Made by a program: the position numbers and the translations under genes. Below the pieces are notes generated by a model. The model ran no database searches. It saw nothing but the letters and a program-made list of their open reading frames with translations, and was not told the origin of the DNA. Of a stretch of 64,000 nucleotides of DNA, positions 1 to 64,000 are shown piece by piece (position 1 is the stretch's first letter; each line of letters begins with the position of its first letter). Source of the stretch: Aurantiochytrium sp. KH105 (Eukaryota; Sar; Bigyra; Thraustochytrida; Thraustochytriidae). The stretch lies in contig BGKB01000512.1 in the NCBI GenBank assembly GCA_003116975.1, positions 95,846 through 159,845 of the forward strand, read 5' to 3'.

Positions 1-760
1 CTCACCAACCGGGAGCTCGAATCCGCTGCAAAGAGAGCATCATCTGCGGAACACCACACGCAGCGCTTATATCGCCGCTAAGCATAACGGCAAATCCGAA
101 CGACGAGGAATGACCTTGCATGAAAAACGAAACGAAAAGGTGTCTGCTGAAAAACTTGAGATCGAAAATCTTGGCAAGTGACGTGCAATGGTGGATCAAG
201 GCACATCCAAACGTTGAGCTACGCAAGGCACAAAAGCAAAAGAAAAGGCGAGCGCAGCTTCGACGAGAAGGCTGCAAGTGCGGTCCTTGCGCCTGGAGAC
301 TGGCTTTGCTCACTTAAGGAGTATACTGTACCTTGGAACACAAGTGTAAGATATGTTTAGGGGCAATGCGACCTTTGCTTTCGACGTCGTCCCAGCATAA
401 CTAGTTAATGAGCGGCGCTGGTCGTCGGAACAAAGCACTTTTATTCATGAACTGCTCAAGGAGCGCCACACCAATCCTGCAGTCGAAGCTGCGAAACGAG
501 AACATGAGATTCGCGATACTCTCCCACGGGTACTGCTGCTCTTCAAGTGTCTCCAAAGAAGGCGCATCTATTGATCGAAGTTGGGAAGTTACCGTGCGCC
601 TTTCTTCAAGATATCCACACGCGAAACCGCGGTGTTCAATTCGCGGAGGCGGCAAGAGGTCCGTCCCTTGCTGCTGCAAGCTGCTCTTTTGACCAAATGA
701 TTTCTTCAGTGTCATCGAGCCCAAGTGAAACGCGACCTTAAGCAACGAGGCCATGTTACA
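1..760 (+). pseudogene. Possible decayed coding stretch, unrecognised
   Basis: Frame 2 of the plus strand has several coding-looking blocks separated by stop codons: one near 113-180, one near 212-350 and one near 446-580. They are rich in Lys, Glu, Arg and Leu, like an alpha-helical charged protein. No block has a convincing start, and no set of splice sites joins them cleanly, although a GTAAGA occurs near 349. The stretch could be the decayed 3' part of a gene running in from the left, or fast-evolving exons. I do not recognise a family, and confidence is low. Confidence 0.2.
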
Positions 761-820
761 GTGACTTGCGGTCGAAAGTAGACGCGGTGCAGGCCTCCTC
801 CGTCGCATTTTCTGCCTCAA

Positions 821-1753
821 TCCATCCCGATTTCACGATCAGAAAACTGCGGTTTACAATTCGTCCGCAGCCACGCCATTGGTAAGCACGCCATCCGGCG
901 CCATCGGCTGGATGGCTAGCTAGCTGGCTGGCTGGTGAGCTGGCAAGCATTTGTTCCACATGCCTGCAGTTCCTGACATCATCTGTCGTTGTTTACACCC
1001 ACTCTCGTAGGATGCAGTGGCCGCTGCATCGTGCGTGCGAAAGAATTGGGCCGTCCGACTGAGAAGGGCGACGCAATGAGTCTTACCAAGGCCTGCAGTC
1101 ACGGTGACATCACGGATCGATGATGATCTCAAAGCGACCCTAACGGCTCTTCCCGCCGTTACTGTATGTCGCCACGCTCGTGGTCTCTTCGAGTTTGGGT
1201 GCCTCACCGCAGGCGTTTCGCCTCGGACGAGGAGCCGCGTACCTGGCGCTGTCGCGTGCTTCGTGCCTCTCGCGCGGCCTCTCACCATCTGCATGTCGTC
1301 TTACGGCCGCGGATCGCTGTCGCTATCGCTGGGCCGAGCCTCCAACAAGCGGCGCTGGGGCAGGCGTGGTGGCGAATTGGAGTTGCCGGGGGGTGTCAGT
1401 CGCATCAGTCAAGCAGGCCCAGTGATCGGCCACGGCACATTGTACAAACAAAGCCATCTGCTGCAGCTGCAGCTGCTGCTACTGAGTGATGGCGGCCGAT
1501 CGCTCTGCTCTGCTCTGCCGCGGAGAAGCCATCGGTCAACCTTCTCATGAAACCTGCTTGCTCCAGCTGCACTGCCGACCGCGATGCGGTCAGTCTTGCG
1601 TGCGTAAGCGTGGGTGCATGCAGCAGCAGAAAAGGCCCTCCCATTCCGAAACGTCGCTGGGTCGGGTCGGCTGGGACGGAGACACCTGCTGTGCACGCGC
1701 ACGCTCGCACGCGGTGCAAGGCTTGCAGCTGCAGCGCGCGCGGTGCAACAAGA

Positions 1754-1786
<33 letters not shown>

Positions 1787-2288
1787 GTAAGCGGTGCAAA
1801 CGGTCAGCTATCGTCGTCTGTCTGACCCATCGCTCAACCAACCTCCCTTCCCCGCCACCATCGTTGAGTCAAGGAATTTGGCGGTGGTCCTTGTGCCCGA
1901 ACGCAGGCCAAGCCGACCTGGAATCAGCGACACTTTGTCCTGCTTCATAAGCAGCAAAGCAATTTAGGCTGACCCAGGTTCGCTGCGATTTTGCCGTTCC
2001 ACCCCGCCCTGCCCAAGCTGCGGTCATTCACAGCTCTCTCTGGCCGGGCAGGCGGGACTGGTCGCGCCCCTCGCGCTTGCTTGTGTTCTTCCTTCCTTTC
2101 TTTGCACCCCGGCGCGCCAAGCAAACACACCAACCAGGACCAAACAAACCTCTAAAAAAAAGTTGGCTGCAAGGTCCGCCTGGCTCGCGTCCAGGCAATT
2201 AGCTAGCTAGCTAGCTAGCTAGCTGCGCAGGGTCCCCCGAGCCCAGTCTTGGCGTCGGCCTCGAGTTCCTCTCGCATCATCATCATTT

Positions 2289-2327
<39 letters not shown>

Positions 2328-2823
2328 AGAACAGCAGCGGCGGCGGCGGCGGCGGTCTCACTTGCTTGCTTGGCCTCGAGCGGAAGAAAGCGGTCGTCGC
2401 TCTCCTGATCGCGCTTTAGCGTCGATCGAAGCTCCGCCTCGTTTCGGCCTCGCTTCCCGCCCCGTTTCCCGCGCGACCTCGGCCGCCAGCCGGCCTCGCT
2501 CGGCCTGCTCCGGCCTGGGCTCGCGTCGCCCCGGCGCTCGCCAATCAGCCGCGCGAGCGCAGCCAGATTGGGAAAGCAAGCAAGCAAGCGAGCAAGCAAG
2601 CACGCGCGGCGCGAGCTCGTCGCGGTCGCTAAGCACCGCGTGCGCCGTAAGAGCGAAGAAGAAGGAGAAGAAGGAAGAGAGCGCGGTGCACGCGCGGGGA
2701 CTCGCGCCGCGCGTCCCACTTTGGTGTGCGCACCAAAGCCATAGCATACCTACTTTACCTTGCGCGGTTTGCGCGCGCGGCCGAGCAGAGCGTTGCGGAG
2801 CAGAGCGGCAACGGACGGGCGCC
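821..2823. other. Gene-free 5' flank of the LCCL gene, rich in simple repeats
   Basis: No convincing gene is seen. The stretch holds a CAG run at about 1756-1785, an AGCT run at about 2201-2224 and a CAG run followed by CGG at about 2289-2350. The last run lies in the likely 5' untranslated region of the next gene. Confidence 0.6.
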
Positions 2824-5262
2824 ATGCGCGCCGACGAGCAAGGACTCACGGCCTTCCGGCGCGAGTCGGACTCGTCGTCGGGCGCGTCCACGCCGGCGAG
2901 CGACAGGGATGGGGATGACCATGAAGAAGGCATGGACGAGGTGCACCGCGCGCAAGCGGCGGCCGAGGCGGCGTGGAGCTCGCCGGCGAAGCCAGGCCAG
3001 GCTGCCAGGGACGGCGAGCAGGGCAGGCACCAGCGGAGGGAGGTCGCAAGCAGTCTAGAGACCGGCGACCATGTGCTGGAGAGACGCATCTTCATCTTTG
3101 GCGAGGAGTTCATGCCGGGATGCGGTTGCGCGCACCCCTGCGATACCTCGCGAGCTGCGACGCAAAGACATCGTGCGCAGAGTGACCTGGAAAGCCAGGA
3201 AGGGGACAGCGAGGTGCACTACTATAGGGAACGAGTCTCTTTCTGCAGGTGCTACAAGGACCAGATGCTCTGCATGGACCTCCGTGAGGCGCCTCTGCCG
3301 CGCTTGCAGAGCGGCTTCTGGGGAACCTCGCACGTCCTCAAGACATTTCGATGCGGCAAGCGCGTTCGCGCAAAGTACGGACCTTGGATGCTAGCCATGT
3401 ACACGTGCATCATTCTTGGCGCATTCTTTGGGCTGGCCTACATTGACTACATGGGCATGTCCGGCGAGCGCCCTACGCCAGTGAGCTGCTCGGCACAGTA
3501 CTGGTCAAACGCCTCGGCCCTCGACATGGACTGCGGCCTTGGTGGCATGGACTGCAGGCCACTCGAAACGGAACTATGGTACACCTTGCGCTGCCCGGAC
3601 CACTGTCTTAACGACTACAGCTCGCCCGTATATGGGTCTGAGGTTTACACCGCGACGAGCCGCGTCTGCGCTGCTGCAATTCATGCCGGTGTCATTGAGG
3701 CAAAAGACGGGGGATGCTTTGAGATCAAATTCACCGGAGCACAGACCAACTACACGAGCTCCACGCGAAATGGCGTGGTCGCAGAGGCGTACGAAGGATG
3801 GTTTCCGCGCAGCTTTGAGCTTCGAGCTGTGGCCAATGGCCAATGCAATGCCATGCGATCGTATCTTGACGTATACATTTTCCTCGTCATGGTGGTCACC
3901 TTTCTCTTTGTGAGGCCTTCGCCGTGGTATCTTTTCCTCGTCATGCTTTGCTCGGGCTACTTGTACCTAGTGACCGAGTACAGGTACTATTCGAGCTTTG
4001 CACAGGTCCTCAATGACCGCTCGACACGCCTTTTGGTCATTGTGCTTTTTGGCATGGCATTGTGGCCGCGTATCGCCCGAAACACTTTTCCCGACCCTCG
4101 CTCGCACCCCATCGACGGACTTCTCTTTTACTTTTTGCCCTTTTGGTTTGGCATTCATTTTGACATGTTTGCAAACGTGGGCATTGACACAATACTCACG
4201 AGCGGCGGCATTACCTCGGCGGGCGCGATCTTAGGCATTGCGCTCATCGTCGGCATTGGCACGCCTCTCGTCGCCGTGCAACTTGGACTCTTTTATCGCG
4301 CCAGAATGTTGAAAGAGGTCCTTCTTTATGCTGTTGGAACGGCAGTCATAGTCCTAATTGTCTCGATTGCCACCTCGTCATACTTGTCTCTGCACCTGCA
4401 TCACTACATGTTTGGCGGGCTCGGTATGATGCTTTTCCAGGGTCAGCCGCGACTGCGCTACTCGATCGTCCTTCAAGCTGGCCTGCTCGGTCTCTTGGTA
4501 AATGGCATTACCATTTGGGACATTGCGCCTCTTTACGACAATGCCTCAACGTCGACCACAAGCAGTACGAGCAAATACATGTACTGGAGCGATATGAACC
4601 GTACCGGTTTTGAGCTGAGTCTCGCGTGGGCTCCGCGTGAAACTGTTTTTGGCGAATGGAATTGCTCTCAATCGGGTCTCGAGGAGTTTGTCCAAGTCTA
4701 TAGCGACTATGTGGCTACGAACTCTGGCAGCGATCCCGAAATCGATGGAACGACGCCCCCAATTGAAGAGTCTGCGTACAATATGAACGAGACGGAAACG
4801 ACCATGGCTGCCAAGAGTGCCTCTATCCTGTCCTCGGTCTTTCTTGATGAAGGAGAGGCGTACGATGGGGTCACGGTTGGCGGCAGCGATAGTGATAGAA
4901 GCGGGGAGGGAAGGCGGCGCGTAGATGCCGCATCACAGATCATTCCCGCTGATGGATCGCCAACTTTCTGGGTTACTGGAAACAATGTCATGCTTACGAG
5001 GGACATTTATCCTGCAGATGCGGAAATGTACACGGCAAAAATCAATCTGGGAGTCCCCGGATCGCCCTTTCTGCTCACGGCAGGAAACTACAATAATTAC
5101 ACGCGATCAATCAAGTTCCGAATGCCCTCAAGCGCAACCTCCGACGACCCGCTCGTTTTGGGAGCTGGCATGTATGACCTCGCCGCGACAGATTTTACAG
5201 ATCCTTGTCAGCGCGTCTATGCCTTTTTCCTCATTTCACGCAACCGACTGCCGTCCTCTTAG
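2824..5262 (+). CDS. LCCL domain-containing multipass membrane protein
   Basis: This 812-aa protein has an acidic Ser-rich cytosolic N-terminus. A first membrane span lies near residues 188-210. An LCCL domain follows at about 250-337, with the family's Cys-rich RCPDHC start, the spaced cysteines and the conserved AAIHAGVI core. About seven further membrane spans lie between 345 and 590, including a HLHHYMFGG motif near 525 that I associate with fungal and protist LCCL membrane proteins. A roughly 220-residue C-terminal domain follows. LCCL domains are usually extracytoplasmic modules of unknown ligand, so the protein is probably in the plasma or an internal membrane with the LCCL lumenal. 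The start is the ATG at 2824. An in-frame open stretch upstream has no ATG and is mostly poly-Gln or low complexity, so it is read as 5' UTR. The gene is convergent with the TPR gene, 253 bp away. Confidence 0.88.
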   Translation: MRADEQGLTAFRRESDSSSGASTPASDRDGDDHEEGMDEVHRAQAAAEAAWSSPAKPGQAARDGEQGRHQRREVASSLETGDHVLERRIFIFGEEFMPGCGCAHPCDTSRAATQRHRAQSDLESQEGDSEVHYYRERVSFCRCYKDQMLCMDLREAPLPRLQSGFWGTSHVLKTFRCGKRVRAKYGPWMLAMYTCIILGAFFGLAYIDYMGMSGERPTPVSCSAQYWSNASALDMDCGLGGMDCRPLETELWYTLRCPDHCLNDYSSPVYGSEVYTATSRVCAAAIHAGVIEAKDGGCFEIKFTGAQTNYTSSTRNGVVAEAYEGWFPRSFELRAVANGQCNAMRSYLDVYIFLVMVVTFLFVRPSPWYLFLVMLCSGYLYLVTEYRYYSSFAQVLNDRSTRLLVIVLFGMALWPRIARNTFPDPRSHPIDGLLFYFLPFWFGIHFDMFANVGIDTILTSGGITSAGAILGIALIVGIGTPLVAVQLGLFYRARMLKEVLLYAVGTAVIVLIVSIATSSYLSLHLHHYMFGGLGMMLFQGQPRLRYSIVLQAGLLGLLVNGITIWDIAPLYDNASTSTTSSTSKYMYWSDMNRTGFELSLAWAPRETVFGEWNCSQSGLEEFVQVYSDYVATNSGSDPEIDGTTPPIEESAYNMNETETTMAAKSASILSSVFLDEGEAYDGVTVGGSDSDRSGEGRRRVDAASQIIPADGSPTFWVTGNNVMLTRDIYPADAEMYTAKINLGVPGSPFLLTAGNYNNYTRSIKFRMPSSATSDDPLVLGAGMYDLAATDFTDPCQRVYAFFLISRNRLPSS

Positions 5263-5515
5263 AAAAGCAAAAGCTTGAGAACGATTGTCCTCTCTGGGAG
5301 GGGGGCGGGGGCATCACTTTGTACCACAAGCCTGTGTATCATACAAAACCTTGCATTTCACATGCAAAAGTATCAATTGCATTTTCCTTATTTGATCTTT
5401 CTGAATTCCAAAAACGCAGTTCTGACTTCGGCGTTCCTTCTTTTCGGATGAGCGGTGACGCAGAAGATCAAAGGTTTTTGCTGTTTATTATTTATAAGAA
5501 AAAACTACAGCAGTC

Positions 5516-7018
5516 TTACTCGAATCGAATGAGACCATTGTCACGCATCAGTGCAAAACGATTGCGCCACTTTGGATCCTGCATGTACTCCTGCAGCTTG
5601 GTAGGGTCCGCAGCGCACTTTTGCATGACAGCTTGCGTCTCAGGGTCCGAGAGAATCTCGCGTAAATCGTCGCGAGCCAGGACCTTTTTCACCTCGCGCT
5701 GGACCTTGGCTTCTTCCTGCGTCATGACCGCTGGTGCTGTGGCTTCGACAGCAGCTTGAACTTGCTGTTTTTCAAGCTCTGTGCCCATCTCAGTAAAGTG
5801 TTCACCCAAGGTTTTCATGAACTCTTCGATAAACGCGCGAGCATCAGGTGTCGTACCATACTCCTTCATTGCGGCTGTCGGGTTTTCCTGGATGCGTTGG
5901 AAAAGGGCCGCGCTCCGTGGATCCGCCATGCCCCGTGCGAGGATTGGGTTGGCAAGAATTCTTTCTTGAAGCTTTTGGTTGGCCCAGTCGCCCTTTTCCA
6001 GCTCTCGCACTACCTTTTGCACCTCTGGAATCTCCCATCTGGCGTCTTCGCTTTTGGGTTTAGAGTTTGTGCCTTGCTTGTTTTCTTTGCTACTACTGTC
6101 GCGCTGTTTGTTTCCGCCAATGACCGGCATCTTGTAGACATCGTAGGCGTCTGGGTACATTTTTTGGAATTCGCGCTCCAAAGCAGGCTTTTCCTTGGCG
6201 CTCACTTTTGACGAACCGCGCTCGAGACATTGTTTGGCGTCTTGGTGACGGCCAAGCGTGCGAAGAGCGAGTGCGCGACGGACGTGGGCTTTGGCCCATG
6301 TGGGTCGAAGCGAAATGGCCTCTGTTGCGTCCGCCTCTGCAGCTTTGGCATCGCCAAGCTTGAGTGCCACGAGCGCACGGTTGCAAAAGAGCGCAGCCTC
6401 GTCTTCATACCAGCCGGGCTCAAACCCAGAGGCCTTGCAGTGCTCGATGGCACGCGTGTATGTGGTGCGTGCCTCGTCGAGCTTGGACTCCTTAAAGGCT
6501 GTGTTGCCCAGGTTTTTGAGTTTGTCAAGCTCTGCAGCACGGTTTTTCTGTCGCCGAAGGTTGGCTTTCATGGCGTCTGCAAGTCCTGCGCCAAAGCTTT
6601 CGTCCATGCGTTTGCGCTCTGCATCTTTTTGCGCCTGGATTTTCGCTTGAGCGGCCTCGCTAGCTGCTTGCATTTGCTCCATGAGCGTTGGGCCGTCCTC
6701 CCCGACTGGCGTTGGCGGCACCTCGGCGTTCTTCATCGGGACGTTATTCTGTGCCTTTTCATGCTGATTCGACTTTGTCACATCGCAAACCTCCTCTCCG
6801 TCCTCGTGCTGTTCCTCGTCCTCGTCCTCCCCGTCCTCGTCTTCCTCGTCGCTGTCTGCCAGCGGAGGCGGGGCACTCGCTCTGAGTTCTTGCTCGTCGC
6901 GCCGCGGGCTCGCGTCACCGGACGTCGTTCGCAGCTCGTCGAGCTGGCTGCCGAGTCGATCTGCACTCGCCTCGCCGGGCCTGGTCCCGGCCGCGGGGCC
7001 TGCTTCCGTCGTCGCCAT
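5516..7018 (-). CDS. TPR/STI1-domain co-chaperone
   Basis: This 500-aa protein has an acidic N-terminus (about 50-80) and a three-motif TPR domain at about 160-280. It ends with two STI1-type (DP-like) modules at about 345-395 and 445-500. The TPR domain keeps the residues of the dicarboxylate clamp that holds the EEVD tail of Hsp70/Hsp90: Lys and Asn in KLKNLGN, Asn in CNRA, and Lys and Arg in AKAHVRR. The layout resembles the Hop/Sti1 and Hip group but has a single TPR block, so it is not a full-length three-TPR Hop. It probably acts in the cytosol, linking Hsp70 or Hsp90 to clients. The ATG at 7018 opens the frame and shares a 323-bp divergent region with the next gene. Confidence 0.88.
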   Translation of the reverse strand: MATTEAGPAAGTRPGEASADRLGSQLDELRTTSGDASPRRDEQELRASAPPPLADSDEEDEDGEDEDEEQHEDGEEVCDVTKSNQHEKAQNNVPMKNAEVPPTPVGEDGPTLMEQMQAASEAAQAKIQAQKDAERKRMDESFGAGLADAMKANLRRQKNRAAELDKLKNLGNTAFKESKLDEARTTYTRAIEHCKASGFEPGWYEDEAALFCNRALVALKLGDAKAAEADATEAISLRPTWAKAHVRRALALRTLGRHQDAKQCLERGSSKVSAKEKPALEREFQKMYPDAYDVYKMPVIGGNKQRDSSSKENKQGTNSKPKSEDARWEIPEVQKVVRELEKGDWANQKLQERILANPILARGMADPRSAALFQRIQENPTAAMKEYGTTPDARAFIEEFMKTLGEHFTEMGTELEKQQVQAAVEATAPAVMTQEEAKVQREVKKVLARDDLREILSDPETQAVMQKCAADPTKLQEYMQDPKWRNRFALMRDNGLIRFE

Positions 7019-7341
7019 GCTGCCGCCGTCGCTGCCACCGTCGCCGCCGTCGTCAGCGTCGCCAGCCGGCCGGCCGTTGAATTGAATGAAGGTCTGCTGG
7101 CCGCCTTCTCTGCCCAGCGGATTTTGAATTTCGTCATCGTGCTCTCTGTTTTCTGTTTTGAAAACGACGTTTGAAAATTTGGCGTCTGTCTCGCAGAACG
7201 TAGAACGTGAACCAGGTCTGCTCGCGCAGGCCGCACGACGGCGTTCGCGAGAGGCCGCCGCCGGGCAGGCAGCGAGCTGGGCAGCAGCGCCTGGCCCGGC
7301 GCCTGCAAAGAGGACGGCGAGAGCTCTCGTCGCGACGCGAG
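7019..7341. promoter_or_regulatory. Divergent intergenic region, probable bidirectional promoter
   Basis: The 323 bp between the two divergent ATGs must contain both promoters and both 5' UTRs. No clear TATA box is visible. Confidence 0.4.
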
Positions 7342-9084
7342 ATGATGGCGAAGATGGTGGTCAAAATGACCGCCGCCCTCGTGGCACTCGTCCTCGTGCT
7401 CGCCTGCCGCGCCGCTCGCGCTGAGGCCAGGGCGGGCGGCGGACGCCGCGATGTGATGGCGTGCTGCGAACCACTAGGGACTGGCGCAGCGCCTTCATCG
7501 TGCGGGGCTGCCGGATATGGCTATAAATGGGTGCAGGAAGACACGAAGCAAAAGGACCGCCCGCTGCTGGCGCGCGGCAGCGCCAAGAGAAGAGACGCTG
7601 ACGTGCAGGCCGGCGGCTTCGCGGCACTTGCCTGTATCATTGCCGTCGTGACTCTTTTGGGCGAAACACTTATTTTTGCAGATATTCCGGACCAAACCTT
7701 GGTTCTCACTCGGATCGCGTCCGTGCTTGCAGTTTTGGGCTGTGCTTCTACGCAAATGCGCTGCACCAAGATGTTGGATTTGAGCCCTCTGGGATGGATG
7801 CGTGTGGCCAATGTTGCAAGCTTGATGCATTTATGCTCGATGCTGAGCGCCGTATGTCTGGGAAGCAGCGCTGAAAGGCGAACAAAAGAAGTCGTAGAGT
7901 ATTGTTTTGCCGTTATCATTACCTTTGCGCAAGAAAAGCTATTGTGGAGGCCTCTACAGAGCACGCTGATTCCACTTTTGGCAATGGGTGCAACCATTTT
8001 GCTACGTCGACGATTGCGGCTCGAAATGAGCGTCCTTTTGGTGACTGCAATTGCGCTCGCGACCTTGTCTCTGTTGATGCCGGCCTTTGACGACATGCAG
8101 ATGGGTCCCGATGCCGATTCTATGGCGCACACAGCTTCGCCGGATCAGAGACTTTGGGCTGCTTTGGCCTGGCCGCTCGTGGCACTTCCGGGCGTGGCTA
8201 GCATTTGTGCGGCGTGTCGTGGAAATAGACTTGCGAGCATTGCCTTTGGGATCCCATGCTTGGCAGCACTGAGTTCTATCCTCATGGCCCCCAAAATATT
8301 GCCCTTGTTTGCTCGAGACGCTGCAGGTGCCGGGAATATGGGTCGCTGGTGCTGCTTGCGTCCATTAGTTGAGGGCGGGAAGTGCAATCATGCAACGCGA
8401 GGCATGCGCTGGTTTCACCACTTTGAGCGAGGGACTACGGTGTGGTCGCCCGAGGTGCGCGCAATGACAATTATAACAGTTTTGACAAACTTGAGCGGAA
8501 TCCCTGTCGCCCTTTCAACGTGGCGCAACGGGACAGTGAGCGCATCTATCATTGCAATGGCTACAATCGTGTTTTCTACCCTGTACCATCTTGCAGACAC
8601 GATCGACAACACTGTCTTGGGCATGACTGAGGGAAACTGGCATCGTCTGGACAATATTTTCGCAATCTTGAGCTTTGTATCGGTGCAGCTGTATGTGCTC
8701 GACGCGACGATCGACTCGCAGACGATGCAGCAGGTTCGCACGGGGTTTTTACTATTGACCGTTTTGCTACAAGAGATTGGGCCGTGGCGTCTGGAATGCA
8801 CGTTGATCCCCGTGCTGGCGTCATCTGCTGTGCTTGCGATATACCTTTATAAGAATCAGCCCATACGTGCGTCATTAAGCCGTAATCCGGAGGGAGCCTT
8901 TAGCCGCGCGTTTGCTCTTCTCGGTCTGGGCGTGATGGGATTTGTCAAGGGCCTCGATGAAGATACAGACTGGCTGCGTATTGCGCATGGCTGCTGGCAC
9001 CTTTTCACGGGTTTAAGTTTTTATTACTTTGCCAAGGGTTTGCATCACGTTGTGGAGGAACATCAAGCCAAGCGACAGTTCTAA
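7342..9084 (+). CDS. Multipass membrane protein, CREST-like (TMEM8/myomaker-type) C-terminal half
   Basis: This 580-aa protein starts with a likely signal peptide: a hydrophobic run ending in Ala-rich ACRAARA near residue 25. About 14 hydrophobic segments follow. In the C-terminal half I see residues placed like the CREST superfamily of membrane hydrolases (alkaline ceramidase, PAQR, PGAP and TMEM8 groups): a STLYHLAD motif near 412-419, a WHRLDN near 433-438 and a final AHGCWH near 548-553. If that is right, it may be a zinc-dependent lipid amidase or hydrolase. The assignment rests on motif spacing only; otherwise it is a membrane protein of unknown function. The ATG at 7342 is chosen because the open frame upstream begins with GTG and is Arg-rich, while this ATG starts the signal peptide directly. 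Confidence 0.75.
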   Translation: MMAKMVVKMTAALVALVLVLACRAARAEARAGGGRRDVMACCEPLGTGAAPSSCGAAGYGYKWVQEDTKQKDRPLLARGSAKRRDADVQAGGFAALACIIAVVTLLGETLIFADIPDQTLVLTRIASVLAVLGCASTQMRCTKMLDLSPLGWMRVANVASLMHLCSMLSAVCLGSSAERRTKEVVEYCFAVIITFAQEKLLWRPLQSTLIPLLAMGATILLRRRLRLEMSVLLVTAIALATLSLLMPAFDDMQMGPDADSMAHTASPDQRLWAALAWPLVALPGVASICAACRGNRLASIAFGIPCLAALSSILMAPKILPLFARDAAGAGNMGRWCCLRPLVEGGKCNHATRGMRWFHHFERGTTVWSPEVRAMTIITVLTNLSGIPVALSTWRNGTVSASIIAMATIVFSTLYHLADTIDNTVLGMTEGNWHRLDNIFAILSFVSVQLYVLDATIDSQTMQQVRTGFLLLTVLLQEIGPWRLECTLIPVLASSAVLAIYLYKNQPIRASLSRNPEGAFSRAFALLGLGVMGFVKGLDEDTDWLRIAHGCWHLFTGLSFYYFAKGLHHVVEEHQAKRQF

Positions 9085-9225
9085 GAATACTGGTTTGTGA
9101 CACATGTGATTAGGACAAGAAAAGAGAGAGAGCACAGAGTGCGCGCCATGTTGTGTGGCTGTTGATACGAATGAATGACTAGCTTACTGTTTTTTTGGGC
9201 CCAAAAGGCTGGACGTAGACCAAGG

Positions 9226-10116
9226 CTACTGCGCTGAGCCCGCGTATGCAACACCTTGCTGACCTGGCGGACGCGCTTGCGCTGTGGATGATGATGATGA
9301 TGATGAGGAGGAGGAGGAGGAAGACGTCGCAGTAGCAGTGGAGTTTTTCCCTGAGGCTGCACTTGTCTTTGCCGCCTCGCTCTTGATCTCGCGCAGCTCA
9401 GTGACGAGCGCAGACATTTCAGAGAGCTCTTGGCAGGTGCGGTCGATTTCCTGAGAAACAAACTTTTGCGCCGCCACAAGAGACTTCATACATTCGGTCT
9501 CGGATACTGTTGTGAAACAGGGCCGGAGTTGCTCAGGCGAGACGTTTCGCGGCAACTTGTTGATGTCATGATCAGAGAGTGTCTTGTAAAATGCCTCGGT
9601 TGGCTCATGAAAGATAATTTCCTCGTAGCGCTCCTCAACGACGGGTTTCTTCTTCAGAGTTGCGACATTTGCCGCCGAGCTTCCGGCGGGATAGAGACGC
9701 AAAAAGTGAATCATGTCAAACGAGGTTTCGTCCTCATCCCGAAGCACGACCGTGATTTTGGCATCAAATTCGCCCCAGCCGGACTGTGTCACAACGTAGG
9801 GCGGCTTATCGCACGTAACCACGGGGACCTGACAACTTGGATGCAGCGTGAAGATGACGCGACGGATCATGTACGAAAGATCCTCGTCATCGAGACCGCG
9901 AACGTATATGCTCCACTCGTGCGTGGCATCCTCCGTGCTGCGCTTGCCCAAAAAGAAGGCCACAGACCCGTACACGATGGGCCGTACCACGGTTTTGCCG
10001 TGCATGACAGGTCGCGCAGCTGCCGTGGTCGTTGTCGATGGCGCAGAGGCGGGTGCGGTCTTGCCGGGCGCGGTCCCCGGCGCGGCGCCCGCCCCCCCCG
10101 CTCCACCGGCAGTCAT
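9226..10116 (-). CDS. YEATS domain protein (GAS41/Yaf9/TAF14-like)
   Basis: This 296-aa nuclear protein has a Gly/Ala/Pro-rich N-terminus. A YEATS domain at about 45-150 includes THEWSIYVRG, a LHPSC loop and the SGWGEF motif. A helical stretch of about 75 residues, likely a coiled coil, and a Ser-rich tail follow. YEATS proteins of this type bind acetylated or crotonylated histone H3 and belong to SWR1/NuA4-type complexes. The loop carrying the first cage aromatic reads LHPSC, where GAS41 has LHESY and AF9 has LHESF, so one cage residue is Cys; the Trp of GWGEF is kept. The ATG at 10116 is used because the open frame upstream contains only a TTG before an in-frame TAA. The gene is convergent with the preceding membrane-protein gene, 141 bp away. 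Confidence 0.88.
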   Translation of the reverse strand: MTAGGAGGAGAAPGTAPGKTAPASAPSTTTTAAARPVMHGKTVVRPIVYGSVAFFLGKRSTEDATHEWSIYVRGLDDEDLSYMIRRVIFTLHPSCQVPVVTCDKPPYVVTQSGWGEFDAKITVVLRDEDETSFDMIHFLRLYPAGSSAANVATLKKKPVVEERYEEIIFHEPTEAFYKTLSDHDINKLPRNVSPEQLRPCFTTVSETECMKSLVAAQKFVSQEIDRTCQELSEMSALVTELREIKSEAAKTSAASGKNSTATATSSSSSSSSSSSSSTAQARPPGQQGVAYAGSAQ

Positions 10117-10534
10117 ATTCTTGCGCGCTGCGGCCAGCAACTGATTTTTCAATTTTGGTTATGATTTCGATGGTGTTTTTGTTGGTGTGAGCGATCGATG
10201 GCAGCATTTCTTTCGAAGCCAATTTAGCCTGGCTGAGCGCGCACGCTCACCGCGCCAAAGGCGGACCGTCTGGCCCGAGACTCGGCTCGATAAGCGTTTG
10301 ATCGCCACATGCCAATTAAATTTGTTATTCTGGCAAGTGTCTCGAAATTCTGTTGGCCGTCATCTGTGAAACTTGCTCGTGACGTGACCACCGCACGCAG
10401 AAACGAAAACCATCGGCAGACTATTCATCGAGAAGGGAATTCGGAGTGGAGCGTGGAGTGACGGTGATGTTTCGTAGCGCAAAATGGCTCTCTTTTGATA
10501 GTTTGTATAAAATCTCACATGCGTTATGTATGTG
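10117..10534. other. Intergenic, upstream of YEATS and downstream of the Ubl-TIR gene
   Basis: This stretch is 418 bp with no gene. It must hold the YEATS promoter and the 3' end of the Ubl-TIR transcript. Confidence 0.5.
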
Positions 10535-12517
10535 CTAGCAAATCAGACATCCACTTCGATCTTGTGCTGGCTGCCGGATAATGCGTTGGGAAAGACGCGA
10601 GGCCGTAGAGGCTGCCGATGATCGCCGTGAAGGGCGCTTGCCTGCCAGAGCACCGGGGTTGGAGGCCGCAAAAAAGTCCTGGATATCGCGATTGATTTTG
10701 CGCACGCACATACCAAAGACGGCATCGTAGATGGGGAGCGCGTTGGACGATTTGACGCGGTCCAGGCCGTCAGGAAGGACGCTCATTTCGGCGCCAATGT
10801 CAACGTGCTCGCGAAAGACGGGAACAATGAGCATTTTGGGATTGGCGCACGCCAGGCGAAGCTCTTCAAGGCACCAATCGGTGACACCGTTGGCGTGATT
10901 CCTGGCCATGAGCGTTGCAGACGAGAGTTCGGAGGCCGGAGCCACCCCGCCGGAAGGCGCCGCCGTAAAGAGAGGCATAAGTACGCGGGAGCGCTTGACA
11001 GCACGATCAAGTTGGGCTCGAAAGTTGCCCGCACCAAGACCGTGGTCATCGCTGACGTCGAGAAAGACAGTATAGCCGAATCGCTCGAGGTGCAAACGCA
11101 GACGATCCGCAAAGTCGAGCTGCGCACGGCGATACGAGATAAAAATGTCGTGGTCATACTTGTTGGAGTCCGGTAAATGAAGGGCAAAGTCTTGAGGAAG
11201 GACGCGATTGGATGTGCCCTCGTCACTAGAAGCCATGTCGGGTGCAGGCGGAGCGTATTGCATGCCGGGCCGGACCGCTGACAGCGAGGGAGTCTGCAGG
11301 CCGCTCATGTAGGTTAAAAATTTGCGGAGATCTTTGACAGAGTAGCTTGTCCCGGTGGAACCCTTTTCAATACGCGCACCGGTCTGAGCCGCAAAGAAAT
11401 CGTCTGGAGCGATTTCTGGCTTGGCGCTCTGGCCCTGAACGCCAACGGAGAAGAAGACGCGAGCTTGGGCGCCAGAGGGCAGCGTCAGGCAGGCTGTGAT
11501 GATGTGGGAGCGCACAGCATCCTGCATGATGCTGGTTACGGCAAAAGAGACCATCGACTTTGTTCCTGTCCAAAGCAGGAGATTTTCGGGCTCTGCGCAC
11601 TGAAAATAGTTTTGGTCAAAGTCGAGGTGAACGGGATAGCTCTGGTTGCGCTTAAGAAGGACCGGGCCGTGCATACCGACTTGGACGTTGCCGCCTGTGG
11701 CCCCGCTGGGGTCCATAGCGTCTGCGAAGGCCATCAATGTGAGAATAAAGGTCTCTTTGGGGGCAACTGCCTTGGCAGGGCCGTAGGCGTTCAAATAGGC
11801 AATATCGAGTTCATCTGCCGAGGAGATGCGAGCAATGGTGTCTGGGACCGTGGGAGGCGCTTCGCCGCCGCGCAGACGCAGTACGAGAGAAGCGTCGACA
11901 CTTGATCCATTTTCGGAGACGAGTTGGTCATCAAGCACTTGCTGGCCGGCAATGATAAGGCGCTGCTGGTCGGGAGGGATGCCCTCGCGATCAAAAATGC
12001 GTTCCTTGGCTTCACCCCAGGTTTCTCCTTGTAAGGTGTCGAGGTAGATAGTTTTGCCCGTCAGAGTCTTGACGGTCAAGGGGATGGTGGGCTGCGCCAT
12101 TTTCTTTTTCATGGTTTTCTTGGTGCGTGGTTTTCTCCTTGTTGTAGAGGCTGCTGCTGCTACTGCTGCTGATGGTGGTGGTAGTTCGTTGTCATCGAAC
12201 GCGAGAAGGTCTCCTTCAGCCCTTGCGAGCACGTCGTCACCATTCTCGTCGTCTTCTTCTGCATCCTCTTGGTCGTCGGCAAGGATAAGACGAACTTCAA
12301 AGATGAAAGGAAAATCAAAGAGGTCGGCAAGAGTACCCTCGTCATCGGCCGTGAACTGCTTGCGCGAGGCAGACTTGCGAGTGCGCGCTTCGAGGGCAAG
12401 AATATCAAGGCCAGGTACCTCTTCGTCGACGAGCTCAAGCACGTCGGCTACGGCAAAAGTGGGATCAACGTCGAGCGCGAGGATGATATCGCCGGGGATG
12501 TCGACCAGCAGCAACAT
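10535..12517 (-). CDS. Ubiquitin-like / TIR domain fusion with C-terminal CaaX-like box
   Basis: This 660-aa protein has an N-terminal beta-rich region (1-80) and an acidic and then Lys/Arg-rich linker. A ubiquitin-like domain follows at about 145-217; it keeps VKTLTGKTI and EGIPPDQQRLI and ends in LRLRGG. Next comes a beta-sandwich-like region (about 230-365) that I cannot name. A TIR domain lies at about 451-600, opening with DHDIFISYRRA. The TIR keeps WCLEEL near 550, where the second Glu matches the NAD-hydrolysing Glu of active TIRs, so NADase activity is plausible. The protein ends in CLIC, a possible prenylation (CaaX) signal that would tether it to membranes. The Ubl has lost the equivalents of K29, K33, K48 and K63. 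The start is the ATG at 12517; the open frame further upstream has only a GTG start. A role in immune or stress signalling is inference. Confidence 0.88.
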   Translation of the reverse strand: MLLLVDIPGDIILALDVDPTFAVADVLELVDEEVPGLDILALEARTRKSASRKQFTADDEGTLADLFDFPFIFEVRLILADDQEDAEEDDENGDDVLARAEGDLLAFDDNELPPPSAAVAAAASTTRRKPRTKKTMKKKMAQPTIPLTVKTLTGKTIYLDTLQGETWGEAKERIFDREGIPPDQQRLIIAGQQVLDDQLVSENGSSVDASLVLRLRGGEAPPTVPDTIARISSADELDIAYLNAYGPAKAVAPKETFILTLMAFADAMDPSGATGGNVQVGMHGPVLLKRNQSYPVHLDFDQNYFQCAEPENLLLWTGTKSMVSFAVTSIMQDAVRSHIITACLTLPSGAQARVFFSVGVQGQSAKPEIAPDDFFAAQTGARIEKGSTGTSYSVKDLRKFLTYMSGLQTPSLSAVRPGMQYAPPAPDMASSDEGTSNRVLPQDFALHLPDSNKYDHDIFISYRRAQLDFADRLRLHLERFGYTVFLDVSDDHGLGAGNFRAQLDRAVKRSRVLMPLFTAAPSGGVAPASELSSATLMARNHANGVTDWCLEELRLACANPKMLIVPVFREHVDIGAEMSVLPDGLDRVKSSNALPIYDAVFGMCVRKINRDIQDFFAASNPGALAGKRPSRRSSAASTASRLSQRIIRQPAQDRSGCLIC

Positions 12518-15446
12518 CGTTCGTGCTCGCGTTCCACCGTCCGTCCGGTTCGTCCGTCCGGGTTGCTCGTCTGCACTCGCCCACGTCACTCGCGTCCGTT
12601 CGCGTTTGGTTCTGAAGAGCTTTTGCTACTTTCCGCACACACCCTCCTTTTCCCAGCACAAGCTGGCTGGCTGCTGCAGCTGGCTGCTCGAATGCGGAGC
12701 TGAGCTGGCCGGCGCGTGCCGCAGCGTGTGCACACCTTTTTGCACAACACATTTTAGTATCCCCGCTCGCCGCACACCCGCAGCATGCGGGGACCCCGAG
12801 GCTCTGCTCGCTGCTTCGCGATCGCCATCGCCGTCGCTCGCTCCTTGGTGCAGCTGCTCCGAAAAAACAATCTCGATCGATGAGCGTTGGTTGAATGCAC
12901 AATGGTCGGCCTGGCCTGGTCGCGACCAACTGCCACCACGTCCAGTCCAGTTCTGAGTCGCGGGGACGGCAGGATTCCAGCCACGCAAAAGCCGTGACAA
13001 AAGCTACGAGGCCTACTCAAGAGTCTCTCGGGCCACGCATGATCCAGCCAGTCCAGGCCGCTCTTTTTCCGCCCGCCACCTGCCAGCCGTGGCAGGTGCC
13101 ACGGGCGGCGAGTACGGCCGCCCGTGGCCAGCCCGGCGAACAAACAGCAGAGCGCGCACCAGCATCAAGCAAGGCGAGCGAGGTCCGGCCAGCAGTAGCC
13201 AGCAAGGCTGATGGCAACTAGTAAGATGTGGAAGCAGACTACGTGCTACTATAATATATGTACCTATACCTACCACGCCTGGCAAGACCAGAGTGCGAGC
13301 GTGTCCTGTCCTCGAGGCAGGGCCGGCCGCTCGATCTAGTTTCCGTCAAGGAGGGACAACAGAGAGGGCACGCGCCCGCGGACGCACGCCGCCGTGGCCA
13401 TGCCACTACTGGCGCGGCCTCAAAGCTCGCGATCCCCCCCTCCCCTTCCTCCCCCGGCGTGGCGCGCAGCTGCCATCGAGGGACGGCGACGGCGACTCGT
13501 TGACGCGCCGCGACGCGCCGCGACGTCGTCACGGTAGCAGCTGCAGCGAGCAAGCTGCACCAGGCTGCGGACGCGTGCCTCTGCCTGGTCGCTGTCGCGA
13601 GTTCGAGTTGGTTGGCGGCGTCTGGCAGGCAACCAGCCAGCTGCCACTGCAGGCAGAGCGCGAGAAAGATAGAAAGTTAGTTGGACCAAGTTGGAGGCAA
13701 AGGGAGCCTCGCCTCGCCTCGCCTTGGCAGTTCGCAGCCGTGCCGAGTCCGCGGCCCTGTCCCCGCCACCACTGACGGCAGTGGCAGTGACAGTGGCAGT
13801 GGTGGCACGAGTTTCGAGTGGTGGTCGTCCACCAGCCAGAGTCTGCTTCTCTGGCTAGTGGGACTGGCAGGCAGGCTGTCCTGATGGCTTCGGACAGCGG
13901 CGGCACTTACTGCACGCATGGCTGCTGCTGGTTGTGCTGCTGGCTGGCTGTGCTGCAGGCTGGCTGCTGCAGCTGCCATGGCTGCTGGCGATGGTTTGGT
14001 TCGAGTTGTCCACCATGACGGGCCGCCGAACACGACCGACCTTGCATCGATTTGAAGCTTTTCAAATCTTCGTTCGCAGCGGCCAGTACAGGCAGCTAGC
14101 TCAGTGCGTGTCCGTGATCGCGGCCGCGGCGGTCTGATTGCCTGTGCTCGCTCTGGCTGCTGCCACTGTTGCCAGCTGCTGCTGTTGGCGACCACCACTG
14201 CCAAGTCAGCTGGCTGGCTGTCCGGCTGGCGGGCTGGCTGGCGGGCTGGCTAGCGGCCATGGCTAGCTAGCTAGCTAGCTAGCTCTAGCTGTCTGTGGCG
14301 TTCGCATTTTGGCTTCCTGGCGCGTTGCCATCCCGCTCCACTTGCTTCCTTCGCTGCTCCCTCTCGCGCTGCTCCGGTCCATCTTGGCAACTGCAAGCAA
14401 GCAAGCAAGCAAGCAAGCGAGCGCGCTTCATCGGTCGTCCATCATCATTGTTGTCGTCGTCGTCATCGTCGCCCTCCTCGCGCTCCGCCTCGATTCAAAT
14501 CGCAGCTCGCGCTGGCTCGCTCGCTCGCACTGCACTCGCTGCGCATCGCATCGCAGGCCGCAGGCCGCAGAGCAGCTGCTCGTCACCCTGCGCCGCGCCG
14601 CCGCGCTGCGCCTCGCGTTCGGTCTGCGGGTCGTCATCGATGGCGGGCGTCCTGCTCGCCGTCCGTCATGTGATTCTGTCTCCATGGTCTGTCTGTCTGT
14701 CTGTCTGTCTATCTCTCTCTGGCTAGCGCCGCCACCGAAGATTCTGGCGCACTTGCGGCTCATTCGTTCACAGTGGATCCGCGCTTCGGCCAGTCGATCT
14801 CTCGCGCGCTCCAAGTGTGCAAAGACAGCGGCCAAGGGAGGAAGCGCCCTCCCCCGCGGTTAGGCTGGGTCGCCTCGTTCGGTAGTTAGGCTGCTTCCGG
14901 CAGCGGCCGGTAGTTACCTTCCTTCCCTCGCGCCTCCCCGGCCGCCCGCCAGGCCGGCTCGCTGCGCACGGGACCGCGCTGCTGGCCGCAGCCTAGCGCT
15001 CGGGCGGGCGGAAGGAGAGGAGGGAAGGAGGGAGGCCGCGGGGGCGGGTGTGCGCGGCGGGCCGCGCAAAGAGTGCGGCCACGCCGAGGAAAGTTTGCTT
15101 GTCTCTGCGAGCGAGGACACCGTGAGCCAAAAGAAAACTTTCTTTTTTCATTTTTCATTTTTATTTCTATTTCCCATGTTCATTGCTGTTGCAGCGCAGC
15201 TGTCTGTCTGGCTACGGCTGCGCCCTCGCTGAGCCTGCCTGCCTGCCGGACGGCCGTGCGCGGGAGGCGGGCGCGGCGCGGCTCGGGCCCGCGCGCCGGG
15301 CTGGCCGTCTGGTCTGGCCATGTGTCGTCAGTCAGTCAGTTAGTCTGTCAGTCAGTCAGGCTGTCAGTCTGTGAGCCTGTCTGTCCGTGTGCGCGCTCGG
15401 CTTCCTCCTGCTGGCTGCAGCCTTTTGGACAGACAGACAGAGAGAC

Positions 15447-15477
<31 letters not shown>

Positions 15478-16422
15478 AGAAAGAAAGAAAGAAAGAAAGG
15501 CAGGAAGCAGGGAGGGGACACGCGCGGGTGGTCAGCCTGGGCGCGGGGCGGGGAGGAGTCGGCCGCGCGCACAGTGACTTATGCGCGCATTCCGCACTTG
15601 CGGCGCGCGCGCGAACCCGAACAAAGGCGGCGCGCGCGGGCCGCGCGGCGTACACTGGCGCAAAGCGCGCCGCAAGTGCGGAATGGCGCATAGGCCACTG
15701 TGCGGCCGCGGCGGCACAGTGGGAGACAGCCGGACGGCCAGACAGCCAGACAGACACAGGCGCAGAGAGAGAGAGACAGAGAGACAGACTCCTATAGCCA
15801 GCCGGCCGGCCCGACCCGCGCGAGCCCGAGCGAGACGGCGGCCGCGGCCGCGCCCCGCCGCAGGCGGGCGGGAGGGAGCGAGCGAGGACGCGGGCGGACG
15901 CGCAGGCGCGCGAGCAGCAGCGCCGCGCGCAGCGAGCGCGCGCGCGCGCGCAGCGCCGCAGGCCGCGCCCCCGCGGGAAGCGCGGGCGGGATTCGAACGA
16001 GCCCCTGCTTAGTTAGCTGCAGCTAGCGGGCGAGCGACGCCGCCCTGCTCCGCTCTGCTTAGGCCAAGCCCGCTTGCTTGGCTTGCTCCGCTCGCTCTGC
16101 TCGGGCAGGCTTGGCGACTTTCGCGCGGGGCTTCTCGCGACGCGACGCGACGCGACGCGACGCCTCGGCGCGGACGGACGCGTTGGGATCGTCGTCGATT
16201 GATTGAAGGCGAGGAGGAAGCAGGCCCGCTAGAGAGAAAGAAGGAGAGGAAGGAAGGACGCAGCGAACCAGCTAGCCAGCTTGCCACCTTCGCAGGCAGA
16301 AACAGACAGCAAGACAGACAGATCAGATCATACAGAGCCGCGCGGACGGGGAGACGAGCAAGCCGGCCTGCTGCTTGGAGCGAGCGGAGCGGCAGCAGCC
16401 GCGCAGACGAGACAGGTCGCCA
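12518..16422. other. 3.9-kb gene-free, repeat-rich region
   Basis: The open frames here are low-complexity and overlap on both strands, and none looks like a gene. Visible repeats are an AGCT run at about 14262-14284, AAGC repeats near 14396-14420, TGTC repeats near 14690-14712, a GAAA run at about 15446-15500, GCGAC repeats near 16139-16163 and a long inverted repeat at 15570-15702. The right end must contain the Myb promoter and 5' UTR. Confidence 0.55.
15570..15702. repeat. Imperfect inverted repeat (38-39 bp arms)
   Basis: The left arm is 15570-15608 and the right arm is 15665-15702. They are reverse complements apart from a few mismatches and one length difference, and share the core CCGCACTTGCGGCGCGC. 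The 56-bp spacer is G/C-rich, so the region could fold into a long hairpin. It may be a remnant of a small inverted-repeat element or a hairpin RNA gene. Confidence 0.6.
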
Positions 16423-16769
16423 ATGGACCTGCCCGGCGTCGACGCCCGGCCCCAGATGCTGCCGGAGCTCAACGTGAGCAACATGCACGAGCTGTCGGCG
16501 CGCCTCGCAGCAGCGGTTGCCGCCGCCAAGCGCTCCGAGACGGCCTACCCTGCGAGCGGCACCGCCAACGCCAACAGCAACAGCAGCAACGGCAACGATG
16601 ATCCCGTTCCCGGCAATCTGTCTCGCGGTGGCGCGAGCCCAGATCCGGACAAGACCAACACCAGCAATGAGTTCAACATCGGCATGGACTGGCGGAGAGA
16701 CATTGCGGCCTCCAGCACCCCGGAAATGCTCCTCAAGTCGCTTCGACAGCGCCTCGATCAGCAGCAACA

Positions 16770-16800
<31 letters not shown>

Positions 16801-19764
16801 CAACAGCAACGCGCAGGTGGACCGAGAGTGACCAATGCAGGCCTCTTTGAACTGGCGCAAGCGTCGCAACAAGACCAACAACATCACCCACAGCTCTTGC
16901 AGCAACTGCAACTACACCAACAACAGCACCAGCGCCCTCGACTTTCGCTCTCGCTCGGTCCTGCTCTCGACATGAGCGCGCGCTCTTCGCCGTCGAATTC
17001 GAGCACCTCAAGCACTTCGAGCATGAACGACGGAGGCGCATCCCCCAGCGGAGCGCAGGCTTCTGCACTGCGGCCCGGCAGCCCCATGGACGGCCTCGCC
17101 GAAACCGCAGTCGCTCTGGCCGGCTCACAGCAGTCGCCTTCGGATGCCCTCGGACGTCTCTCCATGTTTCCCAACTTTGCCCTTCTCGCAGGCGCCTCGA
17201 CGGCGGCCTCGCTCGCGTCATCGTCCAGCTCCATGATGTCTCCCAACCAGGGAATGTCTACGTCCACGCAAGCAGATCGAAACACGAATAATGCTGCATC
17301 CGGACCCATGTTTTCTCTGAGCACATACTCGTCTGCCGAAAGCACAACATCCAGTGTGGCAAGCCACGCGCATCCTCAGCGCCAACCTCTCCAGCACAAT
17401 GATAGCGCGGGAAGCAGCAACAACAATGCACAAAGCCTGGCCACAGTTGCCGCAGCGGCTGCTGCCGCCGCTGCCGCAGCCGCAGCTCGCCCGTCTGCCC
17501 TCAACGACGCAGACGGTGATGTCGACATGGACGGCAGCGCGTCAATACAGCAAAACGACGTGCCATCCTCGGCCATGTCCACAAGCGGAGACGCCAACAC
17601 GAGTGACGAGCCCGAGGTCGACGCTTCGGTGCTTGTATCCACGCTAAGCCGAAACCAAAGCGCTCCCTCGGAATCCTTGCCCGAGCGCTCCTCGTCTGCT
17701 TCGCTCGCCACGCTCGAGACCTCGGCAAAACAAGGCGCCACGGGCGAAGTTCCGGCGGCCCAGCAGCCATCATCAGATATGGCTGTTGACGGGAAGGAAC
17801 ATGGAGCAGCTCAAGAAGGAGGACTCAAGATGCAGCAGCAGCTCAAGGTAGAGCAACAAGATGAACAAGTGCCCGTGCCTGCTGTGTCGCACACCGCGGT
17901 TCCGCCCCCTGCCCCCCACAGTACCAGCACGAACAGTACGAGCACCAAGTCCTCGTCGGGCGGCAAGTCTCGGCAGTTCAGTGGCTTGTCCTCGTTTGTC
18001 TTGGGTTTAACGCCGGCCTCTCTTGCCAAAACGACCAGCCGCATGCTCGGCGGGGGGCGCCGCAAGTCGTCAGACCATGGCGCGGCTGCAGCAGCGGCTG
18101 CGGCGAATGCAGCACACGAGGCGGCCGCAACTGGATCGCAGGACGGGTCCGGGTCGTCGCTCACTTCCGCGTCCGGAAACGGACAAGGCGCGGGGACGGC
18201 GACCGGCGCGTCGGCGCTCAAAGCATCACGCCGAAGTCGCAGTACTAATGCAAGCTCACGAAGGTGGACTGAGGAGGAGGACGAGCGTCTTCGGCTCGCG
18301 GTGGCCCAATTCGGAGACAAGAGCTGGAAAGAAATCGCGGCTGTCGTTGGCACGCGCAACAATGTACAATGTCTGCAACGCTGGCGCAAGTCTCTCAAGC
18401 CGGGGCTCAAGAAGGGACTCTGGCGGCCCGAAGAGGACGAGCTCCTGCGCCAAAAGGTCAAGGAAAAGCAAGAGGACCCCTCGCTCAATTGGACATGGGT
18501 GTCCAAGTCCATCGAAGGACGCAATGCCAAGCAATGCAGAGAGCGATGGCAAAACTTTCTTGACGATACCATCAAGCGCGGCAACTGGACCGAGGAAGAG
18601 GATAAAGAGCTCGAACGTCTCCATCGCGAGCTTGGCGGACGCTGGGCTAAAATTGCGCGCGCCATGCCTGGACGCACAGAAAACAGTGTCAAGGTGCGCT
18701 ATCAGTCGCTCAAGCGTCTGCGCGAGCGCGAGTCAAATCCAGACGCCGACAATCTCTCGGTCACCACAAATGAGGACGACAATAGCAGCACCAGATCGCA
18801 ACGGACGGCTTCCACGACAAAGGCCAAGAAGAAGGGCGCCAAGCGACCGAGCGGTGTCCCTGCGGACATGGAAGGTATGGTGGGCGCGGCGCGCGCTGAT
18901 CATTCTCCGGGTTGGAGCTTTGTCTCCAAGTTCAAGAAGCGCAAGTCCGCCTCCTTGCCCATGGCAGCAATGCAGCAGCAGCAGCAGCAGTCTGCAGCAT
19001 CTAGCGGTGGCCAGGATCCCGTCTTTGGTCGGTCGACATCGTCTTCAAGTGTGTCAAGCACCGCGTCATCGTCTACAGGCTCGGTGGCGGCCTCTTCCTC
19101 CGACACGCAGAGTCCCACACGCGGCAAGACTTCTTCGCCGGCTTCGTCCGCTGCGACCATGCCTTTTCGTGAGCTCAAGAGAAAGATTGCCCGCAAGTCT
19201 GCCCCGCCTTCGCTGGTGAATGCCTTTCAGGCGATCACACAGTATCATATCTCCCCTTTTACTCACCAACGTTCCTTGGGAAATATGGCGCCGGGCTCTT
19301 TGTTTCCAGCTTCCTCGCCGTCTTCGTTTTCCTCCGTTTCGCTCGCCTCCTCTACGGCAGCTTCGCCCCATCACCCGCAGCATGCTGTGCCGGACCGGTC
19401 CATGCGTCCTTCATCGTCGCCTTCTCCTGCTTCCGCGTCTGTGGGCGGCATGGGCGTGCCCCAATTTGGCTCTCCCAATGCATCGCAGCAGCAGCAGCAG
19501 CAACATCATCAACAACAACACCGAGATGCTGCCGTAAGTGCGGCGCTCACGCTCGCTGCGGCTACTGCCGCGGCGACACCCACATCTCCTCTCGAGACCT
19601 CTGGCGCTCGTGACTTTTCGGTGGGTTCTATTTCGACGGAGACGGCAGCTCCGCCTTCCTCCTCCTCGTCGTCGTCATTGTCATCGCCTGGGCCCTTGCC
19701 GAGATCCCATTCGTTCCCGTCTATGCAGACGCTGACGCACTCGCTCGGCTACCTTGGCCCCCAA

Positions 19765-19841
<77 letters not shown>

Positions 19842-19983
19842 GTCTCAATCGGGCATGAGCAGCCCTGGGGCTAGCGCCCCATTTGGGTTTTCTGACGCCA
19901 TGTCTCACCAGCCGCAGTCGGCTTCCTTTCAGTTCCTGCATCAACAACTCTTGCAGCAGCAGCAGCAGCAGCAGCAGCGATAG
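16423..19983 (+). CDS. R1R2R3 Myb transcription factor with poly-Gln tracts
   Basis: This 1186-aa nuclear protein has one three-repeat Myb DNA-binding region at about 600-765. It begins RRWTEEEDERL, continues GLWRPEEDELL and then GNWTEEEDKELERL; the second and third repeats keep the NAKQCRERW and NSVKVRYQ recognition helices. This layout is that of the c-Myb/MYB3R group, which regulates cell-cycle genes in animals and plants. The rest is low complexity: Gln runs near residue 115 and near 1115-1150, a Gln-rich C-terminus, Ala runs and long Ser/Thr/Pro-rich stretches typical of activation domains. A basic stretch just after the Myb repeats (KAKKKGAKRP) may be a nuclear localisation signal. The first ATG of the frame is at 16423; upstream there is only a TTG. 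Confidence 0.93.
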
Positions 19984-20472
19984 CAGTAGCCATAGTAATT
20001 TGTTCACGTTTGTTGGTTGTGCAATCTCTCCTTCTTGCTCTTCTGCTCCTTCTATTTCTTCTTCTTCTTCTTCTCGTCGCTCTTCGTTCGATCTTGTGGA
20101 AACGGGCAACTTGCACACGATCGACAACGTGCACATGATCGACGACATGCGCATAGACACCTCCTTCCCTCCCTCCCTCCCTCCCTCCCTCCCCCGACCA
20201 CGCGTACCTCGAACACCTACTTCTACTAGGAACCCTGGCCCCCTCGGTCAGCCCGGCGTTCCCGACGCGCTGCGCGGGTCGCCGCCCTCGCTGCAGACAG
20301 ACAGAGAGGCAGGCAGACGGACGGACGCGCTGCGCCGCTGCCCGCGCGGACGGCCGGGCCGGCGGGCGCGAGACGAGGGCGCGCCGCGCAGACGCGCAGG
20401 CGCGAGCCCCGCGGCGCGAGGCACGGGTCCGGCTCGAGGGCAGCTCGATCGAGGATAGAGGTAGATAGATCG
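19984..20472. other. Intergenic, with a (CCCT)n tract
   Basis: This stretch is 489 bp without a gene. A pyrimidine tract of repeated CCCT lies at about 20163-20195. The right end holds the promoter and 5' UTR of the next gene. Confidence 0.5.
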
Positions 20473-22248
20473 ATGCAGAGCGCGGTGGCAAGGCTCACGG
20501 CCAGACACGCAACGCCAGCGACGGCGGGCCCGGCACGCCTTGCGGCGAGCACGATACCGCTCCGGCAGAGCTCGGGGCGCGCGGGAGCCCAGAGCGCGCG
20601 CAGGCTGCGGCACCTGCGAACGATCCTCTTGGCGCCCTTGTCCGCGGTCTGCGTGCGCGCGGCGTCAACGACGGCGGCGGCGGCGACGGCGACGACGACG
20701 ACCACCTGCGCTGCGCAAATGGAGCCCATGGAGGCGGCGAGCTGGAACGTGGCCGCCATCAACAACAACCCGTTCGAGTACTGGATCTCGTACGATGACG
20801 ACGCGTACAATGGCATGATGGAGGACGTCCAGCGCTTCATTGAGGCCCCTGGCGACGACGACGTGCCCGTGTCGGAAGTGATCAACGATGGTATGGTCGG
20901 CGAGCTCATGGAGCTCATGAAGGCCTATGGCTGGACTGACCTGGACGCTGTCGAGGCCAAGTGGAACAATGAATTTCGCGACCGCAAAATCGTGTCGGGC
21001 TTTCTCAAGGACAAGGAAATTGGCAACAAGCGCCTGGCATCCATGCTGGATCGCGTCACCAATACCATCAATTTGGCCGATGGCTCGCAGGCGTACCGTC
21101 CAACACCCATCAACTGCTACCAGGACACCTTTTCATCGTTTGCAGACTGGTGGGCCCACTGGAAGACATTCATGTTCAAGGATAAGCTGCGCGTGCGACT
21201 CAAGGGCAAGGAAGTCGAAGTCCTCCCTGCGGACCTCTTGCTCCCCATCAAGCGCTCCAAGTACCCGGCCATCACACCGGAGGAAGAGGCCATGAGCTTG
21301 CCGCTTCAGACGATTTGTGCAGCCGCCTTTGACGGCATTCTCGTGCATATGCTCAACAAGGTGGCCGGACAGGAAACGTGGCAAGACCTGCGCAAGCAGC
21401 TGAGCAATGCGCTTAATCGGCAAAAGAACGTGCGTACGCTTCAAGTGCTTGACGAGACATACGGAAGCGCAGATGTCATCTTTCTGCAAGAGGTCGCAGG
21501 GGCCTTTATCACGAGTCTTGAGCAGCATCCTTCCCTTTCTCAGCGCTATTCAGTCCTCGCGCCCGTCACCTCGGGGAAGCGCGATCAGCTTTCGGTGATT
21601 TTGGTCAAGAAGGGTGTCTTTGATGCGAGTACGGCCAAGGATGTCACAGATGCCGTCGCTGCCAAGTTTCCCAGTGATGTGGATGTGCCCGTTGCCGAGG
21701 GCGATCTTGCTGCCTTTCTTGTGGCGAGTGGCTCTGGCACAGACACCCGCTCCTTTTTGCTGGCTTCTTTCCATGGCGACACCAACGGTCTTGCGACGAT
21801 TCCCGTTGTCAAGGCCGTGACAGACTACGTCAAGGAGGACCTGGAGAGCGGAATTCCACTTCTCTTTGGTCTCGATGCCAACACGTATGAAGAGGGCAAG
21901 CCGGGCAAGACCCAGGACGTCTTAGAATTTGGCAAATTCTTTGTTGAGCAAGGCCTCACTTCGACGTGGGGAGACGTGCCTCGACCCACGGAATACACTA
22001 CGTTTAACGCGCGCACGTTCTTGCAGCCACAGCTTAACAAGGCTGTGACCAAGGAGGAAGTGCGCGCCAAGGGCGATGTCAACCCCAAGGACTTTATCCT
22101 CTTTTACAAGGACCAGATGGAGGCTTCTACTCCGACGGTCAAGGACAACACGGGAGATCGCACCTTTGTAGAGGCTGTTTTCCCCACTCTTACTTTTCCA
22201 TCGGACCACGCCGTCATCTCGGCCAAGGTCAAACTTTTGGACGCCTAA
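20473..22248 (+). CDS. Endonuclease/exonuclease/phosphatase-fold protein
   Basis: This 591-aa protein carries the spaced motifs of the DNase I-like (EEP) fold: SWNVAAINNNPFEYW at the start of the domain (about residue 87), IFLQEV with the metal-binding Glu, FHGDTNG, LDANTYE, and a final SDHAV with the catalytic Asp-His near 580. About 200 residues of helical sequence are inserted between the first strand and the QEV motif. The fold acts on phosphodiesters (nucleic acids, nucleotides or inositol phosphates); the substrate cannot be told from sequence. The first 80 residues are rich in Arg, Ala and Ser with no acidic residues, which suggests a mitochondrial or plastid-type presequence. A second in-frame Met (MEPMEAASWN) near residue 83 would remove it, so dual starts are possible. 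Confidence 0.85.
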   Translation: MQSAVARLTARHATPATAGPARLAASTIPLRQSSGRAGAQSARRLRHLRTILLAPLSAVCVRAASTTAAAATATTTTTCAAQMEPMEAASWNVAAINNNPFEYWISYDDDAYNGMMEDVQRFIEAPGDDDVPVSEVINDGMVGELMELMKAYGWTDLDAVEAKWNNEFRDRKIVSGFLKDKEIGNKRLASMLDRVTNTINLADGSQAYRPTPINCYQDTFSSFADWWAHWKTFMFKDKLRVRLKGKEVEVLPADLLLPIKRSKYPAITPEEEAMSLPLQTICAAAFDGILVHMLNKVAGQETWQDLRKQLSNALNRQKNVRTLQVLDETYGSADVIFLQEVAGAFITSLEQHPSLSQRYSVLAPVTSGKRDQLSVILVKKGVFDASTAKDVTDAVAAKFPSDVDVPVAEGDLAAFLVASGSGTDTRSFLLASFHGDTNGLATIPVVKAVTDYVKEDLESGIPLLFGLDANTYEEGKPGKTQDVLEFGKFFVEQGLTSTWGDVPRPTEYTTFNARTFLQPQLNKAVTKEEVRAKGDVNPKDFILFYKDQMEASTPTVKDNTGDRTFVEAVFPTLTFPSDHAVISAKVKLLDA

Positions 22249-23176
22249 ATAACTTCATACCTTTTTTTTGGTGGGGAAATGGTGAGAATGTCTCGATCAT
22301 AGCAAGAAGAGCTCATGAATCCAGTCGTATGGTCGACCTAATGTTGACGCTCGACATGTGACCTGTGTTACGTAAAGAGATGAGATGATTGGTGGAATGC
22401 TCGATCGCGCTCAGGGAGCTATGAAACCAACAGATCAAACATGATTTGAGGGAGACGAGAGGTTCTTCAGAAAAGACGATCATCAAAAAGGCGTTTTGCA
22501 CATTAATTCGCGGCCTCGTGTTAGCTATGGCGTTTAATCTGTGTTCTCTGTCGGTTCCACGGTGATTAAAAGAGGAACTCTCGGTTCAATAGCTTGTCTA
22601 TTTTCAACACGATCGGAGATTTTCGAGGATCTACGTGAGGCGATGTACTTTGGATAGGTGATCCCTTGGAATACCTGCTATGATATGGCCCAGCTTTGGG
22701 CATTATGGACAGAGGACGAAAGACGCACAAACCAAATGCACAGTTTCCTTCATTTTTTTATAATGGCGTCCTCCACCGCAAAGTTCGATATAGTGTAGGA
22801 CAAGTCTTGACAGAAGTAAAAAAAAACGAAAGCAAGAGTACACACTAGCTTCGCATGGGTCTTTATGAAGAGATTCTGCAAAGAACGCAGTTCCATTGCG
22901 CGGAGAGTGATTTGTTGCTAAAAATGAGCTTTTCTTTGCAGTATAGAATCTGCAAGAACCCTTTCCCTTTGACAAGGCTTGATTTACGTACGTGTGCCCC
23001 TCGTTTGTACGGGCAAGTGAGCTTTGTCTGAAATTCACTTGCAAACGCACGTGCGCTGCAAGCAAGACTAACCAATAATTGTAATATAAAATCAAGCAAG
23101 AGATCGTTTGACTGGACAAATTGTGTTCAAGGCTAGCTAAACATGACAGTTGCAGAGCATGTTGTGAGCTTTTATA
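22249..23176. other. Convergent intergenic region
   Basis: This stretch is 928 bp between two converging genes and must contain both 3' UTRs. No RNA gene or convincing ORF is seen. Confidence 0.5.
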
Positions 23177-24235
23177 TTAGCGCACGAGCATGAGGGCAAC
23201 GAAGGCACCAATGAAGGAAGCCTGCACCGAGGAGGCGCTTGAGGGTGCATTGGTAGGCCACATGGTCGGGCTGCCCGTCCCCGAGGAGGTCGTGGGCTGA
23301 GGGGTGGTGTTATCACCCGGGAAGCTGCCATCACCCGGACCACCACTAAAGTTACCGCCAGGGCCACCCATGTCTCCGCCAGAGGGACCGCCGCTGCCAC
23401 CACCAGTGGAGCCGCCGTCGGAAGTCTCGTCGGTCTCGAAGCTCTCAACGCCGACCGTGACGGTGCCAAAGACGCCCTCGGTGATGTCCTCGCCTGCGTA
23501 CAATGCCGTAAGGTTCATGAGGCCATAATCGCCGTCCTGGTTTGAGTAAATGCTATCTTCGGCAAGAGTCATGACCGTGGCGGTGTTGTTCTCGTAGTAC
23601 CAGGTCGAGTGAATTGTTTCGCGTTCCTCGTCCGGGAAAAAGAGCTGGCCAACGTGCGAAACGGTGCCGCCAGTGTACGACTCTCCGCCATCTGTCTCGG
23701 TGATGTTGAAATGCACTCGAACGTGAATGTGAGTGACGCGACCTTCGTACCAGCCCGGGAAGACGGTGCTGATCTTGACAACACCAGAAGCGTTCGTGTA
23801 CTGAATACCGCGCAGAAAGGTCGAGTTGTCCGTGGCGGTGCCTGTGTTGGTGCTCTGCTCGTAAAAGTGCGAGTAGATGCCGTCTGCATCGCAGTGCCAG
23901 AATTCCACGGCCGCGCCTTCAATTTCTTCGCACGTGGTGGAATTCACAACGGTAAGCTCGATCTCAAAGGGAACGCCCAGCTTGTCTTCTGTGATGTTCT
24001 CCCGAATGGGCGCCTCGTCCCAGACGTAAGGGCCCTCGGTTGTTTCCGGGTCCAGAGGGCAGACCTCGTCGAGCGCGCGGCCTTTAGCAAGGCAAGCCTC
24101 CGAGAGCCTGCGTCCATGCGCGTTCACGCGCTCAAAGTTTGGGATGGCCGCCGACCAGTGACCCTTGGGCGCGTCGTGCGCCTCGGCCGTCACGGCCAAG
24201 ACGGCGAGCGCCAGTGCTGCTGCGAAGCCCTTCAT
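23177..24235 (-). CDS. Secreted intradiol dioxygenase, probably GPI-anchored (copy 1)
   Basis: This 352-aa protein starts with a signal peptide ending near AEA-HD. An intradiol ring-cleavage dioxygenase domain follows at about 50-245. The likely non-haem iron ligands are Tyr121 (GIYSHF), Tyr163 (PGWYEGR), His169 and His171 (THIHV). This matches the extracellular branch of the family, which opens catechol-type rings using O2. Several Asn-X-Ser/Thr sites are present. The domain is followed by a Gly/Ser/Pro/Thr-rich stalk and a hydrophobic C-terminal tail (about 18 residues), the pattern of a GPI anchor signal. The next gene upstream on the same strand is a paralogue. The ATG at 24235 is the first in the frame and starts the signal peptide. 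Confidence 0.9.
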   Translation of the reverse strand: MKGFAAALALAVLAVTAEAHDAPKGHWSAAIPNFERVNAHGRRLSEACLAKGRALDEVCPLDPETTEGPYVWDEAPIRENITEDKLGVPFEIELTVVNSTTCEEIEGAAVEFWHCDADGIYSHFYEQSTNTGTATDNSTFLRGIQYTNASGVVKISTVFPGWYEGRVTHIHVRVHFNITETDGGESYTGGTVSHVGQLFFPDEERETIHSTWYYENNTATVMTLAEDSIYSNQDGDYGLMNLTALYAGEDITEGVFGTVTVGVESFETDETSDGGSTGGGSGGPSGGDMGGPGGNFSGGPGDGSFPGDNTTPQPTTSSGTGSPTMWPTNAPSSASSVQASFIGAFVALMLVR

Positions 24236-25248
24236 CCTTGCTTTTCTCTTGGTCTTGTATCTCCCTTCTTCCTTGCTTTCTTTCTTGCTTGCTTGCTCGC
24301 AGTCGCCTCCGTTTCGGGTTTGCTTGCCCCGCCTCGGCTCGCAATCAGGCCGATAGGCTGGCAATCAGGCAGCTAGGCTGGCAGGCGCCATCTTGCCAGT
24401 GAGCATCTGCCTCGGTCGGTGCTCGAGTCAGCGGCGGCGGTGGTGTGGCCAGCTGGGTGCTTCTACTGACAAGTAGTAACAAGTGAGCGACGGCAAACGA
24501 AAAGAAACGAATTCCCCTCGCGGCTCCCACCTGGCTGACCAGGTGGCTGGCCGGCTTGGCTGGCTGACTGGCCGCTCCGCTCCGCCGCTCCTACTCTGCT
24601 CCGCTCCCAGAAGCCGGACCGCGACGCCGGGTCGGCTGGGTCACGCGCCGCTCCCACGACTCAGCGCCGTCGCGTTCTCGCAAGCACGCACGCAGGGCGC
24701 GCAAGGCCCGGCGCGAGCAGAAAGGCTCACTCACCCAAGGAGCGCGAGCTCAGGCGTGCCGAAGAAGGCGGGTCTCGCTGCATCCGTGGACGAAGAGAGG
24801 GAGCAGAAAGCGAAGGAGGAGACGCGAGTCTTCCTTCCACTCCCACCCGGCCAGCCGCCTTTCTCGAGGCTCTCTCTCTCCCTTCGCCTTGGCCTTGGCC
24901 TTCGCCGCTCCGCCGCCCGCTCCCCGCCGCCGCCGCCGCCGCCGCCGCCTCCTCGAGCGCGAAGAAAACGCGGGCGCGACGGCGAGCGAGCGGCAGGACT
25001 CCGGAGGGGGCGACCGGGAAATCCCGGTCACGGTCCTCGCTGTTTCGCTTCTATCTTTACACTCTGCCTGTTACGCGCGGGGTGGGGCGGCAGCGTTCAG
25101 AGCTGCGGCCCAGGCCTCCGGCGAGACCTCCGGCGCAGCGCGGCCTCCGGCGCGGCGCGGCCCGGCCCGGCCCTCCCCGCGCCGGCGCGGCGGCCGCGCC
25201 CGGGCACGACGCGCCCAAACCCAAGGCGCGCGCGCGTGCGCTCGCAGA

Positions 25249-25280
<32 letters not shown>

Positions 25281-27391
25281 ATCGCTCGGAGACCCGGCAT
25301 CGATGATCTATCTATCTGCGCCGCGCGGTCGGAGCAGCGCCCCCCGGCTGCGGGGGGCGCCGGACCGCTGTGGGGGTGGGTCCCAAGTACCGGGAGCGGG
25401 GCCGACCCAGCAGCGCTGCGGCGAGGAGGCGAGAGCGCGCGGGCAAAGCGCCGCAGCCGGCGGCAGGCCTTGGTGGGAGGAGGAGGAGGAGGGTGGGAAG
25501 AAGATGGCCGGTGGAGAGGAGAGACTTTGGCAGGTCTCGAGACCGTGGCGGCGGTCGAAGACGCGGGTGAGTGAGATTAGTCGATCGATCACCTGGCTGG
25601 CGAAAGCAACAAGCTGGCTGAGCGAATTGGCTCGCGAGCCTTTTTCGCCTCGGGGAGCTGGAGTGAGTAGGTAGAGGATGGACGGAGACGAACTTCCTTC
25701 GTGCGTGCGTGGGTGAGTGTCGACTCGACGACCTTTCGCGTGATCTCGCTGCTTTGAGGTAGGTTTGGATAACAAGGACGAGAACTTGAAAGAATTTGGA
25801 CGTGAGAGACCTGGCGGACTCGTGATTGTCCGTGCGGCGCGAGAGATGCGGAACGCAGAGCAGGTAGGATGGGCGGAGGTCGTCACATCCATCATGTCAC
25901 ATCACGTCATCTCGCGAGCCTTGCCTCGCCCCGCCTCACCTCGCCTCATCGCACCTCACATAATGGACCTGGCCGTTGATCAATCACTTAGCATCATGGC
26001 TGCCAGACTCAGAAAACCTGAGATCGCAAGGCGACTGACTGCTCGATCGATACTAGTCAAGGTCACGCGAGGAGCGAGTGGGGAATGCGAGAACTGCGAT
26101 TCAGAGCGCAGGTGGCCTGCAAGTGGCGGGTCACCGCCCGCCCCACCCTCCCTCCCGTCCCTCCTCTTCCCGAGTATCCTGAGGAGTCTACACCATGAGA
26201 AATAGACATGCCCGGCCTGCCACCAAACCAATCAGTCGGCGCAGGCGCGAGGGGCGGAGCTGTAACGTGGAGGCAGGGGGGGCGAAGAAGGCCTCGAGAC
26301 ACATTTCACCTTGTTCCGCCTCGTTATCATCCATTTTCTTGCCGTGCAAGCCTTGCGCGAAAACTCAAGCCGGTGATGATGATCGCATCGTCCTGCACAT
26401 TGACTTGACAAGGAAGTAAACTTCACGATGAAGCCGCCGCCTTGCCCCCTTGTCCCTCTTTTTGAAGCTACCCATCCTCATCACGAGCAAATATGATCAC
26501 TGCCATGCGTCATCGTCGCTCAAATTTTTCCCAGAAATGGCGCCAAGAACCTTGCTCGCTTTGCAGACAAAAAACCTTGCTCGTTTTGCAATAAAAAACT
26601 GGGATCAGGACCGAGCTCTCTCCATGTCCCTGTGAGCTGGTGGCTGTTGCAAGCCGAGCCGCCCGGCCGAAGCCAGCAACGGTGCGAGGGAAAAATGGCA
26701 CTACGTGCGGCTGAATGATAAGGCCACGGTTTCGTGGACCGAGAGGGCCAGATAAGAGGAGTCAGAGTCAAACAGCCGCGAGAATCCGTAGCTGCCATAG
26801 CATCATCGACTGCTTGGAAGAAAGGCGCCACCGTAAGTGCCAAATACGTGACACTCGCAGTCAGTGCCTCACCTGGAGCTGATCATCTACCTGGGCGTCA
26901 TCATGGCCGCTGTCACGTCGGAGTTGTTCAACGGCTTCGAAACCGGAGGTCAATGCTTGAAATGACTCGCGCAGCTGCCACAAGTCGTGCGCATGGCCGC
27001 AGATGCCTCGCGGAGCTCAAGGGAAGCAAAGGAGTCACCTGCTTTAAGCCAAGAACGAGAGCAACACGAAAGGAGCTAGCACTAATGATGACAGGAGAAG
27101 CAAAACATTTTTATATAATCAAACTAGGCGACCCTTGTTTGGACGCGACGGACTTTGACGGACTTTGACGGATTTAGACGGACTTTGTCAGGCCGGCTTG
27201 CTCGCGTGTGTTTAGTCGATGATCCTTGTCAGAACAAGCCAATCTTGATGATGGATGGATGGATGGCTGTTGACCTTCCCATGAATGGCTTTCCTTGTTT
27301 GGACTGCTAAAAATGAAGTTCGTCAATTTTCGGAATTGACTAAAAGTGGGATGGCACAGCCGAGAAAGTCTGCATTGATTGTTGCGCTCAC
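24236..27391. other. 3.2-kb gene-free region between the two dioxygenase genes
   Basis: No supported gene. It contains a CCG run near 24925-24950, GCGTC repeats near 25255-25280, four 10-bp ACGGACTTTG-type units at about 27149-27190 and a GGAT run near 27246-27266. The left end should hold the promoter of copy 1 and the right end the 3' UTR of copy 2. Confidence 0.5.
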
Positions 27392-28333
27392 TCACATGGT
27401 GAGCCAAGAGGACACGAGCAGCATAACCGTGGTAATGAGCGCGAAAGCAGAAGTTGTGAGACGGCTGGACGAAGAGGGACGAGCCGTGGCAGGAGCCGGG
27501 GTTGTGGTGATGGCCGTGTCGCTGTCAATGCCAACCGTCACGTAACCCACGACGCCAGACAGAATACCCTCGCCCTCATTCATTTCCGCAATCGTCATGA
27601 GCCCATACGTGCCGCCCTGGTTGCTATAAATGTTGTCCGAAGCAAGCGAGGTCTTTGAAACCGTATTGTCCGCATAGGCATCATCCGTGGCAAGCTCCTC
27701 CACAACATCATCCGCAAAAAAGAGCTGCCCCACGTGCGTCACTGTTCCGCCCGTGTAGCTCTCGCCATCTTCGGCCGCAACGATGTTAAAGTGTACGCGA
27801 ATGTGAACGTGCGTCGTGCGGCCTCGATACCATCCAGGGAAGATCGAGTTCATGACCGCGGTACCCGTCGAGTTCGTGTACTGAATGCCGCGCAAAAAGG
27901 TCGAATCATCCGTCGCGCTTCCTGAATTTGTGCTCTGCGCGATAAAGTGCGAGTAGATGCCGTCTGCGTCGCAGTGCCAGAATTCGACGGCAGCGTTGGC
28001 GACGGTCTCGCACGAAGAAGAGTTGACCACCGTCACCTGCATCTGAAAGGGCACGCCGTCTCTGTCCTCGGTCATGTCGGCGCGGATGGGCGCCTCGTCC
28101 CACACATAGGGGCCTTCGGTCACCTCTGGGTCAAGCGGGCAGACCTCGTCGAGCGTGCGGCCTTTTGCCAAGCAGGCTTGAGACAGCTTGCGGCCGTGTC
28201 GCTCGAGACGCTCAAAGTCGGGCACCTTGGCGGCCCAGTGGCCCTTGGGCACATCGTGGCCGTGCGTCGGGGTCGTCGCCACTACGGCCACGAGCGCGGC
28301 CGCCCATGCCAGTTTCGTGCTGACCGCGATCAT
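27392..28333 (-). CDS. Secreted intradiol dioxygenase, probably GPI-anchored (copy 2)
   Basis: This 313-aa protein is a clear paralogue of copy 1. The two share most residues from HDVPKGHWAAK through the catalytic domain, including CPLDPE, TEGPYVWDEAPIR, EFWHCDADGIYSHF and FPGWYRGRTTHIHIRV, and so the same proposed Tyr, Tyr, His, His iron ligands. It has its own signal peptide (about 1-25) and a hydrophobic C-terminus that fits a GPI signal. It lacks the long Gly-rich stalk of copy 1. Same-strand tandem order suggests local gene duplication followed by tail divergence. The ATG at 28333 is used because the open frame upstream has only GTG. Confidence 0.9.
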   Translation of the reverse strand: MIAVSTKLAWAAALVAVVATTPTHGHDVPKGHWAAKVPDFERLERHGRKLSQACLAKGRTLDEVCPLDPEVTEGPYVWDEAPIRADMTEDRDGVPFQMQVTVVNSSSCETVANAAVEFWHCDADGIYSHFIAQSTNSGSATDDSTFLRGIQYTNSTGTAVMNSIFPGWYRGRTTHVHIRVHFNIVAAEDGESYTGGTVTHVGQLFFADDVVEELATDDAYADNTVSKTSLASDNIYSNQGGTYGLMTIAEMNEGEGILSGVVGYVTVGIDSDTAITTTPAPATARPSSSSRLTTSAFALITTVMLLVSSWLTM

Positions 28334-28667
28334 CTTGGGAGAAAGAGACCAACGAGAGATGCTGAAAGTGGTCCGCTCCACGCGATGCCTGCACGTGCTC
28401 GCTGTACGCGCGCTGCGAAGCTGAGCAAGGGGCGGGGAGGACTTCGAGCGCGGAGGCGGGCAGCCCGAGGCGGGGGGCGAGGGGGATTGAGAACTGCCGG
28501 CACGTCGCGTGGCGCCTGAGCGATCGATGGGCTAGGGTTTGAGAGGGTGCAGAGTACCACTCCAACCCTGCCTTGAACCCTGGAGAGGAGCACCCCAGCG
28601 AGGGATGTAGACACGCGCCAGTGGCCCTGACGGGTGGGTGCATACTGACTTTATTCTAATGTAATGA
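28334..28667. other. Intergenic, upstream of dioxygenase copy 2
   Basis: These 334 bp hold the promoter of the dioxygenase and the 3' end of the bestrophin-like gene. Nothing else is seen. Confidence 0.4.
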
Positions 28668-30457
28668 TCACCTTGGCTTGGCACGAGAGACCTGGAGCTC
28701 GGGCGCATGCCGTGCCACGGTTAGGTCTGCGTCTTCATTTTTATGCAAATGCGAATGCGTGGCTTCCGCGTGCTGGTAGTGCAGAAAAAGACCTTGGATG
28801 CAAGAGGCGAACTCGAGCTCAAGCTTGATGGAGTCAAAGCCACCACCCACAAAGCAGTCCTCGAGAATACGCTGCGAATTAATGAGGCCGTGCAGGACGG
28901 TAAAGACGAAAATGGCCAACAGGGCTGCGTACACATACGTGGTCTCGTAATCCTCTGTTGTTGTCTGGAGCGAAGCAACCCAGCCAAAGTAAGGCCAGAT
29001 GATCCATGGCATGAGAAAAATGTACACGCGACCGAAAGATCGAATGCTTTGCGGGGTGCGGTACGACTTGGACACACGGAGCTCCTCGATGCGCTGCTGA
29101 TGATACCAGTGGTATTGATGCAAGCGTGAGGCTTCGCCCGAGGGAAATCCCGCACGCTTCATGATTTCGGCATGGTGAGAAATTTTGCTAAACACCTTGT
29201 TAAAGTTCTTGACAAGGTCGTTCTGCAAGGCGTGTACGCGTTTTGTCTCCTTGCGGTAATTGGGAAAAACTTGGTGTCGGCCGTGGCCGACTGTCGGCAT
29301 GGAAAGGTATTTAAAGGCAAGCTGTACGAGCTCAATGTGGTCTTCCAAGACACGCTTGTTGAAGCCATTGGGAAGACAGCAGCGACCCGTCATGCGCTTT
29401 GGGTGCTCCGGATGCGGCCACTCCCACGTGAGTGTGGCGAGGCAACTTTGCATCACGAGGGCGCGAAAGTCCGCCAGACGAAGCAGGGCGGACTCGCGCC
29501 GTGTGTACGCTAGTGTAATTGCCGATGACAAAGGCTGTGCACAAGCGGGCGAGCGAGCGAGCGAGTTAGTGATCACGTAAGTCCTTTTCTCTCTTTCTTT
29601 TTCTTTCCCCTAATGGCGAGCGAGCTGTTTGTCGAGGTAGACGTCCAGCCTTCCATGATCCAAAGAGGAGAAAAGGAAAAACTTACAAAGATGACGGCAA
29701 AACCGAGAAAGCTAAAGTCAAGCTTGACTGCAAAAATGTAATCTGTGCCGTCGTCCATAAAGACGAGCATTCCATAGGTAGCCACAAACGTATTAATGAC
29801 TACCAAAAGAGTGTCCATCGTACACGAGTGGCGGGCATAAATGGCGAGCGAAGCAAGCATATCCACCATTGCAAGGCGAAAATTGTCATAGGCTGTTCCA
29901 CACAGTCCTCGAGACTCTTGGCGCCGCGCCTGCATGTCGGCCTCTTCATTGACAAGGTACTCTGAACAGGATTCAAGGCTTGGGATCTCCATGGACCGGG
30001 AGCTTAGCTCGGCCCATTCAATTTCTGTGGCGCCGTCCACGTTGCGAAGCGAGGGCATTTGAAAGATGCCACTTCTCGACGAATTCATCTTGCTCTTTCG
30101 TCGACGATGCCGCCGCTTGCTCGTGGGACTCGAGCCCATGTCAATGCTCTCGTGGTTCAACTGTGGACTTTTGGGTGATGTCGTATCGCCATCGTTGGCG
30201 TGTGCATTTCCGGCTTCGACATCAATGTGGACTTGTGCATTTTCTTCGAGCGCCTTTCCCTTGATTCTCGCTTCGGCTTCAATCTCGCTGTTCATACTCT
30301 CCTCGCTGCTCGTCTCCTGCACCTCCATGGTCTTGTCGCCGTCCTTCCTCTCCGTCGTCACCGTGTACGAGACGGGCACAGCCTCGCCTTCTTGAGCAGG
30401 CATTTCGGGACGGCGGCCATCTTTCGACCCGTCCTCCTCCGGCCGCTTCGCCTCCAT
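28668..30457 (-). CDS. Bestrophin-like membrane protein, two exons
   Basis: Exon 1 is 30457-29687 and exon 2 is 29534-28668, giving 545 aa. The 152-bp intron (29686-29535) starts GTAAGT and ends GTGCACAG, and the join is phase 0. The N-terminal 170 residues are charged and disordered. Hydrophobic spans lie near MLASLAIYARH, DTLLVVINTFVATYGMLV and the junction FAVIF/PLSSAITLAYTRRE, and two more near the C-terminus (VYIFLMPWIIWPYFGW and VYAALLAIFVFTVLHG). The junction segment followed by RRESALLRLADFRA, and the late LEDCFVGGGFD, resemble bestrophin/UPF0187 chloride-channel-like proteins of algae and stramenopiles. The family call is tentative; the membrane topology and the splice are well supported, because each half is truncated alone and joins in frame at consensus sites. 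Confidence 0.72.
29535..29686 (-). other. Intron of the bestrophin-like gene
   Basis: This 152-bp phase-0 GT-AG intron has a GTAAGT donor at 29686-29681 and an acceptor ending at 29535. It joins two hydrophobic blocks in frame. Confidence 0.8.
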
Positions 30458-32802
30458 CGTCCCGCGTCCGCCGCGCGAGCGAGGCCCAGCCACAAGAGAG
30501 AAAGATCCCGTCGCAGGCCCGCTCGCCCCCGCGCGCGCGAGGGAGAGAGCGACCGAGGACTTGGATACACGCGCGGCGACGCAGAGCCTGGTTTCGCAGT
30601 TTTCGCTTTGCCGTCTCCTCTTCTTCACCCACGCGTCTTCACCCTACAGAGAACGCAAGAAAGTTCACCCTACAGACAGAGAAACCCGATTTGCTATGCT
30701 GTTGCGATCGAAGACGGGCGGGTGAAGCCCAGCGACGATCGTGCGTAGTTCTGCCTCTGCAAGCAGCAGCCGCAGCCGCTGCAGCGTTCATCGTTGCGCG
30801 TGCGTACGAGCGCGAGTGCTGGGCTCGAGTCAAGCAAGTCAAGTCGCAGTCGCTGTTGCGAGACGCAACGCACGCATTTTGGGCAGTGCAGGGTCTGGCT
30901 GATGTGCCGATGAGTTGTACTACAAGTCTGGCAAGTTGGGACGAATGAACGAAGACGAGTTGATGTAGGGCCTAGAGCGTGGTGGATGGACGAAGAGAAA
31001 GCTGGCAGCTGTAAGTCGCAGTCGCTCTTGCTGGCGCGCCATGGGGCTAAAGGGGAGGGCCATTGGCCTGCAGCAGCGAGCAGCTTGTTCTTGTCCTTGT
31101 TCTGGCTTCTTCTCGCGTTCGCCCCTTCTCTCCATCAACACGCGTTCGTTCGTCTGCCAACAGTGCGTGTGGTATACGGAAAAAGGTGCTGATGAGTCTC
31201 TCGTCCCATATCTCCGAAGCGGCTGCGGCAACGCAACTGCAAGCAACAGCAACTGCGATGGCGAGCGCGTGCCTTCCTTTCCATCAATGAACCGGTAAAC
31301 CTTCCGCCAGAACGAGCTTTGCCGAGGCCCTCCATCAACCAACTCCGAGTCATCAAATCGGCCCTCTCGGGAGCGCCAAAACACATACTACTTGCTGTTG
31401 CAGTTGGTTGATGCTGAACAAGAAAATCCCGTCTCCTTCCGTGCACGATAAGCCCATCCATCCGCCACGAAAAGAAAAGAAAAGAAAAGAAAAGAAAAGA
31501 AAAGAAAGAAAGGTCAACTTGCCACTCATTCTGCGCAACCCATCCCCATCCACCTGCGCAACCCATTCTTAATCCTGCACAACCCTTTTTCCTCATCCAT
31601 CTGCGCAACCCATTCTTCATCTTGCGCAACCCTTTTTCCTCTGCCTGGCGAGAATGGTGGGTGGCGGCGGCGGCCGGGGTTAGGGTACGGGCCGATGCGG
31701 CGCGGAGGGCGGGGTAGGAGGGCCCTAGGGCGCGGCTAGGCGGGGTCCCACGTGCGCGGCGCCGGAGTATCGCTGGCGGCGCAGAGGCCAAAACCCAATT
31801 CTGACGTCCTCGGAGAAGTTGAGCAGCAGCAGCTCGCGCACGCACGCCAAGGAAAGATGGCCGGCAAGTAAGTTGGGGCGAGGCGAAGGCGCACGCGGGC
31901 GCACGCGATGCGACGCGATGCTTCGCGACGCGACGCGAGGTGAAGCGAGGCGAGACGAGGCAGTCAGCACGGCGAAGCGAGGATGGCTTGGCGTCTTGAG
32001 ATGCGGCCCTGCCTTGGCTGGTTGGCTGGCTGGCGGAAGGGATGGGGAGAAGAGGTGAGCTTGCACGCGTATGCGGGTTGAGGGGCGTGTTTTGGTGGAG
32101 TACAAGAGCAACGTCGTTTACGGCATTGCCCCTTGTCTGGCGTGCAGTCATGGAGCTGCGTTTTCTGTCAAGTGGAGTGAAGCAAAGATGATCGATTGGC
32201 TGGCTGCTTGCTTGCCTGTCGATCATCCTTGAACTGCTGCATCGACGATTACGCGCCCATACGCACAGTGATTGATTTCGCGAAGGATGGGCTGTCCAAT
32301 CCTCTCGCGTCCGAAGACGGAGCATCTTCACTTGCTTTCATGGCTCGTGATTGGTGCTCGCGGCAACCTTGCTGATCGTGTCGGTGTCGTTCCGCGACGC
32401 TTACGAAAGGCAGGGCTCGGCCGCTCTCCAGTGCAGAACGCGTGAACCTGCTCTTAATCTTTCTTTGTTTGCTTTTGTCTCAACTTTTTTGTTGAGGGAT
32501 GAAGCAAAAAAAAAAGAGGAGTAAGAGTAAACGTCACACCTCGGCCTGGGTCTGTTGTCCCTTTGCGTTTGTTTTCGCCTTGGCGATACATCGCGTCATC
32601 GTTAGCCCCTCTTTTGAGGGACTGACTGGGATTAAATACCAACCTTGCGGGAGTCAAACTCAATACTCTGAGCCACATACCATACACACATGCGCTTACT
32701 TGCGCGCCCACAATACCTGCGACGCCGACCCCTCCTCTCCTTCTTCTTCCTCGTTGATCTCTATTTGTTGATTTTTTGGCACCGACGAACGAACGACTGA
32801 CC
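30458..32802. other. 2.3-kb gene-free region
   Basis: No supported gene. It contains an AAAAG pentamer run at about 31474-31508, followed by five spaced copies of a TGCGCAACCC-type unit every 21-25 bp at about 31531-31632. The right end holds the RPL7 promoter and 5' UTR. Confidence 0.5.
31531..31632. repeat. Irregular direct repeat, about 23-bp period, five units
   Basis: Units of CTGCGCAACCC (two with one change) start near 31531, 31554, 31576, 31601 and 31622. Confidence 0.6.
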
Positions 32803-33528
32803 ATGGAATCCCGCAACAGAGTCCCCGAGTCTGTGCTCAAGCAGCGCGCCTCCATCCAGGAGCGCAAGGAGCGTACCGCTGAGGAGCGCAAGGAGCGCAC
32901 CGCCAAGCGCAAGGAGCTCAAGGAGAAGGCCTTCAAGCGTGCTGAGCAGTACGTGAAGGAGTACCAGACCGAGCAGAATGAGCTCGTCCGCATGCGCCGC
33001 GCCGCCAAGGCCGCTGGCAACATCTACGTGGACCCGGAGCCCAAGGTTGTTGTCGTGACCCGCGTCCGCGGTATCATGGGCAACTCCCCCAAGGTCCGCA
33101 AGATCTTGCAGCTCCTCCGCCTTCGCCAGATCCACAACACCGTCTTTGTCAAGCTCAACAAGGCCACCGTCAACATGCTCCGCCTTGTCGAGCCCTACAT
33201 CGCCTACGGTGAGCCCACCCTCAAGACGGTCAAGCAGCTCATCTACAAGCGCGGCTACGCCAAGGTCAACAAGCAGCGTCTTGCCATCACCGAGAACACC
33301 ATCATTGAGGAGAACCTCGGCAAGCACGATATTATCTGCGCTGAGGATCTCGTCCACGAGATCTTCACCTGCGGCCCCCACTTCAAGGAGGCCAGCAACT
33401 TCCTCTGGCCCTTCAAGCTCTCCGCCCCCAAGGGCGGCTTCAAGAAGAAGCTCAACCACTTTAACGAGGGCGGTGATGCTGGCAACCGTGGTGTCCACAT
33501 CAACGAACTCATCCAGCGCATGATCTAA
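32803..33528 (+). CDS. RPL7: 60S ribosomal protein L7 (uL30)
   Basis: This 241-aa protein is close to the usual eukaryotic length of about 245. It has the basic helical N-terminal extension of eukaryotic L7 (VPESVLKQR, then repeated [13 protein letters not shown]) followed by the uL30 core. The core begins [26 protein letters not shown] and includes [25 protein letters not shown] and the [10 protein letters not shown] motif. It is a structural protein of the large cytosolic ribosomal subunit. Codons are strongly biased to C and G endings, as expected for a highly expressed gene. The ATG at 32803 has a purine at -3 (gaccATGG); the open frame upstream has only a TTG. Confidence 0.97.
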
Positions 33529-33958
33529 TCTAGACCTAGGAGCCTATTTTGACCTCGTTGTTTTTGTGATTTCTCCCGCTCATTTCGCTCACCTTTTCAT
33601 TGTCCCCTTCTTGCTCTTTTGGTGAAATAGAATTTTTGCAATTGTCGGTTCAGGTCTTTTCATTTCTTCTTCGCCTACTTGCTTCTAATCACAATTGTTT
33701 TTAATGTGGCATGTGCGTGTATACGTGCGTGCATGTGTTGTATAGTCTATATTTGTCGTGCATGTGCGTATACATGCCGTGCACATGTGACGTTATCTCG
33801 ACCGCCACGTTGCGTGCAGGCTAGTGAATGACGGCCCAATGAGAGAGAAAAAGGGTTGCGCATACTTTTGTCCGTCTATAGCAAATCCTTCGACCGAAGC
33901 GAGCGAGTGAACAAGCGAGCGAGCGAGCGAGCGAGCGAGCGAGGGAGCAGCCGCTGCC
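33529..33958. other. Intergenic between RPL7 and PRMT5
   Basis: These 430 bp hold the RPL7 3' UTR and the PRMT5 promoter. A GCGA run lies at about 33915-33944, just before the PRMT5 ATG. Confidence 0.5.
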
Positions 33959-36184
33959 ATGGCGAGCGAGGAGGAGTACACCCGGGAACCGCTGGTGTGT
34001 GGCCTTCAGCTGCGCTTTACGGCGGATATCTGCGCAGCGTTGCAGCAGGTAAGTCTCAAGCGAGGTCGACCAAGTCTTGGCCATGGCCACCAATTCACCC
34101 TGTGCACCGGCAAGGCGGCCACGCTACGTTCAAAGAGCTCGTGCAAGGCGCTGCAATGGCCCTGGGATAAGAACTGCCGACGAGCATTGTGGTGATGTGC
34201 TCAACGGGCGTGACGGTTGAGAACTAACTCTTTCAAGTGTAAACGCAGTATGTGTACAATGGAGCATTTGCCTACATCATGACCCCATTGGTTCACCCAC
34301 GGCTGCGCCGGGACTGCGCACAAGTTTCTGACAAGCGCGAGACACCTCTGACCCGTAAGTACAATGCCGCTCAACCTTGTGTGTCGAAGAAATGCCCGAC
34401 TTGTAAGCCATACTAACAATTGCTTTCTCTTTTTCGGTTTTACTGCAGGCTCGGATCTCATCCTTGAGAGCTCCACGTGGAACAACAACGTCGTTGGCGA
34501 GCTCTCCAAATGGATCGATCTCGATGCTGCCGATGCGCAGCTTCGACATGCCAGCGAAAAGGCTCTCAAACAGGAACTCATGTGGGCTTCCCATCTCTCA
34601 CTCGCTGCTGTCGTCGCACCCTGTCCGAGCAAATCATGCTTGAATTACGCCAACGCAATCCAACGTCTTACTTCGAAGAATCCACGCATCAACCTATGGA
34701 TTTCTGTGCCGCTTAGCGTGCCTGCAAAAGGTGCGGGCTCCACAGACGACCACGACGAGGCCGCTAGTCCGTGGCATGCATGGAACAAGCTGCGCGTACT
34801 TTGCAACAACACCAACTCGATGGGCGTTATTTTGGAGCTTTCAAGCAACCTGCCCTCTCAGGCGGACCAGGATCGCTGGTTTGCTGAACCGGTGAAAGCC
34901 GTCCTGATCCCTACATCCATTTTCACGGCCAATGCCAAGGGTTACCCTGTTCTTTTGGCCGCGCACCAAAAGCTCTTGGTGCGCCTGCACCAGTACGACG
35001 TTCAATTTATCCTGTCTGGGCGCCCAAAGCACATGGATGGTCTTGCGCCATACTATCTTTACCTCGACCATCTGGCAAAGCGTGCTCCGGCGCCCTCCAT
35101 GAAGGACGAGTTTGAGTCCCCGTTTTACGACTGCCTTCAAACACCGCTACAACCTCTCATGGATCACCTCGAATCGCAAATGTATGAAACGTTTGAGAAG
35201 GATCCCATCAAGTACGAACAGTACGAAAAGGCCGTGGCGCGCGCTCTTGCTGACACCCCGGTCGACAAGGTCTCGGTTGTCATGGTCGTTGGCGCCGGCC
35301 GCGGGCCGCTTGTCCGGGCTTCGCTGCGCGCCGCCGCCTCCGTCCAGCGCGAGATCCGCATGTTTGCAGTCGAGAAGAACCCCAATGCCGTCATCACATT
35401 GCGCAACATGAAGGAGATGCTTGCTTGGGGCGACACCGTGACGATTGTGCACACTGATATGCGATACTGGGAGGCACCCGAGCAGGCCGACATTCTCGTG
35501 AGCGAGCTCTTGGGCTCTTGGGGCGACAATGAGCTCTCGCCTGAGTGCCTCGATGGCGCAGAAAAGTTTCTCAAGCCGGACGGAATATCGATTCCATGCG
35601 AGTACACCTCCTTTGTGGCGCCCATTTCCACGCCAAGGCTTTGGACAGACTGCAGGGCCTTTGGCGACCTCAAGTACATGGAAACCATGTACGTGGTCAA
35701 GCTACACAAGTTCAACGAGTTTGACGACCCTCAGCCTTGCTTTACCTTTGCGCATCCATCATGGCGCAAGGCTCGGGATGTAAGGACTGGTCGGGAGTAC
35801 TTTGCATCAGAAAAGACTGTGCTTCCTGCACTTGTCGATGGCGAAATCGACAATGCTCGCTTTCGCACGCTCGAGTTCACGGCGCGTCACTCTGGCATGC
35901 TTCACGGATTCGTGGGCTACTTTGAGGCCAAGCTCTACAAGGACGTGAGCATTTCCATCAATCCGGCTACCTTTAGCGAGGGCATGTTTTCTTGGTTTCC
36001 CATTTACATTCCAATTCGCGTACCGCAGCTCGTGCGTCGTGGAGAGACCATTCGCGCGGCCTTTTGGCGGCATTGCAACACTTCACAGGTTTGGTACGAG
36101 TGGGCGCTCGATGCCCCGCACCCGACTCCAGTTCACAATGTCAATGGTGAGTCGGCACCCATCAAGCTCACTTCCGAGGACTAG
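33959..36184 (+). CDS. PRMT5: Protein arginine N-methyltransferase 5, three exons
   Basis: Exons are 33959-34048, 34249-34354 and 34449-36184, giving 643 aa (human PRMT5 has 637). Both introns start GTAAGT and end CAG; intron 1 is phase 0 and intron 2 phase 1. The enzyme makes symmetric dimethylarginine on histones and spliceosomal Sm proteins. The N-terminal TIM-barrel runs to about 290 and includes TRSDLILESSTWNNNVVGEL. The SAM site is VVGAGRGPLVRASLRAA with FAVEKNPNA. The double-E loop is SELLGSWGDNE, with Glu418 and Glu427 spaced as in human E435/E444. Phe314 in YETFEKDPIKYEQY matches human F327, the residue that directs symmetric dimethylation. The C-terminal beta-barrel is complete. The exon joins restore the family's continuous N-terminus, which supports the model strongly. 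Confidence 0.95.
34049..34248 (+). other. PRMT5 intron 1
   Basis: This 200-bp phase-0 intron has a GTAAGT donor and a CAG acceptor. It separates the 30-codon first exon from exon 2. Confidence 0.85.
34355..34448 (+). other. PRMT5 intron 2
   Basis: This 94-bp phase-1 intron has a GTAAGT donor and a CAG acceptor after a T-rich tract. The join rebuilds the conserved PLTRSDLILE segment. Confidence 0.9.
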
Positions 36185-36911
36185 GTCCTGCAGTCAGGCT
36201 TGGCGCCTTTTCTTGCGCTCATTGAAATTGGTACTAAATAGCAGTATTACTACCTGGGTGCGAAACCCCGTCCAAATTCTTTCTTCAGCCAGGCGCGTGG
36301 CGGGTCATACAGGAGAGACTTGTGTCTCTCCTGCATTTTCGACTGCACCTTTCCTGCCCGCCAATGATGTCGCCGTACGAGCATGTCGTTTCCACCGTCG
36401 AGCCTGAACTGCCTTCCCATTCGCAGGCACCGAGAAAAAACTCGCCAGGTTGCTTCGAGTTGCTTTGAGCTGCTTTGACATGACATGCTTTTGGTCTTGC
36501 CTTGTTTTTCTTCCGAGCTCCTTATTTTATAACATGCTTTCCCTTGCGTCGACAAGACTCGCAACTTTCAGCAAGCACGCCCGTCCCCATCGCGACACCG
36601 CGTCCTCCTTCTCCACCATCGCCATGACGCTTGGCATGCATATAAAAGCTCCTTCGGGGGGCGTCCGCGAGGGCGTCCGCGCCGACTAGCGGAAACCGTA
36701 GCAGGCCGTAGACGCGCGTCCAAGATCCTCGGCGCCAGACCCCGAGCGAGGAGCTTCGCGCGGTGGGCGCGGTTGGCGGCGGCGGCGGCGGCGCGGGAGC
36801 GGTCGCGCGGCAGCCCGCGGGCGTCCCGTCCCCCTGTCGCGTGCCGCCCGTCCGCGCGCCCCCGGCCGGGCCGAGGCAGCGGCGGCGGCCGCGGCGATCT
36901 TGGCGAGCGAG
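36185..36911. other. Intergenic between PRMT5 and the acidic coiled-coil gene
   Basis: This stretch is 727 bp without a gene. The left part is the PRMT5 3' UTR. The right part is very G/C-rich and follows a TATA box. Confidence 0.5.
36641..36648 (+). promoter_or_regulatory. TATA-box-like element
   Basis: TATAAAAG lies about 265 bp before the ATG of the next plus-strand gene and is a good match to a TATA box. It is probably the core promoter for that gene. Confidence 0.45.
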
Positions 36912-37702
36912 ATGAGCAACAACGCAGCCCACGACCACCACGCCCACGCGGGCGGCGGCGGCGCGGGCGCGGGCGCGGGCGGCGGCGGCGCGGAGGGCTC
37001 CGCGGAGTCCAAGACGGAGCTGCTGCTCCGCGAGCGCGAGATGCTGGAGCGAGAGCTCGCGTACAGCCTCATGATGCACGACCAGTTGACCCGGGCGCAG
37101 CAGGCTTCCGACGCGAACCACACCTTGCAGGCGCTCTCGCGGCAGCGGCGGGACTTTGGCGGCGACGGCGGCGACGTGGAGCACGCCTTCCAGAGAAGAG
37201 GCAGCGCGCTCAATCGCCACGACCAGGTGCACGCGAGCCAACTGCAATTCAATCACTTTGGCGCTGGCGCCGGCAACGGCGCGCGCGGCGACGGCCGCGT
37301 CCAGATCGTGCAACTCGATGACGAACGCGCTCGCGAAATCGAGCACATGCAGCAGCTTGACACCATCAGCGAGGCAATCCAGGAACTCAATGCTGGTCTT
37401 GCTCGCGGGGACAAGGCCCCGGAAGAAATCCAGCGCGATCTCGACCGTCTTACGGAGCTCAGCGTCAGGCTTGACGAGCTGTCTTCTGCTTTTGCCGGCC
37501 CCGACACAGCGCCGGGGCGGAGTCCAAGCGCCAATAGCTCCGGAAGCGCCAATGCATCCAATGGAACGGGCGCCAGCGCAGCGAACGGCATGGGCGCCGT
37601 CAATGGAATCGGTTCGCCGAATGGAATCGGCACCTCGGCAACCGCGAATGGGGGTTCCCCCTATGCTGAGCGCAACGGTCTCTCGAATCGTCACGGAGTC
37701 CC

Positions 37703-37747
<45 letters not shown>

Positions 37748-39971
37748 GGCCTCGAATGCACGATCCGAATACAATGTACAGGAGCGCGAACGGGAGCAAC
37801 CAGACGACCAAGACCATAATCGCGCCATGATGGAGCTCATGTTCCTCTTGCAGCAGCAACAACGACTTCAGCAGCAAGAGGAACAGCTACAACGCGAACA
37901 GGAGGCGCATGCGCATCGCCAGACCCGTCAAGATGAGTTTTCTTCCTTGCGCCAACAGCAGCAAGAGCAAGAGCGACGACGACAGAGCGCGGGTGAGATT
38001 GACGGTCTGTCGGCGAATGGGGATCTTCTCGATGTCCAGCTTGTCGTGGATCAGCACAATCGCGGCACGCGGGAAATGCTCCAGCAGCTTAACGAAATCC
38101 GAGAAGAGATCGCTTCCTTGCGCGACATGGAGGAGTCCAGCCCCGAGTCCCGCGCTGCTCAAGCGGCGCGCTTCGCAGAACTCGTTAGCAAGCTGGAGCG
38201 CCTCGAGCAGGAAAAGGACAACTTGCACCAGGCACTCTCGCAGCACAACGGAAGCAATCGCTCGTACCGCAGTGGAATCGACTCGCCGCCCGCCATGTTT
38301 CAATCTTCATACGCGCAGCGTTCACCTCCTGACGACCAGGATAGCCTCGCGCCTGCCACCGACGGCGATCCGGAAGATGTCCAGGATGTGGAGCGCCTGC
38401 TCAAGCAGCTCGAGCAGGCGCGAGAGCTTGGCCGGTTCAAATCGCTCCAGCTCAAGCGCCAGGAACAAGAAGTTGCGACGTTGCAGCGCAGCATTGAAGG
38501 CTTGGAATCACGCCTCCTTCGCGTTCGTCCCGAGTTTGGCTCTGGCGGCATGAGCCAAGTCGGCGATGACGAAGACGATGATAATGGTGTCGTCGACGAC
38601 GATGAAGACGGAAGCGGCGATCGAGTGGGCGATCTGCGCCATGCGCAGCTCCACGTGGGTAGGGGGAGCCTTTTGCGCGCTGAGATCATCGAAGAGGCCG
38701 AGGCCTCGTCGGTGCAGGTGGAAGCCGTGTCGCAGGGCAGGAATGGGGACGCTGAAGATGACGACGATGACGTCGCAGCCGTGGACGACGACGACGATGA
38801 CGAGAGCGTGGACGGTAACGATGAGGCGAACGGACGTGGCTCTCGCGCTGATCGACTCTCGCAGAACACCGACGGGCACCGGCTTGGACCTGGCGCCGAC
38901 CAGGTCGAGGGCGACACTGACGACGAGAACGAAAGTCGTCCGGACGATGACGGGACACGCTCTGTGCAAACGGACGGCGCGCGTACGCGCGTGACGACGC
39001 GTTCCGAGGTCGACCGCGTTAGCACTGCAGCCATCAAGGGCGACGATCCTGATGCAGATGAGGAAGATGACGTCTTTCACGCAGGTTCTTCCATCCTTAG
39101 CCTGGGTCGCAGCAGCGTGGGAGCTAGGTGCGCGAGCGCCAGCGCAGGCGCCGGCGGAAACGATGATGACGATGATGCGGATGCGGACGACGACGACGAC
39201 GACGGTGCGGCCGATCACCCTGGAAATATCAACGGGCAGTCTGAATCGGCGCCAGTGAGTGCAGCGGTTGCAGCGGCGAACTCTCGATTCTCAAGGTCCT
39301 CTCTTGTGCACAAGGCTGTTGTGGAGAGCGCAAGTGTGGTCGCTCGCGCCGGTTCTACGGCCGGGGATGTTGATGATGGCGGGGCGAGTACATATTTCGA
39401 AGACGATGACGACCCGGAGCACGACGACGACGACGATCATGATGACGACGATGACGATGACGACGATGACGACGACGACGATCAGGAAACAACTGCTGCC
39501 GTGGACGGCTCGAGGGTATCGCGCGGCACGCTCGACAGGGAACGTGCGGACGAGAACGCGAGCGAACTCTCTGAGGCAATGGACCAAGTGCCACCAAGTC
39601 TGCAGTTCAGGTTCCGGCAGCGATCGCGCGGCGGGGGTCGTAGCAACAAGCGAGTCGGTATTGCTGGTAGTCGAAGCAGGGGTATTGCGTCGCCGGCCAG
39701 CAGTGTGGTGACGGCAGCGTCAGTGGATCTTCCTTCGGACGAGTTTCTGGACGCCTCGGACTACAAGATTCTCATGGAGGACATTTACGAGTTTGTTAGG
39801 GACTGCCGCGGACAACGTGGTGGCGTGGACCCGTCGACTTCAGATCGAGACTTTGGCCGCCGCATGATGAATTTTGTTTCCAAGCTTCTCAACGAGCTCG
39901 GCCATGTCGACGTGGCCAACCAAGACCAGCAAAGACGAATTCTCCGCACCATTCGGAGCATGAGCGATTGA
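36912..39971 (+). CDS. Large acidic coiled-coil protein with poly-Gln and poly-Asp tracts
   Basis: This 1019-aa protein matches no family I recognise. From the N-terminus: a His/Gly-rich segment; helical segments with coiled-coil periodicity (about 35-70, 140-195 and 285-450, the last very Gln/Glu-rich); a pure Gln run of about 15 near 265-280; another coiled coil near 490-530. A very acidic half follows, with repeated Asp/Glu blocks near 545-570, 610-640 and 755-770 and the longest near 835-860. The last 75 residues are ordered-looking (DYKILMEDIYEFVRDC through RRILRTIRSMSD) and may be a small helical domain. The acidic blocks suggest a histone, chaperone or Ca2+-binding scaffold role, but that is a guess. 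The ATG at 36912 is the first in the frame. Confidence 0.8.
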
Positions 39972-40121
39972 TGGTCCGATTCCCTAGCAAGCGTCGAGAC
40001 GCGCCGTCACGAAAATGATGAAAGATTTTCGATCAACATGTTTCTTTTTTCTCTATTACTACGAGCGCGAGGTGTAAATGAAGCGCGAGGTGTAAATTGA
40101 GCTTACCATGGGCCTAGTTCA

Positions 40122-40823
40122 TCAGAGCTCTTGTTTGTCGGTTGCTTGGTCTTCAGTGCCAAAGGTGGTGATGCGCTTGAGAATCTGCAGACGGCGAGCG
40201 AGCCAATCTGCTAGATCGGGCTTCATCTTGGATCCTTGCATGCCGGTGAGGCGCTCGATTTGCTTTGCTACTTCTTCGGCGGACGTATCGCGCATCTTGG
40301 TGGCGTACTTTGCCTCGCGCTCATCGCAGTTCTCGAGCGTCGTCGGATCGCACCGCATAGCAGGGACCTTGTTGCCGTTGATGGAGAGAAGTTCAATGGT
40401 GAAGACGAGTGCGGCCCCGGGCGGGATCGAGGGCGGCGCGCCGCGGTCACCGTACGCAAGGTCGCTCGGAATATACAGCTCGAGTTTGTCGCCTTCCACC
40501 ATGAGCTGCATCGCCTCAGTCCATCCACGAATGACCTGATTCGGGGCAAAGTCGATGGGTTCGTCGCGATCAACGCTCGAGTCAAAGACCTCGCCCGAAA
40601 TGAGGGTTCCATGGTAGTGGCACGTGCAAGGCGAGTCGACTGTCGGATGGAACTTGCCTTCTCCGCGCTGAAGCACCTTGTACTGCAGGCCGGACTCGAG
40701 CGACACCACGTCCGGCTTTGCGGCGTTGGCCTCCAAAAAGGCAACGCCCTCCGGGTCCGCCTCGCCATGTGCGGCCAGGACTGCCGAGGCAGCCACGGCC
40801 GCCGCAAGGAACCAGGCGCGCAT
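40122..40823 (-). CDS. Secretory-pathway FKBP-type peptidyl-prolyl isomerase
   Basis: This 233-aa protein has a signal peptide (MRAWFLAAAVAASAVLAAHG). An FKBP domain follows at about 45-145: LQYKVLQRGEGK, CTCHYHGTL, GEVFDSSVDR, VIRGWTEAMQLM, the AYGDRGAPP flap and LVFTIELL. It catalyses cis-trans isomerisation of prolyl bonds during folding. A helical C-terminal extension of about 80 residues ends in KQEL, a variant of the KDEL/HDEL retrieval signal, so residence in the ER lumen is likely. The ATG at 40823 opens directly into the signal peptide; further upstream only a TTG is in frame. It is divergent from the tRNase Z gene with 309 bp between them. Confidence 0.92.
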   Translation of the reverse strand: MRAWFLAAAVAASAVLAAHGEADPEGVAFLEANAAKPDVVSLESGLQYKVLQRGEGKFHPTVDSPCTCHYHGTLISGEVFDSSVDRDEPIDFAPNQVIRGWTEAMQLMVEGDKLELYIPSDLAYGDRGAPPSIPPGAALVFTIELLSINGNKVPAMRCDPTTLENCDEREAKYATKMRDTSAEEVAKQIERLTGMQGSKMKPDLADWLARRLQILKRITTFGTEDQATDKQEL

Positions 40824-41132
40824 CTTGCCGCACAGGGACAAGGCAGGAGCCTCGGGTCAGAAGGGGGGCGGCGGGCGAGGGGCACGCAAAAGCTGTCCGG
40901 CAGCAACGAGAGGTTCGAGGTCTGATGAGAGACAAAACAGCACACGGAAAACCTCAATCTCCCTCGCTCTGGCGGGTACTGATCTCTGGCCAAGTTTGGT
41001 CCCACGTGCGCCGCTCCTCCGTTTTCCATTTCTGCCACCACCACCAAAGCAGAGGCAGAGCAGCAGCCTGGTGCTACGAGCCCACGTTGCGAGGCAACGA
41101 GGACCTCTTCTGGTTCGACGGAGCCCGCGAGG
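40824..41132. promoter_or_regulatory. Divergent intergenic region, probable bidirectional promoter
   Basis: The 309 bp between the FKBP and tRNase Z start codons must drive both genes. No TATA box is obvious. Confidence 0.4.
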
Positions 41133-43481
41133 ATGGAGTGCGAACACAGGGTCTCGGTGCTGGCCACCGGGTCCTTTGGTACGGCACCGACGCTGGTGCT
41201 GGCCGTAGAGGCGCCGGGGAGAGTCAAGATGGACCTTTTGCGCGACAAGGCCCAGGAGGGCCGCGGGACCTCTTTGGCGGCGCAAGGCCAGGGCAAAGTC
41301 GATGTCGAGGAGGATTATGAACTGCAGCGACTCGAGGATGAGGCTCATAAAGTCTATGGTCGGATACTTTTCGACGCAGGCGAGGGCACGCAAAGGTTGT
41401 GTGCCCAGTTCCGGGTCAAGTCTGCCAAAGTCCGTGCGATCTGCCTTACAACGCTTGACGCAGCCACCGCTGGCGGCGTTGGCGGAATTTACTTTTCGCT
41501 GGCCGATGCAGGTGCCCCAACACTTGCAGTACGGGGACCGCAGGGTACTCTGGATTTTGTCAATGCGCACAAACGCTTCATTCCTCGTCGATGGCCCGAA
41601 GTCAATGCTGTGGATGTAGGTCGTGCAGCTTGTCATCAGGCCAAATATGAAGAGCTTGATCTTGTTGATTTACTCATGGTCACGCTTCGATCGGGTGAGA
41701 ACGCAGTGGAAAAGCAATCTAATTATTGCCATTGGTGTGCCGTTGATCGCGCGCGAGAAACAAGTGACAGCAGTGATGACGACGACGACGACGACGAAGA
41801 AGAAGAAGAAGAAGAAGAAGAAGAAGAAGAAGAAGAAGAAGAAGAAGAAGACGATGATGAAGATGATATTGATGAAGAAGAAGATGAAGAGGACCAAAAG
41901 GACCAAAAGGACCAAGAGGAACAAGAGGAGAAGGAGGCAACGAGCATCGTGTATCTCGTTCGACTGTGGCAGCGCATCAACTACGATGGCAAAAGCCCCC
42001 GTCGTGATGGAGCAAACATGATTCTTGCTATCGTAAACTGCCCTAGCGAAGCGCACCTTTCGTCTCTGACACGAAGCATTCATTTGAAAACCGACAAAAC
42101 ATGTGGTCATGAGGCGAAAACGATCATTCACTTATCCTCCAAATGTGTGGTGGAGACTCCAGCATACCAGACGTGGATTGCTGCACGGTCGATCGCACGA
42201 CACGTTTTTGTGCATGAGAGCTTTTGCAATGCCAAACCGGACCCATTTGCATCGTCTGCGCGTTGGAACGCCCGTGTTCGTGAAGCATCTCCCCGACTAT
42301 TACCGCGAAGCGCTGCAGAGGATGCTCTTTGTGCTGAAGCAGAGGCAATCGGCGCGACGCAGCCAACGCAAAAACTTCTTGCCCTAGGGAGCAAGGAATA
42401 CATTGGGGACCACATCATGGCAGCTGTACATTTGAAAGTAAAGTCAACGGAAGTGTGTCGCGACGATCATCGAGCACATGGTTTTTTGCTGCAGCGTAGG
42501 CTACTAATCAAGGCTGAGAAGGATGCAAAGAAGGACACGGATACGGATGGCACAGATGCTAACGAGGTGTGCATCGACGATGTTGTCATGGAGGAGACTG
42601 CCAGCAGCAGCAATGAACATCATGGAGATGCGAGCATTACATTTCTGGGCACGGGAGCCGCCAAGCCAGCGAAACTGCGAAATTGCAGCGGCATCTTGCT
42701 ACAACTTGCTAATGGTCAAGGCTACGGCTTGCTCGACGTCGGTGAAGGAAGCTACTCGCAAATGGTGCGCCTCTACGGCTTGCCGCGTGCGCAAGAAGTT
42801 GTGCGCGAGCTCAAGTGGATTTGCATCTCGCATGCTCACCTTGACCACCATGGCGGACTTGCTCGAATACTTGAGGTTCGGGCTGCCTTGGGTGGTGCAG
42901 AGACGCTTGATATCTACGGCCCGGGTACCGTGGGTCAGTTTCTCGAGGATCTCGTCAAGCTTCAGCCCATGGTGCGCGCTACCTTTCGGCACTTCCGCCA
43001 GGCGCAGCAGGGACTGCGCAGTCTAAATGCTCAAGTGTGTGATGTTTTCCATTGCCGAGACGCCTTTGCCATTGGACTTCTAGTGCCCACGCGGGATGGT
43101 TCGAGCGTATGGCTCGTGTACTCTGGTGACACGCGTCCATGTCCGAAGATGTGGCGCGCACTGAGTGGTCCGCCGCGGGGCGCGGTAGCTGCTTATCGCG
43201 TTCTGGTACACGAAGCGACTTTTGATGATTCGCGCAAAGACCAGGCCGTGCGCAAGAGGCATAGCACGATTGGTGAAGCTTGTGAGGCAGCTCAAGCGAT
43301 GGCGTCGAACGTGCTCATTCTAACGCATTTTAGTCAGCGTTATCCTCGTAGCGCGACGACGCAGATTGCGAGTCAAGCTCCTACCATTCTTGCTTCTGAT
43401 CTTTTGTGCGTACCTTTGCTGTCGAATCTTAATGAACTGCAGGCGCTTGCTCGAACGCAACGATTGGATCGTTTGTCATGA
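41133..43481 (+). CDS. Long-form tRNase Z (ELAC2-type)
   Basis: This 782-aa protein cuts 3' trailers from precursor tRNAs in the nucleus and/or mitochondria. The N-terminal half has the degenerate metallo-beta-lactamase fold of long forms, with the pseudo-motif LFDAGEGTQRLC but no metal site. The C-terminal half (from about 500) is the active domain: FLGTGAAKPAKLRNCSG, LLDVGEGSYSQM, the zinc motif HAHLDHH at 567-573, SGDTRPCPKM, HEATFDD and LTHFSQRY. A very acidic Asp/Glu run of about 40 residues near 213-255 is inserted in the N-terminal half; it comes from GAC/GAA/GAG repeats and is probably a disordered loop. The gene is convergent with the VWA-Vint gene, 164 bp away. Confidence 0.93.
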   Translation: MECEHRVSVLATGSFGTAPTLVLAVEAPGRVKMDLLRDKAQEGRGTSLAAQGQGKVDVEEDYELQRLEDEAHKVYGRILFDAGEGTQRLCAQFRVKSAKVRAICLTTLDAATAGGVGGIYFSLADAGAPTLAVRGPQGTLDFVNAHKRFIPRRWPEVNAVDVGRAACHQAKYEELDLVDLLMVTLRSGENAVEKQSNYCHWCAVDRARETSDSSDDDDDDDEEEEEEEEEEEEEEEEEEDDDEDDIDEEEDEEDQKDQKDQEEQEEKEATSIVYLVRLWQRINYDGKSPRRDGANMILAIVNCPSEAHLSSLTRSIHLKTDKTCGHEAKTIIHLSSKCVVETPAYQTWIAARSIARHVFVHESFCNAKPDPFASSARWNARVREASPRLLPRSAAEDALCAEAEAIGATQPTQKLLALGSKEYIGDHIMAAVHLKVKSTEVCRDDHRAHGFLLQRRLLIKAEKDAKKDTDTDGTDANEVCIDDVVMEETASSSNEHHGDASITFLGTGAAKPAKLRNCSGILLQLANGQGYGLLDVGEGSYSQMVRLYGLPRAQEVVRELKWICISHAHLDHHGGLARILEVRAALGGAETLDIYGPGTVGQFLEDLVKLQPMVRATFRHFRQAQQGLRSLNAQVCDVFHCRDAFAIGLLVPTRDGSSVWLVYSGDTRPCPKMWRALSGPPRGAVAAYRVLVHEATFDDSRKDQAVRKRHSTIGEACEAAQAMASNVLILTHFSQRYPRSATTQIASQAPTILASDLLCVPLLSNLNELQALARTQRLDRLS

Positions 43482-43645
43482 GAGTCTGCTTGGTTTTTTC
43501 TTTTCTTTTTTTTGTAGTTCTGACAATGTACGCCTATGTCCCAAGAACGTTCGTGTAATTTATATTATTGCGGGAAGAAAGATATCCTTTGCGCTGCGAC
43601 AACAAATTATGAAGTCCTTGAAGTAAAAAGGATAGATTTAGAGAT

Positions 43646-45802
43646 TCATTGCGACTTAGGAGTTGCGATGGCGTTGAGATCGATGCCGCAAACCTGAAGA
43701 GTTGCTGGGTCCCGAAGGAAACAGTCTCCCGTCAAGGTAAGAGAGCCATTCTTGAATCCAGGGAGGGCAGCCAAATCCCTGCGCACGAGAGGAGATCCAA
43801 AATAGGGGTGGGCAACGCAAGGCTCGGTAAATTCATGGCCCAAGGTCACGCAGGTATACCCATTGACGCAAACAGTGTGACCATCGGCGAGAAGGAGATT
43901 GTAGACGGCGTCAACATTGCGCGCGTCAGAGAGGGAGGCCTCGGGAAGGTCGCACGGGAAAGCCCAAGCCTTGCTCGCAGAAATGTACATGGGGTGGTAG
44001 GGCGTGATGCGAAGACCACCGGGGAAGCTGACGAGCGGATCGGGAATTTCGGAGGTCGCTGACGACCTTGAAAGCTCGAAACGGATGACGCACTCCACGC
44101 GAGCAGGCTTGTTACCCCAAGAAAGAACGTGATCGCCACGTTTGATCTCGGAAATGGGCTTTTGCGACAGCTCACTGCCGGGGGCCATGTCGACAACGCA
44201 GTCCGGCGCAAAGCAGCCGCGCGAGACATTGAGGTACAAATTGCGCATGGCCTCGCGGGAGACAGGCTCTGCCGACTGCCGGCGTGAGGGTTTGGGAGGA
44301 GGCACAGCGTCGAAGGAAGCCTCGGCCTTGTCGCGAATCGTGAGGAAGCGGGCGCCACGCGCGTAAATCTGAACGCCAGGATCCTTGAAGTTGTTGCATA
44401 CCTCAAGAGAGTGCGCGCTGAGCAAAGAGCGCAAATAGCGTTGTCCCCATCGCTCGAAGGCATCATTTGTGCTCACAGCCTCAAGAATTTGACCTTTAGC
44501 GTCAGCGAGCATGGCCTCGACTGCGGCGCGAGCAGAGGGGTTCGAGAGCGTCGACGTGGCATTTTGCAAGTTCTCGCAGAGCGCCTTTACGTCGCTGGCA
44601 AGCTGGGGCTTGAAGTTCGTTTCGCAAAGGCTGGCCAGTGCCCGAGCAAGGTCGCTCCGCTGCGCAGCGACAATGGTGTTTTGCGCGGTGTCAGGCGATG
44701 AAGGCACGACGTCAGCCTCGACTCGAGTTAGATCTGGTGCACAGGTTTTTCGAAAGGTGAGCCCCACGTCGACGAGGTCGGTGGCCTTATCAAACTCAAG
44801 GTACACGGATCGAGGCTGTGCGTACTGCAGGGCGCCGAGGCGAAGAACAAGACCCCAGTCGATCATGTCGAGCGCGAAACGTGCACGGAGTGAATCCAGA
44901 CAATCCTTGGTGAGAGCAAGGCCGTCGGGCAGGCTGATGCTGAGACGCGTGTCCATGGCAAATGTGCTAAAGGTGTTTGCACAAGCGTGAATGAAGACGG
45001 TGCCAACCATGCCGGCATCGGGAATGAAAGCGTATGATCCTGCGCATACGCGCGCAATGCTTTGCAATAGCGTGGCGTCCATGTTGTACCCAAACCCAAA
45101 GGTGTTTACAGTACAAGGCAGGCGACCCTCGGTCTCAATGTGGCGTTCCAGGGTTGGGATATGGCCGCGAGGGGGTTCAACGTTGGGCATGCCGTCAGTA
45201 AAGAGAAAGATGGATGCGAGACCCTCTTTGGCTTGAGGGTCCTTGCTGATGAGATTAAGACCATCTCGCAGACCGCTCCAGAGGTTGGTGGCTGCTTGTG
45301 GGTGAAGACGATCGAGGTGGTCTTGCACTTCCATTTTTCCGGCGTCGTCGCACTGCACTCTTTCGCAAATAATCTTGGATACGGAATGGAAAGTGACCAA
45401 GGAGATGTAGTCGTTGTCCGACATTGTTGCAAGAATGGTGGAGATGGAGTGCTTGACGACGTCGAGCACGGAGAGCCCGCTTGACTCAACGCCGCCGTTG
45501 ATGTCCTTGACGCTTGCATCGGCGCCCATGGATCCGCTCACGTCAATGACGCAGCATACATGATGCGGGGCGACCTCTTCGTCGATTTCCCCCGGGGGGT
45601 GGATCGTCAGCAGAGCAGCGTGTCCCTCCTTTTCCTTGGAGATGCTCACGCGCGTCTCCTTGCTCTCCCCCTCGCCTGCCTCGGCCCCCGCGTGCCCTTT
45701 CGTGGCGTCCAGGCTCGTCTCGCTCGCTGCCGCCGCTGCTGCCGACTCCGTCTCGCTGTTCCCCGGCGCGGGCGGCGGCGTGCTGGGCTCCTTGTACACC
45801 AT
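43646..45802 (-). CDS. VWA - Vwaint - Vint (Hint) protein
   Basis: This 718-aa protein has a von Willebrand A domain at about 75-270, with metal-site motifs DVSGSMG and FTDGMPN. A helical Vwaint-type region follows to about 500. The C-terminal Hint-like (Vint) domain is at about 527-718. The Hint part begins RGCFAPDC with the candidate nucleophilic Cys and has the block-B motif ITPYHP and a late TCVTLGHEF. The architecture is known in several protist and fungal genomes but its function is poorly understood. Hint domains rearrange peptide bonds in hedgehog proteins and inteins; whether this one self-cleaves is not known. The ATG at 45802 (MVYKEPS) is the first in the frame; the Ala/Arg-rich open stretch upstream starts with GTG. 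Confidence 0.9.
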   Translation of the reverse strand: MVYKEPSTPPPAPGNSETESAAAAAASETSLDATKGHAGAEAGEGESKETRVSISKEKEGHAALLTIHPPGEIDEEVAPHHVCCVIDVSGSMGADASVKDINGGVESSGLSVLDVVKHSISTILATMSDNDYISLVTFHSVSKIICERVQCDDAGKMEVQDHLDRLHPQAATNLWSGLRDGLNLISKDPQAKEGLASIFLFTDGMPNVEPPRGHIPTLERHIETEGRLPCTVNTFGFGYNMDATLLQSIARVCAGSYAFIPDAGMVGTVFIHACANTFSTFAMDTRLSISLPDGLALTKDCLDSLRARFALDMIDWGLVLRLGALQYAQPRSVYLEFDKATDLVDVGLTFRKTCAPDLTRVEADVVPSSPDTAQNTIVAAQRSDLARALASLCETNFKPQLASDVKALCENLQNATSTLSNPSARAAVEAMLADAKGQILEAVSTNDAFERWGQRYLRSLLSAHSLEVCNNFKDPGVQIYARGARFLTIRDKAEASFDAVPPPKPSRRQSAEPVSREAMRNLYLNVSRGCFAPDCVVDMAPGSELSQKPISEIKRGDHVLSWGNKPARVECVIRFELSRSSATSEIPDPLVSFPGGLRITPYHPMYISASKAWAFPCDLPEASLSDARNVDAVYNLLLADGHTVCVNGYTCVTLGHEFTEPCVAHPYFGSPLVRRDLAALPGFKNGSLTLTGDCFLRDPATLQVCGIDLNAIATPKSQ

Positions 45803-46676
45803 CTTGTCTTCTGCCCGAGCTCGTGCTTCTTGCTCGCCCGCTCGCGCGCGCCGACCTCCGACCTCTTTCTCTTCGCTCGGCTCGCCTCGCTTCGGGTCTG
45901 CTCTGCTCTGCTCTGCGCTGCTCTGCGCTGCTCTGCGCGTGTGCACGTTCCGGGTTTGCTGCGCCCTCGCCGGCCTCGTCTGCGTGCACCGGGGCGTATA
46001 CTCGCCCCTCCCTCGCCGGTGTCACAATCGATGTTCTCGCGGTCGAGCCGCTCGCGCTCGCGCTGACACGCTCTCCCGCCAGCCAGCGCGGCAGCGTCTG
46101 GCGACCGCAGTGGCCGCTCTCGTCGCGCGTGGTCTCCAGGCAGGCTGCCAGCCCCGGCGAGTTGGTTCATTGTTGTGCACGGTGAAGGGGAAGCGGTGCA
46201 CCCACTATCCGCGTAGCGCACGCTGGAGAACTGGCGGGTACTTGGAGGCCACGCGGCCGACCAACGCGAGGAGCGGGGACGTGGATGTGTGTGCATGCAC
46301 ACGCGCAGCACGCGTGCCTGATGGCCAGGGGCGATCGAGCTGGCTGCAGCTGCAGCTGCTGGCTGGCGAAGAGCCGAGCGAGCCCACGGCAAGGGCCTCG
46401 AAGGGAGGTTCTCACTGGACTTTGTGGCTCTGGGGACGCGAACGGCTTTCGTTGCTCTGGGGACGAGTACGGCTTCTCGATGCCGGCCATGGTATACAAC
46501 ATCTTCTCGGAGAAGAACGAGCCTTGAATGGGACGGCCCGGGGACGGAGGTGTGAGGTGGAGAACTGGGTTGAGTTTCGCTTTCGTATGATTGTGGGGGG
46601 GGGAAGGGGGACGTTTGGATTGGCCCCCACGCGATCGCAGCGCGCTCTCGTCGGTTGGGTGTAGAACAACGAGCAC

Positions 46677-46708
<32 letters not shown>

Positions 46709-46787
46709 CAAAAAAGGTATTGTTCATTACAGAGAGAGCAAGGGCCTTGCACTCCGCATCACAAAAAGGATAGTAAAGGTCGCAGGC
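45803..46787. other. Intergenic, upstream of the VWA-Vint gene
   Basis: These 985 bp have no gene. A GCAA run lies at about 46679-46708. The left part is the VWA-Vint promoter and 5' UTR. Confidence 0.5.
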
Positions 46788-48338
46788 TCAGCCCGACGTG
46801 TCAATGAAAACGCGAGGCGTGACGCTTTGGTCTTGGGCGCGACGGCGGTCGCGGCGACGCTTGGAAATCGTGATGAGGGCGGCAATGGTGGCGGTGGCAA
46901 GGACGAAGACGCCAAGGCCGATGAAAATGAGGTAGTCCGTGATGGCGAGCGTGTTGTCGGTAGAATCCTCGGGCTCGAAGATGACGCCAACCTCGGCGAG
47001 AGAGGAGGAGGCCACGATATCTCCGTTCGGCGTGATTGCGATCGCGCTCCCCATGGAGTCGCCAAGACGCGAAGCCTCGGCAAGAGGACTCTTGATGCGG
47101 GAGGTCTCTGCCCACGTTTGAGAAGCGTCGAAAACGCGCAACGAGGGGATCACATCATCACTATCGTCATTGCTGGTCGCGCTGGGGTCCAAGACGGGTG
47201 CAGACACCACGAGCATGTTCCCGTCAAAAGCCAGACTTTCGGCGAAATTAAATTCGTGACGAAAGAGACCCGAGACATCGTCGAAGAGCGAGCGATTATG
47301 CATCCAGTCGGCCTGCAAGGACTCTCGAATGTAAATGTGGACAGCGCCAGATCGTGCCTCAGTCGTCATATTCTGGCCCAGGAGGACCTCTTCGCCGTCA
47401 ATCGAAATGTAGCCACTGATGCGACGCAAGCCGCGCGAGGCTACCGCGAGAGTCTTTTTGTCGGGAGAGATAGCCACGGCGTGGCCAAAGAGAGCGCACG
47501 TGTTCTGTACTTGAAAAGAGCTAGAAGTCGTTTCGTTGTTGAGGCTGCTCGTTTGGTAAATCGCGCGCAAACAGCGCGAGTCATCTGGAGCCTGAAGACT
47601 GGCTGTCTGGACCCAATATGAGTCGGTGTCGTTACGCTCAAAAATGAGGAGATCTCCATAGGCAGAAAGAAGCATGTCGTCGGTTGTGGGTTCATCAGTG
47701 AGCGAATCCCCTACAACAAGCATGGTGGCGTCCGTGCTGAGCGCCAGGGCGGATCCAAAGGTTTCAGATTCAGAGGAGGCAATCGTCTGTACGCCAATGG
47801 TGGTGCTGTCCGCATTTGCGACACTCCACAAGGGTTCAGCTTTTATCGTAGTCGATGAGCTCTTGCTTGCAAGAATAGCGTCTTCGTCTTGCTCTCCATT
47901 GGTGATCAAGAGTTGACGCGTTGCGGCTGTTTGATTGCCATCGATGCAAACCAAGGCAACAGCTGCCTCTTGCAAGTGCATGTTGACGGGCAACTCGCAG
48001 ACGCCGTCGAGCCATGTTGATGTGCTCTCGAGGATAAAGCTCGCGGTTGCGTCATTGAAGGTGTAGCGGTTTATGACGGCGCCATCGGTGGCGATAAAGT
48101 TGTCGCGATCGATGGCAAAGACAAAGTCGACGTCGACGCTTTCCATGTCATTGTCTACAACGTCGACGAGCGACCATTCAGAGAGCCCTTGGTCATTTTT
48201 CCCGTCAAGCTGCAGCACGTTGGGGCTTCCCGCGCTCAGCGCCACAACGATACCATGCGACGTGCTGAGCGCATACGTCTCCCCTCCGTACAGCTCTTCG
48301 CGCACGCCGTCAACTGCAGAAGGGAGCCACGCCACCAT
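46788..48338 (-). CDS. FG-GAP-repeat-like membrane protein
   Basis: About 516 aa from the ATG at 48338 (the open frame extends to 48377 without another ATG). The body is made of beta-propeller-like repeats with FG-GAP-type motifs: FGSALALSTDATMLVVGD, FGHAVAISPDKKTLAVAS, FAESLAFDGNMLVVSA and MGSAIAITPNGD. Many Asn-X-Ser/Thr sites suggest an extracellular domain. A single membrane span of about 23 residues near the C-terminus is followed by a basic stop-transfer sequence (SKRRRDRRR) and a short tail, which fits a type I membrane protein. No signal peptide is visible at either start, so a first exon encoding one may lie upstream; I could not find it. The true 5' end is uncertain. Confidence 0.75.
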   Translation of the reverse strand: MVAWLPSAVDGVREELYGGETYALSTSHGIVVALSAGSPNVLQLDGKNDQGLSEWSLVDVVDNDMESVDVDFVFAIDRDNFIATDGAVINRYTFNDATASFILESTSTWLDGVCELPVNMHLQEAAVALVCIDGNQTAATRQLLITNGEQDEDAILASKSSSTTIKAEPLWSVANADSTTIGVQTIASSESETFGSALALSTDATMLVVGDSLTDEPTTDDMLLSAYGDLLIFERNDTDSYWVQTASLQAPDDSRCLRAIYQTSSLNNETTSSSFQVQNTCALFGHAVAISPDKKTLAVASRGLRRISGYISIDGEEVLLGQNMTTEARSGAVHIYIRESLQADWMHNRSLFDDVSGLFRHEFNFAESLAFDGNMLVVSAPVLDPSATSNDDSDDVIPSLRVFDASQTWAETSRIKSPLAEASRLGDSMGSAIAITPNGDIVASSSLAEVGVIFEPEDSTDNTLAITDYLIFIGLGVFVLATATIAALITISKRRRDRRRAQDQSVTPRVFIDTSG

Positions 48339-49439
48339 GTTGCTCGAGCCAGCGTCAATGCCCGATGCGTGACGCAAACCTCACTTCTTGTTTGCAGCAG
48401 CAGGCTGCCTGGCTTGCTCGCATCGACTGACGGGTGGTCGAGGAGGCAACGTAGTACAACGCGATCGCAAGCAAGCACGCACGTCGCAAGGCCTCTTGCT
48501 CGGCCTCTTCGCCTGTCCGTCGGAGTGGTCTCTCTGTCTGTTTGTCTGCCTGCAAGTCTGTGGAAGGCAGCAGGCTGCAGGTGCCCCTTGATCGACTATC
48601 CTAGGGTTGGCGGAGCTCCCCAAAAAGGTGCGACGAGACTTCTTTTCCCTTCGGAAAGTTTGTGCCATTCATTTGTTTATTCGCTGACTTTCAGTTCATT
48701 GCATTCACAGTTTGTCAGTCGAAACGTCGCAATCGAGTGCCTGCCCACACCTCTTTTTCTCTCCACGAAGCTGGCCAGTCTAACGGCCGCTGTGCACGTA
48801 TCATCGTGCTAGCTCAGGCCGGCCTGTGGGCTGCGGTTCCTCGCGCAAGCGCAAGCGTGAAAGGCGCGCCTCGCCGCGCGGCTTGCGTCGCGACGAGACT
48901 GCAAGGGCTGGGAAGGCTGCTGATGAAAAAAGAAAAATGGAAAAACGAATTTGAAAAAAGCCGTCGCGCGGCCGTGGGCTATAGTAGGGAAAGGTATAGG
49001 TAAGTCGGCACGTGCCGCGGCTGCACGTGCGGAATGAAGGCAAGCCAGCGCCGAGGCAGCGGAGATTTACACCCGCTTTGTGCGCGTGAAAAAGTAGGTA
49101 GACACGCCAAAGCGCGACCGCGTGGTGAATCGGAAGGGTCAGTGCGCGAGCACGTTCTATGGAGTTAATTTGAGCGCACCAGAGATGCTCAAAAATTACC
49201 TCGACCTTGCAAACGAACTCTTGTGTGCCAGCGCAATCTAGCGTAGTCTCCTGCGCGCGAGTCCTCCGCTTTGCCTTACCCGCGCCACACCCTTGCCGGG
49301 AGAATTCTCGCAAGTTGCACGATGATCTCTCCTCTTTTCGGCGCAAAAGACTTCGACTCGCGCTTAGGGCTGGACTCTCGGCGAATGAACCACCTCCCCC
49401 AGCAAAAAGTAAACTTGGCAGCACAACCAGAAAGCGTTT
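48339..49439. other. Intergenic region, no supported gene
   Basis: This stretch must hold the promoter of the FG-GAP gene and possibly a missing first exon. No clear ORF or RNA gene is seen. Confidence 0.4.
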
Positions 49440-49829
49440 ATGATGAATACGAGCGACCCGCCAGCCGCCTTGCCGCCGATCGCTTCGTCTTTCGTCAGCA
49501 ACTTCATATTGTTTTTTGTTTTGGTGATAGTAGGCCTATTCTTTCCGTCGGCATCGGAGCACACAACATGAAGACTGTTTCCGCTTGGCCCTTGCGCAGC
49601 ATTTTCGTTTCGACTGCAATCGGAGCAGTTGTACAAGCATCCGCCGTCCCCAACACCAAAAGAGGATTTGGGTTTTCTCGAACACTTTGTGGCCAATCTT
49701 CACGCGTGGCAAAGTGAGAAAAAGTTGCCAGCAACAGCCCCGCGGGGGGTTTCGTCGTTGAACAGCCTTGGACGAATGATATTTCTCACCAAAGCTGGAC
49801 CCATTTCCCATTTGGGAAATCTCAGGTAG
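49440..49829 (+). CDS. Possible small membrane-protein gene with one in-frame TGA
   Basis: The ATG at 49440 opens a 43-codon ORF with a strong membrane span (residues 18-36, FVSNFILFFVLVIVGLFF). It ends in TGA at 49569-49571. The same frame then stays open to 49829 and looks coding, with KEDLGFLEHFVANL and HAWQSEKK. Three readings are possible: a 43-aa peptide plus chance, a decayed or mis-sequenced gene, or a selenocysteine UGA. No family is recognised. The alternative frame across 49570-49630 also looks coding, which would fit a pair of frameshifts. Confidence 0.25.
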
Positions 49830-50322
49830 TCTGCAGGAATCATTGTCTCCAAGGAGCGTGATGGGGCGGTTGGGCCAGCGCAAGGTGAAGATGCGAAGAG
49901 CTGCAGTGTCCGAGACCTCACTCTCTTAAAGGACCGGCACCAAGAACTCCTTCGCGGTCACTGCTGATTTCGTTGTCGTTGTCGTTGTCGTCCGCGGAAC
50001 GACCAGGGTTGGAGCACTCTAAGAGGGCGCGCTCTTGTTGTCATCTCCATCATCATCATGACTGACGAAGACTGCAAAAATTACCCCCGCGTCGGGCAAA
50101 GGTTCAGTATGACTGTGTGGGTGCGCCCACGGTTTCAAAGCGAGGCGCGAGAAGTTGCAGGTGGTAAGGGCGACAAATGGGGACGGACATCTTGCATGTA
50201 GGTACGTATGATAGAGTGTATATATATAAATAGGGCCTCCCTCTTGCTCGGGTATTGGATTGCGGTTCGCAGACGTCGTCAAGCAAAAACGTTGCTTAAT
50301 TGCTAGCTTTTTTGACGAGCGG
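49830..50322. other. Intergenic region downstream of the bZIP gene
   Basis: These 493 bp have no supported gene. It includes the bZIP 3' UTR. Confidence 0.4.
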
Positions 50323-51708
50323 TCAGTTTTGCGGCGCAGTTTCAGGGGGGATTGCGGGAAAAAGACCCTGGCGCATCATCTGCTTGCCAAGGCTCTCGAG
50401 GTGCACGGCGTAGGCAGTGACGCGCTCGCCAATGGAGGGGCCCAAGGATCCATCGGCGCAAAGATACCTATCGATGCTCTCGTCGCAGGGCACCGAAAAG
50501 ATGGAAGTGCAAAGCGTGCCGTCCTTGATGTCGGGCTGCGGCCGAACAATTTGGCCGAGCAGAAAAGAGCGGTCGCTGGAATTATCTTCGACAATGTTCG
50601 TGGGTGCGGTGATGCTGCAGCCCAGAAAAGCCTCTACCTTTTCAGTGTAGCGGGGATTAGGTCCATCAAAGCAAGGTTCCAACATGACCCTTGCCTCGGA
50701 AAAGAGACGCGTGTCTGTGGTTCCAAGCTCCTCGTCGTCGAAAGCAATAAGTTTGATGCCCGGATGCGAGACTTGCGGCGTAATGTCGCGAATTTTGCCT
50801 GTGGAGCGCTGAATATCGTGCTCGACACGGTCAAGAAAGTCCGGGTCAGAGAGCGAGCCCCAGATGACCTTGAACATTTCGGCGGCAGACAAGGCGATAA
50901 ACCTGTCTCGCGCGTTCATGTCAAAGCGCAGGGCGATGCGGCGCGCCGAGCTCCGGTCGCAGCCGAGGGGTAGGAGCTGATAGCGAAAGGAGACGTTGTA
51001 GGGCTGTCCGGGAAAGAGATAGTACGGTCTGCCCTCGTGCCAGGTGTGATCGTAGCACCCGTAGCCGATGCCGAGTATTTGGGCCACGGAGGAGTCTTGG
51101 CAGCCGCGCAAGAGCATGATGGTCTCCTCATCCTCTGCTTGGGTTTCTGCCTTTTGCACGCCGCGAACAAGCTGCGAGACAGACGCGCGCATTTTCATGA
51201 CTTGCATACGTAAAAGCTCGTTTTCCATGCGCAAACGCGTGTCTGTGGTGAGGCCCGCGCAGCGGAGGGCCTCGACCTCGCACTGGAGGTCGGCGATTCT
51301 GCTCATGAAGATGCCTCGCTCTTCGACCATGGAGTCTATTTTCTTTTGCAGTTCCTCGCGCTCGATCTTGCGTCGTAGCCGGTGTCTCCTGCAGGCGGCT
51401 GCGTTATCGCCGCCGGGCGCGCGCCGCCGGGCCTTTTTCTCCTGCGACGAGTTCGAGGACACGCGCGAGGGCGCCTTGGTCGGCTCGAGCTTGAGCGGGG
51501 GCTCTCCGGCCTCGGTCCCGCTCGTCTCCGAATGCAGCGGGCTCTCGGCGCACGAGGGCGACCCGTGCGCTGTCCTGCTGCGCTCTGTCTCGAGGACGAG
51601 CCACGGATCGTCCAGCTCCACGTAGCCGGCGCCCTCGAAGCCGGCGTCCTCCTTGTCGCCGTGCTGTGCGCCGGAGTCCATGCCGGCCCAGTTCAAGCTC
51701 GCGCTCAT
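50323..51708 (-). CDS. bZIP transcription factor with an unassigned C-terminal domain
   Basis: This 461-aa nuclear protein has an acidic N-terminus (1-60) and a Ser/Pro-rich linker. The bZIP is at about 95-165; its basic region NAAACRRHRLRRK keeps the invariant Asn-X7-Arg, and a coiled coil follows. The rest (about 200-455) looks like a globular domain. It includes PYYLFPGQPYNVSFRYQLL, a DRFIALSAAEMFKVIWGSL segment and a C-terminal IFSVPCDESIDRY. I do not recognise it; its length and mixed alpha/beta look would suit a START-like or other sensor fold, but that is a guess. The ATG at 51708 (MSASLNW) is the first in the frame; the long Arg/Ala-rich open stretch upstream has no ATG and is taken as 5' UTR. 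Confidence 0.85.
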   Translation of the reverse strand: MSASLNWAGMDSGAQHGDKEDAGFEGAGYVELDDPWLVLETERSRTAHGSPSCAESPLHSETSGTEAGEPPLKLEPTKAPSRVSSNSSQEKKARRRAPGGDNAAACRRHRLRRKIEREELQKKIDSMVEERGIFMSRIADLQCEVEALRCAGLTTDTRLRMENELLRMQVMKMRASVSQLVRGVQKAETQAEDEETIMLLRGCQDSSVAQILGIGYGCYDHTWHEGRPYYLFPGQPYNVSFRYQLLPLGCDRSSARRIALRFDMNARDRFIALSAAEMFKVIWGSLSDPDFLDRVEHDIQRSTGKIRDITPQVSHPGIKLIAFDDEELGTTDTRLFSEARVMLEPCFDGPNPRYTEKVEAFLGCSITAPTNIVEDNSSDRSFLLGQIVRPQPDIKDGTLCTSIFSVPCDESIDRYLCADGSLGPSIGERVTAYAVHLESLGKQMMRQGLFPAIPPETAPQN

Positions 51709-54700
51709 GGTCCTGCCCCGGCCCGCGCAGCCTGCGCTGCCGCCGCGCAACCAGTCGGGTTGCCGCTGCCGCCGCTCCTGCGCCTGCGCGTACGCGTCGA
51801 GAGCGGCGCGAGAGCGCGCGCGCGCGCGCACGAGGGCGAGAGATTGAGAGAGAGATCGGTCGTCGGCGGCGAGATCGATGACCTCAGTTTTCAAACCCAA
51901 ATCAGCTCCGCCCGCCCGCCGCGCCGGGCCCGCGCGCGCTTCCGCCGCGCCTCTCCTCGCTCGCGCACGCCGCGCACGCCGCGCACGCCAGCAAGCAAGC
52001 CAGCAAGCAAGCCAGCAAGCAAGCCGCGCCGCCGGCCTCTCGCCTGCTGCTGCAGCCGCGCTACGGAGTTGCTTCTTTGCCGCGCCTCGCCTTCTTGCCC
52101 TCGCTGCTTTCTCTCCTTTCTCTCCTTCCTCTCCCTCTTTCCTCCTTCTTTCTCTCTCTCCTGTTTTCCCCCTTCCTTTCTCTCCCTCCCTCCCTCCCTC
52201 CCTCCCAAGCTTTGCTCTGCTTCGCCTTGGGGCGCCTCCCCCACAGTGCGCTGGCCGCGCGCGCGACTGTGGCGCCGGCCGGCGCCGCATTGTGTTTTAG
52301 TCCACTTGCCAGCCAGCCGGCACAGTCGGCTTTCGCGCGCCGGCCAGTGGCGGAGGGCCGCAGCGCGGGCCAGTGGAGGGGCTTCGTTCGACCCCCCTTT
52401 GCTGCTTTTCTTTCCTTTCGCCCCGCACCAAGCTCTGCAGCGCGCGGCTTCAGGTAGATACATGGCTACCACAGCCGCCCGCACACGGCTCACGTATGGG
52501 TCGGGACGCCCCGCAGCGGACAAGCGGCGCGCTTCAAGCGACGCCTTCATCGCGGAGGGAAGGCCCGCAGCGAAGCCACGCGCTAGCTTTGCTTTCGCGC
52601 CGGCCGCCCCACACAACCTACCGCCGGCCGCTTCCTTTCGACCCCTCCTCGCGCCGCGTGCGGGTCTCCGCACCTCCCACAGCTGGACGCCGCTGCGGGT
52701 CTGTCCTCGGGTGCCGCGCGCCGTCCCTCCTCCTCTCGTCCCGCGTGCGTCCTTGACGCCGCGCCGCGCGCGGTTCGCTCTCCGGCGAGGACGTCGTCTC
52801 GCTCGCAGTCGCAGTGGCCGCTCACGCGCTCAGCGCGGGCTTCTGCCGCGCTCTCCAGGCCCGCCCCGCGCGCCTGCGCCGGGACACCCCCGGCACCGGC
52901 CAGGGCGCCTCATCTGCCTGCTGCCAGCTGCTTCTCGCGTGTGTCTTGGCCGGAGCTGGCTGTTTACGTCTGTCTCCGTCTGCCTCTGCCAGTGTGTATA
53001 CCGCAGAACAAACTAACTGTAACTAACTAACTCTCGGCTGCCGTTGAACCGGCCGCCCCCGCCCTGTGAGGGAGACACGACTTTCATTCATATGTCCATG
53101 TCGAAAACAAAGGCACGCAAGGAGAAAGACAGACGGAGAAAGAAAGACGGCTTTCTCTCCCGCGCGCTGCTCTGCGATCTCGTCCGTCCGAACCGGCAGC
53201 CTCTGCTGCTGCTGCCAGCCAGCTGCTCCCGCTCGCCCTCGCGCCCACGCGCCCGCCCGTCTGCGCTGGCCACGACAGCCGCTGTCGGCGCGTCGTCCAG
53301 GCACCGCGGCCACACCTCTCGCACGAAGGCGCCGCGGGAAAGAGGGAGCGCGAGGAGGGCCTGGCGGGGAATGGATTCGAGCGAGACACCCACGAAGAAA
53401 CAAATCAGGTGCGCGGACCGGGCGCCGTGCCGCGCTCTCGCGTGCACGGCGGCGCCCTGATGCACGCAGCGCAGCGCAGCAGCAACGCAGCGCAGCGCAG
53501 CGCGGCGCGGCGAGCGAGCGAGCGAGCGGGAGGAGCAGCTGCAGCTGCAGAGGCTCGCACGAAGGGCGAGAGCGGCCGGTGCAGAGAAAGCGTCCCGCGC
53601 GAAACAGCCGGCCCGAGCGCGCTCCGCGATGGTGGTGCGCGTGAAATTCTGTCCGGGACTGACACGCCCGGCGCAGCAGCGTGGCGTCACGTACCGCAGA
53701 CCCCGCGGGCGCCGCGCAGTCTCGTGTCGGCCGCCAGCCAGCAGCCGCCGCCTGCACTGCGGCTGCGCGCTCGGACGCTCGAACGAACGGCCGAGGCAGC
53801 CGCGACGAGCAGCGGCGAGGAGTCCAGGCTCGCGCGCTCGCATCGCGAGCCTGGATCGTCCGTGACGGCACCCCGGGTCAAGCCAAGCCAATCCAGGCCA
53901 AGGAAAGTGACAAGGCAGCCGCGCTCGGGCGTCGTGTCGGCGCAGCCGTAGCTTCACGCATTTGCGCTCGCAAAGCAAGACCGCGCAAGCTGGAGCAAGC
54001 TAGCGCAGCTTCTGGCCGCTTGCTGCTGCTCGCCCTCTGGCTTCGCCCCGGGGGAAGAGAGGAAGGAGCCCGGCCACGCGACCCAGGCTCCGCACGCCGG
54101 TCGCTCGCACCCACCCCCCTCTCCTCGCGCCGCGCCGCCGCCTGATCGGCCGCGACCGACGCGACGCGCAGCTGCAGCGCGAGGCTTCCCGCGCGCGCGT
54201 GCGTGCGTGCGTGCGAGCCTGCGCCCGATCGGTGGTTACGGGGGCCAGGCGGGGCGATGACGTAAAGAAAGGGCGACCGGCCTGGCCTCGCAGGATAGAA
54301 AGAGAAATGGATGGACTGCGCCGGCCCGGCCCGCCCTCTCGTGTGCCGAAGCTGGAGCTGAAGCCGGGGCGGGATGGCGGGCGGGCGGGCGGCGAGGGCG
54401 GGGCGGGACGCAGCTGGCTCGAGCGTCGCGCGGCGAGCTGGGAGAGAGGAAGGGCGCAAAGCGCCAAGGCGGTGAGGCACGCCCGGCTCGGACAATTCGA
54501 ATCGAAGAAAAGATGCGGCGGCTTCAGCGATGCGATGCGATGCGATGCGATGCGAGCGAGGAGGGGGTGTAGGAGGCTGCGGGGAAGTGTAGGGAATGCG
54601 GGGGCGGAACCGAGTGATCGAGAGCAGTCCAGGCTTCTGGAAGAGGAGAAACCTCACAGGAGGCGCGACACGGCGGGACAGACGCGGTTCCGGTGCGCGA

Positions 54701-56914
54701 AGGGGCGACAATCGCAACGAACCGCCGCCGCTGCTCACGTTATTAGGGCAACGAGTATGCTGCCGCGGGTGCAGTTGCAAATGGTTGCGGAAAAAGACAC
54801 TGGCCGCCTCGGGTTCGCAACTGCCACCCGTGTCGAGAGGACGAGGAATGCGCGTGCGTGGACGGAGCGGAGAAGCTGGAGTCTCAGGTTGCTGCTGCTG
54901 TTGATTGACGCCAACGTAAAGATGCATATCGTTATGTCAGCAGTAAGCAAGCATCGACCAACCATCATCACCCTCCCGTAAAGCTTCCATCACGTCGTGA
55001 GCATACGGCCACCCACTATGGTCAGCAATGCCCGAGGAACACGGATGAGAATCTCGACCGGGTGTCGAGTATTGGCAGGCATCTGCACCGGCCAGATGTA
55101 AGGCGAAGACCTGGTGGAAGGTCGTACGGATGAAGTCCGCGACACACCGCAGCGGATCCGAGGTATACATCCAAGGTGATTGAAGCTTGCGTGTTGTAGT
55201 ATCATTTCCAGCATGAGAAAATGTTGAGAATCATGTAAGCGCTTTCTTTAAGCTTCTCGCTTATCCTACGCCACGAAGCAGAAGCAACAGCCGCGAGCAG
55301 AGGCAGATGCCGCGTCAACAACAATCTAAATAATTTCTTCTTTCCCAGCACTCTAGAAACACATTTCCCGATCTCTTTTGTGGGCAAACTGGTCCTTTCT
55401 CGTGTCAACGCGCGTCTTTGACGGTAAGTCCTTCATGTCACAGCTGCGTAGCTGGAACAGAACTGATAATACGTCAGGCACCCCCCAGCCTTAGGTTTGA
55501 ATGAAGTTATAGACATCTTGCTGGACTGCCGGACAATGGCAAAGCGCACAGGAATCAAAAGAACGTGCGAAACGACGCCTCGTCCAACAAAGCTTGATGA
55601 CGCAAAGCCAGTTTGAAAGAAATGACAACAAAGATGATTCGTTTAAAGGAGAAAAAATTCCCTCCAAACGTAGCGCGATGTGGAGGAAGAAGTTGGTATC
55701 TCGCGCGGCTGCTCGGAGACGATGGTTGTTTGCTTTCAACGGAGTCGAACGGTTAGAAATAGCCCGCTTGCAAATGACAATCCGACGGCGTGGTCGGCTC
55801 GGAACCTTGTTCTGGGTTCGAGTGATCCGGGTCTGCTGGCGAACGAATCCGCGTGGACGTGGCTTCGTGCAGCGTGAGACTATATCTCATGCTGTGAATA
55901 GCATGGTAAAAATGAAATGCTTGGGCCATCAAAGTGCGCCCTGTATGACCGTATTACAGTACATCATGTGACCTTATTCTCGCTTGTCACTTGCTGTCAT
56001 TCATGTGATGCGCTGACAAAATGTCATAACAAAGAGGCCGACACAAGCTGGCGCGTTGGGCGCAACACCAACACAGCTTGTCTATATCTCTAGCGTATAT
56101 CATTGGGTCTAAAATAGCACGAGACTTGATGTCCAAGCTCAGGAGAAGCAACGTGGCGAGGCTTGAATCCTCAAATAGATTTTAGCAGGACAACCGAACC
56201 AAATAATCACCATTCGAGTTGCAAAAAGCGAAGCCTGGCCCTGAGAACTTCAGGCATGCATGCAATTGCGCTCTGCTCTAAAAGGCAGTATATTTGATAG
56301 TGCTCGTCATCAGAACCTGAGCGGAAGGATGAGGCGAAAGCCATCTTTCCGTGCAATCCGAACAGAGACCGAGCCGCTCCTTTGGGACATTCAGTGAAGG
56401 CGTGGGCATCGTAGGCGTTGAAAGCGGCCACCGTTGCCAATCAAGAGAATGTCTTGTTCTTGGCATATACACAAGGTTCAATATACTTCGGCAAAGTTTC
56501 CCTATGTGAAGAACGACTCCAATTGTGGCGACACAGGCTTCATTATTCTCTGAAACAAAAGCGTACTTCAAGTCGTGGGGTCTCCAGCCCCGCAGGGTAT
56601 TTTCTCAAGAAAAGGAGCTGATCAGAAGAGGACTCGTCATGGGACATTCAACTTGACATTCCTTCGCACGAGGCTGAGTCGGAACTTCGAAGCTGAAGTG
56701 AATGTTGAACATGAATTTGAACTAGATTTTGGGATGCAGATGAAGGTGGAATCTAACTTCATTTTCAGCTTTCTTGGTGGTTGAAAACATTGGTAATCTT
56801 CTCGAGCTCATCCATGCAGCTGATGCATGCGATAAATCATAACTCGAATTCCGGATGGGTGTCTCAGGCACCGGCAAAAATGGTTGACTTTGGCGTTCGC
56901 TCCGGCCTCAATCT
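51709..56914. other. 5.2-kb gene-poor region
   Basis: No gene can be supported. Visible are CAAGC/CAGC repeats near 51990-52025, a CTCC-rich tract near 52090-52205 and a GATGC run near 54530-54555. The left half is G/C-rich with overlapping low-complexity open frames. The right half (55-56.9 kb) is less G/C-rich. A 77-codon open frame on the minus strand (56440-56207) has G/C-ending codons and could be a coding remnant, but no start or splice context supports it. Confidence 0.4.
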
Positions 56915-57075
56915 TGCCGGCGGATGAAGACAGCGGCAAACACGAAGACGGCCATAAACGCACCACTCACAGGACCTACGAGAAGCGCCAGCGGCGAAGT
57001 CACCACTCGTCATCACTTTGGTGGCACTCGTTCATCACTGTCGGCTCGGTCGCAGGGGGACCGCGGTGGGGACTG
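56915..57075 (-). pseudogene. Decayed second copy of the LRR gene's stalk and membrane exon
   Basis: On the minus strand this segment repeats, with changes, the part of the LRR gene that encodes the Pro/Thr stalk and the membrane span. The order ACGCAGTCCCC, CCGAGCCGACAG, GCTGGCGCTT, GGCCGTCT and TTTGCCGCTGTC is shared with about 57150-57290. It can be read as GAFMAVFVFAAVFIRR, matching GAFVAVSVFAAVVNRR of the gene. A frame change separates it from the upstream frame, and the LRR gene's stop codon (57035-57037) falls inside the duplicated stalk. Confidence 0.65.
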
Positions 57076-60000
57076 CGTCTGGTGCGTTAGGGCCTTCGTA
57101 GGGGCCTGCGTAGGGTAATGCGTTGGCCTCGGTCGTGGCCGCGCGACGGCGGCGACGGTTGACGACAGCGGCAAAGACGGAGACGGCCACAAACGCGCCA
57201 GCCAAAAGACCCACAATAAGCGCCAGCAGCGTAGCCGACGACTCGCCATTGTTAATCGCTGTCGGCTCGGCCGTAGGGGACTGCGTGGTTGGGAACTGCG
57301 TAGTTGGTGTAGTAGGGGACTGCGTGGGGGACGGCGTTGAACACGCGTTAAATTCCCCTGTTCCTTCATACGGTCGATTTGTCCCCGTGAGGGAGGCAGG
57401 AAGAACTGGCTGTGGCCCGCAGAGAGGGACGTTATCAATATTCCTGCGCATTGAAATCATGTGAGCTTTCTTGCACCGCAAATATCTCGCGAAGAACTTA
57501 CAAGTAGGTCAGATTTGTCATGTTAGTGATCGCTTGAGGAAGCTCCGTAAGATCTGTATTTGCGATCTCCCTGTACGATTGATTGTAACAGTGAGTACGA
57601 TTAAACTCTGACTCTAACGAGCGAATGTGTTGAACGTACAGACTTCCGAGCTTTGTGAGCTCGGAAAGGTTTCAGGAAGGGAGGTGAGAGGATTGTAAGA
57701 CACGTCTCTATAACATAAAACGAAGTATTAGTTCCTTTTCAGCGATTCGTTCGTATTATCGATTACTTCGTCGCCGTCTCGATGACATCATCTAACTTAC
57801 AGGTAAAGAAGTTCGGAAAGTCCCAAAATACTCTCGGGGAGGGACGGGAGCTGGTTTGCGTAAGAAGATCTGTTTATGCTCGTGTTCATGTGTGAGGGTC
57901 ATCTTCCTAATTTCCTGGAACGATTAGCTTCGGCCACTTTTACGTACAAGGCAGTCAGCTTGGTCAAAGCCCCAATCGAAGAGGGCAATTCCGTGAGCTT
58001 GTTGAAGAAGACACCTCTGTAATTAGGTGATTTTTGAAAGACAAATGTTAGTGACAACTCAGTTTCTGTCTCCGACGACCATTTGGTGACATCATCTGAC
58101 TTACAGGTACTTAAGTTCGGAAAGTCCCGAAATGCTCTCGGGGAGGGACGTGAGCGGGTTGCTGTCAGAAGCTCTGTTTATACTCGCGTTCAAGTGTGAG
58201 AGTCGTCTTTCTAATTTTCTGAGATTCGGCCACTTTCACGTACAAGTGAATCAGATTGGTCAAAGCCCCAATCGAAGAGGGCAATTCAGTAAGCTCGTTA
58301 CTGCCTACATTTCTGCAATGAGGTGGTTTTCAAAAGGCGAATGTTAGCGGAAACTCATTTTTTGTCTCGACAACTATCTGATGACAACATCTGACTTACA
58401 GTGTGATAAGCTCGGAAAGTCCCGAAATGCTCTCGGGGAGGGACGTGAGCTGGTTTCCGTAAGAAGATCTGTTTATGCTCGCGTTCATGTGTGAGGGTCA
58501 TCTTTCTAATTTCCTGGAACTTTTTGCTTCGGCCATTTTCACGTACAAGGCAGTCAGCTTGGTCAAAGCCCCAATCGAAGAGGGCAATTCGGTGAGCTCG
58601 TTGTTGCCTATATTTCTGCAATGAGGTGATTTTCGAAAGGCGAATGTTAGTGGGAACTCATTTCCTGTCTCGTCAACCATTTGATGACATCATCTGACTT
58701 ACAGGTAAAGAAGTTCGGAAAGTCCCGAAATGCTCTCGGTGAGGGACGTGAGCTGGTTGTTGTAAGAAGATCTGTTTATGCTCGCGTTCATGTGTGAGGG
58801 TCATCTTTCTTTCAATTAAATTAATTAAAGGCCTGGGAACCGATCAGCTTCAGCCACTATATAGTCGATTACTTCCTCGCCGTCTTGATGACATCATCTG
58901 ACTTACAGGTACTTAAGTTCGGAAAGTCCCGAAATGCTCTCGGGGAGGGACGTGAGCTGGTTGTTGAAAGAAGATCTGTTTATGCTCGCGTTCATGGGTG
59001 AGGGTCATCTTTCTAATTTCCTGGAACTTTTTGCTTCGGCCACTTTCACGTACAAGGCAGTCAGCTTGGTCAAAGCCCCAATTGAAGAGGGCAATTCCGT
59101 TAGCTTGTTGTAGACGACATCTCTGTAATTAGGTGATTTCCGAAAGACGAGTATTAGTGACAACTCATTTTCTGTCTCCGACGCTCATTTGATGACATCA
59201 TCTGACTTACAGGTACTTAAGTTCGGAAAGTCCCGAAATGCTCTCGGGGAGGGACGTGAGCTGGTTGTTGAAAGAAGATCTGTTTATGCTCGCGTTCATG
59301 TGTGAGGTTCATCTTTCTAATTTCCTGGAACGATTTGCTTCGGCCACTTTCACGTACAAGGCAGTCAGCTTGGTCAAAGCCCCAATCGAAGAAGGCAATT
59401 CCGTGAGCTTGTTGTAGTCGACATCTCTGCAATGAGGTGATTTTTGAAAGACAAATGTTAGTGACAACCCATTTTCTGTCTCCGACGACCATTTGATGAC
59501 ATCATCTGACTTACAGGTACCTAAGTTCGGAAAGTCCCGAAATGCTCTCGGGGAGGGACGTGAGCTGGTTGCTGGAAGAAGCTCTGTTTATGCTCGCGTT
59601 CATGTGTGAGGGTCATCTTTCTAATTTCCTGGAACGATTAGCTTCGGCCACTTTCACGTACAAGGCAGTCAGCTTGGTCAAAGCCCCAATCGAAGAGGGC
59701 AAATCGGTGAGCTCGTTGCTGCGTAGATTTCTGCAATTAGATGATTTTTGAAAGACGAGTATTAGTGACAGCTCATTTTCTGGCTCGACAATCATTTGAT
59801 GACAACATCTGACTTACAGTGAGGTAATCTCGGAAAGTCCCGAAATGCTCTCGGGGAGGGACGTGAGGTGGTTGCTGTAAGGAAATCTGTGTTTGCTCGC
59901 GTTCATGTGTGAGGATAATTCTTCTAATTTCCTACGAGAACGATTAGCTTCGGCCTCTTTCACGTACAAGTAAGTCAGCTTGGTCAGAGCCCCAATCGAC

Positions 60001-60442
60001 GAGGGCAACTCTGTGAGCTTATTTACGGGAAGACTTCTGCATTTAGGTGATTTTCGAAACGAGAATGTTAGTGGCAACTCGCCATATTGATGAATGTGAT
60101 GCACGTACAGATAAATCAGATTTGTCAGCTGGCCAACAGATTCAGAGATAGCCGTCAGTCCATTGTTTTCCAGAGAGCTACGATTATAGACGGATTGGTC
60201 AGTATACTTCGCCAACACTCTGCAACGATGAAAACTTACAGGTGCGTGAGCGAGGTCAAGGAGGAAAGGGCGGGCACGAAAACGTCAGTGTTGCGGTCCT
60301 CGCCTTCGGCAATAACTTCGGCGCAGTAAGCATAAGTCGATGAGCCGTTACAAGGGGAAGGGTTGCAGCTGCAACTTGCGCCATTCGCCAAGGGTGAGGC
60401 ACAAAGAAGGACGACCAGGAGCAGTAGATGCCGGAGCATCAT
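57035..60442 (-). CDS. Leucine-rich-repeat membrane protein built from 69-bp exon cassettes
   Basis: Exons in transcript order: 60442-60240; 60177-60109; 60036-59968; 59886-59818; 59730-59662; 59583-59515; 59426-59358; 59279-59211; 59122-59054; 58975-58907; 58771-58703; 58615-58547; 58468-58400; 58312-58244; 58173-58105; 58016-57948; 57869-57801; optional 57707-57640; 57570-57502; 57443-57035. Exon 1 gives a signal peptide (about 1-21) and a Cys-rich cap. Each 69-bp exon encodes one 23-residue LRR such as NELTELPSSIGALTKLTAL. The last exon gives a Cys-containing end (VPLCGPQ), a Pro/Thr stalk, one membrane span (LLALIVGLLAGAFVAVSVFA) and an RRRRR-containing tail. Every intron is 58-135 bp and phase 2, with GTAAGT or GTACGT donors. 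Leaving out the 68-bp exon gives 594 aa. The protein probably displays a recognition surface outside the cell; ligand and role are unknown. Confidence 0.85.
57640..57707 (-). other. Frame-breaking 68-bp LRR exon
   Basis: It has an acceptor (TATAG) and donor (GTACGT) like its neighbours and encodes NPLTSLPET, but it is 68 bp, not 69. If included, the frame shifts and a TGA is met within the next exon after 17 more codons. The product would be about 475 aa with no membrane span. If skipped, the frame is kept. It may be a broken cassette or a splice switch. Confidence 0.6.
57801..60036 (-). repeat. Tandem array of two alternating LRR exon cassettes with their introns
   Basis: Two cassette types alternate. 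Type A reads ELPSSIGALTKLTAL and type B reads SLPESISGLSELxYL. A-to-B introns are 70-81 bp (mostly 78) and B-to-A introns mostly 87-88 bp, so the unit is about 304 bp. Introns as well as exons are near-identical between units, which points to recent tandem duplication. There are seven A and eight B cassettes here. One A cassette is missing between 58771 and 58907, where the intron is 135 bp. Confidence 0.88.
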
Positions 60443-61963
60443 CGCGACCACGCCGTTCTTGCTAGTAGAGGACCACTCTGAGCTCTTGTTGGCTTGCGGA
60501 CCGACAGCGAGACCTTGCGTCTATTGCGAGTCTGCCACACTTTCTCATTCGCCGGTCAATCCCGGTTCGCCTGACTCGGCCTCTGACACTTGGCGTCAAT
60601 GAAATTGCGTAGCTCTCAATCATTGACTGTGAATCCGTACCTCGGGCCGCCTGCCTGCCCGTGTGTCGGAAGAAGCCCATTTTTCCTGGCTGGACAGGAA
60701 GTTTGTGGCCCTCGTTACATGGCGTTGCGGTGATAGATTTGGATTTGTGCATCCACCGACCTCCACCCTGCCTCTCTACTAACAGTAAACAAACCGCGCT
60801 GTGCCAAGAAACCTGCTCCTGGCCGGCCGGGGCCGACAGGAAGTCGCGCGTGCGGCGTGATGACCAGGTTGTCCGCGGTAGCGAGCAGGGTCTCTCTCCT
60901 CGCTCCCTCGCTGGCGAGTGCATCCGTGGGAAGGAGAGGGAGAGCGCGGTAGGCGCCCCTGCCGATCCGGCAGTGCAGCGGCCACTGGTCGGGGTTCCCT
61001 GGATTCCTCCCTCGTTCGTTCGTTCGCGCGTGACTGGGGTGTGTGTGTGGCCAGCTTCTGGCCATAGCTGGCACGTGCGCCGCGCTGGCTCGTGCACTGC
61101 GCGCGCGCGCGTCTCTTTCCTGGCTGTTGCAGTTGCAGTTGCTGGCTAAAGAGTCTTCACTGGCGCAACTTCTCGAAACGACGCTTCATTGGCAACTGCC
61201 AGTCAACTGTTTCCCTCTTCAAACGTCACCTACAGCCAGCTGTGGCTGGTGAGTATGTCGAGCAAGCAAGTGAAGAACCAGCTTGGCCACATTGGCAGCT
61301 CGTCATTGGCTCTACTGGCAGCCAGTCTTTGCAGCAGTGACCAGCTGGCTGGCCTCACTGTCAACACATTGGCGGGGCTCTGGCACAACACCCAGGTTGC
61401 AGGTGCCGCTCGACACATTTGCGAGTGCGGAACCGCCCATAGCAAGTGCGGCAGAATTACTCCATGGACTTGGCCTTCTAGCTGAGCTGGCAGAGGCTGA
61501 CTGAGGGAGAAGAGGACGTCTGGTCGCAAGTGAATCTGTTACGCTTGCAAGAGGAGAATTAGCCGTGTAAATAAAGAATTCTCTAAATCTCTGCTCTTTG
61601 CGATCGCATGACGAGAATGAGTATGAAAGAGGCTCAAGATGTGTATGGAGGCTACAATGATCGAGTTGAATGCTGAAGCACCCCTGAAAGCTTTGCTTGT
61701 CTCGTGAGGATGCTTTTGCCCGTCCTTGCGCACTTTGGTGGCCCGCTAAGGTCTACGGCGTCATGAATGACCGAGCTCCTTGTCCCCTCTGCCACGATTT
61801 CGCGGGGGAGTCTCCATACTATGGTGGAAAATGGACTCCAAGGGACGAAGTTCGTAATAAGCAGAGAGAAAATTTTTGTTATTCGAAGTTTCCTAGCTCT
61901 AGAGATCGTGAAAGCTAAAGCCAACCAGTTTTTGAGCTAGCCAGTTCTCTGTTGGAGAGCGAT
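60443..61963. other. Intergenic, upstream of the LRR gene
   Basis: These 1.5 kb have no supported gene. The left end should hold the LRR gene promoter. The overlapping open frames are short and of no recognisable family. Confidence 0.45.
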
Positions 61964-62569
61964 TCACACGTTGGTGATCGTGCCGTTTGGAAAAGCAGTC
62001 TTCAAAGCCGCAACAAACGCAGCAGTCAGGACACTCACAGAGTTGCTTTGTTCACAGTGGTCACCCGTGTAGTAAAAATTGCAGACACAAACTTTGCCAT
62101 CACAAAAGCCGTGACCAAGGAGTTCATTACAGCCACCACAAGCAGCATCCGGCTCTTTGGCGTGAGGGGCAAATCTGATGATCATGAAAACAACGAGCCC
62201 GAAGAAAAGGATGGTACAGAGCCCGCCAATGATGTGGCTTGCACAGTGTTTCGCCAGCCGGAGACAGCACTCGTTCCAGCAACTGCCTTCCATGGGAGCG
62301 TTTGCAGCATGAGCTCGTTGGTAAATGTTTCCAGACTCTTCGTCATGCTGGTTTCTACGGAGCAGAGCTTCGTCTCCTCGCGACATTCTGCTCCTTGTGG
62401 GTTCTGTGTTCGACCTCTTGTTCCGCTCAACTCTGGCTTTGGAGTTCTGTTTGGTGCTTCGCTGTTCGCCCCGAGTTTGGTGTTTGCTTTTTGTTTTGTT
62501 TCGTCTTCTATCGCCCGTGCCGTATGGCCTCCCGTGACGATGTTCGATCGGCAAACACGTCGCATCCAT
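61964..62569 (-). CDS. Single-pass membrane protein with an EGF-like module
   Basis: This is a 201-aa protein. The first 105 residues are basic and polar. A Cys-containing stretch (CWNECCLRLAKHC) leads into one membrane span (IIGGLCTILFFGLVVFMIIRF, about 112-132). An EGF-like Cys pattern follows (CGGC, HGFC, KVCVCNFYYTGDHC), then a short tail. With no signal peptide, the basic N-terminus is probably cytosolic and the EGF-like module outside (type II). The product family is not recognised. The gene is small and could be one exon of a longer gene, but its ATG (62569) and TGA (61964) are both plausible. It lies near the LRR gene on the same strand, with 1.5 kb between. Confidence 0.5.
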   Translation of the reverse strand: MDATCLPIEHRHGRPYGTGDRRRNKTKSKHQTRGEQRSTKQNSKARVERNKRSNTEPTRSRMSRGDEALLRRNQHDEESGNIYQRAHAANAPMEGSCWNECCLRLAKHCASHIIGGLCTILFFGLVVFMIIRFAPHAKEPDAACGGCNELLGHGFCDGKVCVCNFYYTGDHCEQSNSVSVLTAAFVAALKTAFPNGTITNV

Positions 62570-63027
62570 TACAGAAGTTAACAGTGTAAGTCCGTTATGA
62601 AATTAATATGGATCAGGTTTGTCCTTTGAAACATGAATTCATCCGTTGCCCGTCAGTTACTCAACGGGGGGAGGCAGAGGTACCTTCTCCGGTGTCCTTT
62701 TTGGTCAGGACTGCAAAAAACGTGGCGATTTTTTTGGGAGCGTGGGGGGATTGTATATACGAGATTTTTAATGCAGTGTGGGGAGCGGCTCTCAGAAACC
62801 TGACCCGGTCGGCTAGTGCCACGAAGAAAAAAAAACGTGGACTTCAAGCAGAGAGGATACGCTGTGCAAACCCGCGTCCATCCCTTCGTGTTGCGCGACA
62901 CCTGCCCTCGCGACGCCTGATAGCGGTCGCGCGGCGAATTGCCTGTACGCTCGAGGCAACGCAGGCTCTCCTCCTGCTCTGAAGCTTTTCCAGAGTGCTC
63001 CGATTTGAGAGTTCAAGCACATGATTA
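62570..63027. other. Intergenic region, nothing recognised
   Basis: These 458 bp have no supported gene or repeat. Confidence 0.4.
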
Positions 63028-63408
63028 TGGCGAGCGTTGAGACGCCTTGTAGATCTAAATGAAGAGGTTGCACATTTGCGTGTCAATTGGGATCGAATTG
63101 GAGGATTCTACCGCGTGTACAAACCAAACGGCGAGGCGTGGAATGACTCATCGAAGCTCACGCATGGTCTGCATTTTTGGCGTTGTCCCCGTGGCGCCTA
63201 CTTGGAGCCAATGCAAGGCCCGAGTCATGTGTTCATTGTGATGACAAGCGATGCGATGGTCTAGAATCTTCGGGATTATGGCGAGTACCTACTTTTCGAT
63301 GCTACGCACAGCGTCACTACTGCAAGAGGTTTGAAACTCTTCACGATCTTCCGCGACTATGATCACTTCACGTCAATATATCGCGGTGAAACTGGCAAAT
63401 GGGCATAA
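63028..63408 (+). mobile_element. Decayed MULE-type transposase fragment
   Basis: One frame reads through about 125 codons with an internal TAG at 63262-63264 and ends at TAA 63406-63408. The second part contains LLFDATHSVTTARGLKLFTI, which resembles the region around the first catalytic Asp of Mutator-like (MULE) transposases. The first part (WRCPRGAYLEPMQGPSH) could be the sequence just before it. No ATG starts the frame and no terminal inverted repeats were found, so this is a broken remnant. Confidence 0.5.
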
Positions 63409-64000
63409 TTCACCTTTCGAAAGCTCTGTCCCGCCGTCCCTTGATCTTCGGAGTGAGCCCTCGGCAGCATCGTGAGGCGGTCCTTGAAGGCCATTCCAAG
63501 GGTGCTACAGAGGGCCAAAAAAATACTGGCAATTTCACGCCACACATCGTGCCCACATCTGTCATGCCCATACAAAACTAGCAACCACACCACGTACCAC
63601 ACACCACCACATGTCTCCATACTAGCCTTACTTACTGCATCCCCGCAATTACCGCATTAGGACCCAAGCATGGTGTTCGGTATTGTAAAACCACCGGGGT
63701 GGTTAATGAGATTTTATGTATTTGGCGTGCTGTCCAGTTCTGGGCGTCCTTGACCTGTCCAGTGTTGGGCGTCCCTGACCAGTCCAGTGTTGGGCGTCCC
63801 TGACCTTGTCGTTCAGTCACACAACGACTCTGAAGTACGTTGACCTTGTTACTCCAGCAAACATACTCGACAAGAAAGAAAAACCTGCGTGCCCACCATT
63901 CATTGCGGTTCGCATGCTTGCTCCTGCCTGAAACCGATCCCCATCTCTCTCTCTCTTTCGAGCACACGTCGCTGGCTGCGCTGCGTTCCCCGTGCCTTTC
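63409..64000. other. Right-end intergenic region
   Basis: No gene is supported. It contains a short palindrome (AACCACC-GG-GGTGGTT) near 63689-63704 and a three-unit minisatellite. Confidence 0.4.
63732..63806. repeat. Minisatellite, 25 bp x 3
   Basis: Three tandem units start GTCCAGT(G/T)(T/C)(T)GGGCGTCC at 63732, 63757 and 63782, with one to four differences between units. Confidence 0.8.

Follow-up and report, generated by a model that had tools for sequence, protein, structure and literature searches.

Results

A gene built of one-repeat exons

The window, by which we mean the whole stretch of 64,000 nucleotides analysed here from Aurantiochytrium sp. KH105, carries on its minus strand a gene with its start codon at 60442 and a stop codon ending at 57035, and the limits given in a preliminary description of this DNA were correct. 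It has 20 exons and 19 introns, with 18 leucine-rich repeat (LRR) cassettes between a signal-peptide/Cys-rich exon and a stalk/membrane-span exon:

60240..60442, minus strand, exon 1: signal peptide and Cys-rich N-cap, phase 2 at its end
60109..60177, minus strand, LRR cassette 1, N type
59968..60036, minus strand, LRR cassette 2, B type
59818..59886, minus strand, LRR cassette 3, A type
59662..59730, minus strand, LRR cassette 4, B type
59515..59583, minus strand, LRR cassette 5, A type
59358..59426, minus strand, LRR cassette 6, B type
59211..59279, minus strand, LRR cassette 7, A type
59054..59122, minus strand, LRR cassette 8, B type
58907..58975, minus strand, LRR cassette 9, A type
58703..58771, minus strand, LRR cassette 10, A type
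58547..58615, minus strand, LRR cassette 11, B type
58400..58468, minus strand, LRR cassette 12, A type
58244..58312, minus strand, LRR cassette 13, B type
58105..58173, minus strand, LRR cassette 14, A type
57948..58016, minus strand, LRR cassette 15, B type
57801..57869, minus strand, LRR cassette 16, A type
57640..57707, minus strand, LRR cassette 17, P type, 68 bp, frame-breaking in the window copy
57502..57570, minus strand, LRR cassette 18, Z type
57035..57443, minus strand, last exon: constant C-cap VPLCGPQPVLP, Thr/Pro stalk, membrane span, short RRRRR tail and stop

The earlier figure of about 17 exons of 69 bp agrees with the 17 cassettes of exactly that length and misses the eighteenth, which has 68 bp in the window copy and 69 bp in the copy on contig C98. 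The introns (58-135 bp, n = 19) are, as described, in phase 2 all along wherever the frame holds. Loss or duplication of any cassette had been said to preserve the frame, which is true of 17 of the 18; the 68-bp cassette breaks it, and full splicing of the window copy as written runs into a stop at 475 amino acids, ahead of the stalk and membrane span. After cassette 9 an expected B cassette is absent and a 135-bp intron takes its place, an absence shared by the C98 copy. The units, previously called near-identical, are so in their scaffold and loosely in their introns, but their concave codons differ strongly.

A scan for 69-bp cassettes returned 17 matches within 57001-60500, none in the remaining 60.5 kb of the window and none in 20 versions of the gene with its triplets shuffled, which excludes a chance origin of the array. 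Consistently with the proposed interchangeability of the cassettes, a Leu is formed at all 17 real junctions of the window gene and at 316 of its 324 possible ones. The modular surface-receptor layout (signal peptide, LRRs, stalk, membrane span) was found again, with signal peptide and membrane span as read from the sequence. When the spliced C98 protein was scanned against Pfam, only LRR families rose above the cut-off and the short tail contained no known signalling domain; receptor signalling by this protein on its own is therefore unlikely.

A genome-wide cassette family

A search of the assembly for further arrays of 69-bp phase-2 LRR exons, advised in the preliminary description, revealed a genome-wide family of 28 genes with 354 recognised cassettes, of which 350 are exactly 69 bp, four (in four different genes) are off-length and none contains an in-frame stop; the scanner takes exons of 66-72 bp preceded by AG and followed by GT or GC, with GC and stops lowering the score, and because flanks and length are thus preset, damaged cassettes can escape it and the conservation of splice sites is in part a consequence of the method. 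Genes hold 7 to 29 cassettes, C220 excepted, whose array of 6 is interrupted by a stretch of N; the counts are lower bounds in C220 (1465 N), C9 (143 N in the array) and C58:203k (a 770-bp gap, with one N). The assembly appears to hold both haplotypes, with about 14 genes per haploid genome.

The constant 3' exon with its cap occurs at 28 places, each of them on an assembled array (28/28), so that a donor reservoir of the lamprey kind was not seen. Against a 68-amino-acid family query, exon 1 matches at 25 places that cover at least residues 1-66, and partially at five more. No orphan cassettes were found: all 148 cassette-unit matches fell on array-bearing contigs, the search having scored 30 candidate stretches. 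The order within arrays is nearly fixed, an N cassette being followed by alternating B and A cassettes, then P, Z and the constant end. Alternation holds in 233 of 242 neighbouring A/B pairs; the five AA neighbours include a false one, because the 68-bp P cassette of the window was scored as A. Of the 5434 ordered pairs that cassettes of the same array could form, 4955 would give a Leu junction; the 327 junctions counted include one that spans two different genes. The donor sites form two main classes, GTACGT (181/354) and GTAAGT (136/354).

Two insertions, one of 2.66 kb within the C8 array and the other, about 2.2 kb long, in intron 1 of C36, have a look that we take to be piggyBac-like and gave no Pfam match in three of their frames. 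One fused copy of the family has a tail that reads out of frame. The family has so far been seen only in Hondaea-like thraustochytrids, and among the literature matches listed for LRR in thraustochytrids, Hondaea, Aurantiochytrium or labyrinthulomycetes, none concerned it in title or abstract opening.

Introns as a yardstick and differences between haplotypes

Within arrays, equal-length introns two cassettes apart are 14.7% different. Of 264 cassettes, 80 had their nearest intron within their own array, where 10.7 were expected, and the other 184 had it in a different array; only six gene pairs were treated as matched here and in the codon-position comparison below, so that some "paralogues" may be allelic (e.g. 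C9/C73). Introns as coding linkers were rejected, since none of 106 A-to-B introns is open in frame and 21% of the B-to-A introns are (89 with a length divisible by three), against 27% in shuffles. Constraint as the cause of intron identity was also rejected: matched equal-length introns diverge by 2.4%, compared with 3.75% at silent scaffold sites. As the intron rate is not far below the silent rate, the low divergence between paralogous introns points to recent homogenisation.

Cassette number and order are identical in five haplotype pairs, and number is unequal in five others (17 v 20, 9 v 21, 20 v 29, 8 v 10 and 11 v 13), two of which still have flanks 94-98% identical; alleles were assigned from flank identity and gene arrangement and, for C367/C98, additionally from a second LRR gene about 60 kb off on both contigs. 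C9 and C73 differ in cassette number and sequence, yet their outer flanks (96.6% and 94.5% identical) are as alike as those of equal-number pairs. Since five pairs differ in number, recombination does act, as had been suggested from the window; a fast pace is unsupported, given the five identical pairs. The overall pattern fits episodic germline change, with no sign of somatic shuffling.

Variability is concentrated on the predicted concave face

The concave-face register of the LRR follows the standard LRR consensus. Entropy reached 2.55-3.64 bits at residues 1, 3, 4, 21 and 22 of 95 A and 99 B cassettes and stayed at or below 0.91 bits at residues 7-20, with the single exception of a B-type position that had 1.81; the starting set was 250 cassettes of 69 bp, less 15 Z cassettes and 41 whose type was unclear. 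The hypervariable residues, as seen in both entropy and pN/pS, correspond to the predicted concave ligand face, which suits the diversifying receptor suggested in the preliminary description, and their codons, five or six on this face, adjoin the splice sites.

We then compared 257 A/B cassettes with both flanking introns of at most 130 bp, allowing paralogue pairs at most 8 gap columns. Between the closest paralogous cassettes, whose introns are young (60 pairs, 14 loci, both introns <8% diverged), concave pN was 0.309 against a pS of 0.093 (locus-bootstrap interval of the difference 0.073 to 0.285), and scaffold pN was 0.027 against 0.098; such pairs are not independent, and pN/pS are counts rather than codon-model likelihoods. 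When the limit on the divergence of introns was raised to <12% (252 paralogue pairs), the interval barely reached zero (-0.004 to 0.221). In six close gene pairs pooled, concave pN equalled pS (0.0460 and 0.0448; six codons, 68 matched cassettes), with single gene pairs ranging in pN/pS from 0.14 to 2.50 where defined; with five concave codons the matched cassettes gave 0.062 vs 0.038 and an interval that spans zero (-0.061 to 0.144), and scaffold pN/pS was 0.23. At equal intron divergence (2.8-2.9%), positions 1 and 2 of the six concave codons differed by 26.8% between paralogues (19 pairs) and by 5.4% between alleles (49 pairs). Judged from these sequence comparisons, selection would seem to diversify the binding face while recombination homogenises the arrays.

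Discussion

We consider it probable that these genes encode type I membrane proteins serving cell-surface recognition of variable non-self or allorecognition targets, and that the family is diversified by recombination together with selection. A binding face far more variable than the rest is what would be expected of proteins that recognise many changing targets. The phase-2 intron would split each repeat inside its concave strand and, because the cut falls there, a cassette would comprise one convex scaffold flanked by two half-sites, the second half of the strand site before it and the first half of the one after. The spliceosome would presumably join every cassette in genomic order. Unequal crossing-over and gene conversion between B-A units of ~300 bp may change cassette number over generations, and the same exchange would keep introns and scaffold alike; the concave codons, in turn, would be diversified by selection for new binding. 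Against this reading we counted the equality of concave pN and pS in the pooled matched gene pairs, the majority of nearest introns lying in another array, and the frame-breaking cassette of the window copy.

The arrays might instead be combinatorial, with exon skipping and mixing or somatic recombination drawing many receptors per cell line from one gene. The 69-bp phase-2 exons, with a Leu at most of their possible junctions, would allow this, two main donor classes exist, similar arrays in brown algal ROCO genes are reported in the sections cited to be alternatively spliced (PMC11378527), skipping of the 68-bp cassette could restore the frame of the window copy, and C9/C73 are unequal between closely similar outer flanks. 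The five haplotype pairs with identical number and order and the lack of any orphan reservoir in the cassette-unit search nevertheless argue against it, and the Hondaea gene model of one member, which joins cassettes and pieces of intron, looks like a prediction artefact; on balance we regard this explanation as unlikely. Slightly less likely still would be the combined case of a free-living unicellular stramenopile whose half-site cassettes, by analogy with VLRs, lie in the germline and are also expressed combinatorially, by skipping or clonal rearrangement, giving lineages private surface repertoires. A role in adhesion or in cell-wall or mating recognition, under sexual or self-recognition selection and with no pathogen or competitor involved, would leave anatomy and evolution as described; the type I layout with its short tail suits it, as does the C98 protein, in which Pfam matched no domain of immune signalling, and none of the observations sets it apart from non-self recognition; we hold it to be improbable.

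That change is confined to codons 1, 3, 4, 21 and 22 close to the splice sites, with codon positions 1 and 2 the most affected, could also reflect a dedicated process, either targeted mutagenesis or short templated replacement. Among the 60 close pairs, 64 of 164 differing concave codons vary at two or three bases, and concave third positions exceed scaffold ones in the 19 closest pairs (0.137 vs 0.049) and in all wider bins too. The next 41 pairs show no such excess (0.083 vs 0.104), so that third positions speak for segment replacement as the source of variation in 19 of the 60 pairs and against it in 41; identical 12-base 5' ends occur in 25 of 16341 non-matched cassette pairs. Alleles show little excess, and the positions coincide with the LRR binding face, which selection explains, making a dedicated process very improbable. 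Hardly credible, and already disfavoured, is neutral decay, in which slippage would lengthen and shorten the arrays of a dying repeat family with no selected function: the four off-length cassettes, the frame break in the window copy, the C8 and C36 insertions and the fused copy would be in keeping with it, but nearly all cassettes retain exactly 69 bp and none has a stop, the scaffold is conserved between matched cassettes, and variation is restricted to the concave face.

Thraustochytrids are cultured for oils. If the favoured reading of surface recognition is right, it would place a hypervariable LRR receptor family in this group, as the third protist case of LRR exon arrays after brown algae and Tetrahymena, and would provide a tractable system for what a unicellular eukaryote must recognise. 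The near-neutral introns are a built-in yardstick by which recombination and selection can be separated for each codon, a separation that intron-less repeat families do not offer.

Comparison with known systems

The likeness to lamprey VLRs noted in the preliminary description extends to module order, with no claim of homology. VLRs comprise a Cys-rich N-cap, a first LRR, variable LRRs in variable number, an end LRR, a connecting module and a C-cap, with an invariant 3' region and a variable concave surface (PMC3900441, in the sections cited), and a comparable order is seen here, with a variable concave surface predicted on an LRR solenoid. There, incomplete genes are assembled in lymphocytes, whereas here the genome holds complete genes whose cassettes are all separated by introns, and the lamprey-style reservoir was missing from the search; a search for an AID/APOBEC-type deaminase gave no PF08210 match, and gave none in 14 control genomes either, which makes it uninformative.

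According to the parts of the work cited, fungal NWD/HET and other NLR repeats (Podospora) combine concerted evolution of near-identical repeats and repeat-number polymorphism with positive selection on a few ligand-face positions, no LRR motifs having been found (PMC4986451). In the present family concave pN lies above pS in the 60 closest pairs and introns cluster by array above expectation; alleles are not significant and the 252 pairs are borderline. Those proteins are intracellular, NLR-like and built of WD, ANK or TPR repeats, whereas the present ones have one-exon LRRs, with Pfam matches to LRR only, and introns that serve as an internal yardstick.

The closest precedents are not VLRs but the LRR exon arrays of Tetrahymena and brown algae. 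In Tetrahymena, young families have tandem LRR exons of equal length with phase-2 introns, and their variable number is ascribed to ectopic recombination in the sections cited (PMC6564038). Phase-2 tandem arrays of variable number recur here, in 28 genes rather than the thousands of that ciliate, and with two alternating exon types and distinct N, P and Z end cassettes. The Tetrahymena genes are reported to be associated with a LINE-like retrotransposon; the two insertions looked at here gave no Pfam match in three of their frames. Brown algal LRR-ROCO genes (Ectocarpus, Saccharina) have phase-2 one-LRR exons in shuffled arrays under diversifying selection at concave sites, as far as the cited sections go (PMC11378527). 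One phase-2 exon per LRR is found in both groups, both of them stramenopiles; the algal proteins are LRR-ROC-COR GTPases, unlike the signal-peptide and membrane-span proteins described here, where the Pfam scan of the spliced C98 protein placed no ROC-COR domain above the cut-off, and the fixed A/B alternation has no counterpart in the cited account. Arrays of one LRR per phase-2 exon were thus already known, with exons of 72 bp in brown algal ROCO genes and 90 bp in Tetrahymena, and it is the 69-bp version that is new.

Anatomy of the LRR cassette gene

The LRR gene of the window is assembled from cassettes, exons that each encode one repeat, and its 19 introns are 58-135 bp long. Its parts are as follows:

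60442-57035, minus strand: LRR cassette gene, 20 exons (exon 1, 18 cassettes, last exon)
60442-60240, minus strand: exon 1, signal peptide (by eye) and Cys-rich cap
57707-57640, minus strand: cassette 17, 68 bp, the sole off-length cassette of this gene
57443-57035, minus strand: last exon, constant cap with VPLCGPQPVLP, Thr/Pro stalk, one membrane span (by eye) and short basic tail

The preliminary description had counted about 17 LRR exons of 69 bp; 17 are indeed exactly 69 bp with phase-2 borders, and the 68-bp cassette 17 brings the total to 18. A scan for 69-bp cassettes gave 17 matches, all within 57001-60500, and none in the window's other 60.5 kb or in 20 triplet-shuffled versions of the gene. 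As written, with all exons spliced, the window copy reaches a stop at 475 residues, ahead of the stalk. In the gene's other copy, on contig C98, the corresponding 18 cassettes are all 69 bp long.

Elsewhere in the window, a single frame (10538-12589, minus strand) encodes ubiquitin-like and TIR domains, and just outside the window LRR repeats lie inside a 1697-aa unbroken frame (C367:93246-93425, stretch L006). Among the matches listed, LRR_8 fell in open frames of 86-2106 aa, so other LRR genes in the genome seem to lack such short exons.

A family of 28 cassette-array genes

Because many search matches occur as pairs, the assembly searched (76 Mb, 367 contigs) seems to contain both haplotypes. 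The genome-wide search for further arrays of 69-bp phase-2 LRR exons that had been proposed at the outset recovered 28 genes with 354 recognised cassettes, in a scan that took in neither stretches L002-L008 nor L070-L072. These genes lie in 27 stretches (C17:387700 has two), and all 28 constant 3' exons recovered from the genome sit on cassette arrays. The signal-peptide exon (68-aa query) gave 30 genome matches, 25 spanning residues 1-66 or more; the remainder were C123:209k (split in two), C253 (residues 2-62) and weak matches on C211 and C90. This exon is missing from just two of the 28 genes: C214, and C220, which is interrupted by N. Scanning of C103, C253, C211 and C36:545k found no run of two or more cassettes.

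Cassette length was exactly 69 bp in 350 of 354 cases, the exceptions being 67 bp (C59), 68 bp (C214 and the window copy) and 71 bp (C356), and no recognised cassette had an in-frame stop. The order of cassette types is nearly invariant: one N, then alternating B and A, one P and one Z. A/B neighbours alternate in 233 of 242 cases, one of the exceptions being a typing slip. The commonest intron donors, GTACGT (181 of 354) and GTAAGT (136), come mainly after B and A exons, respectively.

When the constant end (residues 478-617) was compared with ~5.8 billion proteins, two of 2217 candidates reached E <= 0.01, both from Hondaea; one of these, an ordinary member of the family, bears the annotation LRR-containing protein 1. 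The window's intact PRMT5 frame is 99% identical to Hondaea fermentalgiana PRMT5 over 99% of its length. In the public gene model of the Hondaea family member P0111, intron pieces were apparently read as coding, and family genes like it may be wrongly annotated in public models. The literature covered, mostly outside subscription journals, listed no paper recognisably about this family in thraustochytrids.

Arrays are static at some loci and remodelled at others

Inter-cassette introns are young. For 80 of 264 cassettes the closest intron lay within the same array (10.7 expected), and 36 of these 80 were two steps off, as predicted by duplication of B-A units; for the other 184 it lay in a different array, so inter-locus exchange or common ancestry also contributes.

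Five haplotype pairs share cassette number and order (18, 12, 11, 7 and 10 cassettes), with gene-adjacent flanks 94-99.8% identical and outer flanks, where available, lower (79-98.5%); an inverted duplicate pair retains 12 cassettes in both copies. Five other haplotype pairs are unequal: C9/C73 (at least 20 vs 17), the two genes of the head-to-head pair shared by C58/C17 (at least 20 vs 29, and 21 vs 9), C51/C123 (8 vs 10) and C59/C214 (13 vs 11, C214 being without its 5' end). Their gene ends are mostly more diverged, and despite unequal number the outer flanks are 96.6% and 94.5% identical in C9/C73 and 97.8% on one side in C59/C214. Thus, some arrays are static, while others are remodelled faster than the surrounding DNA. 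Arrays that are stable at five loci make frequent somatic shuffling less likely, and we read the pattern of cassette number as episodic germline recombination.

Two of the genes carry insertions. One of 2.66 kb lies within the cassettes (C8:21557-24217; L058 1158-3818), and two of its open frames had no Pfam match; the other, of ~2.2 kb, separates exon 1 from the first cassette (C36:553822-556100; L064), the one open frame of it that was compared also had no Pfam match, and the C17:388k copy is without this insertion.

A hypervariable concave face

Over 95 A and 99 B cassettes, entropy was 2.55-3.64 bits at residues 1, 3, 4, 21 and 22, 1.8-2.2 bits at residues 2 and 6, and at most 0.91 bits across residues 7-20, barring B residue 9 (1.81). 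We take the hypervariable residues to be the exposed concave-strand positions of the usual LRR register, the predicted ligand face; among solved structures, SHOC-2 is the closest in sequence. At the five positions, 31% of residues are Ser or Tyr. The intron splits a Leu codon in the middle of the concave strand, and each exon therefore carries two half-sites; Leu is encoded at 296 of 327 neighbouring joins and at 4955 of 5434 possible joins.

Across 68 cassettes from six matched pairs of genes, one of these pairs being an inverted duplicate on a single contig, equal-length introns were 2.4% diverged, scaffold silent sites 3.75% and scaffold replacement sites 0.88%, and at six concave codons replacement sites were 4.6% and silent sites 4.5% diverged. 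Taken alone, these rates show relaxed constraint at concave codons, not positive selection. Paralogous cassettes with both introns less than 4% diverged (19 pairs, 23 cassettes) differed by 26.8% at first and second concave codon positions, vs 3.5% in the scaffold and 5.4% at concave positions of alleles of the same intron divergence (49 pairs). For 60 paralogue pairs below 8% intron divergence (five codons), concave pN was 0.309 and pS 0.093, with a locus-bootstrap interval for the difference of 0.073-0.285; this interval was -0.004 to 0.221 for 252 pairs below 12% and -0.061 to 0.144 for alleles. Concave replacement change thus exceeds silent change in the youngest duplicates; elsewhere the comparison is borderline or data-poor. 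Between cassettes two steps apart in one array (216 pairs), pN/pS was 1.21 in concave codons and 0.42 in the scaffold.

An inverted-repeat pair of 12 cassettes each, C17:377900-380700 (minus) and 382100-385200 (plus), differs at 2 of 680 bases in equal-length introns and by eight replacement and no silent changes in concave codons.

Proposed function and known systems

We think that the family products are surface recognition proteins: all cassettes would be spliced together in genomic order, and the protein would be exported to the cell surface and bind a ligand there, possibly in non-self recognition or allorecognition. The array seems to travel as a module, as suggested by three genes in which array and constant cap are fused to an additional long ectodomain; two were read full-length and the third, C58:203k, is known from an 867-aa frame.

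L070 451-3060 (C17): array, cap and second large ectodomain, fused
L071 526-2805 (C17): array, cap and second large ectodomain, fused
L072 878-3487 (C28): stand-alone relative of the second ectodomain, with its own membrane span

Compared with the fused copy at C17:375-378k, the one at C17:201-204k has a tail that is out of frame.

By the features compared, the cassette family belongs to none of the four systems that it most resembles. The closest gene architectures are those of brown algal ROCO genes, with 72-bp phase-2 LRR exons, concave selection and alternative splicing (PMC11378527), and of Tetrahymena LRR genes, with phase-2 exons of 90 bp (PMC6564038); the closest evolutionary regime is that of fungal NWD repeats (PMC4986451), and the closest protein layout that of lamprey VLRs (PMC3900441).
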